A stretch of DNA of 64,000 nt from an uncultured Bacteroidia bacterium. GTDB taxonomy: Bacteria; Bacteroidota; Bacteroidia; Bacteroidales; F082. Shown one piece after another: positions 1 through 64,000 of the stretch. Position 1 is the first letter of the stretch. Every line of letters starts with the position of its first letter. The stretch is from NCBI GenBank assembly GCA_902791165.1, contig CADAVB010000005.1:1-64000 (forward strand). The letters run 5' to 3'. The position numbers and the translations under genes were made by a program. The notes under the pieces were generated by a model. The model saw only the letters and a program-made list of their open reading frames with translations, ran no database searches and was not told where the DNA came from.

Positions 1-543
1 TACAAACATCTCCCCAATGAAAGCGAAGCCCTCACTTTCATAATACTTTTGCAGATGCGGTTTATCCTTGTCAACAAGAAGCGTGACCTTGGAGAAGCCA
101 TTATTTATGGCGAAATCCACACGGTCGCGCATCAGCATCCTACCAATGCCAGCGCCCCTGTATTCGGGGAAAATGGCCATACTATCCAAATAAAATTCGC
201 CCGGACCCGTTTCCATCGCATTGCGACTCAAATCCATACCAGATGTTTGCTTCACAAGGTCGAAAGTCTTTTCACGCATCCTTGCATAACGAGTGCCATC
301 ATAAGCCACCAAAGCCCCCACCCTTTTGCCATCGGCCTCGGCTATGCGCGTGTTGCAATAACTGTATAAGGTGTCGCCCATACGGCAAATCTCAATCAAA
401 TGCTCATAAATGCCTCGCTGCTCATCTGGAAGCGTTGCATCAAGGTCAAGCATATCAATACCTGCCAAAACCACACGGGCAATAAATGGAGCATCATCCA
501 ATGTGGCATTACGAAGCTGAACTATGGGAATCGCAGGTTGCAT
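1..543 (-). CDS. GNAT-family N-acetyltransferase, cut by the window edge
   Basis: The reading frame runs leftward from an ATG at 543 and is still open at base 1, giving 181 visible residues. The best landmark is the acetyl-CoA-binding segment in the second half, FPEYRGAGIGRMLM, followed by the helix and strand ending in YYESEGF, a typical GNAT C-terminal pattern. The substrate cannot be told. The start ATG shares its A with the TAA stop of the upstream MFS gene, so the two are probably translated in a coupled way and may act together, for example in export and acetylation of one compound; that last point is inference. Confidence 0.85.
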   Translation of the reverse strand, partial: MQPAIPIVQLRNATLDDAPFIARVVLAGIDMLDLDATLPDEQRGIYEHLIEICRMGDTLYSYCNTRIAEADGKRVGALVAYDGTRYARMREKTFDLVKQTSGMDLSRNAMETGPGEFYLDSMAIFPEYRGAGIGRMLMRDRVDFAINNGFSKVTLLVDKDKPHLQKYYESEGFAFIGEMFV

Positions 544-1736
544 TAGCGAAGTTTATTTCTTTGATAATGAGGAGTTACGATAACAATAAAGAAAACAAGC
601 GACACCAACACCGAGGCCGAGGCCACCAAATAAGCCGTCGAAAAAGAGAAATGTTCGGCCAACATTCCACCAGAGAAAATGCCGATACCGAGACCCAAAT
701 CCCAAGTGGTGAGATAAGTTGATGTGGCCGTGCCGCGCTGGGCGTTGGTGCCAAGGTTGATGAACAAAGCATTGAAAGCCGGAAAAGCCAAACCGAAGCC
801 CAAACCGCAACACAAGGCGATCAACAGGAAGGCCACCGCCGTGTAATCCGTACCCAAAGCATTGACATGGTGGCACATACCCAAACTGAACATGGCCAAA
901 ACAGTGATGACCAAACCCATGGCTATGGTCCGTGTCACCTTGCCACGGTCGATCATCTTGCCCGCAAACAGGCGCGAGGCAATCAACCCGACGGCATAGA
1001 CGGTGAAAAACAATCCGCTGCTGATGGTTAATCCCATCTCTTTGGCATAGAGGGCGATATAGTTGGAAATCTGCCCGTAGGCGAAGGCCAACAGCGTGAA
1101 CGATACGCCCGCCAACAGACCTTTCAATAAAATAAAACGGTCCAAGGAAATCGGCGGACGCTTCACGGGCGGACGCACCCGATGCTTGATCCGCGAAGCA
1201 ATCAAGGCGGCTAGCAGACTGCAAGCCATGCAGCCCAAGAAAATCGCGTTGAAACTAAAGTGTTCATACACAAACAGTCCCGTCATCGGGCCGACAGCCA
1301 TGGCGATGTTGTTGGCCACGCCGAAATAGCCGATGCCCTCTCCCCTATGCTCAGACGGCACCACGTCGATGACCAAAGTGTTGCCGCCCACCGAAGTGAG
1401 GCCAAAAGCCAAGCCATGCACGATGCGGATGATGATTAATAAGGTGATGGAGGCGGCGAAGAGATAGCCCACAAACACCGCTGTAAAAATGGACAAAGCC
1501 AACAAATACAAGGGTTTGCGTTTGAAAGTGTCCATCATGTAGCCCGAAAAAGGCCGCACCACCAAAGTAGCCAAAGTGTAGCACGAAATGACCGTGCCTA
1601 TTACTGCATTGCCGGCTTGAAACCTCTCCATGATGAAGAAAGGCAGCACGGGAAGCAGCAAGTAGAACGAAAAGAAAAACAGGAAGTTAGAGGCACAAAG
1701 GCACAAGTAATTCTTATTGAACAGTTTTTCTTCCAT
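543..1736 (-). CDS. Major facilitator superfamily transporter
   Basis: A 397-residue inner-membrane protein with about twelve hydrophobic segments. After the first helices come DTFKRKPLY (a typical MFS loop 2-3 motif) and a long GxGxG-rich sixth helix region, and a second-half repeat of the same type, so it is an MFS secondary transporter of the multidrug or sugar efflux type. I start it at the ATG at 1736; the frame extends 32 codons further upstream but that stretch contains the promoter and is not membrane-like. A -7 box lies at 1760-1767 and a -33 box at 1787-1790. It overlaps the GNAT gene as TAATG. Substrate unknown. Confidence 0.85.
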   Translation of the reverse strand: MEEKLFNKNYLCLCASNFLFFFSFYLLLPVLPFFIMERFQAGNAVIGTVISCYTLATLVVRPFSGYMMDTFKRKPLYLLALSIFTAVFVGYLFAASITLLIIIRIVHGLAFGLTSVGGNTLVIDVVPSEHRGEGIGYFGVANNIAMAVGPMTGLFVYEHFSFNAIFLGCMACSLLAALIASRIKHRVRPPVKRPPISLDRFILLKGLLAGVSFTLLAFAYGQISNYIALYAKEMGLTISSGLFFTVYAVGLIASRLFAGKMIDRGKVTRTIAMGLVITVLAMFSLGMCHHVNALGTDYTAVAFLLIALCCGLGFGLAFPAFNALFINLGTNAQRGTATSTYLTTWDLGLGIGIFSGGMLAEHFSFSTAYLVASASVLVSLVFFIVIVTPHYQRNKLR

Positions 1737-1759
1737 GATTTCAGGCTCGTTTCGGGCGG

Positions 1760-1790
1760 CAAAGGTACGGATATTTCGCCGAAGGACAAA
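1760..1790 (-). promoter_or_regulatory. Bacteroidota promoter of the MFS-GNAT pair
   Basis: Read on the minus strand, TACCTTTG (1767-1760) matches the TAnnTTTG -7 box and TTTG (1790-1787) the -33 box, with a 19-bp spacer. Transcription should begin near 1756, which supports the internal ATG at 1736 as the MFS start. Confidence 0.75.
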
Positions 1791-2068
1791 AACCACTTGT
1801 TCAAACGCATCAATGTTAATACATTGAATCACATTTATTTAAGAAAAATATGCAATATTTTTGCATATTTTTCGGCACTTTTTTGAGGTGAAGATGCATA
1901 TTTTTCACGAAACAAACATGGCCAGAAATAGTTGCAATGTTGTTTTTTTGATAGTTTTTTATTCTTGCTTGTAACTTTTTTGGCCTTTTCCGTTATATAC
2001 TTGAAATGATTATGATTATGTGTTTTTATTATCCTGTGTCTTTAGACTTATGCAACCCTGGTTTAAAA

Positions 2069-2263
2069 CTATTTTTCAATTCCAGCCTGCTTCAAAATAG
2101 CCATAAAAGTTCCTTTCTTCAAGTCCTTACCATTATGATAAGGCACGATGATGGTCTTGTTATTAATTGGATTGTAATATACTTGGTGTGAGCCTTTTGC
2201 CCTCTTGAAAACATAGCCGTTTTCTTCAAGCAATTGAATCAAGTATTTAGGACTCAAGTTCAT
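2069..2263 (-). CDS. hicA: HicA-type mRNA interferase toxin
   Basis: A 64-residue protein of the HicA/YcfA double-stranded-RNA-binding fold: an N-terminal LIQLLEENGYVF helix, then KGSHQVY with the catalytic histidine expected in GSH, a basic strand and a C-terminal helix. HicA toxins cleave mRNA during growth arrest. It lies directly after its antitoxin, overlapping hicB by 4 bp as ATGA, so the pair is one translationally coupled module. The order hicB then hicA is the less classical one. Confidence 0.9.
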   Translation of the reverse strand: MNLSPKYLIQLLEENGYVFKRAKGSHQVYYNPINNKTIIVPYHNGKDLKKGTFMAILKQAGIEK

Positions 2264-2487
2264 ACCGCCATCAGATTCAGTGAGTATTCCAACACATTGC
2301 TATCGTCAGGAACGTATTCACCCCTATCTTGCAATTCCTCTATATAAAGTTCAATGGCTTCCTTGGCCATATCAATGGCTTCATCGACGGTTTCCCCGTA
2401 TGTGATGCAACCCGGCAAAGAAGGCACAAACGCCGTATATCCTCCTTCATCCTCTTTCCTTAGGTTGATTTTGTAAGTCCTATTCAT
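2260..2487 (-). CDS. hicB: HicB-type antitoxin
   Basis: A 75-residue protein with the HicB partial RNase H-like fold: YTAFVPSLPGCITYGETVDEAI is the typical signature, followed by an amphipathic helix (AKEAIELYIEEL). It neutralises HicA by direct binding. The second half is short and I do not see a clear helix-turn-helix, so autoregulation through DNA binding is uncertain. A -7 box TAATTTTG sits on the minus strand at 2520-2513, about 26 bp before the start codon. Confidence 0.9.
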   Translation of the reverse strand: MNRTYKINLRKEDEGGYTAFVPSLPGCITYGETVDEAIDMAKEAIELYIEELQDRGEYVPDDSNVLEYSLNLMAV

Positions 2488-2809
2488 AACTTTGCTTCAT
2501 TATTTCCATCCGCAAAATTAGTAAATTTTCCGAAAACCGATGGCTTCCAACGCAAATTATTCATGAAATCGGTCCCTTTTCGGAAAAGAAATCGGTAATT
2601 TTGTCAGTATTTTTCTCCTAATTTTTATGATTATCGGAAATTTTGTCAGCAAAACAAGGCATTTTACATAGTTTTCGGCCTTGGCAAAGAATTTGCCTAT
2701 GTGAGGTCGTCCGAGCGAAAGGACGAAGCCCCGTAGGGGCGACAGCCAATAAGCAGGCGACGTAAGTCCCTGCAAAACAAACAACTAAAAAAAATAGGAG
2801 ATCAAAACC
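2488..2809. other. Intergenic region between hicB and hsp20
   Basis: This 322-bp stretch has no convincing gene. It holds the hicB -7 box (2513-2520, minus), a candidate plus-strand -7 box TAATTTTG at 2596-2603, two similar segments reading AATTTTGTCAG (around 2597 and 2639), and a triple-hairpin repeat element at 2707-2773 just before hsp20. Confidence 0.6.
2707..2773 (+). repeat. Double-hairpin intergenic repeat, copy 1
   Basis: Contains the hairpins GCCCCGTAGGGGC (2728-2740) and GCAGG...CCTGC (2753-2773), preceded here by a further TCGTCC/GGACGA hairpin. The same two-hairpin layout recurs at 35171-35216 and 52329-52374. Confidence 0.75.
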
Positions 2810-3226
2810 ATGTTAGTAACAAGAAGAAACCAAGACTTCATGCCGACGCTGTTCAACGAACTGCTGAACTGGAACGACACAACCTACTCAACCCCTCGCA
2901 TGAACATCATGGAGACGAAGGACAACTACAAACTCGAACTCTGCATACCTGGCCTCACCAAAGACGACGTGAAACTGAGCATCGACGCGGAAGGCAACCT
3001 CGTGGTTGAGATGACCAAGGAAATGAAGAACGAGAAGAAAGAAGACACACGCTACCTGCGCCACGAGTTCTCGGTGGAGCACTTCCGCCAAACGGTGATG
3101 CTGCCCGACGACATCCACAAGGACCAAATCAGCGCGAAGGTCGAAAACGGCATCCTCGACATCGTCATCCCAAAAGTGACCGTCGAAGAGAAGCAAAAGC
3201 AAATCCAGACCATCGAGGTCGGATAA
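2810..3226 (+). CDS. Small heat-shock protein (Hsp20/alpha-crystallin)
   Basis: A 138-residue cytoplasmic holdase chaperone. The alpha-crystallin domain starts at about residue 30 (PRMNIMETKDNYKLELCIPG) and ends with the diagnostic A-x-x-x-n-GxL motif, here VENGILDIVIPK at about residues 116-127. The C-terminal tail carries a VTVEEKQ stretch rather than a clean IxI motif, with IQTIEV near the end. It is a single-gene unit: repeat hairpins stand upstream and a strong terminator follows 25 bp after the stop. Length is normal for the family. Confidence 0.93.
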   Translation: MLVTRRNQDFMPTLFNELLNWNDTTYSTPRMNIMETKDNYKLELCIPGLTKDDVKLSIDAEGNLVVEMTKEMKNEKKEDTRYLRHEFSVEHFRQTVMLPDDIHKDQISAKVENGILDIVIPKVTVEEKQKQIQTIEVG

Positions 3227-3251
3227 GGCAACGCTTCGAAAACCTCAAAAA

Positions 3252-3283
3252 AACGGGACGGAACCCTCCGCCCCGTTTTTTTG
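3252..3283 (+). terminator. Rho-independent terminator of hsp20
   Basis: AACGGG and CCCGTT pair, then CGGA and TCCG after one A/C mismatch, around an ACCC loop, followed by a run of seven T. Confidence 0.85.
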
Positions 3284-3347
3284 TTGCCAGCCCTGAGGTC
3301 ACAATGGCCAAAACCATTATCTTTGCAACCTCAAAACCAAATGGAGT

Positions 3348-3776
3348 ATGGCAAATGAAAGCAAGAACAGGGTGAAACTGAACAAGGAGTACAAACGCAT
3401 AGGATTCATTCCCAAAACGGCACTCGCCAAGGTGAATGAGCATTTCGAGGTGCCAGCTGATGCCAACGACATCCGCTCAAACACCGACAATATGCTCAAA
3501 CACAATAGAGGTCATCTTGCCGCACTTGAAAAAGCTCTTGACGAACTCGGCATAACTAAAGAGGGATACGCAGAGTATATAGCAAAGAATTTCAACCAAA
3601 TCCGCCTCGGCAACAAGCCTCGCTCGCTTGTGTTGGCCGTCAAGAATGAAACGACGAGCCATCTTGCAGCCGTTCACCTGTTTTTCGACAAAAACGAGAA
3701 CTTTTGGCTTGTCAAGTCGGTTCATGCCGAGCGATTAGCCGACCTTGAACGCATGACACTGGTTTGGGAGAAATAA
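3348..3776 (+). CDS. Unrecognised 142-residue protein
   Basis: I do not recognise the family. The protein is basic and soluble, with no signal peptide or membrane helix. Its second half has strand-like segments (RSLVLAVKNE, HLAAVHLFFDKNENFWLVKSV), which could be a small mixed alpha/beta domain; phage-type or toxin-type nuclease domains look broadly like this but I see no catalytic motif. A -7 box TATCTTTG at 3318-3325 stands about 22 bp before the ATG, supporting expression. It is a monocistronic gene between the hsp20 terminator and a noncoding or decayed region. Confidence 0.6.
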   Translation: MANESKNRVKLNKEYKRIGFIPKTALAKVNEHFEVPADANDIRSNTDNMLKHNRGHLAALEKALDELGITKEGYAEYIAKNFNQIRLGNKPRSLVLAVKNETTSHLAAVHLFFDKNENFWLVKSVHAERLADLERMTLVWEK

Positions 3777-3778
3777 GA

Positions 3779-3900
3779 AAGGGGGTTGCCAACAACACCC
3801 CCCAAGTCGCTTGCCCGACCTGTCCGTTAACCACCCAACGCACAATAACGCAAGATGCGAGGGCTTTGGCAAATGGACACTGCAAAAATACATATTTTTT
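3779..3900 (-). ncRNA. Possible short minus-strand transcript (unproven)
   Basis: On the minus strand a -7 box TATTTTTG (3900-3893) is followed after about 90 bases by a hairpin with a GGGGG/CCCCC stem extended by TTG/CAA (about 3800-3783) and a T-rich tail. The interval has no reading frame of note. This is the layout of a small RNA ending close to the 3' end of the convergent gene at 3348-3776. Low confidence because the -33 box is poor. Confidence 0.25.
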
Positions 3901-3912
3901 TATTATCTGCCA

Positions 3913-4104
3913 TCATAAAGACGTTTTTTTCTCCACCGCAGGTTCAAACCGTGCATCGATGTTTTTCCAGTCGATACCATTTCCTTGCAACTTCATTATT
4001 GCAAAGCCATTGGCTAATCCCGTATAATTCGTCCGTTGCACACATTCTCACCACACCTGCTTCGTTCAACACAAAAGTCCTACTGCCAGCACCACATTTT
4101 AGGA
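3913..4104 (-). pseudogene. Decayed coding remnant, family not recognised
   Basis: Minus-strand translation gives a protein-like stretch containing GSRTFVLNEAGVVRM and CATDELYG, which then continues naturally in another frame as LANGFAIMKLQGNGIDW and FEPAVEKKTSL before a TGA at 3915-3913. A one-base change near 4017 would join the two. There is no start and no upstream half, because a terminator hairpin stands directly in front (4105-4132). I read it as the C-terminal end of a lost gene. Confidence 0.35.
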
Positions 4105-4132
4105 AAAGGGGTAGTTTTGCCCTCTACCCCTT
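4105..4132 (-). terminator. Terminator after the small membrane protein gene
   Basis: On the minus strand AAGGGGTAG pairs with CTACCCCTT around a short purine-rich loop, starting 12 bp after the stop of the gene at 4144-4506. Only a short T tract follows, so the strength is uncertain. Confidence 0.55.
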
Positions 4133-4143
4133 GTTATCATTTT

Positions 4144-4506
4144 TCACTTCTTTTCGTTGGGGAACGAATTAACTGGAGCCAAAAATGCAATTCCGTGTAT
4201 CAGCAGAAACATGTAGGCCGAAAGCACAAACCACCTGCCGCCGCCGGCAATCCGCGTACCATGAAACGTATAATAACAAATCGCGGCAATGACCACCCAG
4301 CAAATCAGGGTCGTGATGTTTCGCTTACGGATACAGATTTCCTCCTCTTTCGACATTTGCTCGTGGGCAATCTTACGGATTAATGCTATGGATAAAACTC
4401 CATAGACTACCAAAGGAAGATACGTCCAGTAGCTTCCCAAACAGAAAATGGCAACAGTGCCCAGAATCCCAATCGCCATCTCAATCAAACCTTGGGTTTT
4501 CCTCAT
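4144..4506 (-). CDS. Small multi-pass membrane protein, unknown function
   Basis: A 120-residue protein with about four hydrophobic helices (near residues 9-27, 28-44, 64-82 and 90-110) and a charged loop between helices two and three. No motif is recognisable. It is the last gene of a three-gene minus-strand unit whose first gene is an ECF sigma factor, so it may belong to that regulon's membrane partner set. That is inferred only from position. Confidence 0.6.
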   Translation of the reverse strand: MRKTQGLIEMAIGILGTVAIFCLGSYWTYLPLVVYGVLSIALIRKIAHEQMSKEEEICIRKRNITTLICWVVIAAICYYTFHGTRIAGGGRWFVLSAYMFLLIHGIAFLAPVNSFPNEKK

Positions 4507-4552
4507 AATATCAAATATTTAGCATCGCTTCTTTTGTTCCATAAGACCTTGC

Positions 4553-5104
4553 TCAAGAAGAAGCGTTTGTCTCGACAAGGTCGTTTTCTATTTCTTTTAT
4601 TCTTTTCTGCAAGTGTCGGCGTTTTCGAATCAATGTCTTGGAGAACACCGCCAACAATACGACATAAACTATCCCAATAACTACATAAATCCACTTAATA
4701 CCTTCAAGGTATTTTGAAAAAACAAAAGTGCTCGCTACGATGAGTAAAGGCAACATCATCCAAAGCCAAAGCATTTTCTCATACACATAAAACAATTGGT
4801 TGTACAATTCGACCCGTATATGTTGATAAACCGACAATCCCAAATCGTTTTCCTTCAAACCAAATGCTAATGTGAACACTCCTCTCACCAAAGCGTACAA
4901 GGCAATAACCACCACCAAACCCGAAACCAGGCAATAGTTTGAAATCGCGTCATTCCCCAAAAAGGCCAAAGAAACGACCAAAAACAATGAAACTGCTACG
5001 CACAACGCGCCATCAATACAATTCCTGTATTGCTTCATCCAACGCATCCGGGCATGAAAATCATACCAAGAAACCTTTTCTCTGTTATTTCTTCGTGTCT
5101 TCAT
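4553..5104 (-). CDS. Membrane protein encoded next to an ECF sigma factor
   Basis: A 183-residue protein with a basic N-terminus (WYDFHARMRWMKQYRN), about four membrane helices (near 33-50, 57-77, 110-130, 135-155) and a basic C-terminal tail. It overlaps the 3' end of the sigma factor gene by 20 bp, so the two are co-translated. A gene in this position commonly encodes an anti-sigma factor, but I see neither the zinc-binding HxxxCxxC motif nor the FecR layout. An anti-sigma role is therefore a positional guess; the topology alone is well supported. Confidence 0.65.
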   Translation of the reverse strand: MKTRRNNREKVSWYDFHARMRWMKQYRNCIDGALCVAVSLFLVVSLAFLGNDAISNYCLVSGLVVVIALYALVRGVFTLAFGLKENDLGLSVYQHIRVELYNQLFYVYEKMLWLWMMLPLLIVASTFVFSKYLEGIKWIYVVIGIVYVVLLAVFSKTLIRKRRHLQKRIKEIENDLVETNASS

Positions 5105-5582
5105 GGCTCAGTTTCTTTAGTTTCATTTTCACTCTTTGCAGTTTTGTGCCAACATTGGTGACAGATATTCCTAATATTTCCGAAATCTCCTTGTATGATT
5201 TGCTGTCAAGATAAAGGAAAACCAAAGTTTGCTCTTCTGCATCAAGTTGTTTGATGTTTTCATACAATTCCTTAACATCCTCTATTCCAATTTCTTCATC
5301 AACAACTTGGCTGTCTATATAGGTTTCATCAAGCGGAATGAATGTCATCCTGCTTTCCTTGCGCATCATCGAGATGGAAACATTAATGGCTACTCTATAC
5401 ACCCATGTTGAAAGATTGCACTCTGGGTGTTTTTCGTATTTCCTGTAACTCTTTATCAGATTGAAGGCAACTTCTTGGAAAATATCTTCTTCCGACAAAA
5501 AGGAACTCATTGACGCATAGAAACGACATACGGAACGGATTCCTTTTCTGTTTTCTTCTATGATGTCCAAAATGCCTTTCAT
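5085..5582 (-). CDS. ECF-type RNA polymerase sigma factor
   Basis: A 165-residue sigma-70 family protein of the extracytoplasmic-function group. Region 2 is visible as FLSEEDIFQEVAFNLIKSYRKYE and the LSTWVYRVAINVSISMMRK segment, and region 4 as the helix-turn-helix LDSKSYKEISEILGISVTNVGTKLQR. I chose the ATG at 5582; the frame runs 22 codons further but overlaps a -7 box TATTTTTG at 5599-5592 (minus). Two membrane protein genes follow, the first overlapping it. The target promoters are unknown. Confidence 0.9.
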   Translation of the reverse strand: MKGILDIIEENRKGIRSVCRFYASMSSFLSEEDIFQEVAFNLIKSYRKYEKHPECNLSTWVYRVAINVSISMMRKESRMTFIPLDETYIDSQVVDEEIGIEDVKELYENIKQLDAEEQTLVFLYLDSKSYKEISEILGISVTNVGTKLQRVKMKLKKLSHEDTKK

Positions 5583-5736
5583 TGTGTCGTACAAAAATAA
5601 ACGTGTTTTTTGTATTAATCGCAAAATACTCCAAAAAATCACAACCAACCTCGATTTTTTATCTCAAAAATTGAACAAATTATTATTCTACTATTGATAA
5701 ATAATTACTTACCTTTGCCGCAAATTTTCAATGCAC

Positions 5737-6777
5737 ATGAAAAAAGCGTTAATACTCTCATTCTTAGGGCTTTTCATTGGCCTGCAAGCTTTTGCGCAAG
5801 ACAAGAAACCATTTGTCACCTTGGACAACCTCCAACTGAACACCCGTGCCGACTTCACCTACGACTATTATTTGGGCCACGACACGGTGGCCTCGAGCAG
5901 CGACCACGGCTTTGCGGGCAAATACTTGGTAGTGGCCTTGGACGGCACGCTTGGCAGCAAGTTCAGCTACCACCTGCGCCAGCGCATCAACGCGCCCAAC
6001 ATCGGCTTCGCCAACACTTTCTTCCAAGGCACAGACTGGGCCTATCTGAACTGGAACTTCACCGACAACTTCTTCCTTTCCGCTGGAAAACAGGTGGTTG
6101 CCATCGGCGGCTGGGAATACGACGCCAACCCCATCGACATCTACTACGGCACCGAGTTCTGGAACACCGTGTGCTGCTACGAGGTGGGTGCCTCGCTCAA
6201 CTTCAAGGACAAGTCGGGCAAGCACCACCTGCTTCTGCAAATGTGCAACTCGCCTTTCATCAACCAGGCCATGGAGGGCATCTATGCCTACAACCTGATG
6301 TGGTACGGCGACTTCGGCGCGTTCAAGACGGCCTACTCCGTGAACATGATGGAATACCAACCCGGCCAGTTCATCAACTATGTCACGTTGGGCAACAAGC
6401 TGCAATTCAACGGCGTGGAGATGTATCTCGACCTCATCCATCGCGCTTCGCTCGGAGAGGAGAAGTTTTTCGGCCAATACCTCACCGCGCTTTATGGCAT
6501 CGGCGTGGACATCGGGCCGAAATGGATCGTGTTTGCCAAAGCAGGCTACGATTACAACCCCGCTGGCCTGCCCAACACGGGAGCCTACGACCCCACCAGC
6601 ACGCCTAAGGAAAAGGTGGATTTCGAGAGCCTTGGCTTCGAATACTACCCCATGGGCGACCGCAGTCTGCGCCTGCACCTCTGCGGCTCGCACACCAGCA
6701 TGGACGGCGTCAGCATGTTCCAAGCCAACCTCGGCCTCACCTGGAAAATCAATCTGCTTAACCTCACCAAAAAATAA
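5737..6777 (+). CDS. Outer-membrane porin-like beta-barrel protein
   Basis: A 346-residue exported protein: signal peptide MKKALILSFLGLFIGLQAFAQ with cleavage after AFAQ, then alternating aromatic/hydrophobic strands ending in LGLTWKINLLNLTKK. The pattern (for example NLQLNTRADFTYDYY and FFLSAGKQVVAIGGWEYD) resembles phosphate-selective porin O/P-like proteins. It should let small solutes into the periplasm. A -7 box TACCTTTG lies at 5710-5717. The Gate-domain transporter gene begins 6 bp after the stop, so the two probably form an outer plus inner membrane uptake pair. An ATG two codons earlier (5731) is possible. Confidence 0.8.
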   Translation: MKKALILSFLGLFIGLQAFAQDKKPFVTLDNLQLNTRADFTYDYYLGHDTVASSSDHGFAGKYLVVALDGTLGSKFSYHLRQRINAPNIGFANTFFQGTDWAYLNWNFTDNFFLSAGKQVVAIGGWEYDANPIDIYYGTEFWNTVCCYEVGASLNFKDKSGKHHLLLQMCNSPFINQAMEGIYAYNLMWYGDFGAFKTAYSVNMMEYQPGQFINYVTLGNKLQFNGVEMYLDLIHRASLGEEKFFGQYLTALYGIGVDIGPKWIVFAKAGYDYNPAGLPNTGAYDPTSTPKEKVDFESLGFEYYPMGDRSLRLHLCGSHTSMDGVSMFQANLGLTWKINLLNLTKK

Positions 6778-6783
6778 CGAACC

Positions 6784-8019
6784 ATGGCAAAAACCAAATA
6801 CAACACCGAGAAAAGAAGCACCCTCGCCTACCACCATATAGTGGAACGTTTTTTTAAGAGATTTGAGGGCAAATCGCCATTGAAATTCACCACAAAACGC
6901 AGTTTTGAGGCCATCGTGTTCCTCATCATCTTCTTCGCCTTCTTCGGGCTGTTGGCCTACAAGATGACCCTGCCCAAGATGCTGAACACTTTCATGCAGA
7001 CGGCCTACCACCTGCTGCTCGAAACCGTGTTCTACATCATGGCCATCTGCGTGCTGATGGGCGCCATCAGCAAGCTCTTGACCGAGTTTGGCGTGGTTCG
7101 CCTGCTCGAAAACCTCTTGCGTCCGCTGATGAAGCCGCTCTACAACCTGCCGGGCGTCGCGGCCTTGGGTGCCATCATGACCTTTCTGAGCGACAATCCC
7201 GCCATCATCACCCTTGCGCACGACAAGAACTTCAACCGCTATTTCAAGAAATACCAACTCGTTTCGCTCACCAACTTCGGCACGGCTTTCGGCATGGGCT
7301 TGGTGGTGGTGGCTTTCATGACGGGCTTGGGCTTCGGCAAGGGCGCATTGGTGGGCGTGGCCGGCGCAGTCATCGGGAGCATCGTCTCCACCCGACTGAT
7401 GCAACGCTCCACCTTGAAAGCCTATCCCGAGCTGGATTCGCCCGTCGATGAGGAGTTTGGCGGCGACGAGCAGCAAATCTCCTTCAAGAGCGAGGGAGGC
7501 GTGTTCATGCGTTTCCTCAACTCGCTTTTGGACGGCGGCAAAGACGGCGTGAGCATCGGCTTCGCCATCATCCCGGGCGTGCTGTGCATCTCCACCATCG
7601 TGATGATGCTCACCTTTGGCGCATCGGGCGCGAATGGCGAATATATGGGCGTGGCCTACGAAGGTGTGCCCGTCATCAGCTGGGCGGCCAACAAGGTCAA
7701 TTTCATCTTCGAGTGGCTCTTCGGCTTCAAGGACGGTGCCTTGATTTCGTTCCCCATGACGGCCCTCGGCGCCGTGGGTGCCGCCATCGGCTTGGTGCCG
7801 CGTTTCATCACCGAAGGCATCATCGACAACAACGCCATCGCCGTGTTCACGGCCATCGGGATGTGCTGGAGCGGTTTCCTCAGCACCCATGCCGCCATGC
7901 TCGACAGCCTTGGCTACCGCAAGCTCATCGGCAAGGCCATCGGCGCACACACCATCGGCGGCCTTTGCGCAGGCATCGCGGCGCACTGGCTGTTTGTGCT
8001 GCTGGGATTGGTATTCTAA
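6784..8019 (+). CDS. Gate-domain (nucleoside-recognition type) membrane transporter
   Basis: A 411-residue inner-membrane protein with eight or more helices. Two Gate-like repeats are visible: residues about 45-200 with ALGAIMTFLSDNPAIITLAHD, and about 255-400 with ISFPMTALGAVGAAIGLVPRF. The repeated asparagine- and glycine-rich helix breaks are typical of the nucleoside-recognition (Gate, Pfam PF07670) family of transporters. The charged loop at about 215-235 lies between the repeats. It follows the porin gene by 6 bp in the same operon. The transported compound is not known. Confidence 0.75.
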   Translation: MAKTKYNTEKRSTLAYHHIVERFFKRFEGKSPLKFTTKRSFEAIVFLIIFFAFFGLLAYKMTLPKMLNTFMQTAYHLLLETVFYIMAICVLMGAISKLLTEFGVVRLLENLLRPLMKPLYNLPGVAALGAIMTFLSDNPAIITLAHDKNFNRYFKKYQLVSLTNFGTAFGMGLVVVAFMTGLGFGKGALVGVAGAVIGSIVSTRLMQRSTLKAYPELDSPVDEEFGGDEQQISFKSEGGVFMRFLNSLLDGGKDGVSIGFAIIPGVLCISTIVMMLTFGASGANGEYMGVAYEGVPVISWAANKVNFIFEWLFGFKDGALISFPMTALGAVGAAIGLVPRFITEGIIDNNAIAVFTAIGMCWSGFLSTHAAMLDSLGYRKLIGKAIGAHTIGGLCAGIAAHWLFVLLGLVF

Positions 8020-8060
8020 CAACTCGCCATGGCGCGCGTTGCTATAAGGCAAAAACAATA

Positions 8061-8088
8061 GAGAAGCGCCCCATTCAGGCCGCTTCTC
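8061..8088. terminator. Shared hairpin between convergent genes
   Basis: GAGAAGCG and CGCTTCTC pair around a 12-base loop midway between the transporter and porV stops. No T run follows on either side, so it may be a bidirectional stop or an mRNA end-protecting hairpin. Confidence 0.5.
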
Positions 8089-8116
8089 CGCATTATGCCG
8101 AAAAACAAATCATTCG

Positions 8117-9352
8117 TTATTTTCCGAAGCAGAAATTCAAGTTGAAACGCAAAGTGTTCTCCAAAGGATTGCTTCCAGCCACCGTATTGACGGGCACCAG
8201 ATAGGAAACATCCAATCCGAAAGCATTGTATTTCAAAGCAGCGCCGAGCGTAACATACTTACGGTTGCCCTTCAGCGCAGTTTCGTTGAAATAGCCAGCA
8301 CGAACGGCAAAAACGTTGTTGTACCAATACTCGGCACCCACACCGATATTGATTTCGCAAAGTTCTTCGTAGGCTTTTCCGTAATTGACACGCTCGCCAT
8401 AGATATTGTAACCATAGCCGGGGGCATCGTAGAACGACTGAATCATGCCTTCAACGACAGAAACATTGTTATCCATTCCTCCCTCAATCTTGTAGCTACC
8501 GTCGTCGTTAAGCAAAGGCTGACCCGTGATGGAATCTCTGGCAATGACGGGCGGCGTAGGCACCAAAAGCTTGGAGAAATCCACCATAAAGGCCAATGAA
8601 TTGTATTCATCCAAGTCGAGCTTCAGGCTGGGACCCAAGCGCAACGTGGTGGGGACAAAGTCCTTGCGCTCCGATGAGCCGTTGTAGCTGACCTTGCTGC
8701 CGATGTTGGTGATCGAAACGCCCCATGCAAAATCGGCATCCATGCTGCTGAACCATTCGACAGGGCGCTTGTAATAGACACCGACGTCAGCAGCCACCGA
8801 AATACCCGGCTTGGAATATTCCGTTTGGCCTTGAGTGAGGTGTGAATAGATGAAACGACCCGAAACGGCACCTGCAAGATAGTCGCCAAGCATACGCGAA
8901 TAAGTGGCATCGATGGCCCATTCGTTGGGGCTATACTTACCCAGCTCGTTGTTATTGACATCTCTGAAGTCAATCTCGCCACAGCTGAAATAGCGCAAGC
9001 TACCGGCCACGGCAGAGCGCTCGTTGATTTTGTAGGCTCCTGCCAAATAGGCAAGGTTCATGTCGGAAACCAAGTTGCGCAACCACGGACTATAGCCCAA
9101 ACCAAACGAGAGTTTGTCTTTCAGATAGACATACTTGGCGGGGTTGTAGTGCATGGAATACATGTCCGCCTCCGACGACACACCGCAATCGCCCATTGAG
9201 CCGCCACGGGCATCGGGGGATATGGAAACAAACGGAACGGCCGTAGTAATCACGTTAGGAGATGCACTGTAGTCTTGACCAATGTAGTTTTGTCCATAGG
9301 TGTTGGCTGCCATCAAAACCAAAGCGGCAACAAGCAATTTTTTCACTTTCAT
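8117..9352 (-). CDS. porV: T9SS outer-membrane shuttle protein PorV
   Basis: A 411-residue outer-membrane beta-barrel protein of the FadL-like PorV/LptO family. It has a signal peptide (MKVKKLLVAALVLMAANTYGQ), then the family N-terminal plug region NVITTAVPFVSISPDARGGSMGD and YSMHYNPAKYVYL, and barrel strands to the C-terminal LRFNLNFCFGK. PorV binds the C-terminal domains of type IX cargo and, with PorU, removes them and attaches cargo to the cell surface. It is the third gene of the unit porU-porU2-porV, 77 bp after the second PorU gene. The ATG at 9358 is an alternative start two codons upstream. Confidence 0.93.
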   Translation of the reverse strand: MKVKKLLVAALVLMAANTYGQNYIGQDYSASPNVITTAVPFVSISPDARGGSMGDCGVSSEADMYSMHYNPAKYVYLKDKLSFGLGYSPWLRNLVSDMNLAYLAGAYKINERSAVAGSLRYFSCGEIDFRDVNNNELGKYSPNEWAIDATYSRMLGDYLAGAVSGRFIYSHLTQGQTEYSKPGISVAADVGVYYKRPVEWFSSMDADFAWGVSITNIGSKVSYNGSSERKDFVPTTLRLGPSLKLDLDEYNSLAFMVDFSKLLVPTPPVIARDSITGQPLLNDDGSYKIEGGMDNNVSVVEGMIQSFYDAPGYGYNIYGERVNYGKAYEELCEINIGVGAEYWYNNVFAVRAGYFNETALKGNRKYVTLGAALKYNAFGLDVSYLVPVNTVAGSNPLENTLRFNLNFCFGK

Positions 9353-9429
9353 ATACATTTTCTGTTTTAGATTTTATCAATAACGAGGTTTCGTTTTTCT
9401 TATTGTGCCTTTTTTAAAAAAATTCATTT

Positions 9430-12400
9430 TTATCGCGTAATCATTAGGCGTTGCGTCACGGTGCGAGCATTGCCCCATTCGTCGGTCAGGGTGAGGCGAT
9501 ATAGATAAACACCGGTTGGGAGGCTGCGTCCGAAATCATCGCGTCCGTCCCAACTCACTCCTGCCGACTGGTTTTCAGACAAATAAACATCTTTTGCTAA
9601 TACAGCCACCCGACGCCCCATAAGGTCGAACAGTTCTATGCCCACGTGGAAATCACCTTCATTACCACTGTGGGTAATATTGATTATCGTTTCGTCCTGG
9701 AAGGGATTGGGATAATTGCGCACGCCCGAAAGGAAGAGGTCGTCGCCCACGACAAACCAAATTTGTGCCGTCGAAGAATTGTTCTGCATATCCCACGCTT
9801 TCAAGCTGAACTCATAGGTGCCACCATCGCGAAGGCTGACGGGAATGGCAACACGGCCGCGTCTGTAGTCGTCGAGTGCCGGCTCATAGTAGGCATTCAA
9901 AACCATATTATCATAGGCGGTCGCGTTACTGTTCAGCAGCATATCGCGCCCCAGGCTGAAGTCGTAGTGATAGATGCCCTGCGCGTCATAAAGGTCGGCA
10001 TAGAGCACACCGTCGCGTTCCACCATATCACCGTTTTGGAACGAAGGAGCGTTCCAATAGAAGCTGATTTGCGGACCTTCGTTGTCGGGAAGCACGGCCG
10101 GGTCGGTGCCGCCCAAACTAATGCGATTAAAACTCCCCATAGCATCGACGCGACGGAGGGTATCGGTGGCATAGAAACTGAAACGCGGTGTCCCATAATT
10201 GGGTTGTATGTCTTTGGGCAGCTGGAACGACAGGATAAACTTGCCGTTTTTCACCGAAACGCGCCCTTTATAAAGCACATCCTTGTGGTAGGAAACCGTT
10301 CGGGGCGGGCCATCATTGAAACTCACGGTGACAGAGGTTTTCTTGTCGAATAGCGTCATCCATAGTTCGCCATTGAATTGTGTGTCGCAGTTGCCGTTAG
10401 GTGTCCTGATTTCGCCTTCCATACTGACCATGCTCATCGCATGAATGGCATGCAAAGCGCCTTGCTCCTCGCTGTTCCCATTGATTTTTGTCACGACCAC
10501 ATCCAGCTGCGGAAGAGCCAAACGCATGGCAGGATCGCCAAGCAAAACCATATTCACGCTATTGCTCACTCCATTGGGAGAGTTTTGGCTATAGTTCGCC
10601 TGGTCGGCTTTCGTCATCCTAACCACATCGCCCAATCGCAAACATTGGCCGTTTTCGTCGCGACATAACACTTTATTCATCAACACCTTACCAAAGGTTT
10701 CATTGTGATTACCAAAGGTAGGTCGTGTAGTGGTCATCATGGCGATAGGGCCATCGTTGGGCAACAAAAACATCCGCTCGCCTGCCGAAACCAACAGCGG
10801 ATTGTCGTATTTGGAAAACTCGCAGGTGGCTGTATAAACAAAAGGTTGCTTCATGCCGTTTTTCAGTGACAGAACATCCATCAATGCAAATACATTCTCG
10901 CTGGTCAGACCTTTTACGCCGCCGTGCCCCGAATACGCCATCATAAAAACGCCCTTGTCTAAGGCCGCTATCAAGTCGTCATGGGCTTGCGGAATCCTTA
11001 TGCCTTCCGGTGTTGTAACGTGGGGATAGGCTCCCGTATAGATCTTGGTCACGTTGAGCGCCGGACTCACTGTATCCAATATTCTGGTGTAAGCTTCACT
11101 GGAATTGACAAACCCCGTTTGCTCATCATCGGCTAAAATAAGGGCATCTACTTTCCAATCGCCATGGTTAGTGGTAAAGTCGTTGTACCGCTTGATTTTA
11201 TCCACCATGGCCTTGGCGTCGGCTATCGTGGACACAGGCAGGCGCCCGATGCCAATATCGATATGGCCTTCGCTGTTTTTTCCTTCGCTTTCGTCCATCA
11301 TGCCGAAAAAGTCGTCGGAACCTATCGAGTTCAGGCTATTGGACGACCCTCTCCCCTCGTAGCACGGCACCATGTCGCGACCATAGCCTTTCCTGTCGCA
11401 GAAATCATACGAAGGACGACCCATCAGCAACAGGTATTTGAGTTGCCCGCCGCTACGCAGATACACCATGCGAACAAAATCGCGAATACCGACTGGGCTG
11501 GGAGTACCTGTCGAGAACTCGTTATAGATTTCGTTCACGTCCACCACAATGCTCGACAAGCCGTCTTCTTGCTCATGGAAACGGGCCAATTCGTTGGCCG
11601 ACTCCCAAAACATGGGCAAAGTGAGAATCAGCATATCTGCATTGCGAATGGCATGAAGGTTTTGGTTGCCTACCGGGGTCCAAGAGCCAATGGTTTTGGT
11701 TCCCGACAACTCAAACAGGGCATAGCGTTTTTCTGTGTTTTCCATGGTGGAAAACACAAAATTGTTCGCGCTTTGAATGCCTTCTTGCAACACCGGACGC
11801 AATGGATTGGTAACTTCCCAAAGATGGCAAGCCGACGACACGTTTTGCACCCAAACCGCCGTTGTGTCTTCACCGAATTGGCTCGGCACCAAGCGGAAGG
11901 GGAAAAAGTCGCCCAAACGAATCAGCTTGCGCCAATAGAACATTTCAATGTAATCGAGCAGCAAAATTGGTCCTTTGGGGTCAGGGGTAAGCGTTAGGGT
12001 GAAACACACCGTGTCGCTCTCCGACAACATCTGCTTATCAACGGTTTTGATTCTACCGTAAACATAGTCGTTGGGAGGCGTCACCCCAATCGTTCCGTTT
12101 CCTTCGAGAAGATGGTCGTTGGCGCGCATTACAAAACGCAAAATGTTATCTTTGGCGTAGCCCAACAGTTCGGCCTTGATGTAGATTGGCTTCGTTTTCA
12201 CCAGATGGGGCAAATAGAAGTCCATTTGAAGCTCAGGATTCTGCGATGTCAGCATCTCGCCATACGAGTTTTGGGTCACACTGAAAGGCGAAAAAAGTTC
12301 CTCTTCGTGCCAAGTAAAGTCGGGAAATTCGGTGATGAGTGTTGTGGCACTCTCAACGGGCAAAGTGGGCTGCGTGCCGATGCGCAAACCATCGGTACCG

Positions 12401-12861
12401 CTATCGGTGCAGAGATAATAATACGTTGAGTCGGAATAGTAATTACGGGTTCGTTCATACAATTTTCCGCCTTGTGAGGTCAAATCCCAGCGGGTGGACT
12501 CTTGTCCATAGAAAAGCACATAATCATCGGCATCAAACACACCGTCGTCGGCACCGCTAACGAAGATAGCCATCTCCGTCAAGTCATCGGGGCGCTCGGT
12601 AGCGTTCAATTCGGGTAAGGTACCAGAAGGGTTTCCGAAAAGGCGTATCTGTCGCGGGTCGAGGTGCTCCATGTCGATACCCATTGCCGACAGCGTGGCA
12701 TAATCGAGCTTATAAACCCCTTCTTCCGTCACCGCCATTCTCAACCACGTATGCTCGCTCAAGACGGAATGGGTTGTATTTTGCTGCGCCATGCCCCGAC
12801 TTGCACCAAGCAAAGTCAGCAGCATGACGACCAAGCCAATTCTTAGATTATCTTTTTTCAT
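9430..12861 (-). CDS. PorU-like type IX sortase, second tandem copy
   Basis: A 1143-residue secreted C25-family (gingipain-like) cysteine peptidase. It has a signal peptide to about residue 25, a PorU N-terminal module (GVYKLDYATLSAMGIDMEHL; DDYVLFYGQ), the peptidase domain with catalytic His646 (SGHGG) and Cys680 (TATCEFS), and a C-terminal T9SS-type domain (NYPNPFQDET, then SLPTGVYLYRLTL). His and Cys are 34 residues apart, as in the upstream copy. PorU removes cargo C-terminal domains and transfers the cargo to lipopolysaccharide. The gene follows its paralog by 13 bp and is followed by porV. Both copies look catalytically complete, so it is unclear which performs the classical role. Confidence 0.88.
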   Translation of the reverse strand: MKKDNLRIGLVVMLLTLLGASRGMAQQNTTHSVLSEHTWLRMAVTEEGVYKLDYATLSAMGIDMEHLDPRQIRLFGNPSGTLPELNATERPDDLTEMAIFVSGADDGVFDADDYVLFYGQESTRWDLTSQGGKLYERTRNYYSDSTYYYLCTDSGTDGLRIGTQPTLPVESATTLITEFPDFTWHEEELFSPFSVTQNSYGEMLTSQNPELQMDFYLPHLVKTKPIYIKAELLGYAKDNILRFVMRANDHLLEGNGTIGVTPPNDYVYGRIKTVDKQMLSESDTVCFTLTLTPDPKGPILLLDYIEMFYWRKLIRLGDFFPFRLVPSQFGEDTTAVWVQNVSSACHLWEVTNPLRPVLQEGIQSANNFVFSTMENTEKRYALFELSGTKTIGSWTPVGNQNLHAIRNADMLILTLPMFWESANELARFHEQEDGLSSIVVDVNEIYNEFSTGTPSPVGIRDFVRMVYLRSGGQLKYLLLMGRPSYDFCDRKGYGRDMVPCYEGRGSSNSLNSIGSDDFFGMMDESEGKNSEGHIDIGIGRLPVSTIADAKAMVDKIKRYNDFTTNHGDWKVDALILADDEQTGFVNSSEAYTRILDTVSPALNVTKIYTGAYPHVTTPEGIRIPQAHDDLIAALDKGVFMMAYSGHGGVKGLTSENVFALMDVLSLKNGMKQPFVYTATCEFSKYDNPLLVSAGERMFLLPNDGPIAMMTTTRPTFGNHNETFGKVLMNKVLCRDENGQCLRLGDVVRMTKADQANYSQNSPNGVSNSVNMVLLGDPAMRLALPQLDVVVTKINGNSEEQGALHAIHAMSMVSMEGEIRTPNGNCDTQFNGELWMTLFDKKTSVTVSFNDGPPRTVSYHKDVLYKGRVSVKNGKFILSFQLPKDIQPNYGTPRFSFYATDTLRRVDAMGSFNRISLGGTDPAVLPDNEGPQISFYWNAPSFQNGDMVERDGVLYADLYDAQGIYHYDFSLGRDMLLNSNATAYDNMVLNAYYEPALDDYRRGRVAIPVSLRDGGTYEFSLKAWDMQNNSSTAQIWFVVGDDLFLSGVRNYPNPFQDETIINITHSGNEGDFHVGIELFDLMGRRVAVLAKDVYLSENQSAGVSWDGRDDFGRSLPTGVYLYRLTLTDEWGNARTVTQRLMITR

Positions 12862-12874
12862 AGAAGTTTCATTT

Positions 12875-15800
12875 TCATTTACTTAATACAAGTTTCGACA
12901 CCACCGAAGCGGTTTCGCCCGTGTCGTTTGTAGCCGTTATACGATAAATATAGATGCCATTTGAAAGGCGTTCGCCTCGCGCACCCGTACCGTCCCAACG
13001 GATGGGCGTGGTACGTGTCGAGCTGCCATCAACCGTTTCGGCCAACGTGGTCACCCAGCGTCCCATAATATCAAAGATATCAATACGAATTCTGATATTG
13101 TTTCCTCCTTGATTATGCTCGAAAACAAAACTGGTTTCGTCGGCGACGGGGTTAGGGTAATTGACGGGTTTTTCTATGTTCATTTCGCTACTATTGACCA
13201 CCGTAAAATGGATAATGGCACTGTTCGAGTTGTTGTAGATGTCCCACGCCTTCAAAGTGAGGGTATAGTCGCCATCGCTGAGGTCATGCATTTTGAAGGT
13301 GATGTATCCTTTTCCAGGGTTGTCGAGTTCCGAAACGAAATAGTCGTTGAGGCAGTAGGCGTTTTTCGATGGGCCGCTGAGCGTCGCCATAATGTCGTGG
13401 CCGATGCCCGCTCCCGTAGTATTGATGCCGTTTTCGTCGTTCAAAAACGCCAACAAGACTGGACTTTCGCCTGTGATGCCGCCATCCACAAAGAGTGTGT
13501 CGTTGATGAAAAGACGGATTTCAGGCGGATTGTCGTCGGCGACGGCATCGTCGTAAAAGCCTCCGATGACAAAATCCTCGTAGCTACCATTGGCGTCGAT
13601 GGCGTAGTCAGTGGCATAATAACTGATGAGTCCGCTACCATAGCGGTAGGCAATGTCACGCGGAACGACGAAATTGATTTGGAACCTTCCGTTCACCACT
13701 TCCGTCTTTCCGTTGAAAATGATGCTATTGCGCAGCGTGAAGGGCTTCATCTCCGTGGCGGGCGAAACTCCCATGCCCAAGGTGGTGAGTTCTGCGGCTT
13801 TGTCGAACACGGTAACATAAACCACGCCGTTGAACCCTTCGGCCACTTGCCCCGAGAAGTCCTTCACGACACCTTCAATCATGGCTGGTTGAAGCGCCTT
13901 TAGGGTATCTGGAGCGGTCTGTGTTTCAACGGTCCATTTTGGGTAAGACAGACGCAAGGCGGGGTCGCCAAAAAACACATATCGCTTTTCATAATCAGAA
14001 CCTCTGGTCTTGGCCATCCGGTAGAGGTCGCCCAAACGATAGTGCTCCCCTCCCTCGATGCGGAACATATTGTTGTAGATTTCGCTCATAAAAGTAAAAT
14101 TATGCGGGCCATGCGTCACTCTTGAGGTTGTGAACATGGCAATCATGCCACCGTATGGATTGAGAAAAGCATATTCGCCTAACGAGGTGCGTGTGTGGTC
14201 GTCGTATCGGCTGAACTCACAAGTGCCGGTAATCATCAGCGGATACATCGGGCCGTTGCGCCACGAATCAACGTCTTTCTTTTGAAGAATACGTTCCACT
14301 GCCAATTGGGTTTCGCCGCCGTGACCGATATAATTGAGCACCAGCGTGCCTTTTTCCATACGGTCGTTGATGGCAGCGTTCATTTCTGGGCAAATCTCAC
14401 CTCCAGGCGAGCTAACCTGCTCATAGGCATCAAGATAAAACTTGTCGAACAATACTGCTCCTTCGGTATGTTGCTGGATTTGCTGTACTAGGGATTCGGC
14501 GTTGTCCACAAACCCGTCCTCGTCGTCTGCAATGAAAGAAATCACGTTGCGCCACGGGTTCATCGTGGAGGCGTCGCTGGCAACATAGCGTTCAATTTTG
14601 TCAATCATTTGCGAGGCTTGTTCCTCGGTGGCGACAGGGAAACGTCCAATGCCAATGTCGGCTATGGAACCATTAAGGCTGCCTTCATTTTCATCCATAA
14701 AGCCATAGTAGTCGTCGCTGACAAAAGTATTTTGCATATCCAAGGACGACACGCTCTCGAACGACGGAACAAAATCCACCAAATCAGTTCTGTTTTTCTG
14801 GTCGAAAGAGCAATCACCCATCAAAAGAAGGTACTTGATTTTGCGACCCGCGCTACTGTCGTGATACAACATCCGGCAAAAGTCGCGGATAGCGGTAATA
14901 TCTTTGGCTCCGCACGAAAACTCGTTGTAAATCAGTTCGGGTGTGGTCACATACACATTCAAGTCGGGATTAATCACGGCATGTATCCCTTTGAGGCGTT
15001 CGGCCTGCGCCAAAAAATAAGGATGGCTCACAATGAGGTAGTCCACATCGCGAATGCCGTGCAAATTTTGGTTGTCCACCACTCCAAAAGTTTTGGCAGA
15101 AAGATATTTGTTGCCGTCTAACGCGACGAACTCGCTCCTTTGGCCGCCCATCACTTTAAACGAAAGCACCGAAGCGTTCCATTGGGTTCGCATCAAGGCC
15201 GGTTCCACGGGATTGGTCACATTCCAAATCTGGGTTTGTTGCGTGGCTCCAGAAAGGCGATATTCATACACCTTATTAATAAGTACGGCTTCCGGATTGC
15301 AAAACGCCATTTGCCCATCTTGAAAACTCAGTTTCCGCCATGCATTGACGGCAATAAAATCAACATAGCCCTCTGACACCGTATTGACGACCGCTTTGTG
15401 GGTAAGCTTCACGCTGACCGTGTCTTTTTGAGGCACTGCCGAGATTCTTCCGCCTACCTCTATCGCATAGGCATAACCCGTCGAGGAGACAACCCCTATG
15501 GGATAATTGGCACCCAACACATTATCGACATACACCTCGAAATAAGCCATCTTGAAATTGCGACTTGCCAAGTTTACGTTCAATTTGCAAGGCTGTGATT
15601 TCACAATATTGGGAAACACAAAGGGGAAAGTCTTACTAATAATGCCGTCCATCTTATCGCCAAAGCGGGTGCGACCCGTTTTATTCAGATTGAAATCATC
15701 CGCCTCATACACCTGATAATCAAGAAATTCAGAAACCGTTTCGGCAGCACTTCCCGAAGGAGACTCCGCTTCGCCAAGACGTTTTCCATTACCCAAACCC

Positions 15801-16639
15801 GTCACTACAAAAGCGTATGAATAATCCTCGTATGGATTGGGTTGGTGGTCAAAAACCCGTTGTTGGGTATTATATTTCCAACACACCGGTCCACGACCGT
15901 AGAAAAGAATGTAATCGCTCTGATCGAATCGTCCATCGGCTTCTCCGTGAACATAGATGGGAATCTCTACCAAATCGTCGTGACGCGCTTCTGCATTTTT
16001 CTCGGGCAGCAATCCCCCTCCGTTATGATAAATGCGAAGCGTACGCGGGTCGAGGTTCGAAAGATTCAAACCAAGGCTTTTTAAATCATTGTATGTCAGC
16101 TTATAAACACCCGTTTCGTTCAATCCAATCTTATACCAATCGCCCATGGCCATTGCCGAGCTATGAGCATAGGAGCGGTTGGAATAGGCTTTTTCGGAAT
16201 CGGGGGCGAAACGCACCTCAAGTCGCGCCGAAACAAGTTTCTCCAAGCGTCCGTCCCTTTTTTGAAACGGCACCACCCTTATCGAAAGCCTTGCCTCGTC
16301 GCGAGAAGCGAGGGGAGTTGCCTCGACCTCAAACTCATCGTCACACGCAAAACCTTCTGCCAAGCGCATTTCCTCATTGGAAAGCGGAATCGTCTTCACG
16401 TCCACCAAATCAAAATCCACCTTTACACGGCTATCGAAAATGGGCATTGAATGAACATAAACGGGCATATTTCCCTCATATTGAGCCGATTCCAAGACGA
16501 TATAAAGAGAAGAATCGCTGGCATGATAGCAAGGAGCAACGCCTTTCCATTTCAACTCAATCGGGAACGACTGCACCATTTGCGCACCGGCCGAAACCGA
16601 CAGCTGCAGCACCATCACCAAAAAGGACATCCTTTGCAT
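12875..16639 (-). CDS. porU: Type IX secretion sortase PorU (first copy)
   Basis: A 1254-residue protein with the same layout as its downstream paralog: signal peptide MQRMSFLVMVLQLSVSAGAQ, N-terminal PorU module (KIGLNETGVYKLTYNDLKSL; SDYILFYGRG), C25 peptidase domain with His773 (IGHGG) and Cys807 (TGTCEFS), and a C-terminal T9SS-type domain (NYPNPVADETSF; ERLSNGIYIYRITA). Residues are counted from the ATG at 16639; an ATG at 16681 would add 14 residues in front of the signal peptide. It is slightly longer than the second copy and is first in the unit, divergent from gldJ. The order next to gldJ and porV favours this copy as the canonical PorU, but that is inference. Confidence 0.9.
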   Translation of the reverse strand: MQRMSFLVMVLQLSVSAGAQMVQSFPIELKWKGVAPCYHASDSSLYIVLESAQYEGNMPVYVHSMPIFDSRVKVDFDLVDVKTIPLSNEEMRLAEGFACDDEFEVEATPLASRDEARLSIRVVPFQKRDGRLEKLVSARLEVRFAPDSEKAYSNRSYAHSSAMAMGDWYKIGLNETGVYKLTYNDLKSLGLNLSNLDPRTLRIYHNGGGLLPEKNAEARHDDLVEIPIYVHGEADGRFDQSDYILFYGRGPVCWKYNTQQRVFDHQPNPYEDYSYAFVVTGLGNGKRLGEAESPSGSAAETVSEFLDYQVYEADDFNLNKTGRTRFGDKMDGIISKTFPFVFPNIVKSQPCKLNVNLASRNFKMAYFEVYVDNVLGANYPIGVVSSTGYAYAIEVGGRISAVPQKDTVSVKLTHKAVVNTVSEGYVDFIAVNAWRKLSFQDGQMAFCNPEAVLINKVYEYRLSGATQQTQIWNVTNPVEPALMRTQWNASVLSFKVMGGQRSEFVALDGNKYLSAKTFGVVDNQNLHGIRDVDYLIVSHPYFLAQAERLKGIHAVINPDLNVYVTTPELIYNEFSCGAKDITAIRDFCRMLYHDSSAGRKIKYLLLMGDCSFDQKNRTDLVDFVPSFESVSSLDMQNTFVSDDYYGFMDENEGSLNGSIADIGIGRFPVATEEQASQMIDKIERYVASDASTMNPWRNVISFIADDEDGFVDNAESLVQQIQQHTEGAVLFDKFYLDAYEQVSSPGGEICPEMNAAINDRMEKGTLVLNYIGHGGETQLAVERILQKKDVDSWRNGPMYPLMITGTCEFSRYDDHTRTSLGEYAFLNPYGGMIAMFTTSRVTHGPHNFTFMSEIYNNMFRIEGGEHYRLGDLYRMAKTRGSDYEKRYVFFGDPALRLSYPKWTVETQTAPDTLKALQPAMIEGVVKDFSGQVAEGFNGVVYVTVFDKAAELTTLGMGVSPATEMKPFTLRNSIIFNGKTEVVNGRFQINFVVPRDIAYRYGSGLISYYATDYAIDANGSYEDFVIGGFYDDAVADDNPPEIRLFINDTLFVDGGITGESPVLLAFLNDENGINTTGAGIGHDIMATLSGPSKNAYCLNDYFVSELDNPGKGYITFKMHDLSDGDYTLTLKAWDIYNNSNSAIIHFTVVNSSEMNIEKPVNYPNPVADETSFVFEHNQGGNNIRIRIDIFDIMGRWVTTLAETVDGSSTRTTPIRWDGTGARGERLSNGIYIYRITATNDTGETASVVSKLVLSK

Positions 16640-16917
16640 GAATCCATGCTTTAAACAACAATATAATTTACTAATTATCATATAATTAACAATTTTTACA
16701 CTGTATTAATATCCGTAAATTGGAGAACGAAAGTACAACTTTTTTATTGTAGCGACGACCATTTTTGGAAAAAAAATCACTTTTTCTCAAAAAAAAGACC
16801 GATAATTCAAAAAAAAGTTGTAAAATTGCAAGTTTTTTGAAGCTAGGCATAAAAAAATGTTTGGCATCAAACAATAAAACATTTCAAACATAGTTATTGA
16901 TAACAAATCGCAACCAA
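16640..16917. other. Divergent AT-rich control region of porU and gldJ
   Basis: About 278 bp of very AT-rich DNA between two divergent T9SS genes. Imperfect -7 boxes are present: TAAAATTG toward gldJ near 16820 and TACTTTCG toward porU near 16735. Each differs from TAnnTTTG at one position. I see no operator or riboswitch fold. Confidence 0.45.
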
Positions 16918-18408
16918 ATGTATAAGAAAGCAACATTTAAGACTTTAGCAGTCATTGTTTTGGCAGGATTTTTCACAGTATCCTGTTCGCAGAAATCATC
17001 GAGAACGACTGGATGGGCCTACAACGACGCCAACAATGGCGGCTTTGAGGTGACCGAAGTCAACGATCAGCAAATTGGCCCCGGCCTCATCGCCATCGAA
17101 GGCGGTACTTTTGTTATGGGTGCCACCACCGACAACCTGACCTACTCGTGGGACAATTCGCCCCGCAAGGTAACCGTGCCTTCCTTCCTTATGGACCGCA
17201 CCGAGGTCAGCAACGTGGACTACCGCGAGTACATCTATTGGTTGAATCGCGTGTATGGCCAAAACTACCCGCAAGTGGTGCGCAACGCCGCCCCCGACAC
17301 ATTGGTGTGGCGCGACCGCCTTTCGTACAACGAGCCCATGGTGGAGATTTACTTCCGCCATCCTTCTTACAACGACTATCCCGTGGTAGGCGTAACTTGG
17401 GTTCAGGCTAACGACTACTGCGCTTGGCGTACCGACCGCGTCAATGAGTTGATGCTCGTTGAAGCCGGTGTCCTCGATTGGGACCCCACTCAACAAGACG
17501 AAGAAAACTTCAACACCGATGCCTATCTTGCCGGACAATATACGGGTAAGGTAAAGAATGGTAAGAAAGACCTTTCGAAAGGCGGCGATGGTATGCGTAA
17601 CGTGCGTATGGACGACGGTATCATGTTGCCCTCTTACCGTTTGCCCACCGAAGCTGAATGGGAATATGCCGCCGTTGGTTTGGTGGGTAACACCAGCAAC
17701 GAAATCGTCAGCGAGCGCAAGGTGTATCCTTGGAACGGCGACGGTTTGCGCACCGACAACAAGAAATACTTCGGTAGCTTCATGGCCAACTTCAAGAGAG
17801 GCCCTGGCGATTACATGGGCGTGGCGGGCCACCTGAACGACGGTGCTGCCCTTCCGGCTCCCGTGGGTTCCTACTGGCCCAACGACTACGGCCTGTATAA
17901 CATGGCTGGTAACGTGGCAGAATGGTGCCAAGACGTGTATCGTCCGCTCTCCTTCGAAGACGTGGCCGACTATAGCCCCTTCCGTGGTAATGTGTTCACC
18001 ATGAAGGCCGTCGATGAGGATGGTTTCTTGATGCAAAAAGACTCCTTGGGCCGCATCCGCAGAGTGCCGATTCCGCAGGAAGAAGCTGCCAAACGCCAAA
18101 ACTATCGCACCAGCTTCAACACCAACTATGACGACGGTGACTATATGTCAGCCATCCGCAATCGTTGGAGCGACCCGCAAGACGACCAAAGTATGTTCAC
18201 GAGAGAAATGTACGAATTTGCCACCAACGATCAAGCTGGTACCACCCTTATCAGCGATGAATCGAGAGTTTATAAAGGCGGTTCATGGGCCGACGGACCC
18301 TATTACCTGAGCCCTGGCACACGCCGCTACCTCAACCAAAATCAAGCAGCCTCAACCATCGGCTTCCGTTGCGCGATGAACAAGGTGGGCAGTTCTTTTG
18401 CAAAGTAG
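16918..18408 (+). CDS. gldJ: Gliding/T9SS lipoprotein GldJ
   Basis: A 496-residue lipoprotein with an FGE-sulfatase (formylglycine-generating enzyme-like) fold. The signal peptide ends in a lipobox with Cys at about residue 23 (FFTVSCSQ). The domain runs from IAIEGGTFVMGATTDN and MDRTEVSNVDYREYIYWLNRVYG to RLPTEAEWEYAA, YNMAGNVAEWCQDVY and the ending YKGGSWADGPYYL and TIGFRCAM. GldJ sits on the periplasmic side of the outer membrane as part of the GldJ/GldK ring-associated machinery and stabilises other T9SS parts. I use the ATG at 16918, seven codons inside the open frame. A terminator follows. Confidence 0.92.
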   Translation: MYKKATFKTLAVIVLAGFFTVSCSQKSSRTTGWAYNDANNGGFEVTEVNDQQIGPGLIAIEGGTFVMGATTDNLTYSWDNSPRKVTVPSFLMDRTEVSNVDYREYIYWLNRVYGQNYPQVVRNAAPDTLVWRDRLSYNEPMVEIYFRHPSYNDYPVVGVTWVQANDYCAWRTDRVNELMLVEAGVLDWDPTQQDEENFNTDAYLAGQYTGKVKNGKKDLSKGGDGMRNVRMDDGIMLPSYRLPTEAEWEYAAVGLVGNTSNEIVSERKVYPWNGDGLRTDNKKYFGSFMANFKRGPGDYMGVAGHLNDGAALPAPVGSYWPNDYGLYNMAGNVAEWCQDVYRPLSFEDVADYSPFRGNVFTMKAVDEDGFLMQKDSLGRIRRVPIPQEEAAKRQNYRTSFNTNYDDGDYMSAIRNRWSDPQDDQSMFTREMYEFATNDQAGTTLISDESRVYKGGSWADGPYYLSPGTRRYLNQNQAASTIGFRCAMNKVGSSFAK

Positions 18409-18431
18409 TAATGTTTTTTCATAATCCTCGT

Positions 18432-18464
18432 GAAGCCGTTTGACCCGTTCAGGCGGCTTCTTTC
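18432..18464 (+). terminator. Terminator-like hairpin after gldJ
   Basis: GAAGCCG and CGGCTTC pair around a 15-base loop and are followed by a short TTTC tract, 20-odd bases past the gldJ stop and just before murF. Confidence 0.6.
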
Positions 18465-18479
18465 ATTAAATCCCAAGCC

Positions 18480-19763
18480 ATGACCCCGATTGAAACCCTA
18501 TACCAACACTACACCAAGGCCTACAAGGTTTCGACAGACAGCCGGAAAATCGAGCCTCAAGCCGTTTTCTTCGCCCTCAAAGGCGAAAATTTTGATGCCA
18601 ACGACTTCGCCCTGCAAGTGGCCGAGGAAGGCAAGGCAAGCCTCGTCGTCGCCGACCGCAAAGACCTGACGAAACACGAACGCATCATCATTGTTGAAGA
18701 TTCGCTGAAAGCCTTGCAGGACTTGGCCGCCTACCACCGCTCGCAAAGCAAGGCCATCATCCTTTCCATCACCGGAACCAACGGCAAGACGACCACCAAA
18801 GAACTCGTTTCGGCGGTTCTGGCCAAGAAATACAACATCATCCACACGATGGGCAACTTGAACAACCACATCGGCGTGCCGCTCACTTTGCTGACCATCA
18901 AGCCCGAAACCGAGATTGCTGTCGTGGAAATGGGTGCCAACCACCCAGGCGAAATCGACTTTCTCTGCCGCATCGCCGACCCCGATTTTGGCTTGATTAC
19001 CAACATCGGGAAAGCCCATTTGGAAGGTTTTGGCAGTTTCGAAGGCGTCATCAAGACCAAGACGGAACTATACCGACACATCAAGGCACATGGCAAGGCC
19101 GTGTTCGTCAATCAAGGCAATCCGCTACTCTGGGAACAATCCGAGGGGCAAAAACGCATCGGCTATGGTCGCCATTGCGCCGCCGACACGCCCGTGATTC
19201 CAGGAGCCTGCAATCCCTATTTGAGCGTCGGTTGGAAGAAACATCTCATCCAAACTCATTTGGTGGGCAGCTACAACTTTGAGAATGTGGCCGCAGCCAT
19301 CGGCGTGGGACAGTATTTCAAGGTCGATGAGAACGACATCATCTCCGCTTTGGAATCTTACACGCCCACCAATAGCCGCTCACAAGTGATTGAAACCCAA
19401 AAGAATCGTATCCTCATGGATGCCTACAACGCCAACCCCACCTCGATGCGTGCCGCTTTAATCAACTTCGCCAACATTTGCGGAGAGCAACACCTATTAA
19501 TATTAGGCGACATGCGCGAGTTGGGCTCGGCCTCCGAGGAAGAGCACCGCAATATCCTCGCGCTGATGAAAGAACTCGGTTACAAAGAGGCATTTTTGGT
19601 CGGACAGAATTTCAGCGCCTACAATGACAATCCCAATTGGAAGACCTTTGACAAAGTGGAGGACTTGTACCAACACATTGAAAACCACCCGATTGAAGGA
19701 AGGCATATTTTGGTAAAAGGCTCGAGAGGAATTCAATTGGAGAAAGTGTTACCTCTGTTATGA
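18480..19763 (+). CDS. murF: UDP-MurNAc-tripeptide:D-Ala-D-Ala ligase
   Basis: A 427-residue cytoplasmic Mur ligase that adds D-alanyl-D-alanine in the last soluble step of peptidoglycan precursor synthesis. Visible are the short N-terminal substrate domain (STDSRKIEPQAVFFALKG), the ATP P-loop SITGTNGKTTTKEL with Lys103, the metal-site region VEMGANHPGEIDFL, and the C-terminal Mur ligase domain with MDAYNANPTSM and LGDMRELG. Its length is a little short but normal for Bacteroidota. It stands alone, without other dcw-cluster genes, between gldJ and anmK. Confidence 0.95.
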   Translation: MTPIETLYQHYTKAYKVSTDSRKIEPQAVFFALKGENFDANDFALQVAEEGKASLVVADRKDLTKHERIIIVEDSLKALQDLAAYHRSQSKAIILSITGTNGKTTTKELVSAVLAKKYNIIHTMGNLNNHIGVPLTLLTIKPETEIAVVEMGANHPGEIDFLCRIADPDFGLITNIGKAHLEGFGSFEGVIKTKTELYRHIKAHGKAVFVNQGNPLLWEQSEGQKRIGYGRHCAADTPVIPGACNPYLSVGWKKHLIQTHLVGSYNFENVAAAIGVGQYFKVDENDIISALESYTPTNSRSQVIETQKNRILMDAYNANPTSMRAALINFANICGEQHLLILGDMRELGSASEEEHRNILALMKELGYKEAFLVGQNFSAYNDNPNWKTFDKVEDLYQHIENHPIEGRHILVKGSRGIQLEKVLPLL

Positions 19764-19783
19764 CCCACATCCAAGCCCCAAAC

Positions 19784-19812
19784 CGTCATTGCGGGCTTGA
19801 CCCGCCATGACG
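19784..19812. repeat. Palindromic intergenic repeat (CATTGCGGG family), copy 1
   Basis: An imperfect palindrome with arms CGTCAT and ATGACG around GCGGG...CCCGC. The same sequence occurs inverted at about 28715-28740. It lies between murF and anmK. Confidence 0.7.
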
Positions 19813-19851
19813 TTACATGGCCTAAGGACACAACCCCATAAAAAAAGACCC

Positions 19852-20916
19852 ATGAAAGAAACCACCGCCATAGGATTAATGTCAGGCAGTTCGTTGGACG
19901 GCTTGGACATTGCCCTCGTCAAGTTCAACGAGGAGAATGACAAATATGGTTTCCAAATCCTTGAAGCCGAAACCCTACCCTATCCCGACCACTGGAAAAC
20001 GCAACTCGCCGAGGCCTTCCATAAGCAGCCTGAAGACTTAATTCAGTTGGACAAGGATTACGGTCGCTATCTCGGCGAGCAAGTGTTGGCTTTTGCCAAA
20101 AAGCACAATGCCGCGCCCGACTTTGTGGCCTCGCACGGACACACCATTTTCCACCGTCCCGAGGAGCATTACACCCTGCAAATCGGCGATGGGCAGGAGT
20201 TGGCCAAGGCCTGCAGCTTCACCGTCATCAACGACTTCCGCAGCGAGGACGTGAGCAAGGGCGGTCAAGGTGCGCCGCTTGTGCCCATCGGCGACAAACT
20301 CCTCTTCAGCGACTATGAAATCTGCCTCAACATCGGCGGCATCGCCAACCTTTCGTATGACGAAAACGGCCAGCGCATCGCCTACGACCTCTGCATCGCC
20401 AACCAAGCCCTGAACTACCTCGCCCAAATGAACGGCCTCGACTACGACCGTGACGGCGAATTAGCCCGCAGCGGCGAGGTAAGCCACGACCTGCTGAAAA
20501 AGCTGAACAACCTCCCCTTTTTCATCCAAGAACCGCCAAAATCCCTTGGCCGCGAGTTTTTCGAAACCTACCAAAAGGACTTATTAGACTGCGGGACCGC
20601 GGGACATCACTCCATAGCTGATATGCTGGCCACTTTCGTGGAACACATCGCCCTGCAAATCGCCCTGCCCATCAGTTTCCTGCCCAAAGGCAAAATCCTT
20701 TGCACCGGCGGCGGCGCAAGGAACAAGTTCCTCATCGAGCGCCTGCAAGCCCGCACCAAGCACGAGGTGGTCGTCCCCGAAAAAATGATTATCGACTACA
20801 AAGAAGCCCTTGTTTTCGCCTTCCTCGGCCTGCTGCGCTTGGGGGGAAAGACTAATGTTTTGGCCTCGGTGACTGGGGCTGAAAGTGATAGCTGTAGTGG
20901 AAGAATTTGGAGGTGA
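19852..20916 (+). CDS. anmK: Anhydro-N-acetylmuramic acid kinase
   Basis: A 354-residue kinase of the ASKHA fold that converts 1,6-anhydro-MurNAc from cell-wall turnover into MurNAc-6-phosphate. Signature segments are the opening IGLMSGSSLDGLDIALVKF, the central ASHGHTIFHRP, and NIGGIANLSY, with the ATP site CTGGGARNKFLIERL. I start at the ATG at 19852; the preceding open stretch is the palindromic repeat. It neighbours murF, which fits a wall-metabolism pair, but a repeat separates the genes. The C-terminus (SDSCSGRIWR) is ordinary. Confidence 0.93.
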   Translation: MKETTAIGLMSGSSLDGLDIALVKFNEENDKYGFQILEAETLPYPDHWKTQLAEAFHKQPEDLIQLDKDYGRYLGEQVLAFAKKHNAAPDFVASHGHTIFHRPEEHYTLQIGDGQELAKACSFTVINDFRSEDVSKGGQGAPLVPIGDKLLFSDYEICLNIGGIANLSYDENGQRIAYDLCIANQALNYLAQMNGLDYDRDGELARSGEVSHDLLKKLNNLPFFIQEPPKSLGREFFETYQKDLLDCGTAGHHSIADMLATFVEHIALQIALPISFLPKGKILCTGGGARNKFLIERLQARTKHEVVVPEKMIIDYKEALVFAFLGLLRLGGKTNVLASVTGAESDSCSGRIWR

Positions 20917-20921
20917 AAAAC

Positions 20922-21013
20922 CAGCCAACTGACGGAATGAAAATCGGCCAACTGACGGAATGAAAATCGGCCAACTGACGGAATGAAAATCGGCCAACTG
21001 ACGGAATGAAAAA
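20922..21013. repeat. Four 23-bp tandem repeats upstream of the DUF4143 ATPase gene
   Basis: Four head-to-tail units begin at 20922, 20945, 20968 and 20991, with core GGCCAACTGACGGAATG followed by AAAAT. Units 2 and 3 are identical; unit 1 differs at one base and the last at its final base. The array ends 10 bp before the -33 box of the next gene. There are no spacers, so it is not a CRISPR array. Confidence 0.92.
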
Positions 21014-21023
21014 TACAAAAAAC

Positions 21024-21054
21024 TTTGTAAATCAATAAAAAAGTAGTATTTTTG
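21024..21054 (+). promoter_or_regulatory. Promoter of the DUF4143 ATPase gene
   Basis: -33 box TTTG at 21024-21027, a 19-bp spacer, and -7 box TATTTTTG at 21047-21054: a full match to the Bacteroidota consensus. It starts just downstream of the tandem repeats, and the expected leader is about 20 nt. Confidence 0.85.
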
Positions 21055-21079
21055 CAGCGGATTAAAAAGTAGTCAAATT

Positions 21080-22363
21080 ATGGACGAAAATTCAATGTAT
21101 AAATCGAGGATTGCAGACAAGCTCCTTTTGGAACAATTGGAAGCCGCTGGCGCGGTACTTATACAAGGTCCCAAGTGGTGCGGAAAGACCACAACGGCAG
21201 CACAAGCCGCCAAGAGCGTGTTGTATATGGACTGGCCTCGTGAATTAGAGAAGAACCTTTTTCTTGCAGAAGAAAATCCCGAAGCTCTGCTGGAAGGTGA
21301 AGTGCCACGGTTGATAGACGAATGGCAACTGGCCCCGCAACTATGGGATGCAGCACGATTCGTGGTTGACCATCGTGGGAAAACCGGTCAGTTTATCTTC
21401 ACAGGCTCGGCTGTGCCCGCCGACAAAAGCAAGATTCACCATACGGGAACAGGGCGTTTCGCCTGGCTGACCATGCGTCCCATGAGCCTTTGGGAATCTG
21501 GGGAATCGAATGGCAAAGTCAGTCTGCTCCATCTGTTTGCAGGGCAGCGCGATGTCGCCATTGCGCCCGACCATTCCTTGAGCGACTTGAGCTTTATGGT
21601 TTGCCGAGGCGGATGGCCCAGTTCGCTGAACCTGAAACGTCAGGCTGCGTTGCGGCAAGCCCAAAACTATGTAAACGCCGTGTGCGAGAGCGACATTTCG
21701 CGTGTGGACAATGTCTTGCGCGATGCGACCTTCGCCCGTCGCCTGCTTCGCTCATACGCAAGAAACCAAGGCGGACAAGTGCCCATCAGCACCATTTATG
21801 CCGACCTCGCATCGAGCAAAGAAGGCTCGATGAGCGAAGAGACCATCTCCTCATACATCACGGCACTAAAAAAAATCTTCGTTATCGAAGACATGCCTGC
21901 ATGGAGTCCCAACCTGCGCTCAAAGACGGCCATACGGACATCGGACACCCGCTATTTCGTCGATTCTTCCATAGCAACGGCGGCCCTTGGCGTGGGACCC
22001 AAGGACTTGGAAAACGACTTGAACACTTTCGGGCTGATGTTTGAAACAATGGCGGTGCGCGACTTGCGTGTCTATGCGGAAGCACTCGATGGAGATGTGT
22101 TCCACTATCGCGACAAAAACGGCCTCGAATGTGATGCCGTGATTCATTTGCACAACGGCAGTTATGGGTTAGTGGAAATCAAGCTTGGCGGCAGCAAATT
22201 GGAGGAAGAAGGAGCAAGCACATTGAAAGAATTGGCCAGCAAAATCGATACAACAAAGATGAAAGAGCCCTCATTCCTGATGGTGCTGACGGGCTTGGGC
22301 AGCTATGCCTACCAGCGCAAGGACGGCGTGTTGGTAGTGCCTATTGGGTGCTTGAAGGACTAA
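21080..22363 (+). CDS. AAA-type ATPase with C-terminal DUF4143 domain
   Basis: A 427-residue protein of the widespread AAA_14 plus DUF4143 architecture. The P-loop GPKWCGKTT lies at residues 30-38 and the Walker B-like segment PRLIDEWQ near 85. A sensor-like FIFTGSA follows, then a helical middle part. The C-terminal DUF4143 region (YRDKNGLECDAVIHL and YGLVEIKLGG) has the D...ExK layout of a PD-(D/E)xK nuclease fold. The cellular role of this family is not settled. The gene is monocistronic, with its own promoter behind a tandem repeat array, a pattern that suggests specific or variable control. Confidence 0.88.
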   Translation: MDENSMYKSRIADKLLLEQLEAAGAVLIQGPKWCGKTTTAAQAAKSVLYMDWPRELEKNLFLAEENPEALLEGEVPRLIDEWQLAPQLWDAARFVVDHRGKTGQFIFTGSAVPADKSKIHHTGTGRFAWLTMRPMSLWESGESNGKVSLLHLFAGQRDVAIAPDHSLSDLSFMVCRGGWPSSLNLKRQAALRQAQNYVNAVCESDISRVDNVLRDATFARRLLRSYARNQGGQVPISTIYADLASSKEGSMSEETISSYITALKKIFVIEDMPAWSPNLRSKTAIRTSDTRYFVDSSIATAALGVGPKDLENDLNTFGLMFETMAVRDLRVYAEALDGDVFHYRDKNGLECDAVIHLHNGSYGLVEIKLGGSKLEEEGASTLKELASKIDTTKMKEPSFLMVLTGLGSYAYQRKDGVLVVPIGCLKD

Positions 22364-22418
22364 ATATCGAAGAATAAAGTTTTTTTATACCTTTGCACGA
22401 ATAAATTTTACTGTTCCC

Positions 22419-23729
22419 GTGTTCAAAAAAATCACAAATACATTCGGAACGAAGATGTTGGCCGCCGCGCTCAACTTCCTCATTGCCATTATCATATCGC
22501 GGACGCTGGGCGATACGGGTTCGGGAACGCAGTCATTGGTACAGGCCACCATCACCTTTATCCTCATCTTCTCCGAAATCGTCGGCGGTGCCAGCATCAT
22601 CTACCTCGCCCCACGCCATTCGTTCAAGAAAATGCTGGTGGCCTCGGTGTTATGGGCCGGCCTCATAGCCGTCGTCATGGGTCTCGGCATCTGGCTGTTC
22701 TACCCGAAACTCGAGTCCGAATTGGTCTATCATGTGGCTATTCTGTCGTTTATTTCCTCGCTCAGCAACATCAATTTCCGCTTCTTGGTCGGCAGGGAGG
22801 AAATCAAGAAAGCCAACTACAACACCCTCCTCCAGCCCGTGATTTTGACCTTGGTCCTCGTCATCTACTATTTCGTCCTCAAAAAGAGCGATGAGCATGT
22901 TTGGGGCTACATCATCGGACTGTATGCGGCTTACGGTGGCACCTTCCTCTTGGGCGTTTGGATGCTTCGGAAAGAGTACGCGCAAATCCCGCACGACAAA
23001 AACCGCAACTACGGCCCTGTCTTGAAAGACCTGTTCAAATACGGCTTCCTCAACCAGACCGGACATTTTGTGCAGTTTTTCAACCTTCGATTAAGCTATT
23101 TTTTATTAGATAGTTACATCGGAAGAGGCGAAGTCGGGGTGTTTTCCCGCTCGGTTTCCTTGGCCGAGTCCATCTGGATTATCAGCAACAGCATCGCCTT
23201 GGTGCAATACGCCCGTATCGCCAATGCCGACGACCGCGCCTATTCCCAAAAACTCACCTTGGATTTGAGCAAAATCTGTCTGCTCGTTTCCGCCGTTGCC
23301 ATTGCTGTGTTGTGTCTGCTGCCCGCCGAGTTTTACATATTCGTCTTTGGAAAAGATTTCGGCGAGATGGCCCATCTCATCCGCATCCTCGCGCCGGGCA
23401 TACTGTTCTATTGCGTTTTTCTCATCCTCGGACACTATTATTCGGGCATCGGGCGTTATCAAATGAACACTTTCGCGGCCCTCTGCGGATTGGTGTCCAC
23501 CTTCGTCTGCGGCTTCACGCTGGTTCCCAAGTATAATGTCACCGGCGCGGCCATCACCTCGGCGGTGTCTTATACGGTCAATGCGGTGTTTCTGTTCGTG
23601 TTTTTCGTCAAGGAGTCGCGCTTCAAGGGCAAGGACTTCATTCTGAAAAAGGACGAGATACAGAACTACATCGCTGGACTGAAACAACAATTCTTGAAAC
23701 AAACTGTTGAAAATGAACAAACTGAATAA
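22419..23729 (+). CDS. Polysaccharide flippase-like membrane protein (MOP superfamily)
   Basis: A 436-residue protein with 12 to 14 hydrophobic segments, starting FKKITNTFGTKMLAAALNFLIAIIISRTLGDTGSG, the typical opening of Wzx/PST flippases that turn lipid-linked sugar units across the inner membrane. The start appears to be GTG at 22419, with a -7 box TACCTTTG at 22388-22395. The final 17 bp overlap the next gene. With the following methyltransferase and glycosyltransferase it forms a small glycan-building cluster; the product is not known. Confidence 0.82.
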   Translation: MFKKITNTFGTKMLAAALNFLIAIIISRTLGDTGSGTQSLVQATITFILIFSEIVGGASIIYLAPRHSFKKMLVASVLWAGLIAVVMGLGIWLFYPKLESELVYHVAILSFISSLSNINFRFLVGREEIKKANYNTLLQPVILTLVLVIYYFVLKKSDEHVWGYIIGLYAAYGGTFLLGVWMLRKEYAQIPHDKNRNYGPVLKDLFKYGFLNQTGHFVQFFNLRLSYFLLDSYIGRGEVGVFSRSVSLAESIWIISNSIALVQYARIANADDRAYSQKLTLDLSKICLLVSAVAIAVLCLLPAEFYIFVFGKDFGEMAHLIRILAPGILFYCVFLILGHYYSGIGRYQMNTFAALCGLVSTFVCGFTLVPKYNVTGAAITSAVSYTVNAVFLFVFFVKESRFKGKDFILKKDEIQNYIAGLKQQFLKQTVENEQTE

Positions 23730-24522
23730 ACTCACCAAAGCCATCGGGCGCATCATCCGCCATCCTTATCTGCTCAATCTTGTCCTGCAAGACGAAGACA
23801 GCAACAAGGAGGATGTCATCCGCAAATACGGCCTCAAAGACGGTCTGCCCGTCATCGAAATCAATGAACTTTCCCCTGATTTTGAGGAAGTTGCCAAGCC
23901 TTACGCCTACCTTTCTGGTGCCACCATGCCCATTGACATCGCTTTGTTGCGAGCCTTGGCCAAACGCTATGCGGTGAAGGACTACTTTGAAATCGGCACA
24001 TGGCGCGGCGAGAGTGTAGCCAATTTGGCCGAGGTGGCCGAGCATTGCGTCACCTTCAACCTGCCGAAAGAGGATATTATCAAACTGACCGACAACCAAT
24101 TATACGCCGACTTACACAGTTTTTTCAGCAAAAACTTGAACAACGTGGAGCAACTCTACGGCGACTCCCAAACCTTTGACTTTGCGCCACATTTCGGCCA
24201 ATACGACATGGTTTTCGTCGATGGCGACCACCATTACGAGAGCGTGAAAAAGGACACCGAAACCGCGTTCAAATTGCTGAAAGGCGAGCGTAGCATCATC
24301 GTTTGGCACGACTACGCCCTCGACCCAGAGACCATCCGCTGGGATGTATTGGGTGCTATCTTGGACGGTGCGCCCGCCGAGAAACGCAATCATATCTATC
24401 ACGTTTCCAACACCTTGTGCGCTGTTTATCTACCCGAGGACTTCCCCACACACAAACTTGTGCCTTACGAAAAACCTCACAAATACTTTGAGATTGAAAT
24501 CAAAACGCATAGAATAGAATAG
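23713..24522 (+). CDS. Class I SAM-dependent methyltransferase (Methyltransf_24 type)
   Basis: A 269-residue protein. The SAM site is visible as YFEIGTWRGESVANLAE (motif I), with a later acidic motif MVFVDGDHHYESVKKDTE, the layout of the Methyltransf_24 group often found in glycan clusters. It starts at the ATG at 23713, overlapping the flippase by 17 bp, so the genes are coupled. The last codons (HRIE then TAG) are made by a five-copy AGAAT repeat that runs past the stop, so a change in repeat number would alter the C-terminus. The likely substrate is a sugar, by context only. Confidence 0.8.
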   Translation: MNKLNKLTKAIGRIIRHPYLLNLVLQDEDSNKEDVIRKYGLKDGLPVIEINELSPDFEEVAKPYAYLSGATMPIDIALLRALAKRYAVKDYFEIGTWRGESVANLAEVAEHCVTFNLPKEDIIKLTDNQLYADLHSFFSKNLNNVEQLYGDSQTFDFAPHFGQYDMVFVDGDHHYESVKKDTETAFKLLKGERSIIVWHDYALDPETIRWDVLGAILDGAPAEKRNHIYHVSNTLCAVYLPEDFPTHKLVPYEKPHKYFEIEIKTHRIE

Positions 24523-24535
24523 AATAGAATAGAAT
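24511..24535. repeat. Pentanucleotide microsatellite (AGAAT)x5
   Basis: Five perfect tandem AGAAT units spanning the stop codon (24520-24522) of the methyltransferase gene. Confidence 0.95.
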
Positions 24536-24543
24536 AAATGAAA

Positions 24544-24565
24544 GGGCAGACACATGGGTCTGCCC
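24544..24565. repeat. Hairpin repeat of the CTACA-tailed family
   Basis: GGGCAGAC pairs with GTCTGCCC around a 6-base loop, followed by CCTACA. A related element, inverted, lies at 51406-51425. It may act as a weak attenuator between the methyltransferase and glycosyltransferase genes. Confidence 0.7.
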
Positions 24566-24593
24566 CTACATTAACCGAACAACTGAACAACTG

Positions 24594-25733
24594 ATGAACA
24601 TCCTGCACCTGCTAAGTTGGTTCCCCACCCCCGATGACCCCACCTTGGGCAACTTCTGCGTCCGCATGATTGACGCACTGCCCGAGGATTGCCACTCCGT
24701 TATCCTCTCCGTCTGCGACGGCAAGAACATGACGAAGTCCTTCGAGGTCAAGGAGATAAGAGGCGCACACCATACCCATGTGCAGATTTATATTCGTCCG
24801 CCAAAAACCAATGCCTTGCGCAAACTGAAGAAGCTACGAATGTATCAATATGGCCTCAACTACATCAAAAAGCGTTTCTTTGAGCCAGACTTGATTCATC
24901 TGCACGTCACCTATCCGCTCGGGCAAGTGGCTTTGCTTTGGAAAAAACTTTTCGGCTACAAATACGTCCTTACCGAGCATTGGACGATTTATCAGCCTCA
25001 AAACCAAGATGTTTTGGTTGGAAAACTGAAGAAAAAAATCGTCAAGATTGCCAACAATGCCGAACTCATCATGCCCGTCAGCCTTGACTTGCAGCGCTGC
25101 ATGGAAGGTCACGGGGTGAAGAACCGTTTTCAAGTGATTTACAACCTTGTAAACACCGACATTTTCAAGATTGGCAACCCCAATCATTCCGAGAAAAAGC
25201 GCATCCTCCACATATCCACTTTGCGTGACGAGGCCAAAAACTTCAGCGGCATTTTGCGCACCATTGAAAGATTAAGACAACAGCGCAACGATTTCGAGCT
25301 TCACGTTATCCACGACTACGAAGCCCCTGAATTTAAGGCGTTTGTAAAAGAACACAACCTTTCGGATTGTGTCATTTTCCATGGCAAAAAGACTTCTGCC
25401 GAAGTCGCGGAAGCCTACCAACAGGCCGACTTTTTCGTGCTGTTCTCCAACTTTGAAAACTTGCCCTGCGTCATCGTGGAGGCCTTTGCAAGCGGCGTTC
25501 CCGTGCTTTCGACCGCCGTGGGCGGCATTGCCGAAATCCTCTCGCCCGAGCGCGGCATCCTTATCCCACAAGGCGACGAAAACGCTCTTTTGCAAGGCAT
25601 GAACCAATTGCTTGACCATTGTTACGAATACGACCGCGAGGCCATTCGGGACTATGCCATAAAAACATTTGCTGCCCAAAACATTGGACAACAGGTTTTT
25701 GAAGAGTACAAAAAGGTGTTGAAAGAAGCTTAA
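24594..25733 (+). CDS. Glycosyltransferase, GT4-like (GT-B fold)
   Basis: A 379-residue protein with the two Rossmann-like halves of GT-B enzymes. The N-terminal half starts MNILHLLSWFPTPDDPTLGNF and contains YVLTEHWTIYQPQN. The C-terminal half carries ILHISTLRDEAKNF and the donor-binding run FVLFSNFENLPCVIVEAFASGVPVLSTAVGGIAEI with the ExxxxxxxE-like motif. It transfers a sugar from a nucleotide donor, probably during surface glycan assembly as the third gene after the flippase. Its TAA stop overlaps the stop of convergent lpxA. Confidence 0.88.
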   Translation: MNILHLLSWFPTPDDPTLGNFCVRMIDALPEDCHSVILSVCDGKNMTKSFEVKEIRGAHHTHVQIYIRPPKTNALRKLKKLRMYQYGLNYIKKRFFEPDLIHLHVTYPLGQVALLWKKLFGYKYVLTEHWTIYQPQNQDVLVGKLKKKIVKIANNAELIMPVSLDLQRCMEGHGVKNRFQVIYNLVNTDIFKIGNPNHSEKKRILHISTLRDEAKNFSGILRTIERLRQQRNDFELHVIHDYEAPEFKAFVKEHNLSDCVIFHGKKTSAEVAEAYQQADFFVLFSNFENLPCVIVEAFASGVPVLSTAVGGIAEILSPERGILIPQGDENALLQGMNQLLDHCYEYDREAIRDYAIKTFAAQNIGQQVFEEYKKVLKEA

Positions 25734-26521
25734 TCCTCATTCCCCACGGCATTCTTCATAATGCCGACCTTGGAACTTTCGACGAAACGGAGGATGAAAT
25801 CGCGGTCTTCGGATTCGGGAAGATGCTCTCGGATGTATTGCACCGACTGGCTCACGTTCATCCCGACGCTGTAAATCACGCGATAAACGTCCTGGATGGC
25901 GTTGATGCGCTCACGCGAGAATCCACGACGCATAAGACCAACGGAATTGACACCAGCGTAACAAACCGGATAGCCCGTGCCCGTCTTCACAAACGGCGGA
26001 ATATCCTTGTTCACCATAGCACCACCGCAAATCATCACGTGCGCTCCGATGCGGCAAAACTGGCTCACCGCCGCCAAACCTCCGAAAATAGCCCAATCAT
26101 CGACGGTGATGTGGCCTGCAAGCGTGGCCGCATTGGCCATGATGACATGGTCGCCGAGATAGCAGTCGTGAGCCACATGAGTAAAAGCCATCAGCAAGCA
26201 ATCTTTGCCGACCACCGTCTTACCCGAAGCCGCCGTGCCTTTGTTTACCGTGGCCGACTCGCGCACCGTAGTGCCATCGCCAATATAACAATATGTGGTT
26301 TCACCCTTGTATTTCAAGTCTTGCGGGACAGCCGAAATTACCGCTCCTGGGAAAATCTTGCAGTTCTTCCCGATGCGCGCACCGTCCATGATGGTCACGT
26401 TAGGCCCAATCCAAGTGCCAGAACCGATTTCCACGTCCTCGCCAATCCACGCGAACGCCTCAATCTTCACGTCTTCCGCGATGCGTGCATTCGGATGAAT
26501 GTAAGCTAAAGGCTGGTTCAT
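25730..26521 (-). CDS. lpxA: UDP-N-acetylglucosamine O-acyltransferase LpxA
   Basis: A 263-residue left-handed beta-helix acyltransferase, first step of lipid A synthesis. Hexapeptide repeats are visible from the start (AYIHPNARIAEDVKIEAFAWIGEDVEIG) and the catalytic His region appears as CLLMAFTHVAHDCYLGDHVIMAN, with the typical GLAAVSQFCRIG. The C-terminal helical domain follows. It is last in the unit lpxD-lpxC-lpxA and starts 2 bp after lpxC. Length is as expected for the family. Confidence 0.96.
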   Translation of the reverse strand: MNQPLAYIHPNARIAEDVKIEAFAWIGEDVEIGSGTWIGPNVTIMDGARIGKNCKIFPGAVISAVPQDLKYKGETTYCYIGDGTTVRESATVNKGTAASGKTVVGKDCLLMAFTHVAHDCYLGDHVIMANAATLAGHITVDDWAIFGGLAAVSQFCRIGAHVMICGGAMVNKDIPPFVKTGTGYPVCYAGVNSVGLMRRGFSRERINAIQDVYRVIYSVGMNVSQSVQYIREHLPESEDRDFILRFVESSKVGIMKNAVGNED

Positions 26522-26523
26522 GC

Positions 26524-27435
26524 TTAATATAATAAGGTGTGCTTGATTTTTCTCGCGAAAGCCGTGTTGGAGAAGTGTCCAGGTTTCACAGCGGTTACCT
26601 TGCCTTTGATGGGTCGTCCGACCAAGGTGAGGTCGCCGATGACATCAAGCAGTTTGTGGCGCGCGGGCTCGTTGTCGAAATAGAGTTCCACATTGTTCAG
26701 AATGCCACATTCCTTGACGGTTACTTTGGGCTTACGGAAGAAGGTGGCGATGCGATCGAGTTCCTCGTCCGACACTTTCCGGTTGACGAACACGATGGCA
26801 TTGGTCAAGTCGCCGCCTTTGATGAGGTTGCGACTAATGAGGGTTTCCAGTTCGTGAAGGAATACGAAGGTGCGGCAAGGTGCGATCTCGGTTTCAAAGC
26901 CTTCGAGGGTGTGTAAAGAGGCGCATTGCTCGTCAAGCACTCTTGTATTGTACTTCACCTTCACGTCGATTTCAAATCTGTCGCAAGGCTCAATGGTCAA
27001 CTCGATGCCCAAAACCTCGTTTTTGTAGGAAATCGGCTCCTCGATGATGAGATAGTTGCGTGGCGCGTTTTGCTCTACGATGCCTGCCTGCTGGATGGCC
27101 TCGACAAAGAACTTGCTACTGCCGTCCATGATGGGTGTTTCTTCCACGTCGATGTCAATCAACACATTATCAATGCCCATGCCGCGCAACGCGGCCAACA
27201 CATGCTCAACGGTGTAGATTTTCACGCCGCCTTTGCCGAGGGTCGTGCCTCGCGCGGTGTCGATGACATTATCCACATCAGCCTCGATAATGGGCTGACT
27301 TTCAAGGTCAATTCTACGAAAACGGATTCCAGAATTTATGGGAGCCGGGTTGAAAGTGAGCGTCCCACACTGGCGCGTGTGAAGACCTGCACCTTTGACA
27401 CTGACTCTATTTTTGAGCGTACATTGTTTCTCCAT
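26524..27435 (-). CDS. lpxC: UDP-3-O-acyl-N-acetylglucosamine deacetylase LpxC, not fused to FabZ
   Basis: A 303-residue zinc deacetylase, the committed step of lipid A synthesis. Recognisable are the opening TLKNRVSVKGAGLHTRQCGTL, the zinc ligand motif TVEHVLAAL, PIMDGSSKFFV, and the second metal site in EPARHKLLDVIGDL near the C-terminus. In many Bacteroidota LpxC is the first half of a roughly 460-residue fusion with the dehydratase FabZ. Here the protein stops after the deacetylase domain, and lpxA starts only 2 bp later, so no fabZ sequence remains in the unit. Confidence 0.95.
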   Translation of the reverse strand: MEKQCTLKNRVSVKGAGLHTRQCGTLTFNPAPINSGIRFRRIDLESQPIIEADVDNVIDTARGTTLGKGGVKIYTVEHVLAALRGMGIDNVLIDIDVEETPIMDGSSKFFVEAIQQAGIVEQNAPRNYLIIEEPISYKNEVLGIELTIEPCDRFEIDVKVKYNTRVLDEQCASLHTLEGFETEIAPCRTFVFLHELETLISRNLIKGGDLTNAIVFVNRKVSDEELDRIATFFRKPKVTVKECGILNNVELYFDNEPARHKLLDVIGDLTLVGRPIKGKVTAVKPGHFSNTAFARKIKHTLLY

Positions 27436-27537
27436 AAAAATTCAATTTCGTGGACTATTTTCCACAAAAAACGTGCAAAGATAGGAATTATTCTTTCACG
27501 CGCAAAAAAAACTTTCGGGAAAGCGTTTCGCGGAGGT

Positions 27538-28575
27538 TCATTTCTGGCTTTTCAACTCGGCCAGTTCCTTTTCGAGCACGTCCAATTTTCGGGCCATCTC
27601 GTCGATGTGGCGGAAACGCGCGTTGGAAACCAAATATTGGCGCAGCGGTTGCGATGGACTGCCCATGTAGTCGTCGGCTTTCCTGATATTGCCCAGAATG
27701 CCCGATTGCGCCCCGATTCTTGCTCCGTCGGCCACTTTGATGTGCCCGACAAAGCCACACTGACCCGCAATCACACAATTCTTTCCGATGTGCGTCGAGC
27801 CGCTCACGCCCGTTTGCGCGGCCATAGCGGTGTTTTCGCCCACTTCGGTGTTGTGCGCCAACATAATGAGGTTGTCAAGCTTCACGCCCTGATGGATGCG
27901 CGTCGAACCCATCGTGGCACGGTCGATGGTCGTGTTGGCCCCGATTTCCACATTATCCTCGACGACCACATTGCCCACCTGCGGAATCTTCTCGTAATGG
28001 CCGTCGGGCTGCGGCGCGAAACCGAAACCATCCGCGCCAAGCACGGCACCAGCATGAAGGATGCAATTCTTGCCAATAACCGTATTCCTATATAATTTCA
28101 CGCCTGGATAAAGCACCGTATTGTCGCCGATGATGCAGCCGTCGCCGACATACACCTGCGGATAGAGTTTCACATTGTTGCCGATTTTGGCGTTCTCACC
28201 AACGAAGGCAAACTCGCCAAGATACAGATTCTCACCGTATTGCGCCGTTTTGGAAACAAAAGCCAAAGACGAAACGCCTTGCTTGTTCTGCGTCATTTGG
28301 TCGTAGAAAGCCAACAGTTTGCCGAACGAGTCGTAAGCGTTTCTCACCCGAATCAAAGTGGCTTGAATGGGTGCCGTCGCCTCAAAGTCGTCGTTCACGA
28401 TGACGATGCTCGACTTCGTTTCGTAGATATAGTGCGTGTATTTCGGGTTCGCTAAAAAACTGATCATGCCAAGTGCGCCTTCCTCAATTTTGGCCACATT
28501 CCAGACCTCGGCGTTGGGATTGCCTTCCACCTTGCCTTCAAGGATTCCAGCGATTTGGGTAGCAGTGAATTTCAT
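27538..28575 (-). CDS. lpxD: UDP-3-O-acylglucosamine N-acyltransferase LpxD
   Basis: A 345-residue beta-helix acyltransferase, third step of lipid A synthesis. An N-terminal substrate domain ([20 protein letters not shown], then [20 protein letters not shown]) precedes the hexapeptide-repeat helix and the catalytic segment [28 protein letters not shown]. The C-terminus is a short coiled coil ([15 protein letters not shown]). It is first in the lpxD-lpxC-lpxA unit, about 100 bp before lpxC. Confidence 0.96.
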
Positions 28576-28652
28576 GTGTTCAAGTGTTTTCAGAATAACG
28601 ACTAAAAGTGTGTTTTAGTATTGACTGGGTATTACTATCATTGAGCCTTTAC

Positions 28653-28740
28653 CGTCATGGCGGAGGGACATCCGCCATCTCCTTAATGCGAAGACGAAAT
28701 CCTTTCGCTCTGGAGATTGCGGGTCAAGCCCGCAATGACG
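28653..28740. repeat. Palindromic intergenic repeat (CATTGCGGG family), copy 2
   Basis: Two hairpins face each other: CATGGCGGA/TCCGCCAT at the left and GCGGGTCAAGCCCGC flanked by ATGACG at the right. The right part is the inverse of the element at 19784-19812. It fills the space between lpxD and the next minus-strand gene. Confidence 0.7.
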
Positions 28741-28759
28741 ACAAAGGCACTATTGGACC

Positions 28760-29281
28760 TTACAGCAACCGTTCAAAATCGCGCTTCAAGACGGCCACAG
28801 CCTGCTCCACCATAGGGTTGGGCAAGGCCACGAGGCTCTGCGCCAAGATGGCCACATCCTCTTCGTCCTTCAGTTGCTCAAAAGTCGTATTGATTTGATT
28901 GACAAGCTCTTCCTTCGCGTTCACCACGGCGTTCCAAGTGGAATTGGAGACATAGAGTTGCTGGGCAAGGTTATGCTCAAACTCCTCGCGCACGTTCTGC
29001 AACAATTGGAGATGGAACGCGCCTTTCTCCATGCCGGGCGTATAGACGCGCTTCACCAACTGGGGCAGCTGCACCCTTTCGAGATAGAGCAAAAAACGCT
29101 CGTAAGCCTGCACCTTCAGCGGCATTATAATCTTCAAGGCTTGCACCTTCAGTTCCATTTTGCTTCCATTGCGGAGTTCGGCATCATTCATCTTTGAAAG
29201 ACGAAGCAGAATCATTAGTGCCGCGACCATAAGCAGAAGGCCCGCGGACATTAGGGCTATGATGACAATCCAGGTGTTCAT
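28760..29281 (-). CDS. Conserved-looking single-span membrane protein (DUF7935-like)
   Basis: A 173-residue protein with one N-terminal membrane helix (about residues 4-26, IVIIALMSAGLLLMVAALMILL) and a long, mostly helical soluble part containing LPLKVQAYERFLLYLERV-like sequence and a C-terminal EQAVAVLKRDFERLL. The pattern matches a small family common in Bacteroidota without a known function. The start at 29281 is fixed by a full promoter match directly upstream. Confidence 0.7.
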   Translation of the reverse strand: MNTWIVIIALMSAGLLLMVAALMILLRLSKMNDAELRNGSKMELKVQALKIIMPLKVQAYERFLLYLERVQLPQLVKRVYTPGMEKGAFHLQLLQNVREEFEHNLAQQLYVSNSTWNAVVNAKEELVNQINTTFEQLKDEEDVAILAQSLVALPNPMVEQAVAVLKRDFERLL

Positions 29282-29300
29282 TTTGTTCTGATTTTGGGCG

Positions 29301-29331
29301 CAAAGGTACGTATTTTCCGCCAATCTTCAAA
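29301..29331 (-). promoter_or_regulatory. Promoter of the single-span membrane protein gene
   Basis: Minus-strand -7 box TACCTTTG (29308-29301), 19-bp spacer, -33 box TTTG (29331-29328). Transcription should start near 29297, 16 bases before the ATG. Confidence 0.8.
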
Positions 29332-29422
29332 TTTTCCTCGTTTTCTGCCCACCTTATTAAAAAAAGGCCTACTTTTGCCATTCCAATTCAAACATCAACA
29401 ATTAAACGATTAAACATACATC

Positions 29423-30631
29423 ATGAGTGAAATCATCCTTTCCAACAGGGTTCTGAACTTGGCTGAGTCGGCAACGCTGGCCATGACCAACAAGAGCCGC
29501 GAACTGAAAGCCCAAGGCATCGACGTCATCAGCCTGAGCATCGGCGAACCCGACTTCAACACGCCCGAAGCGGCCAAGCAAGCCGGCATCGACGCCATCA
29601 ACGCTAACGACACGCACTATCCGCCCGTGCCCGGTACGCCCGCACTGCGCAAGGCCATCGCCAACAAGCTGAAACGCGACAACGGCCTCGACTACAAGGA
29701 CACCGACATCCTCGTGTCGAACGGCGCAAAACAAGCCATCAACGATGTGCTTCTCTCCATCCTCAACGATGGCGACGAGGTCATCATCCCCGCCCCGTTC
29801 TGGGTTTCCTACCCCGACATGGTGAAACTGAGCGGCGGTGTGCCCGTCATCGTCAAGAGCGATTTCGAGCACGACTTCAAGATTACCGCCGAGCAACTCG
29901 AAAAGGCCATCACGCCCAAGACCAAGGCCATGATGATCAACACGCCTTGCAACCCCAGCGGCAGCGTCTTCTCCAAGGCCGAGCTGACCGCCATCGCCGA
30001 GGTGCTGAAGAAATATCCGAACATCATCGTCATCTCCGACGAGATCTATGAGTTCATCCAATACGAGCACAAGCACGAGAGCATGGGCCAGTTCGAGTTC
30101 CTGAAGGACCGCCTCGTCATCGTGAACGGCGTGGCCAAAGGCTATGCCATGACGGGCTGGCGCATCGGCTACATCGCCGCACCGCAAGCCATCATCAAGG
30201 CCACCAACAAGATCCAGGGCCAAATCACCTCCGGCATCTGCACCATCGCGCAAGCCGCCGCTTGCAAGGCCATGGAACTCAGCCCCGAAAACTCAACGGA
30301 AATCCAAGAGATGCTGAAGGCCTTCCGTCACCGCCGCGACACCTTCGTGAAGCTGCTGAACGAGATTCCGGGCGTGAAGTGCAACACTCCCGCTGGCGCG
30401 TTCTACGTCTTCCCCGAAATGAAGTCGTTCTACGGCAAGACCGACGGCGAAACCACCATCAAGGGTAGCGACGACCTCTGCATGTGGTTGCTTTACAACG
30501 CCCATGTGGCTTGCGTGGCCGGCAACGCTTTCGGCAACGACGACTGCATCCGCCTGTCGTACGCCACAAGCGAGGACAAACTCATCGAGGCCGTGAAACG
30601 CATCAAGGCGGCTTTAACCAAACTACACTAA
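29423..30631 (+). CDS. Class I/II pyridoxal-phosphate aminotransferase, AspC-like
   Basis: A 402-residue fold-type I aminotransferase, probably acting on aspartate or another amino acid. Landmarks are SLSIGEPDFNTPEAAKQAGI, the cofactor-binding SNGAKQAIND, INTPCNPSGSVFSKAEL, VISDEIYEFIQYE, and the PLP lysine in NGVAKGYAMTGWRIGYIAAP, with the substrate-binding Arg near IRLSYATSE. A -7 box TACTTTTG lies at 29370-29377. The gene is monocistronic and followed by a long inverted repeat. Confidence 0.93.
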   Translation: MSEIILSNRVLNLAESATLAMTNKSRELKAQGIDVISLSIGEPDFNTPEAAKQAGIDAINANDTHYPPVPGTPALRKAIANKLKRDNGLDYKDTDILVSNGAKQAINDVLLSILNDGDEVIIPAPFWVSYPDMVKLSGGVPVIVKSDFEHDFKITAEQLEKAITPKTKAMMINTPCNPSGSVFSKAELTAIAEVLKKYPNIIVISDEIYEFIQYEHKHESMGQFEFLKDRLVIVNGVAKGYAMTGWRIGYIAAPQAIIKATNKIQGQITSGICTIAQAAACKAMELSPENSTEIQEMLKAFRHRRDTFVKLLNEIPGVKCNTPAGAFYVFPEMKSFYGKTDGETTIKGSDDLCMWLLYNAHVACVAGNAFGNDDCIRLSYATSEDKLIEAVKRIKAALTKLH

Positions 30632-30637
30632 TTTAAA

Positions 30638-30732
30638 AATGCGGAATTGTGAATGCGGAATACGGAATAAGGGCAAAGCCCAGCGTCGCATCGCGATATT
30701 CCTAATTCCGCATTCTGCATTCCGAATTAAAA
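30638..30732. repeat. Long imperfect inverted repeat of GCGGAAT motifs
   Basis: The left arm has GAATGCGGAATACGGAATAA and the right arm reads back as the same GAATGCGGAATTAGGAATA pattern; about 30 bp per arm with mismatches. It could fold into a long hairpin between the aminotransferase and DUF4254 genes. Confidence 0.75.
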
Positions 30733-30742
30733 ACTCACCTCC

Positions 30743-31354
30743 ATGATCATCCTCTCCACCGCCCCAATCCTCCCCATTTTCAACCAAGCCATCGCCGACT
30801 ACCACAAGTTTGACGACGTGGACCATCCCTGCCAAAACCCTTACGACGAAAAGACCATCGAGTGGTACCTTTATAATAAGGTGTGGATCGACACGGTGCA
30901 GTGGCATTTGGAAGACCTCATCCGCGCCCCCAAGATCGACCCTGTGGAAGCTTTGGCCTTGAAACGCCGCATTGACAAGTCGAACCAAGACAGGACTGAC
31001 CTCGTGGAGATGATTGACGGCTACTATTTACTTCTATTCCAGCGCGTTGAACCCAAAGAAAACGCCACACTCAACACGGAGAGTCCCGCTTGGGCCATCG
31101 ACCGCCTTTCGATTCTGCAACTGAAGATTTACCACATGAAAGCCGAGGTGGAACGCGCCGATGTCAGCGAGGAGCACAAGGCCAAATGCCAAGCCAAACT
31201 TGACGTTTTGCAGGAGCAAAACACCGACCTTTGCACCGCCATCGACCAACTGATGGAGTGCTACAAAACGGGCGAAAAGGTGATGAAGGTCTATAAGCAA
31301 ATGAAGATGTACAACGACCCCGCACTGAACCCTGTGCTTTACGGGCAAAAATGA
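30743..31354 (+). CDS. DUF4254 protein
   Basis: A 203-residue soluble, mostly helical protein matching the DUF4254 family, which in Bacteroidota is regularly found next to a GT9 glycosyltransferase. Its start (IILSTAPILPIFNQAIADYH) and the segment YNKVWIDTVQWHLEDLIR are characteristic. It overlaps the GT9 gene by 4 bp (ATGA), indicating coupled translation. Biochemical role not known; a helper of the glycosyltransferase is likely from constant pairing. Confidence 0.85.
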   Translation: MIILSTAPILPIFNQAIADYHKFDDVDHPCQNPYDEKTIEWYLYNKVWIDTVQWHLEDLIRAPKIDPVEALALKRRIDKSNQDRTDLVEMIDGYYLLLFQRVEPKENATLNTESPAWAIDRLSILQLKIYHMKAEVERADVSEEHKAKCQAKLDVLQEQNTDLCTAIDQLMECYKTGEKVMKVYKQMKMYNDPALNPVLYGQK

Positions 31355-32355
31355 AAAAACTCCTCGTCATACGCTTTTCTGCCTTGGGCGACGTGGCCAT
31401 GACTGTGCCCGTCGTCCACGACTTGGCCGTGCAATACCCTGATTTGGAGATTACTATGCTCAGTCGGGAGATGGCAAGGCCGTTGTTTGAACGCTTGCCC
31501 GAGAATGTGCGTTTTTTCGGTGCCGACCTAAAAAAACGGCACAGCAGCTTGTATGGCTTAAACCATCTGATGACAGACATCCACTTCGCGGATTTTGACT
31601 ATGTGGCTGATTTCCATGATGTTTTGCGCAGTCAATATCTGAGGCTGAATTGCCATTTTTCTGGTATTCCGGTTGCCAAAATCGACAAGGGGCGCAAAGG
31701 CAAGAAGGCCTTGACGAGGCAGAAAAACAAGGTTTTTGTCCAGCAGGCCACTTCGTTTGAGCGTTATGCCAAGGTGTTGGAGCAGTTGGGATTCCCGATA
31801 AAACCGCAATTCACTAAGCTCGATTATTCATCTTTTTGCGGGACGCAAAAAGCGACAAATGAGACATGGATCGGCGTTGCGCCATTTGCAAAACACGAGG
31901 CCAAAGTCTATCCTTTGGAGAAGATGGAGCAAGTCATCAAGGTCTTGAGCGAGAGGGAGAACACGACCATTTTCCTTTTCGGCGGCGGCGAAGGGGAAAA
32001 ACGACAGATTGCGGAACTTTGCTCTAAATATTCAAACGTGCAAACTGCTCAATGTCAGGAAGGTTTGAAAGGCGAACTTGCCCTTATGGGCCAATTGGAC
32101 GTGATGCTCAGCATGGACTCGGCCAATATGCACTTGGCTTCCTTGGTCGGGACGCGGGTCGTTTCCGTTTGGGGCGGCACACATCCTTATGCCGGATTCT
32201 TGGGTTGGAACCAAAACCCAAGCGATTGTGCCCAGTTGGATTTGCCTTGCCGACCTTGCTCGGTTTATGGCAACAAGGCTTGTTTGCGCGGCGATTATGC
32301 TTGTTTGAAGGGTATCACGCCCGAACAAATCATCGAAAAACTTGGCTTGCAATGA
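31351..32355 (+). CDS. Glycosyltransferase family 9 (heptosyltransferase-like)
   Basis: A 334-residue GT-B enzyme. It opens with KKLLVIRFSALGDVAMTVPVVHDLA, the classical GT9 motif with the catalytic Asp, and ends with the donor-site run MDSANMHLASLVGTRVVSVWGGTHPYAGFLGW. Two cysteine-rich bits near the end (CRPCSVYGNKAC) are also typical. GT9 enzymes add heptose or related sugars to the lipopolysaccharide core. It overlaps both its neighbours by 4 bp (ATGA), making a compact unit DUF4254-GT9-ubiE. Confidence 0.92.
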   Translation: MKKLLVIRFSALGDVAMTVPVVHDLAVQYPDLEITMLSREMARPLFERLPENVRFFGADLKKRHSSLYGLNHLMTDIHFADFDYVADFHDVLRSQYLRLNCHFSGIPVAKIDKGRKGKKALTRQKNKVFVQQATSFERYAKVLEQLGFPIKPQFTKLDYSSFCGTQKATNETWIGVAPFAKHEAKVYPLEKMEQVIKVLSERENTTIFLFGGGEGEKRQIAELCSKYSNVQTAQCQEGLKGELALMGQLDVMLSMDSANMHLASLVGTRVVSVWGGTHPYAGFLGWNQNPSDCAQLDLPCRPCSVYGNKACLRGDYACLKGITPEQIIEKLGLQ

Positions 32356-33047
32356 CTTCCTCCCCCATCGCGGCCATGTTCGACCGCATCTCGCCCAAAT
32401 ACGATGCTCTCAACCATTTGCTTTCCCTTAATATAGATAAGGTGTGGCGACTCAAAACAGCCAAAGTCGTGGCGAAAAACCATCCCAAAGCCATCCTCGA
32501 CCTTGCCACGGGCACAGCAGACTTGGCCATCGCCTTGGCAAAACGCAACCCGCAAGCCAAAATCATCGGAATGGACATTTCGGAGAAAATGTTGGACATC
32601 GGGAAAGGAAAAGTGAAACGCCAAAATCTTGAAAACCAGATCGAACTGAACTTTGGCGATGCGGCTTCGCTGCCTTTTGAGGATGATAGTTTCGATGCCG
32701 TCACGGTGGCTTTCGGCGTAAGGAACTTTGAGGATTTGAGCAAAGGGCTTTCCGAAATCAGCCGCGTCCTGAAGCCTAACGGACAGACCGTCATTTTGGA
32801 GTTTTCGCTGCCGGAAAGGTTTCCCGTCAAGCAACTTTACAATCTGTATTTCAAGTACATACTACCAAAAATCGGGGGAATCGTTTCCAAAGACAAAAAC
32901 GCCTACGCATATCTTCCTGCCTCGGTGGAAAAGTTTCCGAAGCCTGAAAGTTTCCGCAACTTATTGGCTTCCAACGGCCTGAAAAACGGCAAAGCAAAGC
33001 AGTTGTCGTGGGGCATCGCCACATTATATGTCGCCTCAAAAGCGTGA
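32352..33047 (+). CDS. ubiE: Demethylmenaquinone methyltransferase
   Basis: A 231-residue SAM-dependent methyltransferase for the last step of menaquinone synthesis. Motifs: MFDRISPKYDALNHLLSLNIDKVWR at the start, DLATGTADLAIALAKRNP (motif I), and GFGVRNFEDL-like FGVRNFEDLSKGLSEISRVLKPNG. The ATG at 32352 overlaps the GT9 stop by 4 bp. The following gene is porT, a neighbour pairing repeatedly seen in Bacteroidota. Confidence 0.95.
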   Translation: MTSSPIAAMFDRISPKYDALNHLLSLNIDKVWRLKTAKVVAKNHPKAILDLATGTADLAIALAKRNPQAKIIGMDISEKMLDIGKGKVKRQNLENQIELNFGDAASLPFEDDSFDAVTVAFGVRNFEDLSKGLSEISRVLKPNGQTVILEFSLPERFPVKQLYNLYFKYILPKIGGIVSKDKNAYAYLPASVEKFPKPESFRNLLASNGLKNGKAKQLSWGIATLYVASKA

Positions 33048-33137
33048 GGTAAGCCAATTTTTCCTAATTTTGCCGCCAGTTTTCCGCAATAAACGGGAAC
33101 GCCATGCGTTATCACAAATAATCAACACTGTAAAACC

Positions 33138-33938
33138 TTGAAAAAAGCATTGAAAATAACGGCCATCGCACTGATGCTCAGCGCCTTCGTCATTCCCATG
33201 CAAGCCCAACGACGCGCCGTGCGCTATTTGGCCAACTACGAGAACGAGCCGTACCATTTCGGCTTCCTGCTCGCATTCAACCAGATGAGTTACTCCATCA
33301 AGACCGTTGAAAACTATCAGAATCTGCCTCAACCTGCCGATTCGTGGCCCAACGGCAACTACAGCATCACCAACACCCAAAACCTCTACGTTTACAATGT
33401 AGAAACACGACCGACCCCTGGTTTCACCGTAGGCATCATTGGCAGCAAACGATTGGGCCGCTATTTCGACCTCCGTTTCATCCCTTCATTGAGTTTCAGC
33501 GAAAGGCGGCTCAATTATAACTTCGCTGTTGTCGATTACAACGGCAACATCAGCATGAAGAGCATCTCCAAATCTATCGGAACCACTTTCGTCGAATTTC
33601 CGCTCAACATCAAATATCGCTCGAAACGCTATAACAACATCGGTGCCTACGTTTTTGGTGGCATCAACCCCAAACTCGACCTTGCCTCCCAAAAAGACAA
33701 CAAAGAAACTGGCGCCGACGGACAAGAGTTTATCAACAACCTAGTCACCAAACGTTTCGACTGCGCCGGCGAGGTTGGCGTCGGATTCGATATCTACAAC
33801 CAATGGTTCAAAATGGGCATTGAGATCAAAATGAGTTACGGTTTTTTGGACATCGTGAAGAACGAAGCCTTCATTTATACCGCTCCCATCGACCAATTGC
33901 ACAACAGATTGTTCCAAGTTTCGATGTTGTTTGAATAA
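33138..33938 (+). CDS. porT: T9SS/outer-membrane biogenesis protein PorT
   Basis: A 266-residue exported beta-strand-rich protein with a signal peptide (KKALKITAIALMLSAFVIPMQAQ). The segments FHFGFLLAFNQMSY-like and FDLRFIPSLSFSERRLNYNF, then YVFGGINPKLDL and a C-terminal hydrophobic strand ending in Phe-Glu, fit PorT, which is required for type IX secretion. No in-frame ATG stands at the proper place: the start appears to be TTG at 33138, and the next Met would cut the signal peptide. A -7 box TAATTTTG lies at 33065-33072. Confidence 0.87.
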   Translation: MKKALKITAIALMLSAFVIPMQAQRRAVRYLANYENEPYHFGFLLAFNQMSYSIKTVENYQNLPQPADSWPNGNYSITNTQNLYVYNVETRPTPGFTVGIIGSKRLGRYFDLRFIPSLSFSERRLNYNFAVVDYNGNISMKSISKSIGTTFVEFPLNIKYRSKRYNNIGAYVFGGINPKLDLASQKDNKETGADGQEFINNLVTKRFDCAGEVGVGFDIYNQWFKMGIEIKMSYGFLDIVKNEAFIYTAPIDQLHNRLFQVSMLFE

Positions 33939-34007
33939 AAAACACAAAATTATTCGGCTAAAAATCAGTAATTTAAACAATTTTTCTGTTTTTTTTCATC
34001 AAAAATG

Positions 34008-34037
34008 TTGCAGGTATTGATATTTTGAGTAATTTTG
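34008..34037 (+). promoter_or_regulatory. Promoter of tRNA-Glu
   Basis: -33 box GTTG ending at 34010, 19-bp spacer, and -7 box TAATTTTG at 34030-34037, placing the transcript start about 20 bp before the tRNA. Confidence 0.7.
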
Positions 34038-34062
34038 CACCGTCAAAATGACACAGGAAAAC

Positions 34063-34136
34063 GGTCCCTTCGTCTAGCCTGGTCAGGACGCCAGGTTTTC
34101 ATCCTGGTAACTCGGGTTCAAATCCCGGAGGGACTA
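34063..34136 (+). tRNA. tRNA-Glu (anticodon TTC)
   Basis: A 74-base cloverleaf: acceptor GGTCCCT pairs with AGGGACT (one G-T at the first pair), anticodon stem CCAGG/CCTGG around TTTTCAT with TTC at the anticodon, T loop TTCAAAT, discriminator A. The 3' CCA is not encoded. It is a single tRNA with its own promoter and terminator. Confidence 0.97.
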
Positions 34137-34143
34137 CAAAACT

Positions 34144-34168
34144 AACTCGCTGAAAGGCGAGTTTTTTA
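34144..34168 (+). terminator. Terminator of tRNA-Glu
   Basis: AACTCGC and GCGAGTT pair around a six-base loop, followed by TTTTT. The next gene starts 14 bp later. Confidence 0.85.
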
Positions 34169-34181
34169 TTTGTGCAAACCT

Positions 34182-35144
34182 ATGAAACTACAAGTCGTCG
34201 TCAGCAACCAATACAATCCCTTCCTCAACCGCGCCGTTGAGCAGTATCTCACCGACAACCAAGAGGAAAACACCGTGACCCTATACCTCTGGAAAAACCA
34301 GCAAACCGTTGTCATCGGCTACAACCAAAACCCTTATTCGGAGTGCAATGTCAAATTGCTTCTTGACGAAGGCGGCCACCTCATGCGGCGCGGCACGGGC
34401 GGCGGTGCGGTCTATCACGACTTGGGAAACATCAACTTCTCTTTTGTCGCCGACAAAAGGCTGTATGACGTAAAAAAGCAACTATCCGTGATTCAGGACG
34501 CGCTCCTCTCCTACGGCCTGACGACCGAGATTTCTGGCCGCAACGACCTCACCTGTGAGGGGCGCAAGTTCAGCGGCAACGCCTTCGCCAAAGGCAAACA
34601 AAACGACCTGCACCACGGCACCATCCTCATCAAGACCGACGGCGCGATGATGCAACGCTACCTCATCGTCGATAAGGCCAAGCTGATGAAAAACGGCGTG
34701 AAGAGCGTGGCGAGTCGCGTCATCAACCTCAGCGAGCTAGTCCCCGACCTGACCTCCGAAAACATCAAACAGCCTTTGATTGCCTCTTTCGAGAAGATTT
34801 ACGGCGGCAAAGCCGAGGTTTTGGATTTCAACACCTTAATTAATATAAATGAAGTGCAAGCCATTACGGCTGAAATCTCTTCGCACGAGTTCCTTTTCGG
34901 CCGTTGGGAGCAGTTCAAGACCACGAAAAAAGCCCGTTTTCCATGGGGCGGCGTAGAAATCGCACTTGAAATTGACGAGGCCAACGCCATCATCAAAGAC
35001 ACTCAAATCGCTTCGGATTGCCTTGAGCCTGAAAGCATTGCCCTTGCGGAAAAGTTGCTTCGCGGAAGCAGCACCAAAGCCGCACCCGAATATGATGCCA
35101 ACAATGAAATCATCCGTGACATTATCCATTTGGTTTACGGCTGA
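34182..35144 (+). CDS. lplA: Lipoate-protein ligase
   Basis: A 320-residue ligase that activates free lipoate and attaches it to E2 or glycine-cleavage H proteins. The family motifs are present: FLNRAVEQYL, QTVVIGYNQNPYSECNV, the catalytic block RRGTGGGAVYHDLGNINFSF, the adenylate-site GRNDLTCEGRKFSGNAF, and HHGTIL. The C-terminal accessory domain is complete. I use the ATG at 34182 rather than the GTG four codons before it. Confidence 0.93.
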   Translation: MKLQVVVSNQYNPFLNRAVEQYLTDNQEENTVTLYLWKNQQTVVIGYNQNPYSECNVKLLLDEGGHLMRRGTGGGAVYHDLGNINFSFVADKRLYDVKKQLSVIQDALLSYGLTTEISGRNDLTCEGRKFSGNAFAKGKQNDLHHGTILIKTDGAMMQRYLIVDKAKLMKNGVKSVASRVINLSELVPDLTSENIKQPLIASFEKIYGGKAEVLDFNTLININEVQAITAEISSHEFLFGRWEQFKTTKKARFPWGGVEIALEIDEANAIIKDTQIASDCLEPESIALAEKLLRGSSTKAAPEYDANNEIIRDIIHLVYG

Positions 35145-35170
35145 ATAAAAATGCGTACTTTTGCAGCCCA

Positions 35171-35216
35171 GCCCCGTAGGGGCGAAGGACATTAAGCAGG
35201 CGGCTTAAGCTCCTGC
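35171..35216 (+). repeat. Double-hairpin intergenic repeat, copy 2
   Basis: GCCCCGTAGGGGC (35171-35183) and GCAGG...CCTGC (35196-35216). It stands in the miaB leader between a -7 box TACTTTTG (35156-35163) and a further GGCTG/CAGCC hairpin at about 35227-35245 that is followed by CCTACA. Confidence 0.75.
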
Positions 35217-35280
35217 ATATAAAAGCAAGGCTGCCACACTGTGACAGCCCTACAATTATCAACTGATAACTGACAACTGA

Positions 35281-36663
35281 ATGAAATACTACCTCCTCCC
35301 TTTAGGCTGCCAGATGAACCTCAGCGACACGGAGCGCGTGCGCACGGTGCTCAACGGCATGGGCTTCGTGCAAACCGAAAACGAAAACGAGGCCTCCATC
35401 CTCGGCATCATTGCATGCTCGGTGCGCCAAAAAGGCATCGACAAGGTGTATGGCCGCATCGAGAAATGGAACGCCATGAAGCACCGCCAAAGCGTCATCA
35501 CCTTCGTGTCGGGCTGTGTGCTGCCTGCCGACCGCGAGCGTTTCCTCAAGCTCTTCGACTTGGTCTTCCCGATGAACGACCTGCCCAAACTGCCCGACAT
35601 GATCAGGCAATACGGCATCGTCACGCCAGCCTCGTTAAGGTTCGGAGAGGAGATTGAATTTCAGCCTGTTGCCAAGCCCATTGCGCCGCTGTTCCACAAA
35701 AACGACAAAATCAACCCCTCGGCCAACATGGACAAGTTTTGGTCGATTGTGCCGACGCAGACCTCCAATTTCGAGGCCTTCATCCCGATTCAGAACGGCT
35801 GCAACAAGTTCTGCACCTATTGCGCCGTGCCCTACACCCGTGGCCGCGAGGTTTCGAGACCTTCGGAAGAGATTCTGGCCGAACTGAAGGCGTTGGTCGA
35901 AAAAGGCTACAAGAGCATCACGCTTTTGGGACAAAACGTCAATTCCTACGGCCTCGACAAGAAAGGCGAAGAGATTGATTTTGCGGAACTTTTGCGCCGC
36001 GTGGGTGAGTTCGGCAAGGCCAGCGGCAAGGAGTTTTGGGTGTATTACACCGCGCCGCATCCCCGCGACATGAAGGACGACGTGATTGAGGTGATGGCGC
36101 AATACGACTGCCTCGGCAAGCAAATCCACATCCCCATCCAAAGTGGCGACGAGAACATGCTGCAACGCATGAACCGCCACCACGACCTGGCCACCTACCG
36201 CCATATCATCCAGACCATCCGCGAGAAACTCCCCACCGCCACCATCTTCACCGACATCATCGTGGGCTTCACGCACGAGACCGAAGAGGAATTCGAGAAC
36301 ACGCGCAAGGCCATGGAGGAGTTCAAGTACAACATGGCGTTCATCGCGCAGTACAGCGTGCGCCCGGGCGCAGTGGCCTCGGAATGGGACGACGACGTGC
36401 CCAAGGAAGTGAAACGCCAGCGTTACCACCGCCTCACCGAGGAACTGATGAAACACAGCCTCGTGTATAACCAAGGCCTCATCGGGAAAACCGTGAAGAT
36501 GCTCGTGGAGAGCCATGACCGCAAAAACGGCTACCTCACCGGCCACACCGAAGGCAAAATCGTCATCCGTTTTGCCTCGAAAGACACGAGCCTCATCGGG
36601 CAGATTGTGAAGGTGAAAGTGACTTCGGCTTCGCCGTTGTCGATTGAGGGGGAATTGGTTTAA
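35281..36663 (+). CDS. miaB: tRNA-2-methylthio-N6-dimethylallyladenosine synthase
   Basis: A 460-residue radical-SAM methylthiotransferase that modifies A37 of tRNAs. The N-terminal UPF0004 domain starts LPLGCQMNLSDTERV with cluster cysteines at CQM, IACS and VSGCV. The radical-SAM triad is CNKFCTYCAVPYTRGRE. The C-terminal TRAM domain carries GYLTGHTEGKIVIRF. The order and spacing are standard. Its stop overlaps the stop of the convergent DUF1016 gene by four bases (TTAA). Confidence 0.93.
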   Translation: MKYYLLPLGCQMNLSDTERVRTVLNGMGFVQTENENEASILGIIACSVRQKGIDKVYGRIEKWNAMKHRQSVITFVSGCVLPADRERFLKLFDLVFPMNDLPKLPDMIRQYGIVTPASLRFGEEIEFQPVAKPIAPLFHKNDKINPSANMDKFWSIVPTQTSNFEAFIPIQNGCNKFCTYCAVPYTRGREVSRPSEEILAELKALVEKGYKSITLLGQNVNSYGLDKKGEEIDFAELLRRVGEFGKASGKEFWVYYTAPHPRDMKDDVIEVMAQYDCLGKQIHIPIQSGDENMLQRMNRHHDLATYRHIIQTIREKLPTATIFTDIIVGFTHETEEEFENTRKAMEEFKYNMAFIAQYSVRPGAVASEWDDDVPKEVKRQRYHRLTEELMKHSLVYNQGLIGKTVKMLVESHDRKNGYLTGHTEGKIVIRFASKDTSLIGQIVKVKVTSASPLSIEGELV

Positions 36664-37703
36664 TTGGTTTGCTGCCTGTCTCTTTCGTAAATGGCAATCT
36701 CGTCCTTGACAACCTTTTCCAGTTCTTGCTTCGGAAGTATCAACTGGTATTCGGCCACGCCTATCGGTTTTCCCATGTCTTCCAACGCCAGTTCCACATC
36801 CACATGGTCTTTTTCGGCACAAAGGATGATACCGATGGAACGGTTCTCGCCCTCGCCCCGCTCTATCTTGTCGAGAAGGGAAAGATAATAATTCATCTTG
36901 CCAGCGTATTCGGGCTTGAAGGCTCCTATCTTCAAGTCAATGGCCACCAAGCAGCGAAGTCCGCGATGGAAGAAAAGCATATCGACTTTGCTCTCCTTGC
37001 CGTTGTACTCCAAAACATGCTGATTTCCAATGAAAGTAAAGCCTTTGCCAAGTTCCAACAGAAACAGTTTGACCTTTTCGACTAAACGGCGTTCAAGTTC
37101 GAGTTCGGCAATGGGTTTCGTAACCCCGAGAAAGCCAAGGTTGTAATTGTTCCTGAATACCTCGTTGGCATAATTGGCTTGAGGAACGGGAAGCGTTGCC
37201 GAAAAATTGTTGTCGGGGAGTGCTGGCGTTTGGTTTTCGTGCATCTTGAGTTTGATGGCGTTCGTCAGCAAATCACGATCCCATCCTTTTATGACAACTT
37301 CGTTTGCATAATACAGCACTTGCTCGTCTGTCAAGTTAAGTTTCTTGCTAAGCATCAACAAGTTATGCGACCAAGACAAAACTGCTACGGCCTGTAGCAG
37401 TTTTTCATCCCTGCCCATGTAACGGACATAGAATTTTTTCATGTTCCATAATTGTCGAGGGGAGAGACCCATCGAAGGATACCGTTGTTTTAAATCGGCG
37501 GAAAGCAGTTCAACGATGCGGTTGCCATAACCACTATCCTGTTTCTTCTCATAAAGCAGCTTGCCGATTTCCCAATAAGCGGTGTTGGCAATGCAACTCA
37601 CGCTTTTTGCCGCATTTGTGCGGGCTTTGTCAATTACTGCGACAGCCTATCGCAGAATTGAGTTGTATTCGGATTCTTCAATGTGAATGATTTCGGTACT
37701 CAT
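36660..37703 (-). pseudogene. DUF1016/YhcG-type PD-(D/E)xK nuclease gene with an in-frame amber codon
   Basis: From an ATG at 37703 the frame reads MSTEIIHIEESEYNSILR, then TAG at 37649-37647, then continues AVAVIDKARTNAAKSVSCIANTAYWEIGKLLYE, which is the conserved N-terminal helix region of the family. Without the stop the protein would be about 347 residues; a CAG to TAG change (Gln) explains it. After it, translation could only restart at a GTG at 37601 and would lose part of the N-terminal domain. The C-terminal nuclease domain is intact (SKVDMLFFHRGLRCLVAIDLKIG). A -7 box TATCTTTG sits at 37719-37712. It could also be an amber-suppressed gene or a sequencing error. Confidence 0.75.
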
Positions 37704-37736
37704 AACGGCGACAAAGATAGAAAAAGTTTTTGGTTG

Positions 37737-37958
37737 ATGGATAAAACCCCCATCCGCTTTCACCCTAACTACCCTTGAAAGCGATTAAGGAGGCAGGGCT
37801 GTCGCCTCCGATGGGGATTGTTCCGCACTTCCGCTCCCATTGCGGACGCAAGAACTGAAAAAACAGAAGTTCAAGATCAGGAATTAACCGACTTCTGCTT
37901 GTATATGGCCGAATGTCTTAGATGCCGCAATATGAACCCCGAGGCCAAACGTCCGTAA
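37737..37958 (+). pseudogene. Decayed small gene, family not recognised
   Basis: The plus strand gives MDKTPIRFHPNYP then TGA (37776-37778). The adjacent frame continues LKAIKEAGLSPPMGIVPHF and RSHCGRK, and the first frame resumes as TEKTEVQDQELTDFCLYMAE, CLRCRNMNPEAKRP and TAA at 37956. Two compensating single-base changes, near 37775 and 37858, would restore one 74-residue protein. I could not name the family. It lies in the divergent space next to the broken DUF1016 gene. Confidence 0.35.
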
Positions 37959-38088
37959 CGACTTCGACACTGCAAAATTACAACTATTTCATGATTTGGC
38001 AAGCGAAAATATTGGTTTGCAAGGCTTGTAAAAAGCAGCAAAAGAAAATATTGGTTATTTTTGCAAAAGTTTTATTGATAACACAAAT

Positions 38089-38475
38089 ATGACCCACGCA
38101 GAACAACTTATTGAAAAGGTAAAAACTTTATTGAAAGAAAACGATTCGCCTTCACCTGAGAAGTTTGAAAAATACGTCAAACGCTTTCTGGATGATTGTC
38201 CGAATGATGAAATTCTGGAGAACGCCAAAGTCTCATGGGATAATGAAAACAAGGAATTTGATTTTCGATGGGACACACTACATCTCGATTGTAGGTTTTC
38301 TATTGGTTTGGAAATGGTTACTTGGCAAGTTTGGGTTGGCATCAACAATCATAACAAAGATGATGAATGCTATACGCATGGAATTGGAGGTTATGACATT
38401 GAAAACGATGATTTCTTTACGGGATATTTTTATGAGCCGATGGAATCGAATATCATTAAAAGAGGGTATAAATAA
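38089..38475 (+). CDS. Unrecognised 128-residue acidic protein
   Basis: A soluble protein with a helical N-terminal half (EQLIEKVKTLLKENDSPSPEKFEKYVKRFL) and a strand-rich C-terminal half (FDFRWDTLHLDCRFSIGLEM, WQVWVGINNH). No domain is recognised. A -7 box TATTTTTG lies at 38056-38063, 25 bp before the ATG. It is AT-richer than the core genes. The layout resembles small immunity or effector-partner proteins, but I have no motif to back that. Confidence 0.6.
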   Translation: MTHAEQLIEKVKTLLKENDSPSPEKFEKYVKRFLDDCPNDEILENAKVSWDNENKEFDFRWDTLHLDCRFSIGLEMVTWQVWVGINNHNKDDECYTHGIGGYDIENDDFFTGYFYEPMESNIIKRGYK

Positions 38476-38562
38476 GAAAGCGAGACAAATCTATCATTAT
38501 TTCTATTATTCTCTCTATTGGCAAATGAGATTATCGTTTGCAAAACTTGCCACAAATTTTGT

Positions 38563-39129
38563 TTATTGCTTTCGAGTTTCTACACTTGCAAGAATCTCTT
38601 TCAGCGTTGAAAACACCATCGAATTGTTTTCGTCAATTGTAACAAGTGTATTTATAGCCTGATAGATATTCACATCCTCTCGCTTTTGACTAATCCTGAT
38701 TTTCAAGTATTTATGACCATCCCTTTCTTCGTCGAAAATGCTTATTTCGTAAAGAAAATTTGACAACAGAATGTCCACCTCGGAGAGGTCATTATCATTA
38801 TCAAAAGAGTATGAAGCATTTCGTGTTTCATAATGGAATTCTTTTGAGGTATAGGCATATAACGCTTTGACGTTTTCGTAATTCCAATCAAAGAAGGGGA
38901 GTATTATCAGAATCTCTTTTACGGTATCGCCATAGTCTAAATCACAATCGACAAAGGCATAGTATTCAGATAAAGCGCGGTCAAATTCATAATCACCCGT
39001 GTTTCGGTCTTGGACAGCGTTGAGCCACCCATCTTCAATCTCATTGCCGATTCGTATATGGCACACATTTGGGATGCCAAAATCAAAACCAAACAGGACA
39101 GAAAAACCTTTTATAAAACTGTGTTCCAT
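38563..39129 (-). CDS. Unrecognised 188-residue protein
   Basis: An acidic soluble protein without signal peptide. Two regions look folded: FLFGFDFGIPNVCHIRIGNE-like N-terminal strands and a C-terminal helix (QAINTLVTIDENNSMVFSTLKEILASVE). No family recognised. It follows the Mrr-type nuclease gene by 30 bp on the same strand, so it could be the third gene of that unit. Its base composition is AT-rich like the other accessory genes here. Confidence 0.6.
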   Translation of the reverse strand: MEHSFIKGFSVLFGFDFGIPNVCHIRIGNEIEDGWLNAVQDRNTGDYEFDRALSEYYAFVDCDLDYGDTVKEILIILPFFDWNYENVKALYAYTSKEFHYETRNASYSFDNDNDLSEVDILLSNFLYEISIFDEERDGHKYLKIRISQKREDVNIYQAINTLVTIDENNSMVFSTLKEILASVETRKQ

Positions 39130-39159
39130 GATTTATTGTATTGTATTATAATTACTTGA

Positions 39160-40395
39160 TTAGTTTCGTTCCCCGCTCCATCGATGTGCCCTTCTAAATC
39201 CTTTTTGTTCTGCTTCCAAAACTGTGGAAACATAACACTCTCCTTCTTTTGGTTTGGTTATCTTTGTATAATCATACATTTGATCAATGGGAAGGTGATA
39301 AATCTTCGAGCCATTATTAACATTGCATTTGATAATAGGATAAGTTTTTTCAAAGGGAATGTTTTGAACGACAACGCCAAGTGTTTTAGCAACTTCTAAT
39401 GCGTGGTCGTCTAATTTGGTTGTAGACACAAAAATAGGGATAACTCTCTCCCAGTCTAAATTGGCAAATAGTCCTCCAATATACTCATCTTGGATTTTAT
39501 CTTTGTCATAAAAACGCGATGCTCCGAACAATTGGCAAATGTGCTTTTCATAAATAGTTGAGTCCAATCTCCAGTTTTTGCATTGAACAAGAAGTATTTC
39601 TCCACCTTTTCTGCATATCAGGTCAATTCCTCCGTCTTTTAATCCCTTTTCAATGCCTCGGTATTCAACGTCATATCCTTTTTTCTCGTATAAATATCCA
39701 ATGTAACGTTCGTACATTTTTCCAATATGGGATTTTGTGTGGTGCTTTCGTAAGTAATTGTCTAATGCCCTTTGGTTTCTTTCCGTTTCTGAAAGGGACG
39801 AGTATTCTGTGGAAGACAGGAAATACTTAACACGTTCTTCGTCATCTTCTACTAGTTCAAAACCTTCTTTCTCAGAAGTATCTTCGTCTTGAGCCCACAA
39901 TTCAGACAGTTGGTATTCAAGACCTTGTATCCGTTGAAGTAGTTCTTTATTCTCCTTTTTGTATAATCTGATTGTAGCAGCAGTTTCAATTGCAGGTCTA
40001 GGTTTGTCTTCAAAGTATTTTGCCAGTTTTTCATCTAATGCATAACAAGCATTTATATATGCATCTATGATTTTGGGGTCTTTTCCATGTGTTTTTAATT
40101 CTTCAAACCATTCAATAACGTCATCTATGTGCCAATCGATTCTTCGCTCTGTGATATATTGTAGATTTTCTAATTCAGTTGTCGTTTTCTTCCGAAGATT
40201 GTCGATTCTCTGCTCCTCCCTAATCAGTTCTCGTTTCTTTTTCTCAATCGAATCTGTTTCAGAAGAAATCTCTTTTCTTGCTTGACTAAGAAAACTCTCC
40301 AATTCATTGTTAAGGGCACGAACCTCTTTGGCTTTGTTGTTTAATTCAGCCAACGCTTCAGATTTCAGTTTTTGAACTTTTGCTAATATTGACAT
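39160..40395 (-). CDS. Coiled-coil protein with Mrr-type restriction endonuclease domain
   Basis: A 411-residue protein. Residues about 1-80 form a heptad-rich coiled coil (KAKEVRALNNELESFLSQARKE). A helical middle is followed by the nuclease domain at about 230-370: GKMYERYIGYLYEKKGYDVEY, then DGGIDLI with Asp258 and LVQCKNW with Gln271 and Lys273, the GxDhh...QxK pattern of Mrr-like PD-(D/E)xK enzymes that cut foreign or modified DNA. It starts 1 bp after the upstream membrane protein gene, so both form a unit. Membrane-tethered DNA surveillance is a possibility, not shown. Confidence 0.82.
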   Translation of the reverse strand: MSILAKVQKLKSEALAELNNKAKEVRALNNELESFLSQARKEISSETDSIEKKKRELIREEQRIDNLRKKTTTELENLQYITERRIDWHIDDVIEWFEELKTHGKDPKIIDAYINACYALDEKLAKYFEDKPRPAIETAATIRLYKKENKELLQRIQGLEYQLSELWAQDEDTSEKEGFELVEDDEERVKYFLSSTEYSSLSETERNQRALDNYLRKHHTKSHIGKMYERYIGYLYEKKGYDVEYRGIEKGLKDGGIDLICRKGGEILLVQCKNWRLDSTIYEKHICQLFGASRFYDKDKIQDEYIGGLFANLDWERVIPIFVSTTKLDDHALEVAKTLGVVVQNIPFEKTYPIIKCNVNNGSKIYHLPIDQMYDYTKITKPKEGECYVSTVLEAEQKGFRRAHRWSGERN

Positions 40396-40396
40396 C

Positions 40397-40720
40397 CTAT
40401 CTCCTCCTTTTACTTTTCTTTTTATAGGGCAACACATCCCTAATGTACGCCCGCTTGTTTTTGTCACGTTGTATTCTGTCTGGTAGTCCAGAAAGTGAAC
40501 TCAAGGCCTTCTGCTTAATTTGAAAAATGCTCTCTTTATTGGCTTGAATCAAAGATGACAATTCTTCATTCAGCAATTTTGATTGTAGTTCCAACTCCGT
40601 TTTGATATTTGACTTTTCAATGGCTTTGTCTTCAATTCTATTAGTAATCCTATTGACAATAGCATTAATGATGCTGTACAAAATGAAAATTGCAACTAAA
40701 CCCAAGATAATCCATTCCAT
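40397..40720 (-). CDS. Single-span membrane protein with cytoplasmic coiled coil
   Basis: A 107-residue protein: membrane helix at about residues 3-22 (WIILGLVAIFILYSIINAIV), a charged helical segment (IKTELELQSKLLNEELSSLIQ) and a very basic tail (YKKKSKRRR). It probably sits in the inner membrane with the coil inside. The ATG at 40720 is preferred over an upstream TTG. The promoter (-7 box TACTTTTG, 40753-40746 minus) lies at the edge of a 53-bp repeat. It directly precedes the Mrr-type nuclease gene and may anchor that protein through coil-coil contact (inference). Confidence 0.6.
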   Translation of the reverse strand: MEWIILGLVAIFILYSIINAIVNRITNRIEDKAIEKSNIKTELELQSKLLNEELSSLIQANKESIFQIKQKALSSLSGLPDRIQRDKNKRAYIRDVLPYKKKSKRRR

Positions 40721-40751
40721 AGTTGTTGACAATATTTATAGCCTTCAAAAG

Positions 40752-40804
40752 TACAAAATATTTCGATTGGGAAATGGTTTGCAAAACGAAACATTTTGAA
40801 AAAA
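40752..40804. repeat. 53-bp direct repeat, left copy
   Basis: Identical over 53 bp to 41729-41781, with similarity continuing on both sides. The shared part includes CGATTGGGAAATGGTTTGCA. It overlaps the minus-strand -7 box of the 40397-40720 gene. Confidence 0.95.
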
Positions 40805-40847
40805 GTCGCAATTCCGCTGCCCAATAAAGCCGCAAAGCATCCGGCTA

Positions 40848-41687
40848 TTATCCAACCTCCTCCGTTCCTTCAGGAAGCAAATAATCACTGGCCTTTGACG
40901 GAGAAATCGCACTGTGTCCCAGTTGGGTTTCCAGTTGCTTGCGAGCAGCTTTGGCCACGCTGCCGCCATCCTTGGCCACTTGCTTTTGTCCCCGAAAGCC
41001 TTTAGGGTCGCGCTGTTTTGAAAGCTCCGCTGCCGAGGCTTCGGCAAGGATGTTGAGCGCGATTTCAAGGTTGGTCATGTTGTCGCGCAGGCTCTCTTTC
41101 TTTAGTCCTTTGTAGCTTTTGTATTGCTTGGTGGTGAATCCGCTCCATTCGCGTGTGATGATGTCGGTGAGCGATGCGTATTCCAACCCTTCTTGTACCC
41201 CTGTGCGTTTCCATTCATCGGTCAGTTCCTTTCGCACTTCGATGGACTTGATGCGTTGGTTGATCCATGCGTCTGAATAACCCAAACGCTTATAATCCAT
41301 AATGGCCTGGTCAATGTTCAATTCCGGGTCTTGCATTTGGTCCAAACGTTGACTGGCCACCTGTGCCATCCATTGTTTGAAAGGCTCCGCTTTAGGCGAC
41401 GGTATCGACTGGATAATGCGGAAAAGTTGCTCTGTATCAGCGACATCGGTCAACCGTTTCTTCCCATCTTCAGATAGAAGTTTCAACTGGTTACAATTTG
41501 TAACCGTTTCATTTCCTTCCTTGACCAAACGGTGTTTCAACACTTTCCAATAATTCCGAGGATTCGGGCTGTCTGTTAGGACACCACATACATCCACTAT
41601 CGAGAAATACCATTTCTCTTCCTGGTCGTCCCAAACCGTGCGGACTTTCCTTTGTTCAAATAGTTGTAATGCTTCTTTTTTAGTCAT
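40848..41687 (-). CDS. BRO-N domain protein (DinD/antirepressor-like)
   Basis: A 279-residue protein. Residues about 8-110 form a BRO-N DNA-binding-type domain: VRTVWDDQEEKWYFSIVDV, LTDSPNPRNYWKVLKHRL and LTDVADTEQLFRIIQSIPSPKAE. The rest (IDQAIMDYKRLGYSDAWINQRIKS and ITREWSGFTTKQYKSYKGL) matches the C-terminal part of DinD-like DNA-damage-inducible or phage antirepressor proteins. It has its own -7 box TAATTTTG (41730-41723, minus). It lies between two identical 53-bp repeats. The N-terminal domain is clearly related to that of the BRO-N/Fic protein at 61298. Confidence 0.85.
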   Translation of the reverse strand: MTKKEALQLFEQRKVRTVWDDQEEKWYFSIVDVCGVLTDSPNPRNYWKVLKHRLVKEGNETVTNCNQLKLLSEDGKKRLTDVADTEQLFRIIQSIPSPKAEPFKQWMAQVASQRLDQMQDPELNIDQAIMDYKRLGYSDAWINQRIKSIEVRKELTDEWKRTGVQEGLEYASLTDIITREWSGFTTKQYKSYKGLKKESLRDNMTNLEIALNILAEASAAELSKQRDPKGFRGQKQVAKDGGSVAKAARKQLETQLGHSAISPSKASDYLLPEGTEEVG

Positions 41688-41728
41688 ATAGCGAGTTCAT
41701 AAAACCATGTAGGATTGTGGCCTCAAAA

Positions 41729-41781
41729 TTACAAAATATTTCGATTGGGAAATGGTTTGCAAAACGAAACATTTTGAAAAA
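41729..41781. repeat. 53-bp direct repeat, right copy
   Basis: Same sequence as 40752-40804, 977 bp away. On one side it meets the BRO-N gene promoter (minus strand), on the other the mtaB promoter (TAATTTTG, 41786-41793). Confidence 0.95.
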
Positions 41782-41815
41782 ATCGTAATTTTGCGCCATG
41801 AAACAAGAAGTGCGG

Positions 41816-43114
41816 ATGAACAAAGCCAGAATCTCCTTCAAAACCCTCGGTTGCCGCGTCAACCTGTATGAAACCGATGCCTTGGCATCACGGTTCAAGG
41901 CGGCGGGATATGAGATTGCCGATGGCGACAGCGCGGCGGACGTCTTCGTCGTGAACACCTGCACCGTCACCAACACGAGCGACCAGAAATGCCGACAGGC
42001 CATCCACCAAATCAGGAGAAAGCATCCCGAAGCGCTGATTGCCGTCACGGGCTGCATGGTGAACCATCGGAAGGAGGAACTTTTGCAATCGGGCATGGCA
42101 GATTATGTCATTGACAATGAACGCAAAACCGCCCTATTTGACATCATCGACGAGCATTTCCGCAACGGCCAAAGCGACCCCGAAGGCTACGACCGCGACC
42201 TGTTCAGCTACCGCCCCGCCTTCGACACCTTCCACACGCGCAGCCTCGTCAAAATCCACGACGGCTGCAACAACTTCTGCTCCTACTGCATCATCCCGAT
42301 GGTGCGCGGCAGGGCAACGAGCCGTCCCGCCGAAGACATCTATAATAATGTGCGCGAAGTGGTCGGTCACGGCTTCAAAGAAATCGTGCTGACGGGCGTT
42401 AACATGGGGCGCTACCAATTTGAAGGCACTAATTTCGAGCAACTTGTAGAGCAAATTTTGGACATCGACGGCGACTTCCGCGTGCGGGTGTCTTCCATCG
42501 AGCCAGACCAGTTCGGCGACCGTTTTTTGGCTTTGTTCCAACACGAAAAACTCGCGCCGCACATGCACATCTGCCTGCAAAGCGGCTCCGACGACACCCT
42601 GAAACGCATGAACCGACACTACACCGTCGCACAATTCCGCGAGATGTGCCAACGCATCAAAACCTTCCGTCCCGACTTCAACCTCACCACCGACATCATA
42701 GTGGGTTTCCCGGGCGAAACCGAACAGACCTTCAAGGAAAGCTGCGACTTCGCCCGCGAAATCGGCTTCAGCCACATCCACACGTTCAAATATTCGGTGC
42801 GCACGGGAACAAAAGCCGCCACCATGCTCGACCAAGTGCCTGAAAAAGTGAAATCGGAGCGCAGCGAGATGATGCGGCGGATTTCGTTGGAGAACAAGAC
42901 CAAATACTTTGAAATGATGCAAGGCCGCAGCCAACGGATGCTCATCGAACGCATTGACAGCAAGGGCGTTGCGCGAGGCTATGGCGAAAACTACGTCCCA
43001 GTTTTGCTGAAAGACACGACCGCCGAAAAGAACACCTTTATTAATATAAGGCTCGGCGAAATCGTCCACCGCGAAAACGAGGATAAAATGGCATTTCATG
43101 GAGTTTGGAGTTAG
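41816..43114 (+). CDS. mtaB: tRNA t6A37 methylthiotransferase
   Basis: A 432-residue radical-SAM methylthiotransferase that converts t6A to ms2t6A. It has ISFKTLGCRVNLYETDAL, VNTCTVTNTSDQKCRQ, VTGCM, the radical-SAM triad CNNFCSYCIIPMVRGRA, and a C-terminal TRAM-like part. The -7 box TAATTTTG ends at 41793. With this promoter an ATG at 41798 would be leaderless and give six extra residues; the ATG at 41816 gives an 18-base leader and starts closer to the conserved region, so I prefer it. It is a paralog of miaB at 35281. Confidence 0.9.
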   Translation: MNKARISFKTLGCRVNLYETDALASRFKAAGYEIADGDSAADVFVVNTCTVTNTSDQKCRQAIHQIRRKHPEALIAVTGCMVNHRKEELLQSGMADYVIDNERKTALFDIIDEHFRNGQSDPEGYDRDLFSYRPAFDTFHTRSLVKIHDGCNNFCSYCIIPMVRGRATSRPAEDIYNNVREVVGHGFKEIVLTGVNMGRYQFEGTNFEQLVEQILDIDGDFRVRVSSIEPDQFGDRFLALFQHEKLAPHMHICLQSGSDDTLKRMNRHYTVAQFREMCQRIKTFRPDFNLTTDIIVGFPGETEQTFKESCDFAREIGFSHIHTFKYSVRTGTKAATMLDQVPEKVKSERSEMMRRISLENKTKYFEMMQGRSQRMLIERIDSKGVARGYGENYVPVLLKDTTAEKNTFINIRLGEIVHRENEDKMAFHGVWS

Positions 43115-43274
43115 GAGTTTTTAAAGTACAATCTATTGAATATCAGCATCTTGTTTTATATAAAGAAAAAATTTCAAGTTTTTGGGGTTCAATTCGAAGA
43201 AAAGTTGTAATTTTGCAGCCCGAAATCGTTTGATACGACGTATTTAATCAAGAGAAACAATTAGGAAAACAGAT

Positions 43275-43529
43275 ATGGCAAACCACAAAGATGCATTAAA
43301 GAGAATTCGTCAGAGCGAAAAAAGACGTCTTCACAATCGTTACTACGCCAAGAACATGCGTAACGAAGTCAGAAAATTCAGAGCTTTAACCAACAAGAGC
43401 GAAGCTGAAGGACAATTGTCGAAGCTCTATTCGATTATTGACAGAGTGGCCCGTCGTGGCATCATCCACAAGAACAAGGCTGCCAACTTGAAGTCGAAAT
43501 TGACGAGATTTACCGCCAAGTTGGCTTAA
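43275..43529 (+). CDS. rpsT: 30S ribosomal protein S20
   Basis: An 84-residue, strongly basic helical-bundle protein that binds 16S rRNA (opening ANHKDALKRIRQSEKRRLHN, ending NLKSKLTRFTAKLA). Length and composition are normal. A -7 box TAATTTTG at 43209-43216 stands about 60 bp before the start, giving a leader of moderate length. It is monocistronic. Confidence 0.97.
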   Translation: MANHKDALKRIRQSEKRRLHNRYYAKNMRNEVRKFRALTNKSEAEGQLSKLYSIIDRVARRGIIHKNKAANLKSKLTRFTAKLA

Positions 43530-43617
43530 TAAAAATGTCTTTCTCATAATGTTGGGCATCTTCTACACAGCGGAAGATGCTTTTTTTGGTTACGCATAGT
43601 CAGAAGAAAACATTCTC

Positions 43618-44337
43618 ATGGTGGGCAAAAGCACAGACAGAACGGACGAAAGGAAAAGCATCAAAGAGTGGGCTAGCGACGACCGCCCACGCGAGAAGAT
43701 GATGCACAAGGGCAAGTCGGCACTGAGCAACGCCGAACTCATCGCCATCCTCATCGGTTCGGGCAACGCCACACAATCGGCGGTAGCACTTTCGCGTTCC
43801 ATCCTCGACAGCGTCGGCAACAACCTCATTGAGCTTTCCAACCTCACCCTCGGCGACCTGATGAAGCACAAAGGCATCGGCGAGGCCAAGGCTGTTTCCA
43901 TCATGGCCGCTTTGGAATTGGGCAAGCGCCGACGTGTCGCCGAAGCCAGCGCCGACGACATCATAAAAGACTCGGCCACTGCCTACGAGCATTTTTTGTT
44001 CCTTATCGACAACCCGGGGCAAGAGCATTTCTTCGTCATGTACCTCAACCAAAATAACAAATTGCTCAAAACTGAATGTATTAGCAAAGGCGGTCTGACC
44101 CAAGTCGTGGCCGACCCGAAAGTCATCTTCAAAAGCGCCCTCGACATCGGTGCCACCAACCTTATCGTTTGCCACAACCACCCCTCCGGAAACCCGACTC
44201 CCAGCGAGACCGACCGACTGCTCACCAAAAAACTGGTCGCCGCCGGCAAGTTGCTCGACATTCAGGTAACCGACCATATCATCATCGGAAAAGAACAATA
44301 CTACAGCTTCTTGGAACGAGGTCAAATGATTTTCTAA
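43618..44337 (+). CDS. radC: RadC/JAB-domain DNA repair-associated protein
   Basis: A 239-residue protein. An N-terminal helix-hairpin-helix-like part (LSNAELIAILIGSG; GDLMKHKGIGEAKAVSIMAALELG) precedes the JAB/MPN metal-binding domain with LIVCHNHPSGNPTPSETDRLL, which holds the zinc ligands. Despite its name the family's role in repair is not proven. It is followed by wecB after 14 bp on the same strand. Confidence 0.93.
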   Translation: MVGKSTDRTDERKSIKEWASDDRPREKMMHKGKSALSNAELIAILIGSGNATQSAVALSRSILDSVGNNLIELSNLTLGDLMKHKGIGEAKAVSIMAALELGKRRRVAEASADDIIKDSATAYEHFLFLIDNPGQEHFFVMYLNQNNKLLKTECISKGGLTQVVADPKVIFKSALDIGATNLIVCHNHPSGNPTPSETDRLLTKKLVAAGKLLDIQVTDHIIIGKEQYYSFLERGQMIF

Positions 44338-44351
44338 CAACTAAACAGCCC

Positions 44352-45494
44352 ATGAAACTCGTCACCATCATCGGGGCCCGACCCCAAATCATCAAGGCCG
44401 CCGCACTGAGTCGCGCCATCAAGAATCATTATTTCAACGAGATACAGGAAATTATCGTCCATACGGGACAGCATTACGACGAAAACATGTCGCAAGTCTT
44501 CTTCGATGAGCTTCAGATTCCGCGTCCCGACTACAACCTCCATGTCGGCTCGGCCTCGCACGGCATACAGACCGCCCGCATGACTGAGGGCATCGAGGAC
44601 ATATTAATAAAGGAGCAGCCCGACTTTATCGTGCTCTACGGCGACACCAACTCGACCCTTTCCGGAGCCGTGGCCGCAGCCAAAATCCACGTGCCCATCG
44701 TTCACATCGAGGCAGGACTGCGCTCGTTCAACAAAGCCATGCCCGAGGAAATTAACCGCATCGTGTGCGACCACTGCTCCACCCTGCTTTTTACGCCCAC
44801 AAATGCCGGCTTGGTGAACCTCAAGCGCGAAGGCTTTCCCATGGACAACGACGCCCCTTACACCATCGACAACCCAAAAGTTTGGCATTGTGGCGACATC
44901 ATGTACGACAACAGCCTGCACTTCGCCGACATTGCCGAAGCCAAGACCGACATCATAGAACGGCTAAACCTCAAAAACAAGCCTTTCGTATTGGCAACCA
45001 TCCATCGCGACAGCAACACCGACCATCCAGAACGCCTCGGAGCCATCTTCTCGGCCTTTATCCAGATGGCAGCCGACCGCCCCATTGTATTACCCCTCCA
45101 TCCTCGTACAGCCAAATTGTTGAAAACCAACCTGCCGCCCGAAATACAAGAACGGTTCGCTGCCACCAGCAACATCATCATCACCCCACCCGTTTCGTTC
45201 CTCGAAATGATTGCCCTTGAGCGCAACGCCATGCTTGTTGCCACCGACTCGGGCGGGGTACAAAAGGAAGCCTATTTCTTCAAGAAGCCCTGCATTATCA
45301 TGCGTCCCGAAACCGAATGGGTGGAAATCGTGGAAACCGGTAATGCCGTTTTGGCCGATGCCGACGAGAACCGCATCATGCAAGCCTGGCAAAGATTTAG
45401 GGCTAATCAACCACACGATTTCCCCGAAATCTTCGGCGACGGCCATGCAGCAGAGTTTATGCTCGAAAAAATTATTTCGTCTAAAGTGTTGTAG
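44352..45494 (+). CDS. wecB: UDP-N-acetylglucosamine 2-epimerase (non-hydrolysing)
   Basis: A 380-residue GT-B-fold epimerase that interconverts UDP-GlcNAc and UDP-ManNAc for surface polysaccharides. Motifs: IIGARPQIIKAAALSRAI, VHTGQHYDENMSQVFF, LYGDTNSTLSGAVAA, HIEAGLRSFNKAMPEEINR, and the donor-binding TDSGGVQKEAYFFKKPCIIMR-type stretch with TEWVEIVETGNAVL. Start at the ATG at 44352, just after radC. Enzymes with the REAxxF-like RPETEW variant are common in Bacteroidota. Confidence 0.93.
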   Translation: MKLVTIIGARPQIIKAAALSRAIKNHYFNEIQEIIVHTGQHYDENMSQVFFDELQIPRPDYNLHVGSASHGIQTARMTEGIEDILIKEQPDFIVLYGDTNSTLSGAVAAAKIHVPIVHIEAGLRSFNKAMPEEINRIVCDHCSTLLFTPTNAGLVNLKREGFPMDNDAPYTIDNPKVWHCGDIMYDNSLHFADIAEAKTDIIERLNLKNKPFVLATIHRDSNTDHPERLGAIFSAFIQMAADRPIVLPLHPRTAKLLKTNLPPEIQERFAATSNIIITPPVSFLEMIALERNAMLVATDSGGVQKEAYFFKKPCIIMRPETEWVEIVETGNAVLADADENRIMQAWQRFRANQPHDFPEIFGDGHAAEFMLEKIISSKVL

Positions 45495-45518
45495 ATTAAG
45501 AAAAAATTTGTACTTTTG
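45489..45518 (+). promoter_or_regulatory. Promoter of the rpsF-rpsR-rplI unit
   Basis: -33 box GTTG ending at 45491, 19-bp spacer, and -7 box TACTTTTG at 45511-45518. The leader before rpsF is about 55 bases and AT-rich. Confidence 0.75.
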
Positions 45519-45574
45519 CACCCGCTAAACAAGCAAATATTTTTAATATTTAATTCATTAATAATCAACAAATT

Positions 45575-45922
45575 ATGAACCAGTACGAAACCGTTTTCAT
45601 TTTAACTCCCGTTTTGTCTGATGATCAGATGAAGGAAGCGGTAAAGAAGTATGAAGATCGTTTGGCCCAAGCCGGTGCCGAGATCGTTCATGAAGAGAAC
45701 TGGGGTATGCGCAAATTGGCCTACCCAATCCAAAAGAAATCCACGGGCTTCTACCACCTCATTGAGTTCAAGGCCGATGGAAACATCCTCGCAGATGTCG
45801 AAACCGAACTGAAACGCGACGAGCGCATTCTGCGCTTCCTCACCGTAAAGCTCGACAAGCACGCCATCGCTTACAACGAAAAGAAACGCAAGAAAGCCGC
45901 CGAAGCCACTGCCGAGGCCTAA
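45575..45922 (+). CDS. rpsF: 30S ribosomal protein S6
   Basis: A 115-residue protein with the S6 ferredoxin-like fold ([60 protein letters not shown]). It binds S18 and the central domain of 16S rRNA. First gene of a three-gene ribosomal unit with rpsR and rplI, an order conserved widely in bacteria. The Lys/Ala-rich tail is usual in this phylum. Confidence 0.97.
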
Positions 45923-45948
45923 TGTTGAACCTTTAAATCTTTAGAGAA

Positions 45949-46218
45949 ATGGCACAAAACAACAACGACATCAAATACTTGACCCCCATTGCGGTCGATA
46001 CCAAGAGAAAAAAATACTGCCGCTTCAAGAAGAACCGCATCAAATACATCGACTATAAAGATGCTGACTTTTTGCTGAAGTTTGTGAACGAGCAAGGTAA
46101 GATTCTGCCCCGCCGCATCACTGGCACCTCAATGAAATACCAGCGCAAGGTCGCCCAAGCCATCAAGCGTGCCCGCCACCTTTCCCTGATGCCTTATGTA
46201 GCTGACTGTTTGAAATAA
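45949..46218 (+). CDS. rpsR: 30S ribosomal protein S18
   Basis: An 89-residue basic protein ([22 protein letters not shown], then the typical [34 protein letters not shown], given here in parts). It forms a dimer with S6 on the small subunit. It lies 26 bp after rpsF and 17 bp before rplI. A single cysteine at YCRFK replaces the zinc-type motif seen in some S18. Confidence 0.97.
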
Positions 46219-46235
46219 TTGAAGGAGGACAAGAC

Positions 46236-46685
46236 ATGGAAATCATTTTGAAACAAGATATCAACAATTTGGGATACAAAGACGACATCGTCACCGTGAA
46301 ATCTGGTTATGCCCGCAACTTCCTCATCCCTCAAGGCTTTGCCATCTTGGCCACCGAAAGAAATCGCAAGATTTTGGCCGAAGAAATGCGCCAAAGAGCC
46401 CATAAGGAAGAAAAAATCAAGAACGAAGCCATCGACAAGGCCAAGGCTTTGGAAGGCTTGAAGCTCCGCATCCCGGCCAAGGCTGCCGCCACCGGCAAGA
46501 TTTTCGGCTCGGTGAACAACATCATGATTGCCAACGCCATCAAGGAAGCCTGCAATCTCGACGTTGATCGCAAGCACATCGTCATCAACGAAGACGCTGT
46601 CAAGGAAGTGGGCGAATACAAAGCCAAAGTGAAGCTTCACAAAGACGTTCAAGTCGAAGTGGACTTCGAGGTTTTCGCTGAATAA
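46236..46685 (+). CDS. rplI: 50S ribosomal protein L9
   Basis: A 149-residue two-domain protein: the N-terminal domain has EIILKQDINNLGYKDDIVTVK and GYARNFLIPQGFAILAT, a long connecting helix follows, and the C-terminal domain includes KIFGSVNNIMIANAI. It binds 23S rRNA near the L1 stalk. The start is preceded by AAGGAGGA, an unusually strong ribosome-binding site for this phylum. A terminator closes the unit. Confidence 0.97.
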   Translation: MEIILKQDINNLGYKDDIVTVKSGYARNFLIPQGFAILATERNRKILAEEMRQRAHKEEKIKNEAIDKAKALEGLKLRIPAKAAATGKIFGSVNNIMIANAIKEACNLDVDRKHIVINEDAVKEVGEYKAKVKLHKDVQVEVDFEVFAE

Positions 46686-46719
46686 AACCAATGTGTTTTT
46701 ATACCCATTAATCAAGATA

Positions 46720-46749
46720 GGCTGCCTTGACAAAGGGCAGCCTTTTTTT
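46720..46749 (+). terminator. Terminator of the rpsF-rpsR-rplI unit
   Basis: GGCTGCC and GGCAGCC pair around a nine-base loop, followed by a seven-T run. Confidence 0.92.
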
Positions 46750-46760
46750 GGACTCACGAC

Positions 46761-47495
46761 ATGGTCAGCAAAAACACAGTCAAGCAGGTGGCATCGTTAA
46801 AGATGCAGAAATACCGCAAAGAAACCGGACTGTTCGTTGTGGAAGGGCGAAAAATGGTGGAAGAACTGCTCCATTCCGACTTCACAATGGAAAGCCTTTA
46901 TGCTACAGAAACATTCATTGCCCAGCATCCGCATTTTGTCGCGGCCGAAACCGTCAGCGAAAGCCAGATGGCGCAAATGAGCAGTCACGACACACCTTCG
47001 GGCCTTTTGGCCGTGGCACGAATCCCAACGGGCACAAGGCTCTCCGACAGCGCGCCGCTTGTGCTGGCTTTGGATGGCATCGCCAATCCTGGCAACATGG
47101 GCACCATCATCAGAACCGCAGAATGGTTCGGCATCAACGACATCGCTTGCAGCCCCGACTGTGTTGAGCTATGGAACCCAAAAGTCATCCAGGCCACCAT
47201 GGGCTCCGTCTTTAGAATACGGTTGATTTACAAAGACTTACCATCTTTCCTCGACGAAAAAAGACAGCAAGGAAAAGCCATCATGGGCGCTTTGCTCGAG
47301 GGCAAAAACCTTTTTGAACAGCGCGATAAAGCACAAGGGGTCATTGTCATAGGAAGCGAATCGCACGGCATTAGGCCCGAGGTCCTACCCTACCTCACCC
47401 ACCCTATCACCATACCGCGCGCCAGCGGTAGCGCCACTGAATCGCTCAATGCCGCCGTGGCCGCCGCCATCATCATGGCAGAACTGACACGATAG
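46761..47495 (+). CDS. SpoU/TrmH-family RNA 2'-O-methyltransferase
   Basis: A 244-residue SPOUT methyltransferase. The N-terminal substrate domain has KYRKETGLFVVEGRKMVEELL; the knotted catalytic domain carries LALDGIANPGNMGTIIRTAEWFG (motif 1), IVIGSESHGIRPEVL (motif 2) and TIPRASGSATESLNAAVAAAI (motif 3). It methylates a ribose in rRNA or tRNA; the exact target cannot be read from the sequence. It starts 12 bp after the ribosomal terminator. Confidence 0.92.
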   Translation: MVSKNTVKQVASLKMQKYRKETGLFVVEGRKMVEELLHSDFTMESLYATETFIAQHPHFVAAETVSESQMAQMSSHDTPSGLLAVARIPTGTRLSDSAPLVLALDGIANPGNMGTIIRTAEWFGINDIACSPDCVELWNPKVIQATMGSVFRIRLIYKDLPSFLDEKRQQGKAIMGALLEGKNLFEQRDKAQGVIVIGSESHGIRPEVLPYLTHPITIPRASGSATESLNAAVAAAIIMAELTR

Positions 47496-47513
47496 CCAAA
47501 AGCCGACGAAACA

Positions 47514-48266
47514 TCATTGTTTTTTACGTTGGAACCCACGACGAGGCTCGCTGTAAACCAAAAACACAGCGGGCTTTTTGTTTAAGTCGCCTTTGAAGCT
47601 TTTCCAAGCGACAACATCCTGGCTAACAACCAGTTCGTCATCGCACGTCAGGTTGCAGGCTACGCAAAGCCTGGTGGTCGGATGAAGGTTTTTGCAAAGG
47701 TCTTGCAGCATGGCATTGTTGCGAAAAGGCGTTTCGATGAACAACTCCGTTTCGTTGTTGGCCGCCGATCGGCGTTCCAAATCCTTGATGGCGTTTTGCC
47801 TTTCAGGACTCTTGATGGGCAGGTAGCCATGAAAGGCGAAAGCTTGTCCGTTGAAGCCAGAGGCCATCAAAGCCAAAATCATGGCATTGGGGCCGACCAA
47901 AGGAACTACTTGAATACCAGCCGAATGTGCCAAATCAACCACCAAAGCACCTGGGTCGGCCACGCAGGGCGTTCCCGCTTCCGACATCAGTCCCATATCC
48001 TCCCCTTGAAGACAAGGTCCGAGATGTTCCATCAAGTCGAGATTGCGGGCGTTGTGTTTGTCTAATTCGACAAACTCGATTTCGTCTATGGCCAAGTCCA
48101 TCCCAATTCGGCTTAATACGCGGCGAGAAGTTCGCGTGTTTTCCACCACAAAATATTTCAGCCGTTTCACAATGCTAAGCGTTCCCGCTGGCAACACGTG
48201 TTCAGGTTGGGTGGCGCCGAGCAAATTGGGCACTAAATAGAGTTTTCCGAAAGTTCCCGTTATCAT
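47514..48266 (-). CDS. SAM-dependent tetrapyrrole-methylase-fold protein (RsmI-like)
   Basis: A 250-residue protein of the RsmI relatives: GKLYLVPNLLGATQPEHVLP at the start, YFVVENTRTSRRVLSRIG, MGLMSEAGTPCVADPGALVV and PLVGPNAMILALMASGFNGQAFAFHGYL. True RsmI 2'-O-methylates C1402 of 16S rRNA. This shorter Bacteroidota form keeps the SAM-binding part, but the substrate is less certain. It lies downstream of dnaA on the same strand. Confidence 0.87.
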   Translation of the reverse strand: MITGTFGKLYLVPNLLGATQPEHVLPAGTLSIVKRLKYFVVENTRTSRRVLSRIGMDLAIDEIEFVELDKHNARNLDLMEHLGPCLQGEDMGLMSEAGTPCVADPGALVVDLAHSAGIQVVPLVGPNAMILALMASGFNGQAFAFHGYLPIKSPERQNAIKDLERRSAANNETELFIETPFRNNAMLQDLCKNLHPTTRLCVACNLTCDDELVVSQDVVAWKSFKGDLNKKPAVFLVYSEPRRGFQRKKQ

Positions 48267-48298
48267 AAGACCCTGATGTTTAAACGATTAAATTTTTC

Positions 48299-49717
48299 TT
48301 ACATCGACATTTTCTTTTCAATATCGAGCAGCATGGCCTTGAATTGGCGGTCGGTTTCAAGGCGGTCGGAAACGGTTTTGCAAGCATGGTGGACGGTGGC
48401 ATGGTCCTTGTTTCCGCATTGTTTACCAATCGAAGCGAGGCTGGCTTTGGAGTATTTTTTGGAAAGGAACATGGCAATTTGGCGGGCCTGCACCACCTGG
48501 TGTTTGCGTGTCTTCATTGCCAGCTGCTCAATGGGGATGGTGAAATAGTCGCACACAACGTTGATGATGTATTCCACCGACACCTCTTTGACGGAATTGC
48601 GCAGGAAACGGTCGAGGATTTGTTGCGTCAGCTCGACGGTGATGGCTTTCTTGTTGAGCGACGACTGCGCTACCAAGGAAATCATCACGCCTTCCAACTC
48701 GCGGATATTAGTTCTAACGTTGGTAGCCAGATAATTGACAATCTCGTCGGGCAAGTTGATGCCGTTGTGGTAGAGTTTGCGCTTGAGTATGGCTGCGCGT
48801 GTGGCCACATCGGGCATTTGCAAGTCGGCCGCCAAACCCCACTTGAAGCGCGACAACAAGCGTGGTTCCATGTCCTGAAGATCGGCGGGGAACTTGTCGC
48901 TCGTGATAATCAGCTGCTTGTTGTTTTGGTGCAAATAGTTGAAAATATGGAAGAAGGCTTCCTGTGTCATCGTCTTTTTGGCCAAGAATTGGATATCGTC
49001 GATAATGAGCACATCAATCATCTGGTAGAAGTGGACAAAATCGTTCAGATTCTTGTTTTTGGAAGCCGTAACATATTGGTTTGTAAACTGTTCGGCTTGC
49101 ACGTACAAGACGGTTTTGTCGGGATGGAGGCGTTTTGCTTCCAATCCGATGGCATGGCACAGGTGGGTCTTTCCCAGTCCGGTGCTGCTATAGATGAGCA
49201 GCGGATTGAATGAGTTCTTTCCTGGATTGGCTGCCACGACCAGACCGCCTTGGCGTGCCACGCGATTGCAGTCGCCTTCGATGAAATTGTCAAACGTGTA
49301 GTTCTCGTTGAGTTGCGAGTCGATTTGCAGTTTCTTCAAACCAGGGATGACAAAGGGATTGATGGGGTTTTGGGACAGCGTTTCGGGCGCGGGTCGTCCG
49401 ATGGGGTTCTTCGTGTTGTTGCGCGTCGAGCCAGGCATGACCATGGTGTAGGACCGGTCGGTGCTATCCATCAGGATGCTGTATTCCAGCTTTCCATCAG
49501 GCCCAAGGAAACGCTTAATGGTCTTGCGGAGCAGGTCGATGTAGTGTTCCTCAAGCCATTCGTAGAAAAACTGACTGGGCACTTGGATGGTCAGTACGCT
49601 ACCGTTCAACGCTATCGGAACGATAGGTTTGAACCAGGTCGCATAGCTCTGCTCGGAGGTGTTGTCGCGAATCACCTCAAGGCATTTTCTCCATATCTCC
49701 AAATGGTTGGCAGTCAT
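48299..49717 (-). CDS. dnaA: Chromosomal replication initiator DnaA
   Basis: A 472-residue AAA+ initiator. Domain I: EIWRKCLEVIRDNTSEQSYATWFKPI. Domain III: LLIYSSTGLGKTHLCHAIGLEAKRLHP (Walker A), DVLIIDDIQFLAKK (Walker B), and sensor regions including FKWGLAADLQMPDVATRAAIL. Domain IV ends with the DnaA-box-binding signature ASLASIGKQCGNKDHATVHHACKTV-like sequence. Lengths are typical. The 210 bp upstream are AT-rich, but I find no TTATNCACA boxes there, so I do not place oriC in the window. Confidence 0.97.
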   Translation of the reverse strand: MTANHLEIWRKCLEVIRDNTSEQSYATWFKPIVPIALNGSVLTIQVPSQFFYEWLEEHYIDLLRKTIKRFLGPDGKLEYSILMDSTDRSYTMVMPGSTRNNTKNPIGRPAPETLSQNPINPFVIPGLKKLQIDSQLNENYTFDNFIEGDCNRVARQGGLVVAANPGKNSFNPLLIYSSTGLGKTHLCHAIGLEAKRLHPDKTVLYVQAEQFTNQYVTASKNKNLNDFVHFYQMIDVLIIDDIQFLAKKTMTQEAFFHIFNYLHQNNKQLIITSDKFPADLQDMEPRLLSRFKWGLAADLQMPDVATRAAILKRKLYHNGINLPDEIVNYLATNVRTNIRELEGVMISLVAQSSLNKKAITVELTQQILDRFLRNSVKEVSVEYIINVVCDYFTIPIEQLAMKTRKHQVVQARQIAMFLSKKYSKASLASIGKQCGNKDHATVHHACKTVSDRLETDRQFKAMLLDIEKKMSM

Positions 49718-49928
49718 TAGAAATCCGTTATTTTATTGTCTTTCAAGCTGATTTGACGAAAAAAGAGGACTCTTTTTCCCTTGTCATTCTGACTTATTTT
49801 GACTTTGCAAAAATCGGAAATTAATAGTTAATAAAAAAATCTCCAGCCTATTGAATTTGAATTTTCTTTTCCGTAAAATACGAGGATTTTCCCCATTTTT
49901 GGCAAAAACACCGCTTTAACCATTTGAT

Positions 49929-50540
49929 TTATATGGTTTTGACATGGCTTATTTTTACTCCGAATAAATTGCGAAATTTTTCCTCGATTCTTGGAGCGTC
50001 ATTTTTTCTTGTTGAAAACTCCAAATAGCAGTCCAGCTCGAAACGCGGGTTCAACTGTTCCAATTCTTCGTCTTTTAGGATGCGCATCACCTCGTTCATC
50101 AAAGGGTACTCGAACTCCAAACTGTAAATTTCATTTATGGTTTTTTCTACTATCGTACTGTTGTCCAAAGCTTCGCGGGCTGCGGTTTTGTAGGCATTGA
50201 TGAGTCCAGAAGTACCCAATTTGATGCCACCGAAATAGCGCGTCACGACAATGCACAGGTTGGTAACGTCTTTCGAGAGAATTTGGTTGAGGATAGGTTT
50301 GCCTGCCGTGCCCGAAGGTTCGCCGTCGTCGGAAGAACGGAAAGTTTTCTTGTCGGGACCAATCATGTAGGCGTAACAATGGTGCCTCGCATCGAAATAT
50401 TTCTTCTTGACGGAAGCCACGGCGGCTTTGGCTTCGTCCTCACTCGTCACGACGAAAGTTTCGGCAATAAACTTGCTGCCTTTCTCCTTGTAAAGACCTT
50501 CTCCGCAGGTGCTTATTATTTTATAGGTGTCGTCGTTCAT
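49929..50540 (-). CDS. YigZ/IMPACT family protein
   Basis: A 203-residue protein with the IMPACT N-terminal fold: GLYKEKGSKFIAETFVV, DARHHCYAYMIGP, and the signature SSDDGEPSGTAGKPIL followed by VVTRYFGGIKLGTSGLINAYKTAA. A C-terminal ferredoxin-like domain (YPLMNEVMRILKDEEL) is complete. The biochemical role is unclear; relatives affect translation regulation. The ATG at 50540 overlaps the TGA of the upstream transporter gene (ATGA), so the two are coupled. Confidence 0.92.
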   Translation of the reverse strand: MNDDTYKIISTCGEGLYKEKGSKFIAETFVVTSEDEAKAAVASVKKKYFDARHHCYAYMIGPDKKTFRSSDDGEPSGTAGKPILNQILSKDVTNLCIVVTRYFGGIKLGTSGLINAYKTAAREALDNSTIVEKTINEIYSLEFEYPLMNEVMRILKDEELEQLNPRFELDCYLEFSTRKNDAPRIEEKFRNLFGVKISHVKTI

Positions 50541-51397
50541 GGCTTCAAAGTGATGAGAATAACAGCAATGATGGCGATGGCCAAGCCCAGGTAGTTTTTC
50601 CAAGTGAGTTTTTCCTTGAACAGCAGCCAGCCCGTGAGCGCGGTGACGCTGACCACACCTATATTATATATGGGGAACAGCACAACATTGTCGAAACAGC
50701 GCATGGCATGATAGACACAAAAAGTGGAGAAGAAGTTGATAACGCCCAAACCTATGCCGCCCAAGGCGCTTTTCCACTGCCATTTTGAGCGGCCACGGAT
50801 GAGGTCGAAGGCCACGACGAGAATGCCGAAAAGCAAGGCGACAAAATAAATGAAAGCAATCATGAAGCTCATGTCGGCGGCGGCGTTGCGCTGCTCGGTG
50901 AGTTTCATCAGGATGTCGCCGGTGCCTGTCCCGAAAAAGATAAGAACAGGAAGCAACCAACTGGTTTTGTTAGTTTTAGCGGATTCGTTTTTACCACCTA
51001 CCACCAACACCAAAGCCACCAATGCCAGCACGATGCCCATCGTGGCGACGAAGTTCAGCCTTTCGCTAAACAACACTACACCCGCCAAAGTGGGCAGCAC
51101 CACCGACAATTTGCTTGACAGCGAGGTAACTGTCACGCCTGAACGTTGGGTGGATGCGGTCATCAGCAAGTAGGTGAAAATGAACCAAAAACCCGTCACG
51201 ATGGAGAGGCCAAACCACGGCTCGGCGACCAATTGCGGCACGGTGTCGAATTGTTTGCACATCAAAAAGCCCGTGCCCGAGGCGAAGACATAATTCCACA
51301 TCAGCGCCTGATGGTTGTCGAGTTTAAAGCGTTCGAACAGCCGCATGGCGACGAAGACACCGGTGGAGAACAATATCGCAAGAATCAAATAAATCAT
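50537..51397 (-). CDS. EamA/DMT-family transporter
   Basis: A 286-residue inner-membrane protein with about ten helices arranged as two five-helix EamA repeats; the conserved ends of the halves are VTSLSSKLSVVLPTLAGVVLFSERL and ALTGWLLFKEKLTWKNYLGLAIAIIAVILI. It is a secondary transporter, often a metabolite exporter, with unknown substrate. It overlaps yigZ by 4 bp and starts next to the hairpin at 51406. Confidence 0.88.
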   Translation of the reverse strand: MIYLILAILFSTGVFVAMRLFERFKLDNHQALMWNYVFASGTGFLMCKQFDTVPQLVAEPWFGLSIVTGFWFIFTYLLMTASTQRSGVTVTSLSSKLSVVLPTLAGVVLFSERLNFVATMGIVLALVALVLVVGGKNESAKTNKTSWLLPVLIFFGTGTGDILMKLTEQRNAAADMSFMIAFIYFVALLFGILVVAFDLIRGRSKWQWKSALGGIGLGVINFFSTFCVYHAMRCFDNVVLFPIYNIGVVSVTALTGWLLFKEKLTWKNYLGLAIAIIAVILITLKP

Positions 51398-51405
51398 ATT
51401 GTAGA

Positions 51406-51425
51406 GGCGACCCTATGTGGTCGCC
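51406..51425. repeat. Hairpin repeat of the CTACA-tailed family, inverted copy
   Basis: GGCGACC and GGTCGCC pair around CTATGT. Read on the minus strand it gives ...GGTCGCCTCTACA, matching the element at 24544-24565 apart from compensating stem changes. On the plus strand it is followed by a T-rich tract. Confidence 0.7.
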
Positions 51426-51474
51426 CTTTTTAATTGATTCGGCAAAAGTACGGTTTTTTGCGTATTTTTGCGCC

Positions 51475-52337
51475 ATGATTGGTTTTAATTTGCAGAAAAC
51501 GAAGCGCCATTTCACCGATGTTTTGGCCACGACGTTCTCGCAGCGCGAGGCGGAACAGCTGATGCGCATCCTCTTGGAAGACCTTTTTTGCATCAATTGG
51601 AACCGCCAACTGATGGAGCCAGATTTGCGCATTGACGAAAGGCAGCATTACCAATTGGAGCAAGCCGTGAAGCGACTTTTGGACGGCGAGCCAGTCCAGT
51701 ATGTAACAGGCGTGGCGCGTTTCGGCAATCTATTAATAAAGGTGTCGCCGTCGGTGCTCATTCCGCGACCCGAAACAGAGGAACTGGTGCAGAAGATTTG
51801 CGCCGCAATTCCAAAGGAGGAACCCATTCGAATCTGGGACATCGGAACAGGCTCTGGCTGCATTGCCATTGCCTTGGCCAAACATTTTGAGAACGCGGAA
51901 GTCATTGCTTTTGATGTTTCCAAAGAAGCCTTGAAAATCGCCAAGGAAAACGCGAAAAACAATGGTGCGAAGGTGGTTTTTGCGCAAGACGATGTCCTAA
52001 AACCAACATCCGATTATTTCACCCAGCCCGTGGATTTGGTGGTGAGCAACCCGCCCTACGTGTGCGACAGCGAGCGCGCCGCGATGGAGGCCAATGTCCT
52101 TGACTGGGAACCCGAAACTGCTTTGTCCCCGACGACGACCCGCTTCGTTTTTATCGCCAAATCTTAAAATTGTCCAAAAAACAATTGAAGCCCAATGGCC
52201 AGGTTTGGTTTGAAATCAACGAGCGGATGGGCGAAGAAATGCTTTCACTTTGCCGTGAAATGGGTTTTGCGGATGCAAAAGTTTTGTTTGATTTTGCCGA
52301 AAAACATAGAATTTGCCGTGCCACCCAAGTCCCGTAG
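51475..52337 (+). pseudogene. prmC: Protein release-factor glutamine methyltransferase with a C-terminal frameshift
   Basis: The first frame encodes residues 1-230, including LIPRPETEELVQKI, the SAM motif IWDIGTGSGCIAIALAKHF, and catalytic NPPY at residues 192-195, then runs out of frame after LDWEPETAL. The -1 frame carries the expected remainder (PDDDPLRFYRQILKLSKKQL to RICRATQVP) ending at TAG 52335-52337. The break at about 52122-52126 looks like loss of one TTTG unit from a repeated TTTGTTTG. PrmC methylates the GGQ glutamine of release factors and is normally important, so the change may be an assembly error, or the truncated enzyme may still work. The start is unusual: a -7 box TATTTTTG ends only 4 bp before the ATG, pointing to a leaderless mRNA. 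Confidence 0.85.
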
Positions 52338-52374
52338 GGACGACAGAATTTTGGCAGGCGGTGCAACACCTGCC
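52329..52374 (+). repeat. Double-hairpin intergenic repeat, copy 3
   Basis: GTCCCGTAGGGAC (52329-52341) and GGCAGG...CCTGCC (52353-52374). Compared with copies 1 and 2 the first stem has a C-G pair changed to T-A on both arms, so the hairpin is kept. It covers the stop codon of the prmC reading frame. Confidence 0.75.
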
Positions 52375-52407
52375 AACAAAAAATACAATTCGTTTCCAAA
52401 AAAGTAG

Positions 52408-52415
52408 TAATTTTG
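52408..52415 (+). promoter_or_regulatory. -7 box of the RNase P RNA gene
   Basis: TAATTTTG ends 6 bp before the predicted 5' end of rnpB. The -33 box is not clear. Confidence 0.6.
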
Positions 52416-52421
52416 CCGCCG

Positions 52422-52799
52422 CGATTCAGGCAGACTGTCGCGGGTCGGGAAAGCCGGCGCGAGGAAAGTCGGGACAGCACAGAGCACCATACTTCCTAAC
52501 GGGAAGGTGCGCAAAAGCGTAACAGAAAGTGCCACAGAAAAATATACCGCCCCGAGCTTGTCGAGGGGTAAGGGTGAAAACGTGAGGTAAGAGCTCACGC
52601 GGCGGGTGGCGACATTCCGCTGGGGTAAACCTTATGGGCTGCAAGTCCAAGTATAGAGGCAAGGAAGCCTTCGGGCTTCGAGAGGGCTGCTCGTCCGTCG
52701 TCTCAGGGTAGGGCGCTTGAGCCTGCGGGCGACCGCAGGTCTAGAGAAATGACAGTCGCCCCGCAAGGGGAACAGAATCCCGCTTATTCGCCTGGGTCG
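52422..52799 (+). ncRNA. rnpB: RNase P RNA (type A)
   Basis: The catalytic RNA that trims tRNA 5' ends. Conserved regions appear in order: GAGGAAAGTCGGGACAGCAC (CR-I, about 52460), GGGTGAAAACGTGAGGTAAG (CR-IV, about 52571), and ACAGAATCCCGCTTA (CR-V, about 52772). The ends pair: ATTCAGGC with GCCTGGGT (helix P1) and GACTGTC with GACAGTC (helix P2). The ends are given to within a few bases. A terminator follows. Confidence 0.95.
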
Positions 52800-52811
52800 T
52801 TGTTTTACAAG

Positions 52812-52846
52812 GAGTTCCGCAAAATGGTGGAACTCTTTTGTTTTTG
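52812..52846 (+). terminator. Terminator of rnpB
   Basis: GAGTTCC and GGAACTC pair around a ten-base loop, followed by TTTTGTTTTT. Confidence 0.88.
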
Positions 52847-53110
52847 TGCTTCGACAATGTCTGGTATTCAACGGCGACAGCAAGAACACAAAAACCGTGC
52901 GGGGCAGACTGCGCTGCCCCGCACTTGATAAAAACTAACTCAAAAATTCATTCTTAAACTTATGACAAAAATCTGCTGCAAAAATACGTCGGCTCTGTAG
53001 CCTGTAAAATCCCCATTGAAGGGTATTTTGCCTCGTCGAAATCCCCATAACCTGCGATGCGGTGGGAATGAGGAATTTTACTAATTTTGCCCCATCAAAT
53101 AACGATTGTC

Positions 53111-53812
53111 ATGTCCAAAAAGAAAACCCCATTCTCGAAAGACTCCAAATTTGCCGAGTTGATGACGGACGACCGCCGGCTGCTGCAACTGCTGCCCCGC
53201 TTCGGCATCGGATTAGGCTTCGGCGACCGCAATGTAGAGCAAGTGTGCCAGATGAACCACGTCAGCACAGAGCTCTTTCTCTTGATTTGCGAGATTTACT
53301 CCGACAGCAGCTTCAAGCCCAATTACAGCGAATTGCAGCAAATCGACATGGGCGACCTCCTCTCCTATCTGAAAGCCTCGCACCAGTATTATCTTGGAGA
53401 GCGTTTCCCGCACATCGAGGAACACCTGCAACACATCATCGAGGCCTGCGGACAGAAATACGGCCCAATGCTCAGCCATTTCTACGACGAATACAAGCAG
53501 GAAGTAATGCGTCACATCCAATTCTATGAGGAAGAAGTGGTGTTCCCTTACATCGAGGCCCTGCTCAACGGGCAACGCACCGACTCCTATAAAATCAACG
53601 AGTTTGAGCACAACCACACCAACATACAGGACACCCTCGACGACATGATGAACATCCTGCTCAAATACCTCCCTGGCGACATCCTGCCCAAGGAGCGCAT
53701 TGAAATCTCGTATGACATCATGGAACTGAGCGACGACCTCAACCGCCATTCGCTCATCGAAGAGCGTATCCTCGTCCCATCCGTTGAATCCCTTGAGCGT
53801 GCCCAGCCATGA
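53111..53812 (+). CDS. Hemerythrin-domain (DUF542/RIC-like) protein
   Basis: A 233-residue protein. The N-terminal part (DSKFAELMTDDRRLLQLLPRFGIGLGFGD; VCQMNHVSTELFLLICEIY) resembles the DUF542 head of di-iron repair proteins, but the CPxC motif is absent. The C-terminal four-helix bundle has metal-type ligands in order: HIEEHLQHI, MRHIQFYEEEVVFPYI, FEHNHTNI and LNRHSLIEERILVP. It probably carries a di-iron centre that senses or handles O2, NO or oxidative stress. A -7 box TAATTTTG lies at 53082-53089. It overlaps the next gene by 4 bp, linking sensor and regulator. Confidence 0.82.
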   Translation: MSKKKTPFSKDSKFAELMTDDRRLLQLLPRFGIGLGFGDRNVEQVCQMNHVSTELFLLICEIYSDSSFKPNYSELQQIDMGDLLSYLKASHQYYLGERFPHIEEHLQHIIEACGQKYGPMLSHFYDEYKQEVMRHIQFYEEEVVFPYIEALLNGQRTDSYKINEFEHNHTNIQDTLDDMMNILLKYLPGDILPKERIEISYDIMELSDDLNRHSLIEERILVPSVESLERAQP

Positions 53813-54375
53813 GAAACCGTGTCATCATTTGCGAGGCCTCCGAAATCATCGCCATTGGGTTGGCCGAAATCATCGACGGCATAGCGCAGTTCGATGTGGT
53901 GTCGCGCATAGACAACCCCGAACAACTCTGCGAAAAAGCCATAGCGTTAGATGCCAATTTGTTGATTATCAACCCAATGTTATTAGGTTTCCAAAACCGT
54001 GATTTTCTCATCCAATTAGGCAAAGAGCTCCCGAGTGTTACCCTCGTCGCTTTGGTTACCGCAAGCCTCGACCATTCCATGCTGACGCCCTACCATGGGG
54101 TCATCGAAATCAACGATACGCGATCGAAGGTCATCAGCAAGATGAATGAGTTTGCGCGAAGCGAAACCTCGAAAAACCTTGACGACGTAGAACTCTCAAA
54201 ACGCGAAACTGATGTCCTTGTAGCCGTAGCCAAAGGCATGATGAACAAGGAGATTGCCGACCAGATGAACATCTCCATCCACACCGTCATTTCACACCGC
54301 AAGAACATCACCCGCAAGACCGGCATCAAATCTGTTTCAGGGAACAATTTGATTGACGAGAAGGAGTTGATATAA
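53809..54375 (+). CDS. LuxR-type response regulator-like protein
   Basis: A 188-residue protein with a receiver-like N-terminal half (RVIICEASEIIAIGLAEIIDGI; LLIINPMLLGF) that has no obvious phospho-acceptor Asp in the usual place, and a C-terminal LuxR/GerE helix-turn-helix (LSKRETDVLVAVAKGMMNKEIADQMNISIHTVISHRKNI). The end reads KTGIKSVSGNNLIDEKELI; relatives have about seven more residues (LTVYAIL-like) before NNL, so a 21-bp in-frame loss has shortened the last helix. It is translationally coupled (ATGA) to the hemerythrin gene and is probably its output regulator. Confidence 0.82.
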   Translation: MRNRVIICEASEIIAIGLAEIIDGIAQFDVVSRIDNPEQLCEKAIALDANLLIINPMLLGFQNRDFLIQLGKELPSVTLVALVTASLDHSMLTPYHGVIEINDTRSKVISKMNEFARSETSKNLDDVELSKRETDVLVAVAKGMMNKEIADQMNISIHTVISHRKNITRKTGIKSVSGNNLIDEKELI

Positions 54376-54426
54376 AATAAAAGACATCCGACTTCACTAT
54401 CTATTGCGAAAAAGCAAAACCACAAA

Positions 54427-54458
54427 TTTGCTTTTTTTCGAATAAAGCCTTATCTTTG
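54427..54458 (+). promoter_or_regulatory. Promoter of the type I restriction-modification locus
   Basis: -33 box TTTG (54427-54430), 20-bp spacer, -7 box TATCTTTG (54451-54458). The leader to hsdM is about 18 bases. No other clear promoter was found up to hsdR, so the locus may be one long transcript. Confidence 0.75.
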
Positions 54459-54480
54459 CAGCTCATTTTTTGCCATTACC

Positions 54481-56520
54481 ATGATTACCAAACAAGCCTT
54501 GGGCAACCTCCTTTTCGGCATGGCCGACATCCTTCGCGACAAAGTGGAGGATTACAAATCATATATCCTTTCATTGTTATTCTTCAAGCGTCTTTCCGAC
54601 AATTACCAGTGGGAAATTGAGGATGGAAAAAAGCAATTTGAAGTTGAATACGCACGCGAGCCTTCACCAAGAGAATTGGATGTCATAACCAGTAAAAAGC
54701 ACGATTTCACCATCCCGCAAGGTTGTTTTTGGAATGATGTGCGTCTGGCTTCCATCGACAAGAAGAACGAGAAACTGGATAAGGCTGTCACGGAAATTGC
54801 GGAACAGAATGTTGACAAGAATGGAAAATACATCCTCAAAGGTATCATCAATACGGTGCGATGGAACGAGCCCGCTCCTGATGGCTCTGGCGGAAAGAAG
54901 TTGGACCCCGAGGTGCTGACTAACCTTATCAACTACCTTAGTGCCGTGGATTTGAGCAACAAGAATGTGACCGTGGATGTGCTGGGCGATGCTTACGAAT
55001 ACCTCATCAAGCGTTTTGCAGACGAGAACAAGGGCGGTACCATGGCAGGACAATTCTACACGCCACAGGAAGTGGTCGACATCATTGTCCGATATTTGAA
55101 ACCACAAAAAGGTGAAACCATATATGACCCCACCTGCGGCTCTGGCGGTTTTCTGCTGAACGCGGCCAAATATGCGCGTGCCAGCTACGACACGCAAAAA
55201 GGTGTCCGTCTCTTCGGGCAGGAACTGGTGTGGAACACATGGGCTATCTGTAATATCAACATGATCCTCCATGGTTTGGATGCCCGCATTGAGCAAGGCG
55301 ACACCATCCGCGACCCGAAATTCAAGGATGAAGACAACGAACTTGAACTTCGCACTTTCGACAAGGTGATGGCCAATTTCCCGTTTTCTTTGGAGAACTG
55401 GGCGCAAAACGGCGAGCCCAAGAAGGACAAAAAAGGCAATACCGTCAACAAGAAGGATGGTACGCCGCAGATTGAATACAAGAAGGAGTTTACCGACCCA
55501 TACAACCGCCTCGTTTATGGCGTTCCACCATACAGCAACGGCGATTTCGCTTTTTTGCAGCATATTATTGCTTCACTCGACGACAAAGGCAAAGCAGGTG
55601 TGGTGTGTCCGCAAGGTGTGTTGTTCCGTGGCCAGCCGGAGAAGACCGAGGAGGAAGATGGACAGAATCGCAAGGCCGATGTGGAGTATATGATTCGTCG
55701 TGGTTTTTTGCAAGGCGTCGATTTCAAGCAGCATATCAATATTATTGACGCCATTGTGGTGCTGCCCGGCAATTTGTTTTATGGTACCACCATTCCCGGT
55801 GCCATCATTTTCTTCGACAAGAACAAGCCCGAGGACCATAAAAACAAGGTGCTGATGGTGTATGCTGCCAAGAAAGGCTGGTACCGCGAAGATGCCAACA
55901 TGAGTGTGTTGGAGCCTCAGGATGTGCTGCGGATTTCCACCATGCTGGAGAGCTGGGGTGACATCGACAAAGCCAAGGATTGGATAGCGTTACAGAAGAA
56001 CAGGCTTTATAACCAGATAGACGAAGACCTTGATTTTCAGATGTCTGAAATCGACAACGATACGGCAGAGGAGTTGGCCCAAGCAAGACGCCGTTTGGCT
56101 AAAGCCGAGAAAACCGTCAATGACAAGTTGACTACAAACAAGAAGCCGACGGCGAGTGAAAAGAAAGCGGTGGAAACAGCGCAAAAGGCTTTGGACAAGC
56201 TGACTGCCGATAGGACAGCCCGCGAAAAAGCCGCCCATGAGAAAGGCGAAAAACAATGCCAAGCTATCGCCGAGGTGGAATCGGAGTTGATGCAAATGTT
56301 AGGCGACCCTGAGTTGCGCAAGCGTTATTTCTCCATCGTGGACATGGACGAGATTGAGGAAAACGAGTTCAACCTCAACATCCCGCGTTATGTCGATACT
56401 TTTGAGCCTGAGGAACAGATAGACTTGAAGGAAGCCATTGCCGATTTCCTAAAGGCGATGCAAGCGGAATCGGATACGGAGAAGGAACTAGAGGAACTGC
56501 TGAAATCAATTGACAATTAA
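54481..56520 (+). CDS. hsdM: Type I restriction-modification methyltransferase subunit HsdM
   Basis: A 679-residue N6-adenine DNA methyltransferase subunit. The N-terminal helical domain (LLFGMADILRDKVEDYKSYI; LSLLFFKRLSD) is followed by the catalytic part: YDPTCGSGGFLLNAAKYA (SAM motif I, Asp216) and the catalytic motif IV, here NFPF at residues 299-302 instead of the usual NPPF/Y. The C-terminal third is a coiled coil (LAKAEKTVNDKLTTNKK) ending NLNIPRYVDTFEPEEQIDL. It pairs with HsdS for modification. The 3' end (SIDN and stop) lies in a repetitive ATTGACAATT stretch. Confidence 0.94.
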   Translation: MITKQALGNLLFGMADILRDKVEDYKSYILSLLFFKRLSDNYQWEIEDGKKQFEVEYAREPSPRELDVITSKKHDFTIPQGCFWNDVRLASIDKKNEKLDKAVTEIAEQNVDKNGKYILKGIINTVRWNEPAPDGSGGKKLDPEVLTNLINYLSAVDLSNKNVTVDVLGDAYEYLIKRFADENKGGTMAGQFYTPQEVVDIIVRYLKPQKGETIYDPTCGSGGFLLNAAKYARASYDTQKGVRLFGQELVWNTWAICNINMILHGLDARIEQGDTIRDPKFKDEDNELELRTFDKVMANFPFSLENWAQNGEPKKDKKGNTVNKKDGTPQIEYKKEFTDPYNRLVYGVPPYSNGDFAFLQHIIASLDDKGKAGVVCPQGVLFRGQPEKTEEEDGQNRKADVEYMIRRGFLQGVDFKQHINIIDAIVVLPGNLFYGTTIPGAIIFFDKNKPEDHKNKVLMVYAAKKGWYREDANMSVLEPQDVLRISTMLESWGDIDKAKDWIALQKNRLYNQIDEDLDFQMSEIDNDTAEELAQARRRLAKAEKTVNDKLTTNKKPTASEKKAVETAQKALDKLTADRTAREKAAHEKGEKQCQAIAEVESELMQMLGDPELRKRYFSIVDMDEIEENEFNLNIPRYVDTFEPEEQIDLKEAIADFLKAMQAESDTEKELEELLKSIDN

Positions 56521-56539
56521 CAATGAACAATTGACAATG
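56502..56539. repeat. AT-rich CAATTGACAATG repeat, first patch
   Basis: Three overlapping variants of CAATTGACAATTAACAATG and CAATTGACAATGG spanning the hsdM stop and the next start. The same motif returns before hsdS. Confidence 0.8.
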
Positions 56540-57697
56540 GAACTGAAGAAACATAATACGGAAATAGAGCAAACGCCCGATTCTATGCCGGGACTGTTTC
56601 TGGATGCTTGTACCATTATTGAACAAGCGCAGACAACGGCCTACCGCACTGTGAACGAAACGCTCATCAAGCGCAACTGGCTGCTTGGTATGCGCATACA
56701 ACACGAGGTGCTGAAAGACAAACGGGCGGAGTATGGTGAGCAGGTGGTGAAAGCTTTGGCTGCATTTCTTACCAACCGCTATGGAGAAGGTTTCACCAAA
56801 ACTAATCTTTACAATTATGTGAGCTTTTACCAATATTGGCCCGACTTTTTCCACGCAGTGAGTGGAATTTCTTTGGAAAATGATACCGAGAAGATTTTCC
56901 ACGCAGTGAGTGGAAAATCTGACGAAGAACCAGTTTCCAACATTATGAACGCGCTGCGTTCACAATCAACTATTCGGTTGTCTTGGACTCACTACCGCAT
57001 CATCCTGCAGGAATCCAACGCCGAAGCCCGCGCCTGGTACGAGAACGAGGCTGCCAACGAAATGTGGAGCACCCGCACCTTGCAGCGCAATATCTCTTCG
57101 CAATACTACCACCGAATGCTTCAGTCGCAGAACAAAACTGCCGTACACGACGAGATGGTGAAACTCACCCAACCGCTACAGGACAAACTTGAATATCTGA
57201 AAAATCCTGTGGTTGCCGAATTTTTGGGCTTCAAAAACAATGCGGAATATACCGAGAGTCGACTTGAGCAGAGCATTATCGACCATCTTGTGCCTTTCCT
57301 TATGGAGTTGGGCAAAGGCTTTGCCTTTGTTGACCGCCAAAAACACATTCACACCGAAAAGGAAGACTACTATATCGACCTTGTTTTCTACAATTATCAT
57401 TTGCGTTGTTTTGTCCTCATTGATTTGAAAACGACGAAGTTGTGCCATCAAGATGTTGGGCAGATGGATATGTATGTGAAGATGTACGACGAACTGGTGC
57501 GCCCCGAAGGGCATAACCCGACCATTGGCCTGTTGCTTTGTGCCGACACCGACGAGGATGTGGCGCATTACTCGGTGCTCAACGGCAGCGACCAGCTTTA
57601 CGCAGCCAAGTATCTCACCTATATGCCTACGCAAGAGGAATTGCGCCGCGAAATAGAGCAGCAGAAGGAATTTTACAGGTTGAAGAATGGAGAATGA
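56537..57697 (+). CDS. DUF1016/YhcG-type PD-(D/E)xK nuclease
   Basis: A 386-residue protein. The N-terminal DUF1016 helical domain (ACTIIEQAQTTAYRTVNETLIKRNWLLGMRI; YGEGFTKTNLYNYVSFYQYWPDF) binds DNA, and the C-terminal nuclease domain has YYIDLVFYNYHLRCFVLIDLKTTK with the D...DxK active-site pattern. It is the intact counterpart of the interrupted gene at 36660. The family appears often in restriction and toxin loci. The ATG at 56537 is preferred over one at 56510 that lies in the repeat. A short FHAVSG segment occurs twice (near 109 and 125), flanking SLENDTEKI. Confidence 0.88.
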   Translation: MELKKHNTEIEQTPDSMPGLFLDACTIIEQAQTTAYRTVNETLIKRNWLLGMRIQHEVLKDKRAEYGEQVVKALAAFLTNRYGEGFTKTNLYNYVSFYQYWPDFFHAVSGISLENDTEKIFHAVSGKSDEEPVSNIMNALRSQSTIRLSWTHYRIILQESNAEARAWYENEAANEMWSTRTLQRNISSQYYHRMLQSQNKTAVHDEMVKLTQPLQDKLEYLKNPVVAEFLGFKNNAEYTESRLEQSIIDHLVPFLMELGKGFAFVDRQKHIHTEKEDYYIDLVFYNYHLRCFVLIDLKTTKLCHQDVGQMDMYVKMYDELVRPEGHNPTIGLLLCADTDEDVAHYSVLNGSDQLYAAKYLTYMPTQEELRREIEQQKEFYRLKNGE

Positions 57698-57706
57698 ACA
57701 AGAAGC

Positions 57707-57779
57707 AATGAACAATTGACAATGGATAATGAACAATTGACAATGGATAATGAACAATTTACAATTGACAATGAACAAT
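57707..57779. repeat. 21-bp tandem repeat, second patch, before hsdS
   Basis: Two perfect units of 21 bp (57707-57727, 57728-57748) with core AATGAACAATTGACAATGG, then a partial variant running into the hsdS start codon. It is built from the motif seen at 56502-56539. Confidence 0.9.
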
Positions 57780-59049
57780 GATGGAAGGTTGGAAAACAGA
57801 TAAGTTCAAGAATCAGATTCAGTATAAATCTGGATATACATGGTCGAAGGAGCAAGAGTTGAAAGCTCAAGAGCCTAATTCGGTCAGAGTGCTTACTGTG
57901 ACGAATATTCAAAAGGACTTGGATTTGTCGGAAGAATTGTATCTGCAAGGTGTCAATGAAAAAGACAAGAAAGAAAAAGCGGTAAGTAAGGATTGGTGTA
58001 TTGCCGTGAGCTCCAATGGCAATAGAAAACGAATCGGCAATGCTGTTTTCATAAAAGATGACACAGATTATTTGTTTGCATCATTTCTAACTGCCTTTAA
58101 GCCGAAAGACAATTCAGATATTTTGCCAGATTACTTTTTCCGTTGGCTGACTTCACATAATGTTCAAGAACGTATAACTTCTGTCTCAGAAGGCACAACG
58201 GGATTGGGAAATTTGGATATCCGATATTTGAGGAATATGGATATTCATTTCCCTGAAAAGCAAGAGCAAACCGCCATAGCCGCCATGCTCTCGAAGGTTG
58301 ACGAGGCGATAGCGGCGGTGCAGGGCAGCATAGCCGCCGCCGAGCGACTGAAAAAGAGCCTGATGCAGAGCCTCCTCACCGGCCGCATGAAACCCGACGG
58401 CACCCTGCGCACCGAAGAAGAGTTCTATTTGGATGAGAAGTTTGGAAAGGTGCCTGTGGGGTGGAAGGTGAAAAAAGTCAAGGATTTGTTTTATATGAAT
58501 CAAAACACTTTATCCAGTAATACAAATGCTGATTATAGGTTTAGGTATATTACGATTGAGGCAGTAAACACAGAAAAAATTGAATTTGAAAACTGTCCTA
58601 ATTATTCATTTAAAGACTCACCAGGTAGAGCAAGACGTATTATTAAGGACGATGATATTCTAATATCAGGTGTAAGACCTAATTTAAAAGCATTCGCTAT
58701 CTATAATAAGCCAGATTCTTATAATTGGATCTGCTCAACCGGCTTTCATGTTTTGACGGCTAAGGAGAAAGTTTGTCCTCAATTTTTCTTTTATCAGATA
58801 TTGAGTTCAATAGGCGCTTCTCAATTTCATAGTTGGGTGGCTGGTTCAAATTATCCAGCAATTGGAGATTCTGACATGAAAAACATGTTGTTATATACGC
58901 CACCTTACGAAGAACAATTAGTAATAAATCAAAAGTTCGAAAGCATTTCAAAAACGCAAAAAATAAAACAAGAAAAAATTGCCGTCCTTGAAAGGCTGAA
59001 GAAGTCATTGATGCAGAATTTGCTGACGGGGAGGGTGAGGGTAAATTGA
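57778..59049 (+). CDS. hsdS: Type I restriction-modification specificity subunit HsdS
   Basis: A 423-residue DNA-recognition subunit with two target-recognition domains: TRD1 at about 1-155 and TRD2 at about 215-395. The two conserved coiled-coil spacers are nearly the same: QGSIAAAERLKKSLMQSLLTGRM in the middle and KIAVLERLKKSLMQNLLTGRV at the end. TRD parts are AT-rich and the central spacer is clearly GC-richer, a sign of TRD exchange by recombination. The start may be 57778 or the next ATG at 57781. The recognised sequence cannot be predicted. Confidence 0.93.
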   Translation: MMEGWKTDKFKNQIQYKSGYTWSKEQELKAQEPNSVRVLTVTNIQKDLDLSEELYLQGVNEKDKKEKAVSKDWCIAVSSNGNRKRIGNAVFIKDDTDYLFASFLTAFKPKDNSDILPDYFFRWLTSHNVQERITSVSEGTTGLGNLDIRYLRNMDIHFPEKQEQTAIAAMLSKVDEAIAAVQGSIAAAERLKKSLMQSLLTGRMKPDGTLRTEEEFYLDEKFGKVPVGWKVKKVKDLFYMNQNTLSSNTNADYRFRYITIEAVNTEKIEFENCPNYSFKDSPGRARRIIKDDDILISGVRPNLKAFAIYNKPDSYNWICSTGFHVLTAKEKVCPQFFFYQILSSIGASQFHSWVAGSNYPAIGDSDMKNMLLYTPPYEEQLVINQKFESISKTQKIKQEKIAVLERLKKSLMQNLLTGRVRVN

Positions 59050-59065
59050 GCAATAACACAAAACA

Positions 59066-59809
59066 ATGATACATATGAAGAATAAGATTACAAAGTGGTT
59101 CATAATAAGCTGCATTATTACAGTGGCTATTATGCTGTTTTCAAAACTGTTCCCTTTTATTAAATGCTCTTGGTCTGCTGATTTTTGTAAAGACTGGAAT
59201 GATTTCTGGTTTGGATTTTCGTGCAGTTTATTATGCAGTTTTATTGTTGCATATTTAATGTATTATTATACGGATTTCAGACCACGCAAGGTGTTTTCAA
59301 TTCAAGTAAAACCTATATTGAAAAGGAAACTTGAGATTATGCATCAAACATATGATTTTGTTTATAGAAAATTCGGCGGATTGGGTAATTTTGAAAAATC
59401 GGATAATGAGAATCTTGCTCAATTATTGAGGAAGAATATTTGGGCAGATAAAATCGAAGGAACGGAGCATACATATAATGACGTAGTTCAAGAAACGATG
59501 ATTGAGTTAAGGAGAATAATTGCAGAGTTCTTAACATATTCTAAGTATTTAGAAGACTATCAAATATTTAAATTAGAAGAAATAGTCAATATGGCATATT
59601 GTGGAATACAAATTGCAAAAAAATGCACTACAGACTCTAGTGGAATGCAAAAATCTTTAGTAACTGGGAATGTTTTAATAAATTGGCTTCAATTATATGA
59701 AAGAGACACTTTTGTTGATGAAGTATTTATTCCGTCATATAGAAAATTGTTAGAAATTGAAAAGTCGTTTAATACAGAAATAAATAATGGGAAAAAGAAA
59801 ACTAATTGA
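59066..59809 (+). CDS. Two-helix membrane protein of the hsd cassette, unknown
   Basis: A 247-residue protein (or 244 from a second ATG at 59075). Two membrane helices at about residues 11-29 and 46-68 enclose a short loop with CSWSADFCKDW; the remaining 180 residues are soluble and helical (VKPILKRKLEIMHQTYDFVYRKF; QETMIELRRIIAEFLTYSKYLED). No family recognised. It starts 16 bp after hsdS and ends 20 bp before the proteasome-like gene, so the genes look co-transcribed. Strongly AT-rich compared with hsdM and hsdR. A membrane effector or anchor is a reasonable guess from topology only. Confidence 0.65.
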   Translation: MIHMKNKITKWFIISCIITVAIMLFSKLFPFIKCSWSADFCKDWNDFWFGFSCSLLCSFIVAYLMYYYTDFRPRKVFSIQVKPILKRKLEIMHQTYDFVYRKFGGLGNFEKSDNENLAQLLRKNIWADKIEGTEHTYNDVVQETMIELRRIIAEFLTYSKYLEDYQIFKLEEIVNMAYCGIQIAKKCTTDSSGMQKSLVTGNVLINWLQLYERDTFVDEVFIPSYRKLLEIEKSFNTEINNGKKKTN

Positions 59810-59829
59810 GAGTAAATAAATAATCAAAA

Positions 59830-61110
59830 ATGACAGCAATAGTAGGAATATTAAATAAACATGGAATTGCGATTGCAGCCGATAGTGCAGAAACTATTGG
59901 TAACGGAATTAAAATATATAATAAGGCAAATAAAATCTTCAATTTGTCAAAATATCATCCTGTGGGAGCAGCAGTATATGGGAGTGCTAATTTTAGTGAT
60001 TTAACTCCATGGGATATAATCTTTAAGTTGTATCGGGAAAATATAGGCAAGCAATGCTTGAACAAAACAGAAGATTATGTTATTAGTCTTATTTCTTTTA
60101 TAGAAGAAAAGCAATTCTTTTCTGACACCAAAGAATTAGAGAATAGTTTGTGTAACAATATTTTATCCTATTTCAATGAATACATTATTATCAATCGAAT
60201 TGGTCATGGAAATCCTAATGGGATTGATTTGACAAAATTACCAACAGTATTGAAAGAGATTCAGAAAGAAATATCGACTTCGCCAGTTATTGATTCAATT
60301 AAAGATGTGACCAAAGAAGAGTTTATTTCAAGTTTAGGGATTGCTCTGAAACAAATAAAACAAACTCTCGCCCAAAATGGTTTTGATTATAAAACAATTG
60401 AAAATGAATTAAAAGAAGTTTTATATTTGTCTTTTACACGAAAAGAGAATATGCATAACCATTCAGGAGTAGCAATTTTTGGATACGGGGAAAACGAAAT
60501 ATATCCACGTTTGTTCAGATTAAAAATATATGGGGCTATTTGTGGAAAACTAAAATGGTATATAGAGGAAAAATGTATAATTGATAATAATAACACAGGA
60601 ATTGTATGCCCAATGGCTCAACAGGATGTTATGATGACTGTTTTGTGCGGTATTGAACCCAAATTGAAGAAACTAATAGTCCAATTAACATCTCAAGTTA
60701 TAACGGAAAATATTAAGCAAATAGCCTCAACAGTTGGAAAAACAGACAAGTCCTTGGCAAAAAGTATTTCGGCAATAAATGTTCAGCCTACTTTGGATTT
60801 ATTCAATAATAATCTAAAAGCAATTATTGACAGTAATCATGTTTTTCCACTTATTAACACTATTGCAATTCTGCAAAAAGAAGACTTGGCTGAAGTGGCC
60901 GAGAATTTAATATATCTCACTTCTCTTATAAGAAGGATTACTCCTGACAAGGAAAGTGTTGGTGGTCCAATAGATGTTGCTTTGGTTTCAAAAGGAGATG
61001 GTTTTATTTGGATAAAGCGCAAACATTATTTTGAAGAAACATTGAATAAAAATTATTTTGGCAAATACTATATCGATTCCGATGATAGAAAGGAGGCAAA
61101 CAATGAATAA
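59830..61110 (+). CDS. Proteasome-beta-like Ntn hydrolase of the hsd cassette
   Basis: A 426-residue protein. The start MTAIVGILNKHGIAIAADSA matches the first strands of proteasome beta subunits: after Met removal Thr2 would be the nucleophile, Asp18 fits the conserved acidic residue and Lys35 in NKIFNL fits the catalytic lysine. Further matches are GAAVYGSANFSDLTPWDII, the strand pair SGVAIFGYGENEIYPRLFRL at about 214, and near the C-terminus SVGGPIDVALVSKGDGFIWI, like the final strands of the fold. The 180-220-residue core is expanded by helical insertions at about 65-205 and 260-365. Self-assembly and substrates are unknown. The 3' end overlaps the next start by 8 bp. Confidence 0.72.
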   Translation: MTAIVGILNKHGIAIAADSAETIGNGIKIYNKANKIFNLSKYHPVGAAVYGSANFSDLTPWDIIFKLYRENIGKQCLNKTEDYVISLISFIEEKQFFSDTKELENSLCNNILSYFNEYIIINRIGHGNPNGIDLTKLPTVLKEIQKEISTSPVIDSIKDVTKEEFISSLGIALKQIKQTLAQNGFDYKTIENELKEVLYLSFTRKENMHNHSGVAIFGYGENEIYPRLFRLKIYGAICGKLKWYIEEKCIIDNNNTGIVCPMAQQDVMMTVLCGIEPKLKKLIVQLTSQVITENIKQIASTVGKTDKSLAKSISAINVQPTLDLFNNNLKAIIDSNHVFPLINTIAILQKEDLAEVAENLIYLTSLIRRITPDKESVGGPIDVALVSKGDGFIWIKRKHYFEETLNKNYFGKYYIDSDDRKEANNE

Positions 61111-61282
61111 TTATCTGAATAACAACTCTTTTTCTGGAGAATCAAATAAGAATGAATCAAGGTATTCAGTATGTGAAGATAAAAATCAAGCTCAATGGAT
61201 AAATCAGGTTGCAAGACAAGCTGCCAAACTCATCTCACAACAGATCAAGGAATCCAATAATCAATCTAAAAAATCTAAATAA
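61103..61282 (+). CDS. Small 59-residue protein of the hsd cassette
   Basis: A short hydrophilic protein: an Asn/Ser-rich first half (MNNYLNNNSFSGESNKNES) and a helical second half (QAQWINQVARQAAKLISQQIKE) with a basic end. The ATG is preceded by AAAGGAGGCA, a very strong Shine-Dalgarno site, and overlaps the end of the Ntn-hydrolase gene by 8 bp. It could be a partner, inhibitor or substrate of that protein, or an antitoxin for the Fic protein 15 bp downstream. I looked for the Fic inhibitory motif (S/T)xxxE(G/N) and found no exact match. Confidence 0.6.
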   Translation: MNNYLNNNSFSGESNKNESRYSVCEDKNQAQWINQVARQAAKLISQQIKESNNQSKKSK

Positions 61283-61297
61283 ATCATTAATAGGAGA

Positions 61298-62158
61298 ATG
61301 AAAACTTCCATCCGCTTCTATAACGACCGCGAGGTGCGGGCTGTGTGGGACGAGAGCCAGAACAAATGGTGGTTCTCGGCTGTTGATATTGTTGCCGCCA
61401 TCACCGAAAGCCCCAATCCGAGAAAATATTGGAGCGTGCTCAAAACCCGACTGAGAAAGGCCGGAAACGAGTTGACTACAAAATGTAGCCAACTCAAAAT
61501 GACCGCCGCCGATGGTAAAAAATACGCTACTGATTGCTTCTCTCAAGACGATATAATCGAATTGGTGAAACTTATCCCCAGCAAAAAGACTGCCGATTTC
61601 CTCGACTGGTTCACATACAGCGACAACACCATCGACGGGAAAAGCCGTAAAAAAGCTTACGAACTCTGGGAAAGCAACTTGGTGGAGGACAAAAACATCG
61701 GCACTACCAAAAGCCTGCAACAAATCCACGCCTTCCTGTTCGGGGGCTTGTATGATTTTGCCGGACAAATCCGCACCAAGACCATTTCAAAAGGCGGATT
61801 CACATTCTGCGTGGCCCAATACCTGCCCCAAGCCCTGCAAACCATCGACAAAATGCCCGAAAACACCTTTGACGAAATCGTGGACAAATACGTGGAAATG
61901 AACGTGGCGCATCCCTTTATGGAAGGCAACGGTCGCAGCACCCGCATTTGGCTCGACATGATACTGAAAAAACGGCTGAAAAGATGCATTGATTGGAGCA
62001 AAATCAACAAGAACGACTATCTCCGTGCTATGGAACTAAGCGCCGCCGACAGCACTTTCATCCGTCAGTTGTTAATCGGAGCCCTCACCGACAAGATTGA
62101 TGACCGTGAATTATTCATGAAAGGCATTGATTATTCATATTATTACGAGGAGAATTGA
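61298..62158 (+). CDS. BRO-N/Fic fusion protein (predicted AMP transferase)
   Basis: A 286-residue fusion. Residues about 1-105 form a BRO-N domain (VRAVWDESQNKWWFSAVDIVAAITESPNPRK, then DCFSQDDIIELVKLIPSKKT). Residues about 125-270 are a Fic domain: QIHAFLFGGLYDFAGQIRTKTISKGGF and the complete catalytic motif HPFMEGNGRSTR with His205, Glu209, Gly210, Asn211 and Arg213. Fic enzymes transfer AMP or other nucleotide parts to proteins. It lies 3 bp before hsdR and after the small cassette gene. Base composition returns to that of the hsd core genes. I see no inhibitory helix motif within the protein. Confidence 0.88.
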   Translation: MKTSIRFYNDREVRAVWDESQNKWWFSAVDIVAAITESPNPRKYWSVLKTRLRKAGNELTTKCSQLKMTAADGKKYATDCFSQDDIIELVKLIPSKKTADFLDWFTYSDNTIDGKSRKKAYELWESNLVEDKNIGTTKSLQQIHAFLFGGLYDFAGQIRTKTISKGGFTFCVAQYLPQALQTIDKMPENTFDEIVDKYVEMNVAHPFMEGNGRSTRIWLDMILKKRLKRCIDWSKINKNDYLRAMELSAADSTFIRQLLIGALTDKIDDRELFMKGIDYSYYYEEN

Positions 62159-62160
62159 TT

Positions 62161-64000
62161 ATGAGCAAACTGTCCGAATCTAAATCTGTAGAATCCAAAG
62201 TCACCGAGTGGCTCACCCAGTTGGGTTGGGAATACCGCTCGGCGGAGGATTTGAAACCCTATAACCGCTTGCAGATGAATGCGGTGGTGGAGCCGATACT
62301 AGTGGAGCAGGTAATGGCTTTGAATGGCATCAGCCAGCAAGCGGCCAAGATGGCGGTGGAGACTTTGCTCAACAACCTGCGCAATCCCATCCCCATTGAG
62401 GGCAACGAGAAGTTCCTCAACCAACTCTGCGATGGCGTCAACATCACGATTGACCATAAAGACTGCACCATACGCTTCATCAATTTTGAGGACATTTGGA
62501 AAAACAGCCTCATCGTCACCAACCAATTTGCGGTGCAACAGGTACGTGCAGACATCTGCCTGTTGGTCAATGGCATACCGTTAGTGCCCATCGAGGCTAA
62601 GCAGTGCGCAAGGCGCGGCACCAACTGGCTTGAAGGCGTGCGCCAGTTCCAGACCTACGACCGCCGAAGCGAGAAACTGTTTGTGTGTCACCTCTTTGGC
62701 GTGGCATGTAACGGAAGGCTGAGCAAATACGGCATTCTGGGTGCATCGTCGTCCTATTTCAACGAGTGGAAGGATTCGGTCATCGCCGACAAATACGACA
62801 ATCCGCTGTTGCATCCTGAAAACGAGTTGTGCCGTGTCTATAAGGATGAAAAGGATGGCCTAATGCACTTCGATGTGGAGCGGTTGCCTAACGGTCAGTT
62901 ACTCGAACAGATGAAGTTTGGCATCATTGGTTTGTTGCAGCCTGAGCGTGTGCTTGACATCCTGCAACATTTCATTGTGTTTGAGCGCGACGACAACAAG
63001 ATCATCAAGAAAGTGGCGCGTTACCAGCAACTGCGAGCGGCCAACAAGATTGTGGATAGGGTGGTGCAGTCCGACAAGGCGCAAGGCGTGATTTGGCACA
63101 CCCAAGGTTCGGGCAAGTCGCTCACCATGCTTTACACTGCCTACAAACTCCGCAAGACCGAAACCTTGAACGATCCGACCATTTTCATCGTGGTGGACCG
63201 CAAGGACCTGAAAGACCAGATGGACGACACCTTCTTCAACTGTGTGTTTCCGAATGCGCGGGTGGTGATGAGTATTGGCGACCTGAAAAGCATACTCAGA
63301 AACCAACCTGCTGGCGTGTTCATCACCACCATTCAGAAGTTCAAGGAGTTGGGCGAGATCAAGGACGAGCGCGACAATGTCATCGTGCTCATAGATGAAG
63401 CTCACCGCACCGAATACGGCGACTATCAGATGGAACTGCGTGCCGTGTTGCCCAACGCCAAGCGTTTCGCCTTCACGGGTACGCCGATTCCCAAGACCCA
63501 TCGGGAGTTTGGCATCAAGGATGAAAACGGCAAGATAGAGTATTATTTGGACAAATACAGTGTCATCGATGCCATCAACGACGGGGCCACCAAGCCCATC
63601 CGCTACACTTTGGGTCCTTCGCAGTGGTTTTTGGACAAGGAAAACCTCAAACAAGGCTACGCGGAAATCACTGCCGAGTTGGAGGAAGACCAGAAACGCT
63701 TGGTGGAACAACGTGTGCAGCCATGGAAAACCCTGATGAAGAAGCCTGAGCGCATCAAGACCTTGGCCGCCGACATTGCCAAAGACTTTCGCGAGCGATT
63801 GGAGCCGCAAGGCTTCAAGGCGCAAGTGGTGGCTATCGACAAGGAGGCTTGTGTGCTGTACTACAACGAATTGCTCAACTATTTCGATCCATCGGAAATC
63901 CGTATCATCTTTTCCACAGGACAATACGAAACCAGCGAACGTTACGACCTCTTTTCGCCGTTCTACATCGACGACAAGGAACGCAAACGCCTAATCGACA
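62161..64000 (+). CDS. hsdR: Type I restriction subunit HsdR, cut by the window edge
   Basis: The first 613 residues of the translocating endonuclease subunit. The N-terminal nuclease domain has RADICLLV (Asp131) and PIEAK (Glu145, Lys147), the PD-(D/E)xK site. The helicase motor follows: Walker A TQGSGKS (Lys319), VVDRKDLKDQMDDTF (motif Ia), DEAH at 412-415, and FTGTPI (motif III). The frame remains open at 64000; about a third to a half of the protein lies outside. It starts 2 bp after the BRO-N/Fic stop, so they are likely co-translated. Confidence 0.95.
   Translation, partial: MSKLSESKSVESKVTEWLTQLGWEYRSAEDLKPYNRLQMNAVVEPILVEQVMALNGISQQAAKMAVETLLNNLRNPIPIEGNEKFLNQLCDGVNITIDHKDCTIRFINFEDIWKNSLIVTNQFAVQQVRADICLLVNGIPLVPIEAKQCARRGTNWLEGVRQFQTYDRRSEKLFVCHLFGVACNGRLSKYGILGASSSYFNEWKDSVIADKYDNPLLHPENELCRVYKDEKDGLMHFDVERLPNGQLLEQMKFGIIGLLQPERVLDILQHFIVFERDDNKIIKKVARYQQLRAANKIVDRVVQSDKAQGVIWHTQGSGKSLTMLYTAYKLRKTETLNDPTIFIVVDRKDLKDQMDDTFFNCVFPNARVVMSIGDLKSILRNQPAGVFITTIQKFKELGEIKDERDNVIVLIDEAHRTEYGDYQMELRAVLPNAKRFAFTGTPIPKTHREFGIKDENGKIEYYLDKYSVIDAINDGATKPIRYTLGPSQWFLDKENLKQGYAEITAELEEDQKRLVEQRVQPWKTLMKKPERIKTLAADIAKDFRERLEPQGFKAQVVAIDKEACVLYYNELLNYFDPSEIRIIFSTGQYETSERYDLFSPFYIDDKERKRLID

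Follow-up and report, generated by a model that had tools for sequence, protein, structure and literature searches.

Two abutting genes in the DNA of an uncultured Bacteroidia bacterium appear to form a mobile cassette, judging from the comparison of their loci. The first one (B) codes for a predicted proteasome-like threonine peptidase and the second one (C) for a small protein that is likely its dedicated regulator; together, they probably represent anti-phage cargo of an abortive-infection-like type. We propose this reading as a whole tentatively, with a confidence that falls short of even. The more far-reaching claim of a mobile immune "proteasome-peptide" abortive-infection system with a peptide-sized regulator, which occurs across archaea, bacteria, phages and satellites and serves as exchangeable cargo in restriction loci, is possible, but on balance rather doubtful.

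Genes between hsdS and hsdR

The analysed DNA (the window, 64,000 nucleotides) contains an hsd locus, for which an earlier note had proposed a candidate effector module. Its coordinates and residues proved to be correct: the genes A, B and C lie in tandem on the plus strand between hsdS and hsdR. The host locus, also on the plus strand, comprises hsdM (54481..56520; assigned by Pfam and PADLOC matches), a gene for a YhcG/DUF1016-type PDDEXK nuclease (56510..57697; PADLOC family PDC-S02) between hsdM and hsdS, hsdS itself (57778..59049) as the left edge of a cargo slot, and hsdR (62155..63999, continuing beyond the window) as its right edge. The slot is occupied by A (59066..59809) for a protein of 247 amino acids, B (59830..61110) for one of 426 amino acids, C (61103..61282) for one of 59 amino acids, and a Fic-family gene (61298..62158) as further cargo, all on the same strand. 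With G+C contents of 0.294 (A), 0.311 (B) and 0.300 (C) versus 0.486 for hsdM, 0.517 for the part of hsdR inside the window and 0.481 for the entire window, A, B and C are indeed three AT-rich genes in tight order, as had been described. The Fic-type gene product shows a BRO-N-like N-terminal domain match (Pfam, 2.8e-6) and falls into the PADLOC candidate family PDC-S04; in the sibling locus L011, the gene is reduced to a fragment. Promoter matches in the window stayed at the level of shuffled sequence, terminator matches numbered 3 versus a mean of 1.1 after shuffling, and no plus-strand terminator was found after C in the region searched, up to position 61500.

Gene A had been counted as a member of the module and its product as a two-helix membrane protein. 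The latter agrees with two hydrophobic segments recognized by a simple hydropathy count, but the membership could not be maintained: phmmer detected a homolog of A near B in none of the best 80 of 456 loci, a large protein search returned 9 homologs, and the sequence in common with the sibling locus starts at the ATG of B. A was therefore rejected as a partner and is regarded as adjoining cargo outside the conserved pair. For A, no match in Pfam, NCBIfam or PADLOC came close to a cut-off, and PHROGs yielded one weak match of unknown function (E 0.011). The sequence directly 5' of B in the sibling locus (L011:8032-8709) codes for a 96-aa CxxC protein, zinc-ribbon-like by eye, and next for a 127-aa protein in which two segments are hydrophobic; phmmer related neither of them to A.

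Protein B as a predicted threonine peptidase

Structure prediction and Foldseek assigned the proteasome beta fold to B, with TM-scores that remained modest because of the large inserts. In sequence searches, its N-terminus (residues 2-48) gave a sub-threshold match to the Pfam family Proteasome (E 0.0068), and the protein matched the HslV family of PHROG weakly (E 5.8e-4) and phrog_5990, a family of unknown function, almost from end to end (E 1.7e-91). No match to B was obtained from a PDB sequence search, and a PADLOC search left A, B and C alike without any match.

The assignment to the Ntn hydrolases with Thr2, Asp18 and Lys35 in register was borne out by the alignment of B homologs, of which 152 out of 170 were kept as full length and 116 remained after redundancy removal; two satellites, one prophage and an Enterococcus plasmid were left out because their profile matches were split. 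Position 2 is a threonine in 113 of these sequences, a serine in 2 and a gap in 1, while D18 and K35 are present in all 116. The late strand, previously recognized as SVGGPIDVAL, is also mostly conserved (ESVGGPIDVAL). Natural Thr-to-Ser exchanges at the predicted nucleophile occur in the loci L004, L041, L044 and L040 (MSS... or MSA...).

Among the loci read, B ranges from 402 to 465 amino acids in length. The model of the window protein consists, in this order, of helices at residues 61-72 and 80-93, a group of helices at 100-203, strands at 212-263, a helix at 265-303, further helices at 307-347 and a helix at 350-367. The large helical inserts noted before are thus present (100-203 and 307-347), and inserts of the PMI-4 type occur after H1/H2 and between H3/H4, with H1-H4 assigned by order. 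B carries no propeptide. Taken together, we infer that B is a threonine peptidase with Thr2 as nucleophile, supported by Asp18 and Lys35, and that Thr2 would be exposed by removal of Met1.

A small partner gene behind B

C overlaps the last 8 bases of B, and its frame is preceded by the ribosome-binding site AAAGGAGG, which is the sole basis for the strong translation suggested in the earlier note. A small ORF in this position, defined by 45-95 codons and a start between 60 bases before and 25 bases after the stop of B, was found in 75 of 76 loci with intact B (the best 80 of 456 genome loci and the window, minus 5 with a broken B), versus 113 of 734 other genes from the same loci. When phages, plasmids and viral contigs were included in a non-redundant set of 113 sequences, from which 3 at contig ends had been excluded, the count was 108 versus 132 of 734 controls (40-95 codons), and it rose to 112 of 113 versus 193 of 734 with looser limits (33-95 codons, start from 90 bases before the stop). 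The four loci regained in this way contain either an ORF of 34-37 codons behind a ribosome-binding site or one starting 80 bases upstream and carrying the family motif; the ORF of L082, which was scored as a partner in these counts, looks spurious and lacks the motif. Two loci, L072 and, from a second survey, L185, have an intact B and no C. The B proteins of these two have an altered C-terminus, with W where most others have Y-F after the KRK motif. In public records, the partner gene is annotated for Javan103, Javan468, a Providencia phage, a Porphyromonas phage, a Stenotrophomonas phage (41 aa) and the Enterococcus plasmid, while it is unannotated on a Pantoea plasmid, and the Javan85 record stops at B.

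Most of the small proteins are related in sequence, in keeping with the proposal that the 59-residue protein is a true partner of B: 96 of 108 were connected by 485 phmmer links, versus 4-6 links for shuffled sequences. About 78% of them use a helix motif of 20 residues, approximately P-x-E-[IL]-[AGS]-x-x-[ILV]-[AS]-x-[KR]-[LI]-[LI]-x-K-[IVL]-x-x-Q-[LF], with a score of 884 versus 334-342 after shuffling. C is nevertheless highly divergent, and homology within the family is indicated by weak pairwise scores, gene position and this short motif. With the C proteins of two satellites as queries, no further C reached E 0.01, and these two were assigned by position alone, whereas that of the Enterococcus plasmid matched one other C (E 0.005). 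C was without a match in Pfam, NCBIfam, PADLOC and PHROGs, and no natural fusion of B and C was seen among the loci read. For C, which is 85% identical in the window and L011, dN amounts to 0.066 and dS to 0.33, values that look as for a constrained protein. A search for orphan C genes in 296 genomes of the phylum gave three confident matches, each adjoining B, and five weak ones (E 0.002-0.006) judged to be due to chance; because the model overlooked C in two genomes that have it next to B (G038 and G187), this search is weak evidence.

In the model of the window C, the first half is disordered and a single helix spans residues 26-57, with a pLDDT of 94 at residues 31-50 and 70 overall. Proteins of this kind, some 34-75 residues long and apparently mostly disordered with one amphipathic helix, would be suited to docking on an enzyme. 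Alternatively, B may be a specific, connectase-like protein ligase or processing enzyme, with C as the substrate or tag to be cut or attached to a target. The combination of large inserts in B with one dedicated small protein fits this explanation, as does connectase itself, described as a proteasome-like ligase rather than a protease, with a specificity provided by an insert (PMC8665760). We consider it improbable, because the best-conserved part of C is a helix instead of an extended cleavage site, and no conserved C-terminal sequence, as needed for a tag, was found among the C proteins, which are therefore not tag-like.

Abutting genes with a small partner, found in 108 of 113 cases (or 112 with the looser limits) and carried on satellites, phages and plasmids, are also the layout of a toxin-antitoxin or addiction pair. 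B would then be a growth-inhibiting peptidase and C its antitoxin, stabilizing the carrier element without any sensing of phages. In five of the best 80 of 456 loci (L028, L029, L030, L032 and L045), an otherwise full-length B is interrupted by a single in-frame stop, and C is intact in four of these five. A broken B beside an intact C would agree with B being costly and C harmless, although stops in contigs of metagenome-assembled genomes may represent assembly errors. Most antitoxin genes are located upstream of their toxin genes, whereas C is located downstream of B, and B is intact in the two loci devoid of C. A plain addiction pair therefore seems unlikely to us, if still deserving some weight.

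Transfer as a unit and distribution

Alignment of the loci of Tenacibaculum and Belliella delimits the moving unit most closely. They share a block of 83% identity that opens 3 bases ahead of B and closes 165 bases behind it, with the end of C at +163, while the identity outside drops to 0.26-0.32 upstream and to at most 0.40 downstream. Other pairs of loci have longer common blocks. The block common to the window and L011 (from G364, an 88% identical relative) reaches from the ATG of B through C into the start of the Fic gene and leaves A outside. As far as can be read from such alignments, B and C were thereby shown to be the unit that moves.

B occurs in bacteria, Euryarchaeota and phages, and the pair was seen in different bacterial phyla and in archaea as well as in temperate phages and phage satellites. 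Its distribution is rare and patchy: of 296 genomes from the phylum, 9 gave a match to B (weak and partial in 4), as did 7 of 173 from the family. B was further found in 13 of 50,697 phage records (seven of them Streptococcus satellites), in 10 of 72,556 plasmid records (one partial), and in 159 viral-contig stretches. The neighbours of the pair in phages include antiterminator Q (9 of 140 as raw counts), a repressor family (8) and endolysins. In phage genomes, such surroundings are common sites for cargo. One Porphyromonas phage contains the pair within the portal-to-neck region, as would be expected for a structural or maturation protease of phages; elsewhere, however, its neighbours are genes for antiterminators, repressors or lysis, or it is oriented opposite to neighbouring late genes, and it also occurs in hsd loci and in satellites devoid of capsid genes, which makes such a role very improbable. 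In the satellite Javan103, the pair comes last, after the annotated small terminase gene, and it is likewise last in Javan468, where the small terminase is unannotated. According to a paper on PICI-type satellites, accessory genes, occasionally including phage resistance genes, are located between terS and the 3' end (PMC13376191).

The hsd setting and other neighbours of B

The earlier note had interpreted the locus as proteolysis coupled to DNA restriction, with a protease effector working alongside the type I system. In favour of such coupling, B is flanked by hsdS and hsdR both in the window and in one sibling genome, but hsd genes are rarely near B, and the coupling is therefore unsupported. 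With the window proteins as queries and flanks of up to 10 kb (less at contig ends), HsdM was found in 4, HsdS in 2 and HsdR in 2 of the best 80 of 456 loci. Among six other B-bearing genomes of the family, some with short flanks, only G364 has B in an hsd locus, and the satellites carry the pair without hsd. The sibling hsd loci L198 and L199, whose hsdM and hsdR genes share 80-85% DNA identity, contain no B; other genes with G+C contents of 0.28-0.41 are located between hsdS and hsdR instead. We therefore rejected a general tie of B to hsd and see hardly any likelihood for the coupled effector. The hsd setting of B and C is local, with no conserved linkage. Thus, homologs are indeed scattered without hsd and without A, as considered in the earlier note as a refutation, yet not without C.

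The intervals between hsdS and hsdR of the four sibling loci (window, L011, L198 and L199) hold four different gene sets, two of which include B and C. Because the genes differ between siblings, we regard the interval as a cargo slot and the pair as one of its cargoes. The slot of L198 (L198:5645-9954) codes for a calcineurin-phosphoesterase/nSTAND protein (1029 aa; PADLOC candidate PDC-S60, E 1.2e-125) followed by a metallo-beta-lactamase-fold protein (392 aa), and that of L199 for a 715-aa protein without a Pfam match and a Schlafen/AlbA_2 protein. The two genes of L198 look like a two-gene system of their own. The immune-like cargo in the sibling slots provides indirect support for an immune role of B and C.

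In a test for an enrichment of defence genes around B, near and far neighbours showed no clear difference. The near set consisted of the 135 closest of 252 neighbours and the far set of 135 random ones of 199, both without genes of less than 120 or more than 899 amino acids and without the loci W and L044. Each PADLOC family matched at most 3 of 135 neighbours in either set; 173 families were matched in the near versus 45 in the far set, but these families overlap heavily and do not represent gene counts. Several near neighbours are housekeeping genes, such as ALAD (4 of 135). This observation, the missing strong defence-island signal and the wide taxonomic range would suit a horizontally spreading peptidase with a part in protein quality control or physiology instead of immunity; C would then be its assembly factor or a propeptide acting in trans. 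The rare and patchy occurrence in phylum and family (see above) and the carriage by phages and small-genome satellites argue against it, and we give this explanation little credence.

Proposed mode of action

We adopt the reading of B as a regulated peptidase, and from the evidence above we infer its activity, its binding to C, the role of C and the immune function. Removal of Met1 would free Thr2 of B. The large helical inserts would block the assembly of a proteasome barrel and make B a specific rather than a bulk peptidase. The C-terminal helix of C may dock on B and either hold it inactive or assemble it. An infection might then disturb the balance between B and C, whereupon B would cut a phage or host protein. 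If the immune reading is true, proteasome-type proteolysis would join the caspase-like, trypsin-like and Lon-type proteases among the immune effectors of bacteria, with an unusually small regulator.

Comparison with known systems

Type II toxin-antitoxin and two-gene anti-phage systems resemble B and C as small abutting pairs on mobile elements; A, B and C have no PADLOC match. Compared to HslV, Anbu, BPH and proteasome beta subunits with chains of 182-245 amino acids, B is much longer (426 aa), has two helical inserts and is accompanied by a small partner. The conserved neighbour of B is this small protein, and no AAA+ unfoldase, as HslU is for HslV, is among the 25 listed of 102 Pfam families of near neighbours. 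Connectase, likened to B by description, is another proteasome-like member with a specificity-giving insert, but its insert is located at S3/S4, and it is an archaeal ligase (PMC8665760).

The closest resemblance is to PMI-4 (Proteasome homolog with Multiple Insertions 4; Fuchs, Alva and Lupas 2021, PMC8665760), so that the protein family is already known by sequence. As described in that survey, PMI-4 shares with B the proteasome beta-like fold, the Thr/Asp/Lys triad, the missing propeptide, long inserts after H1/H2 and between H3/H4, and the occurrence in bacteria, Euryarchaeota and phages; we call B PMI-4-like from this published description, not from an alignment with the reference HDY66466.1 (KEGG OC.661505-661513). 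The survey reports no informative gene context or co-occurrence for PMI-4 (PMC8665760). In our literature search, which covered titles and the openings of abstracts outside subscription papers and preprints, we found neither the partner nor the cassette described, nor any immune role of PMI-4. Within this scope, the partner gene and the mobile unit are new. Compared to PMI-4 as described, B is distinguished by a dedicated small gene downstream and by its place in a mobile two-gene unit, and this partner gene and the carriage on mobile elements provide a testable handle on PMI-4-like proteins.
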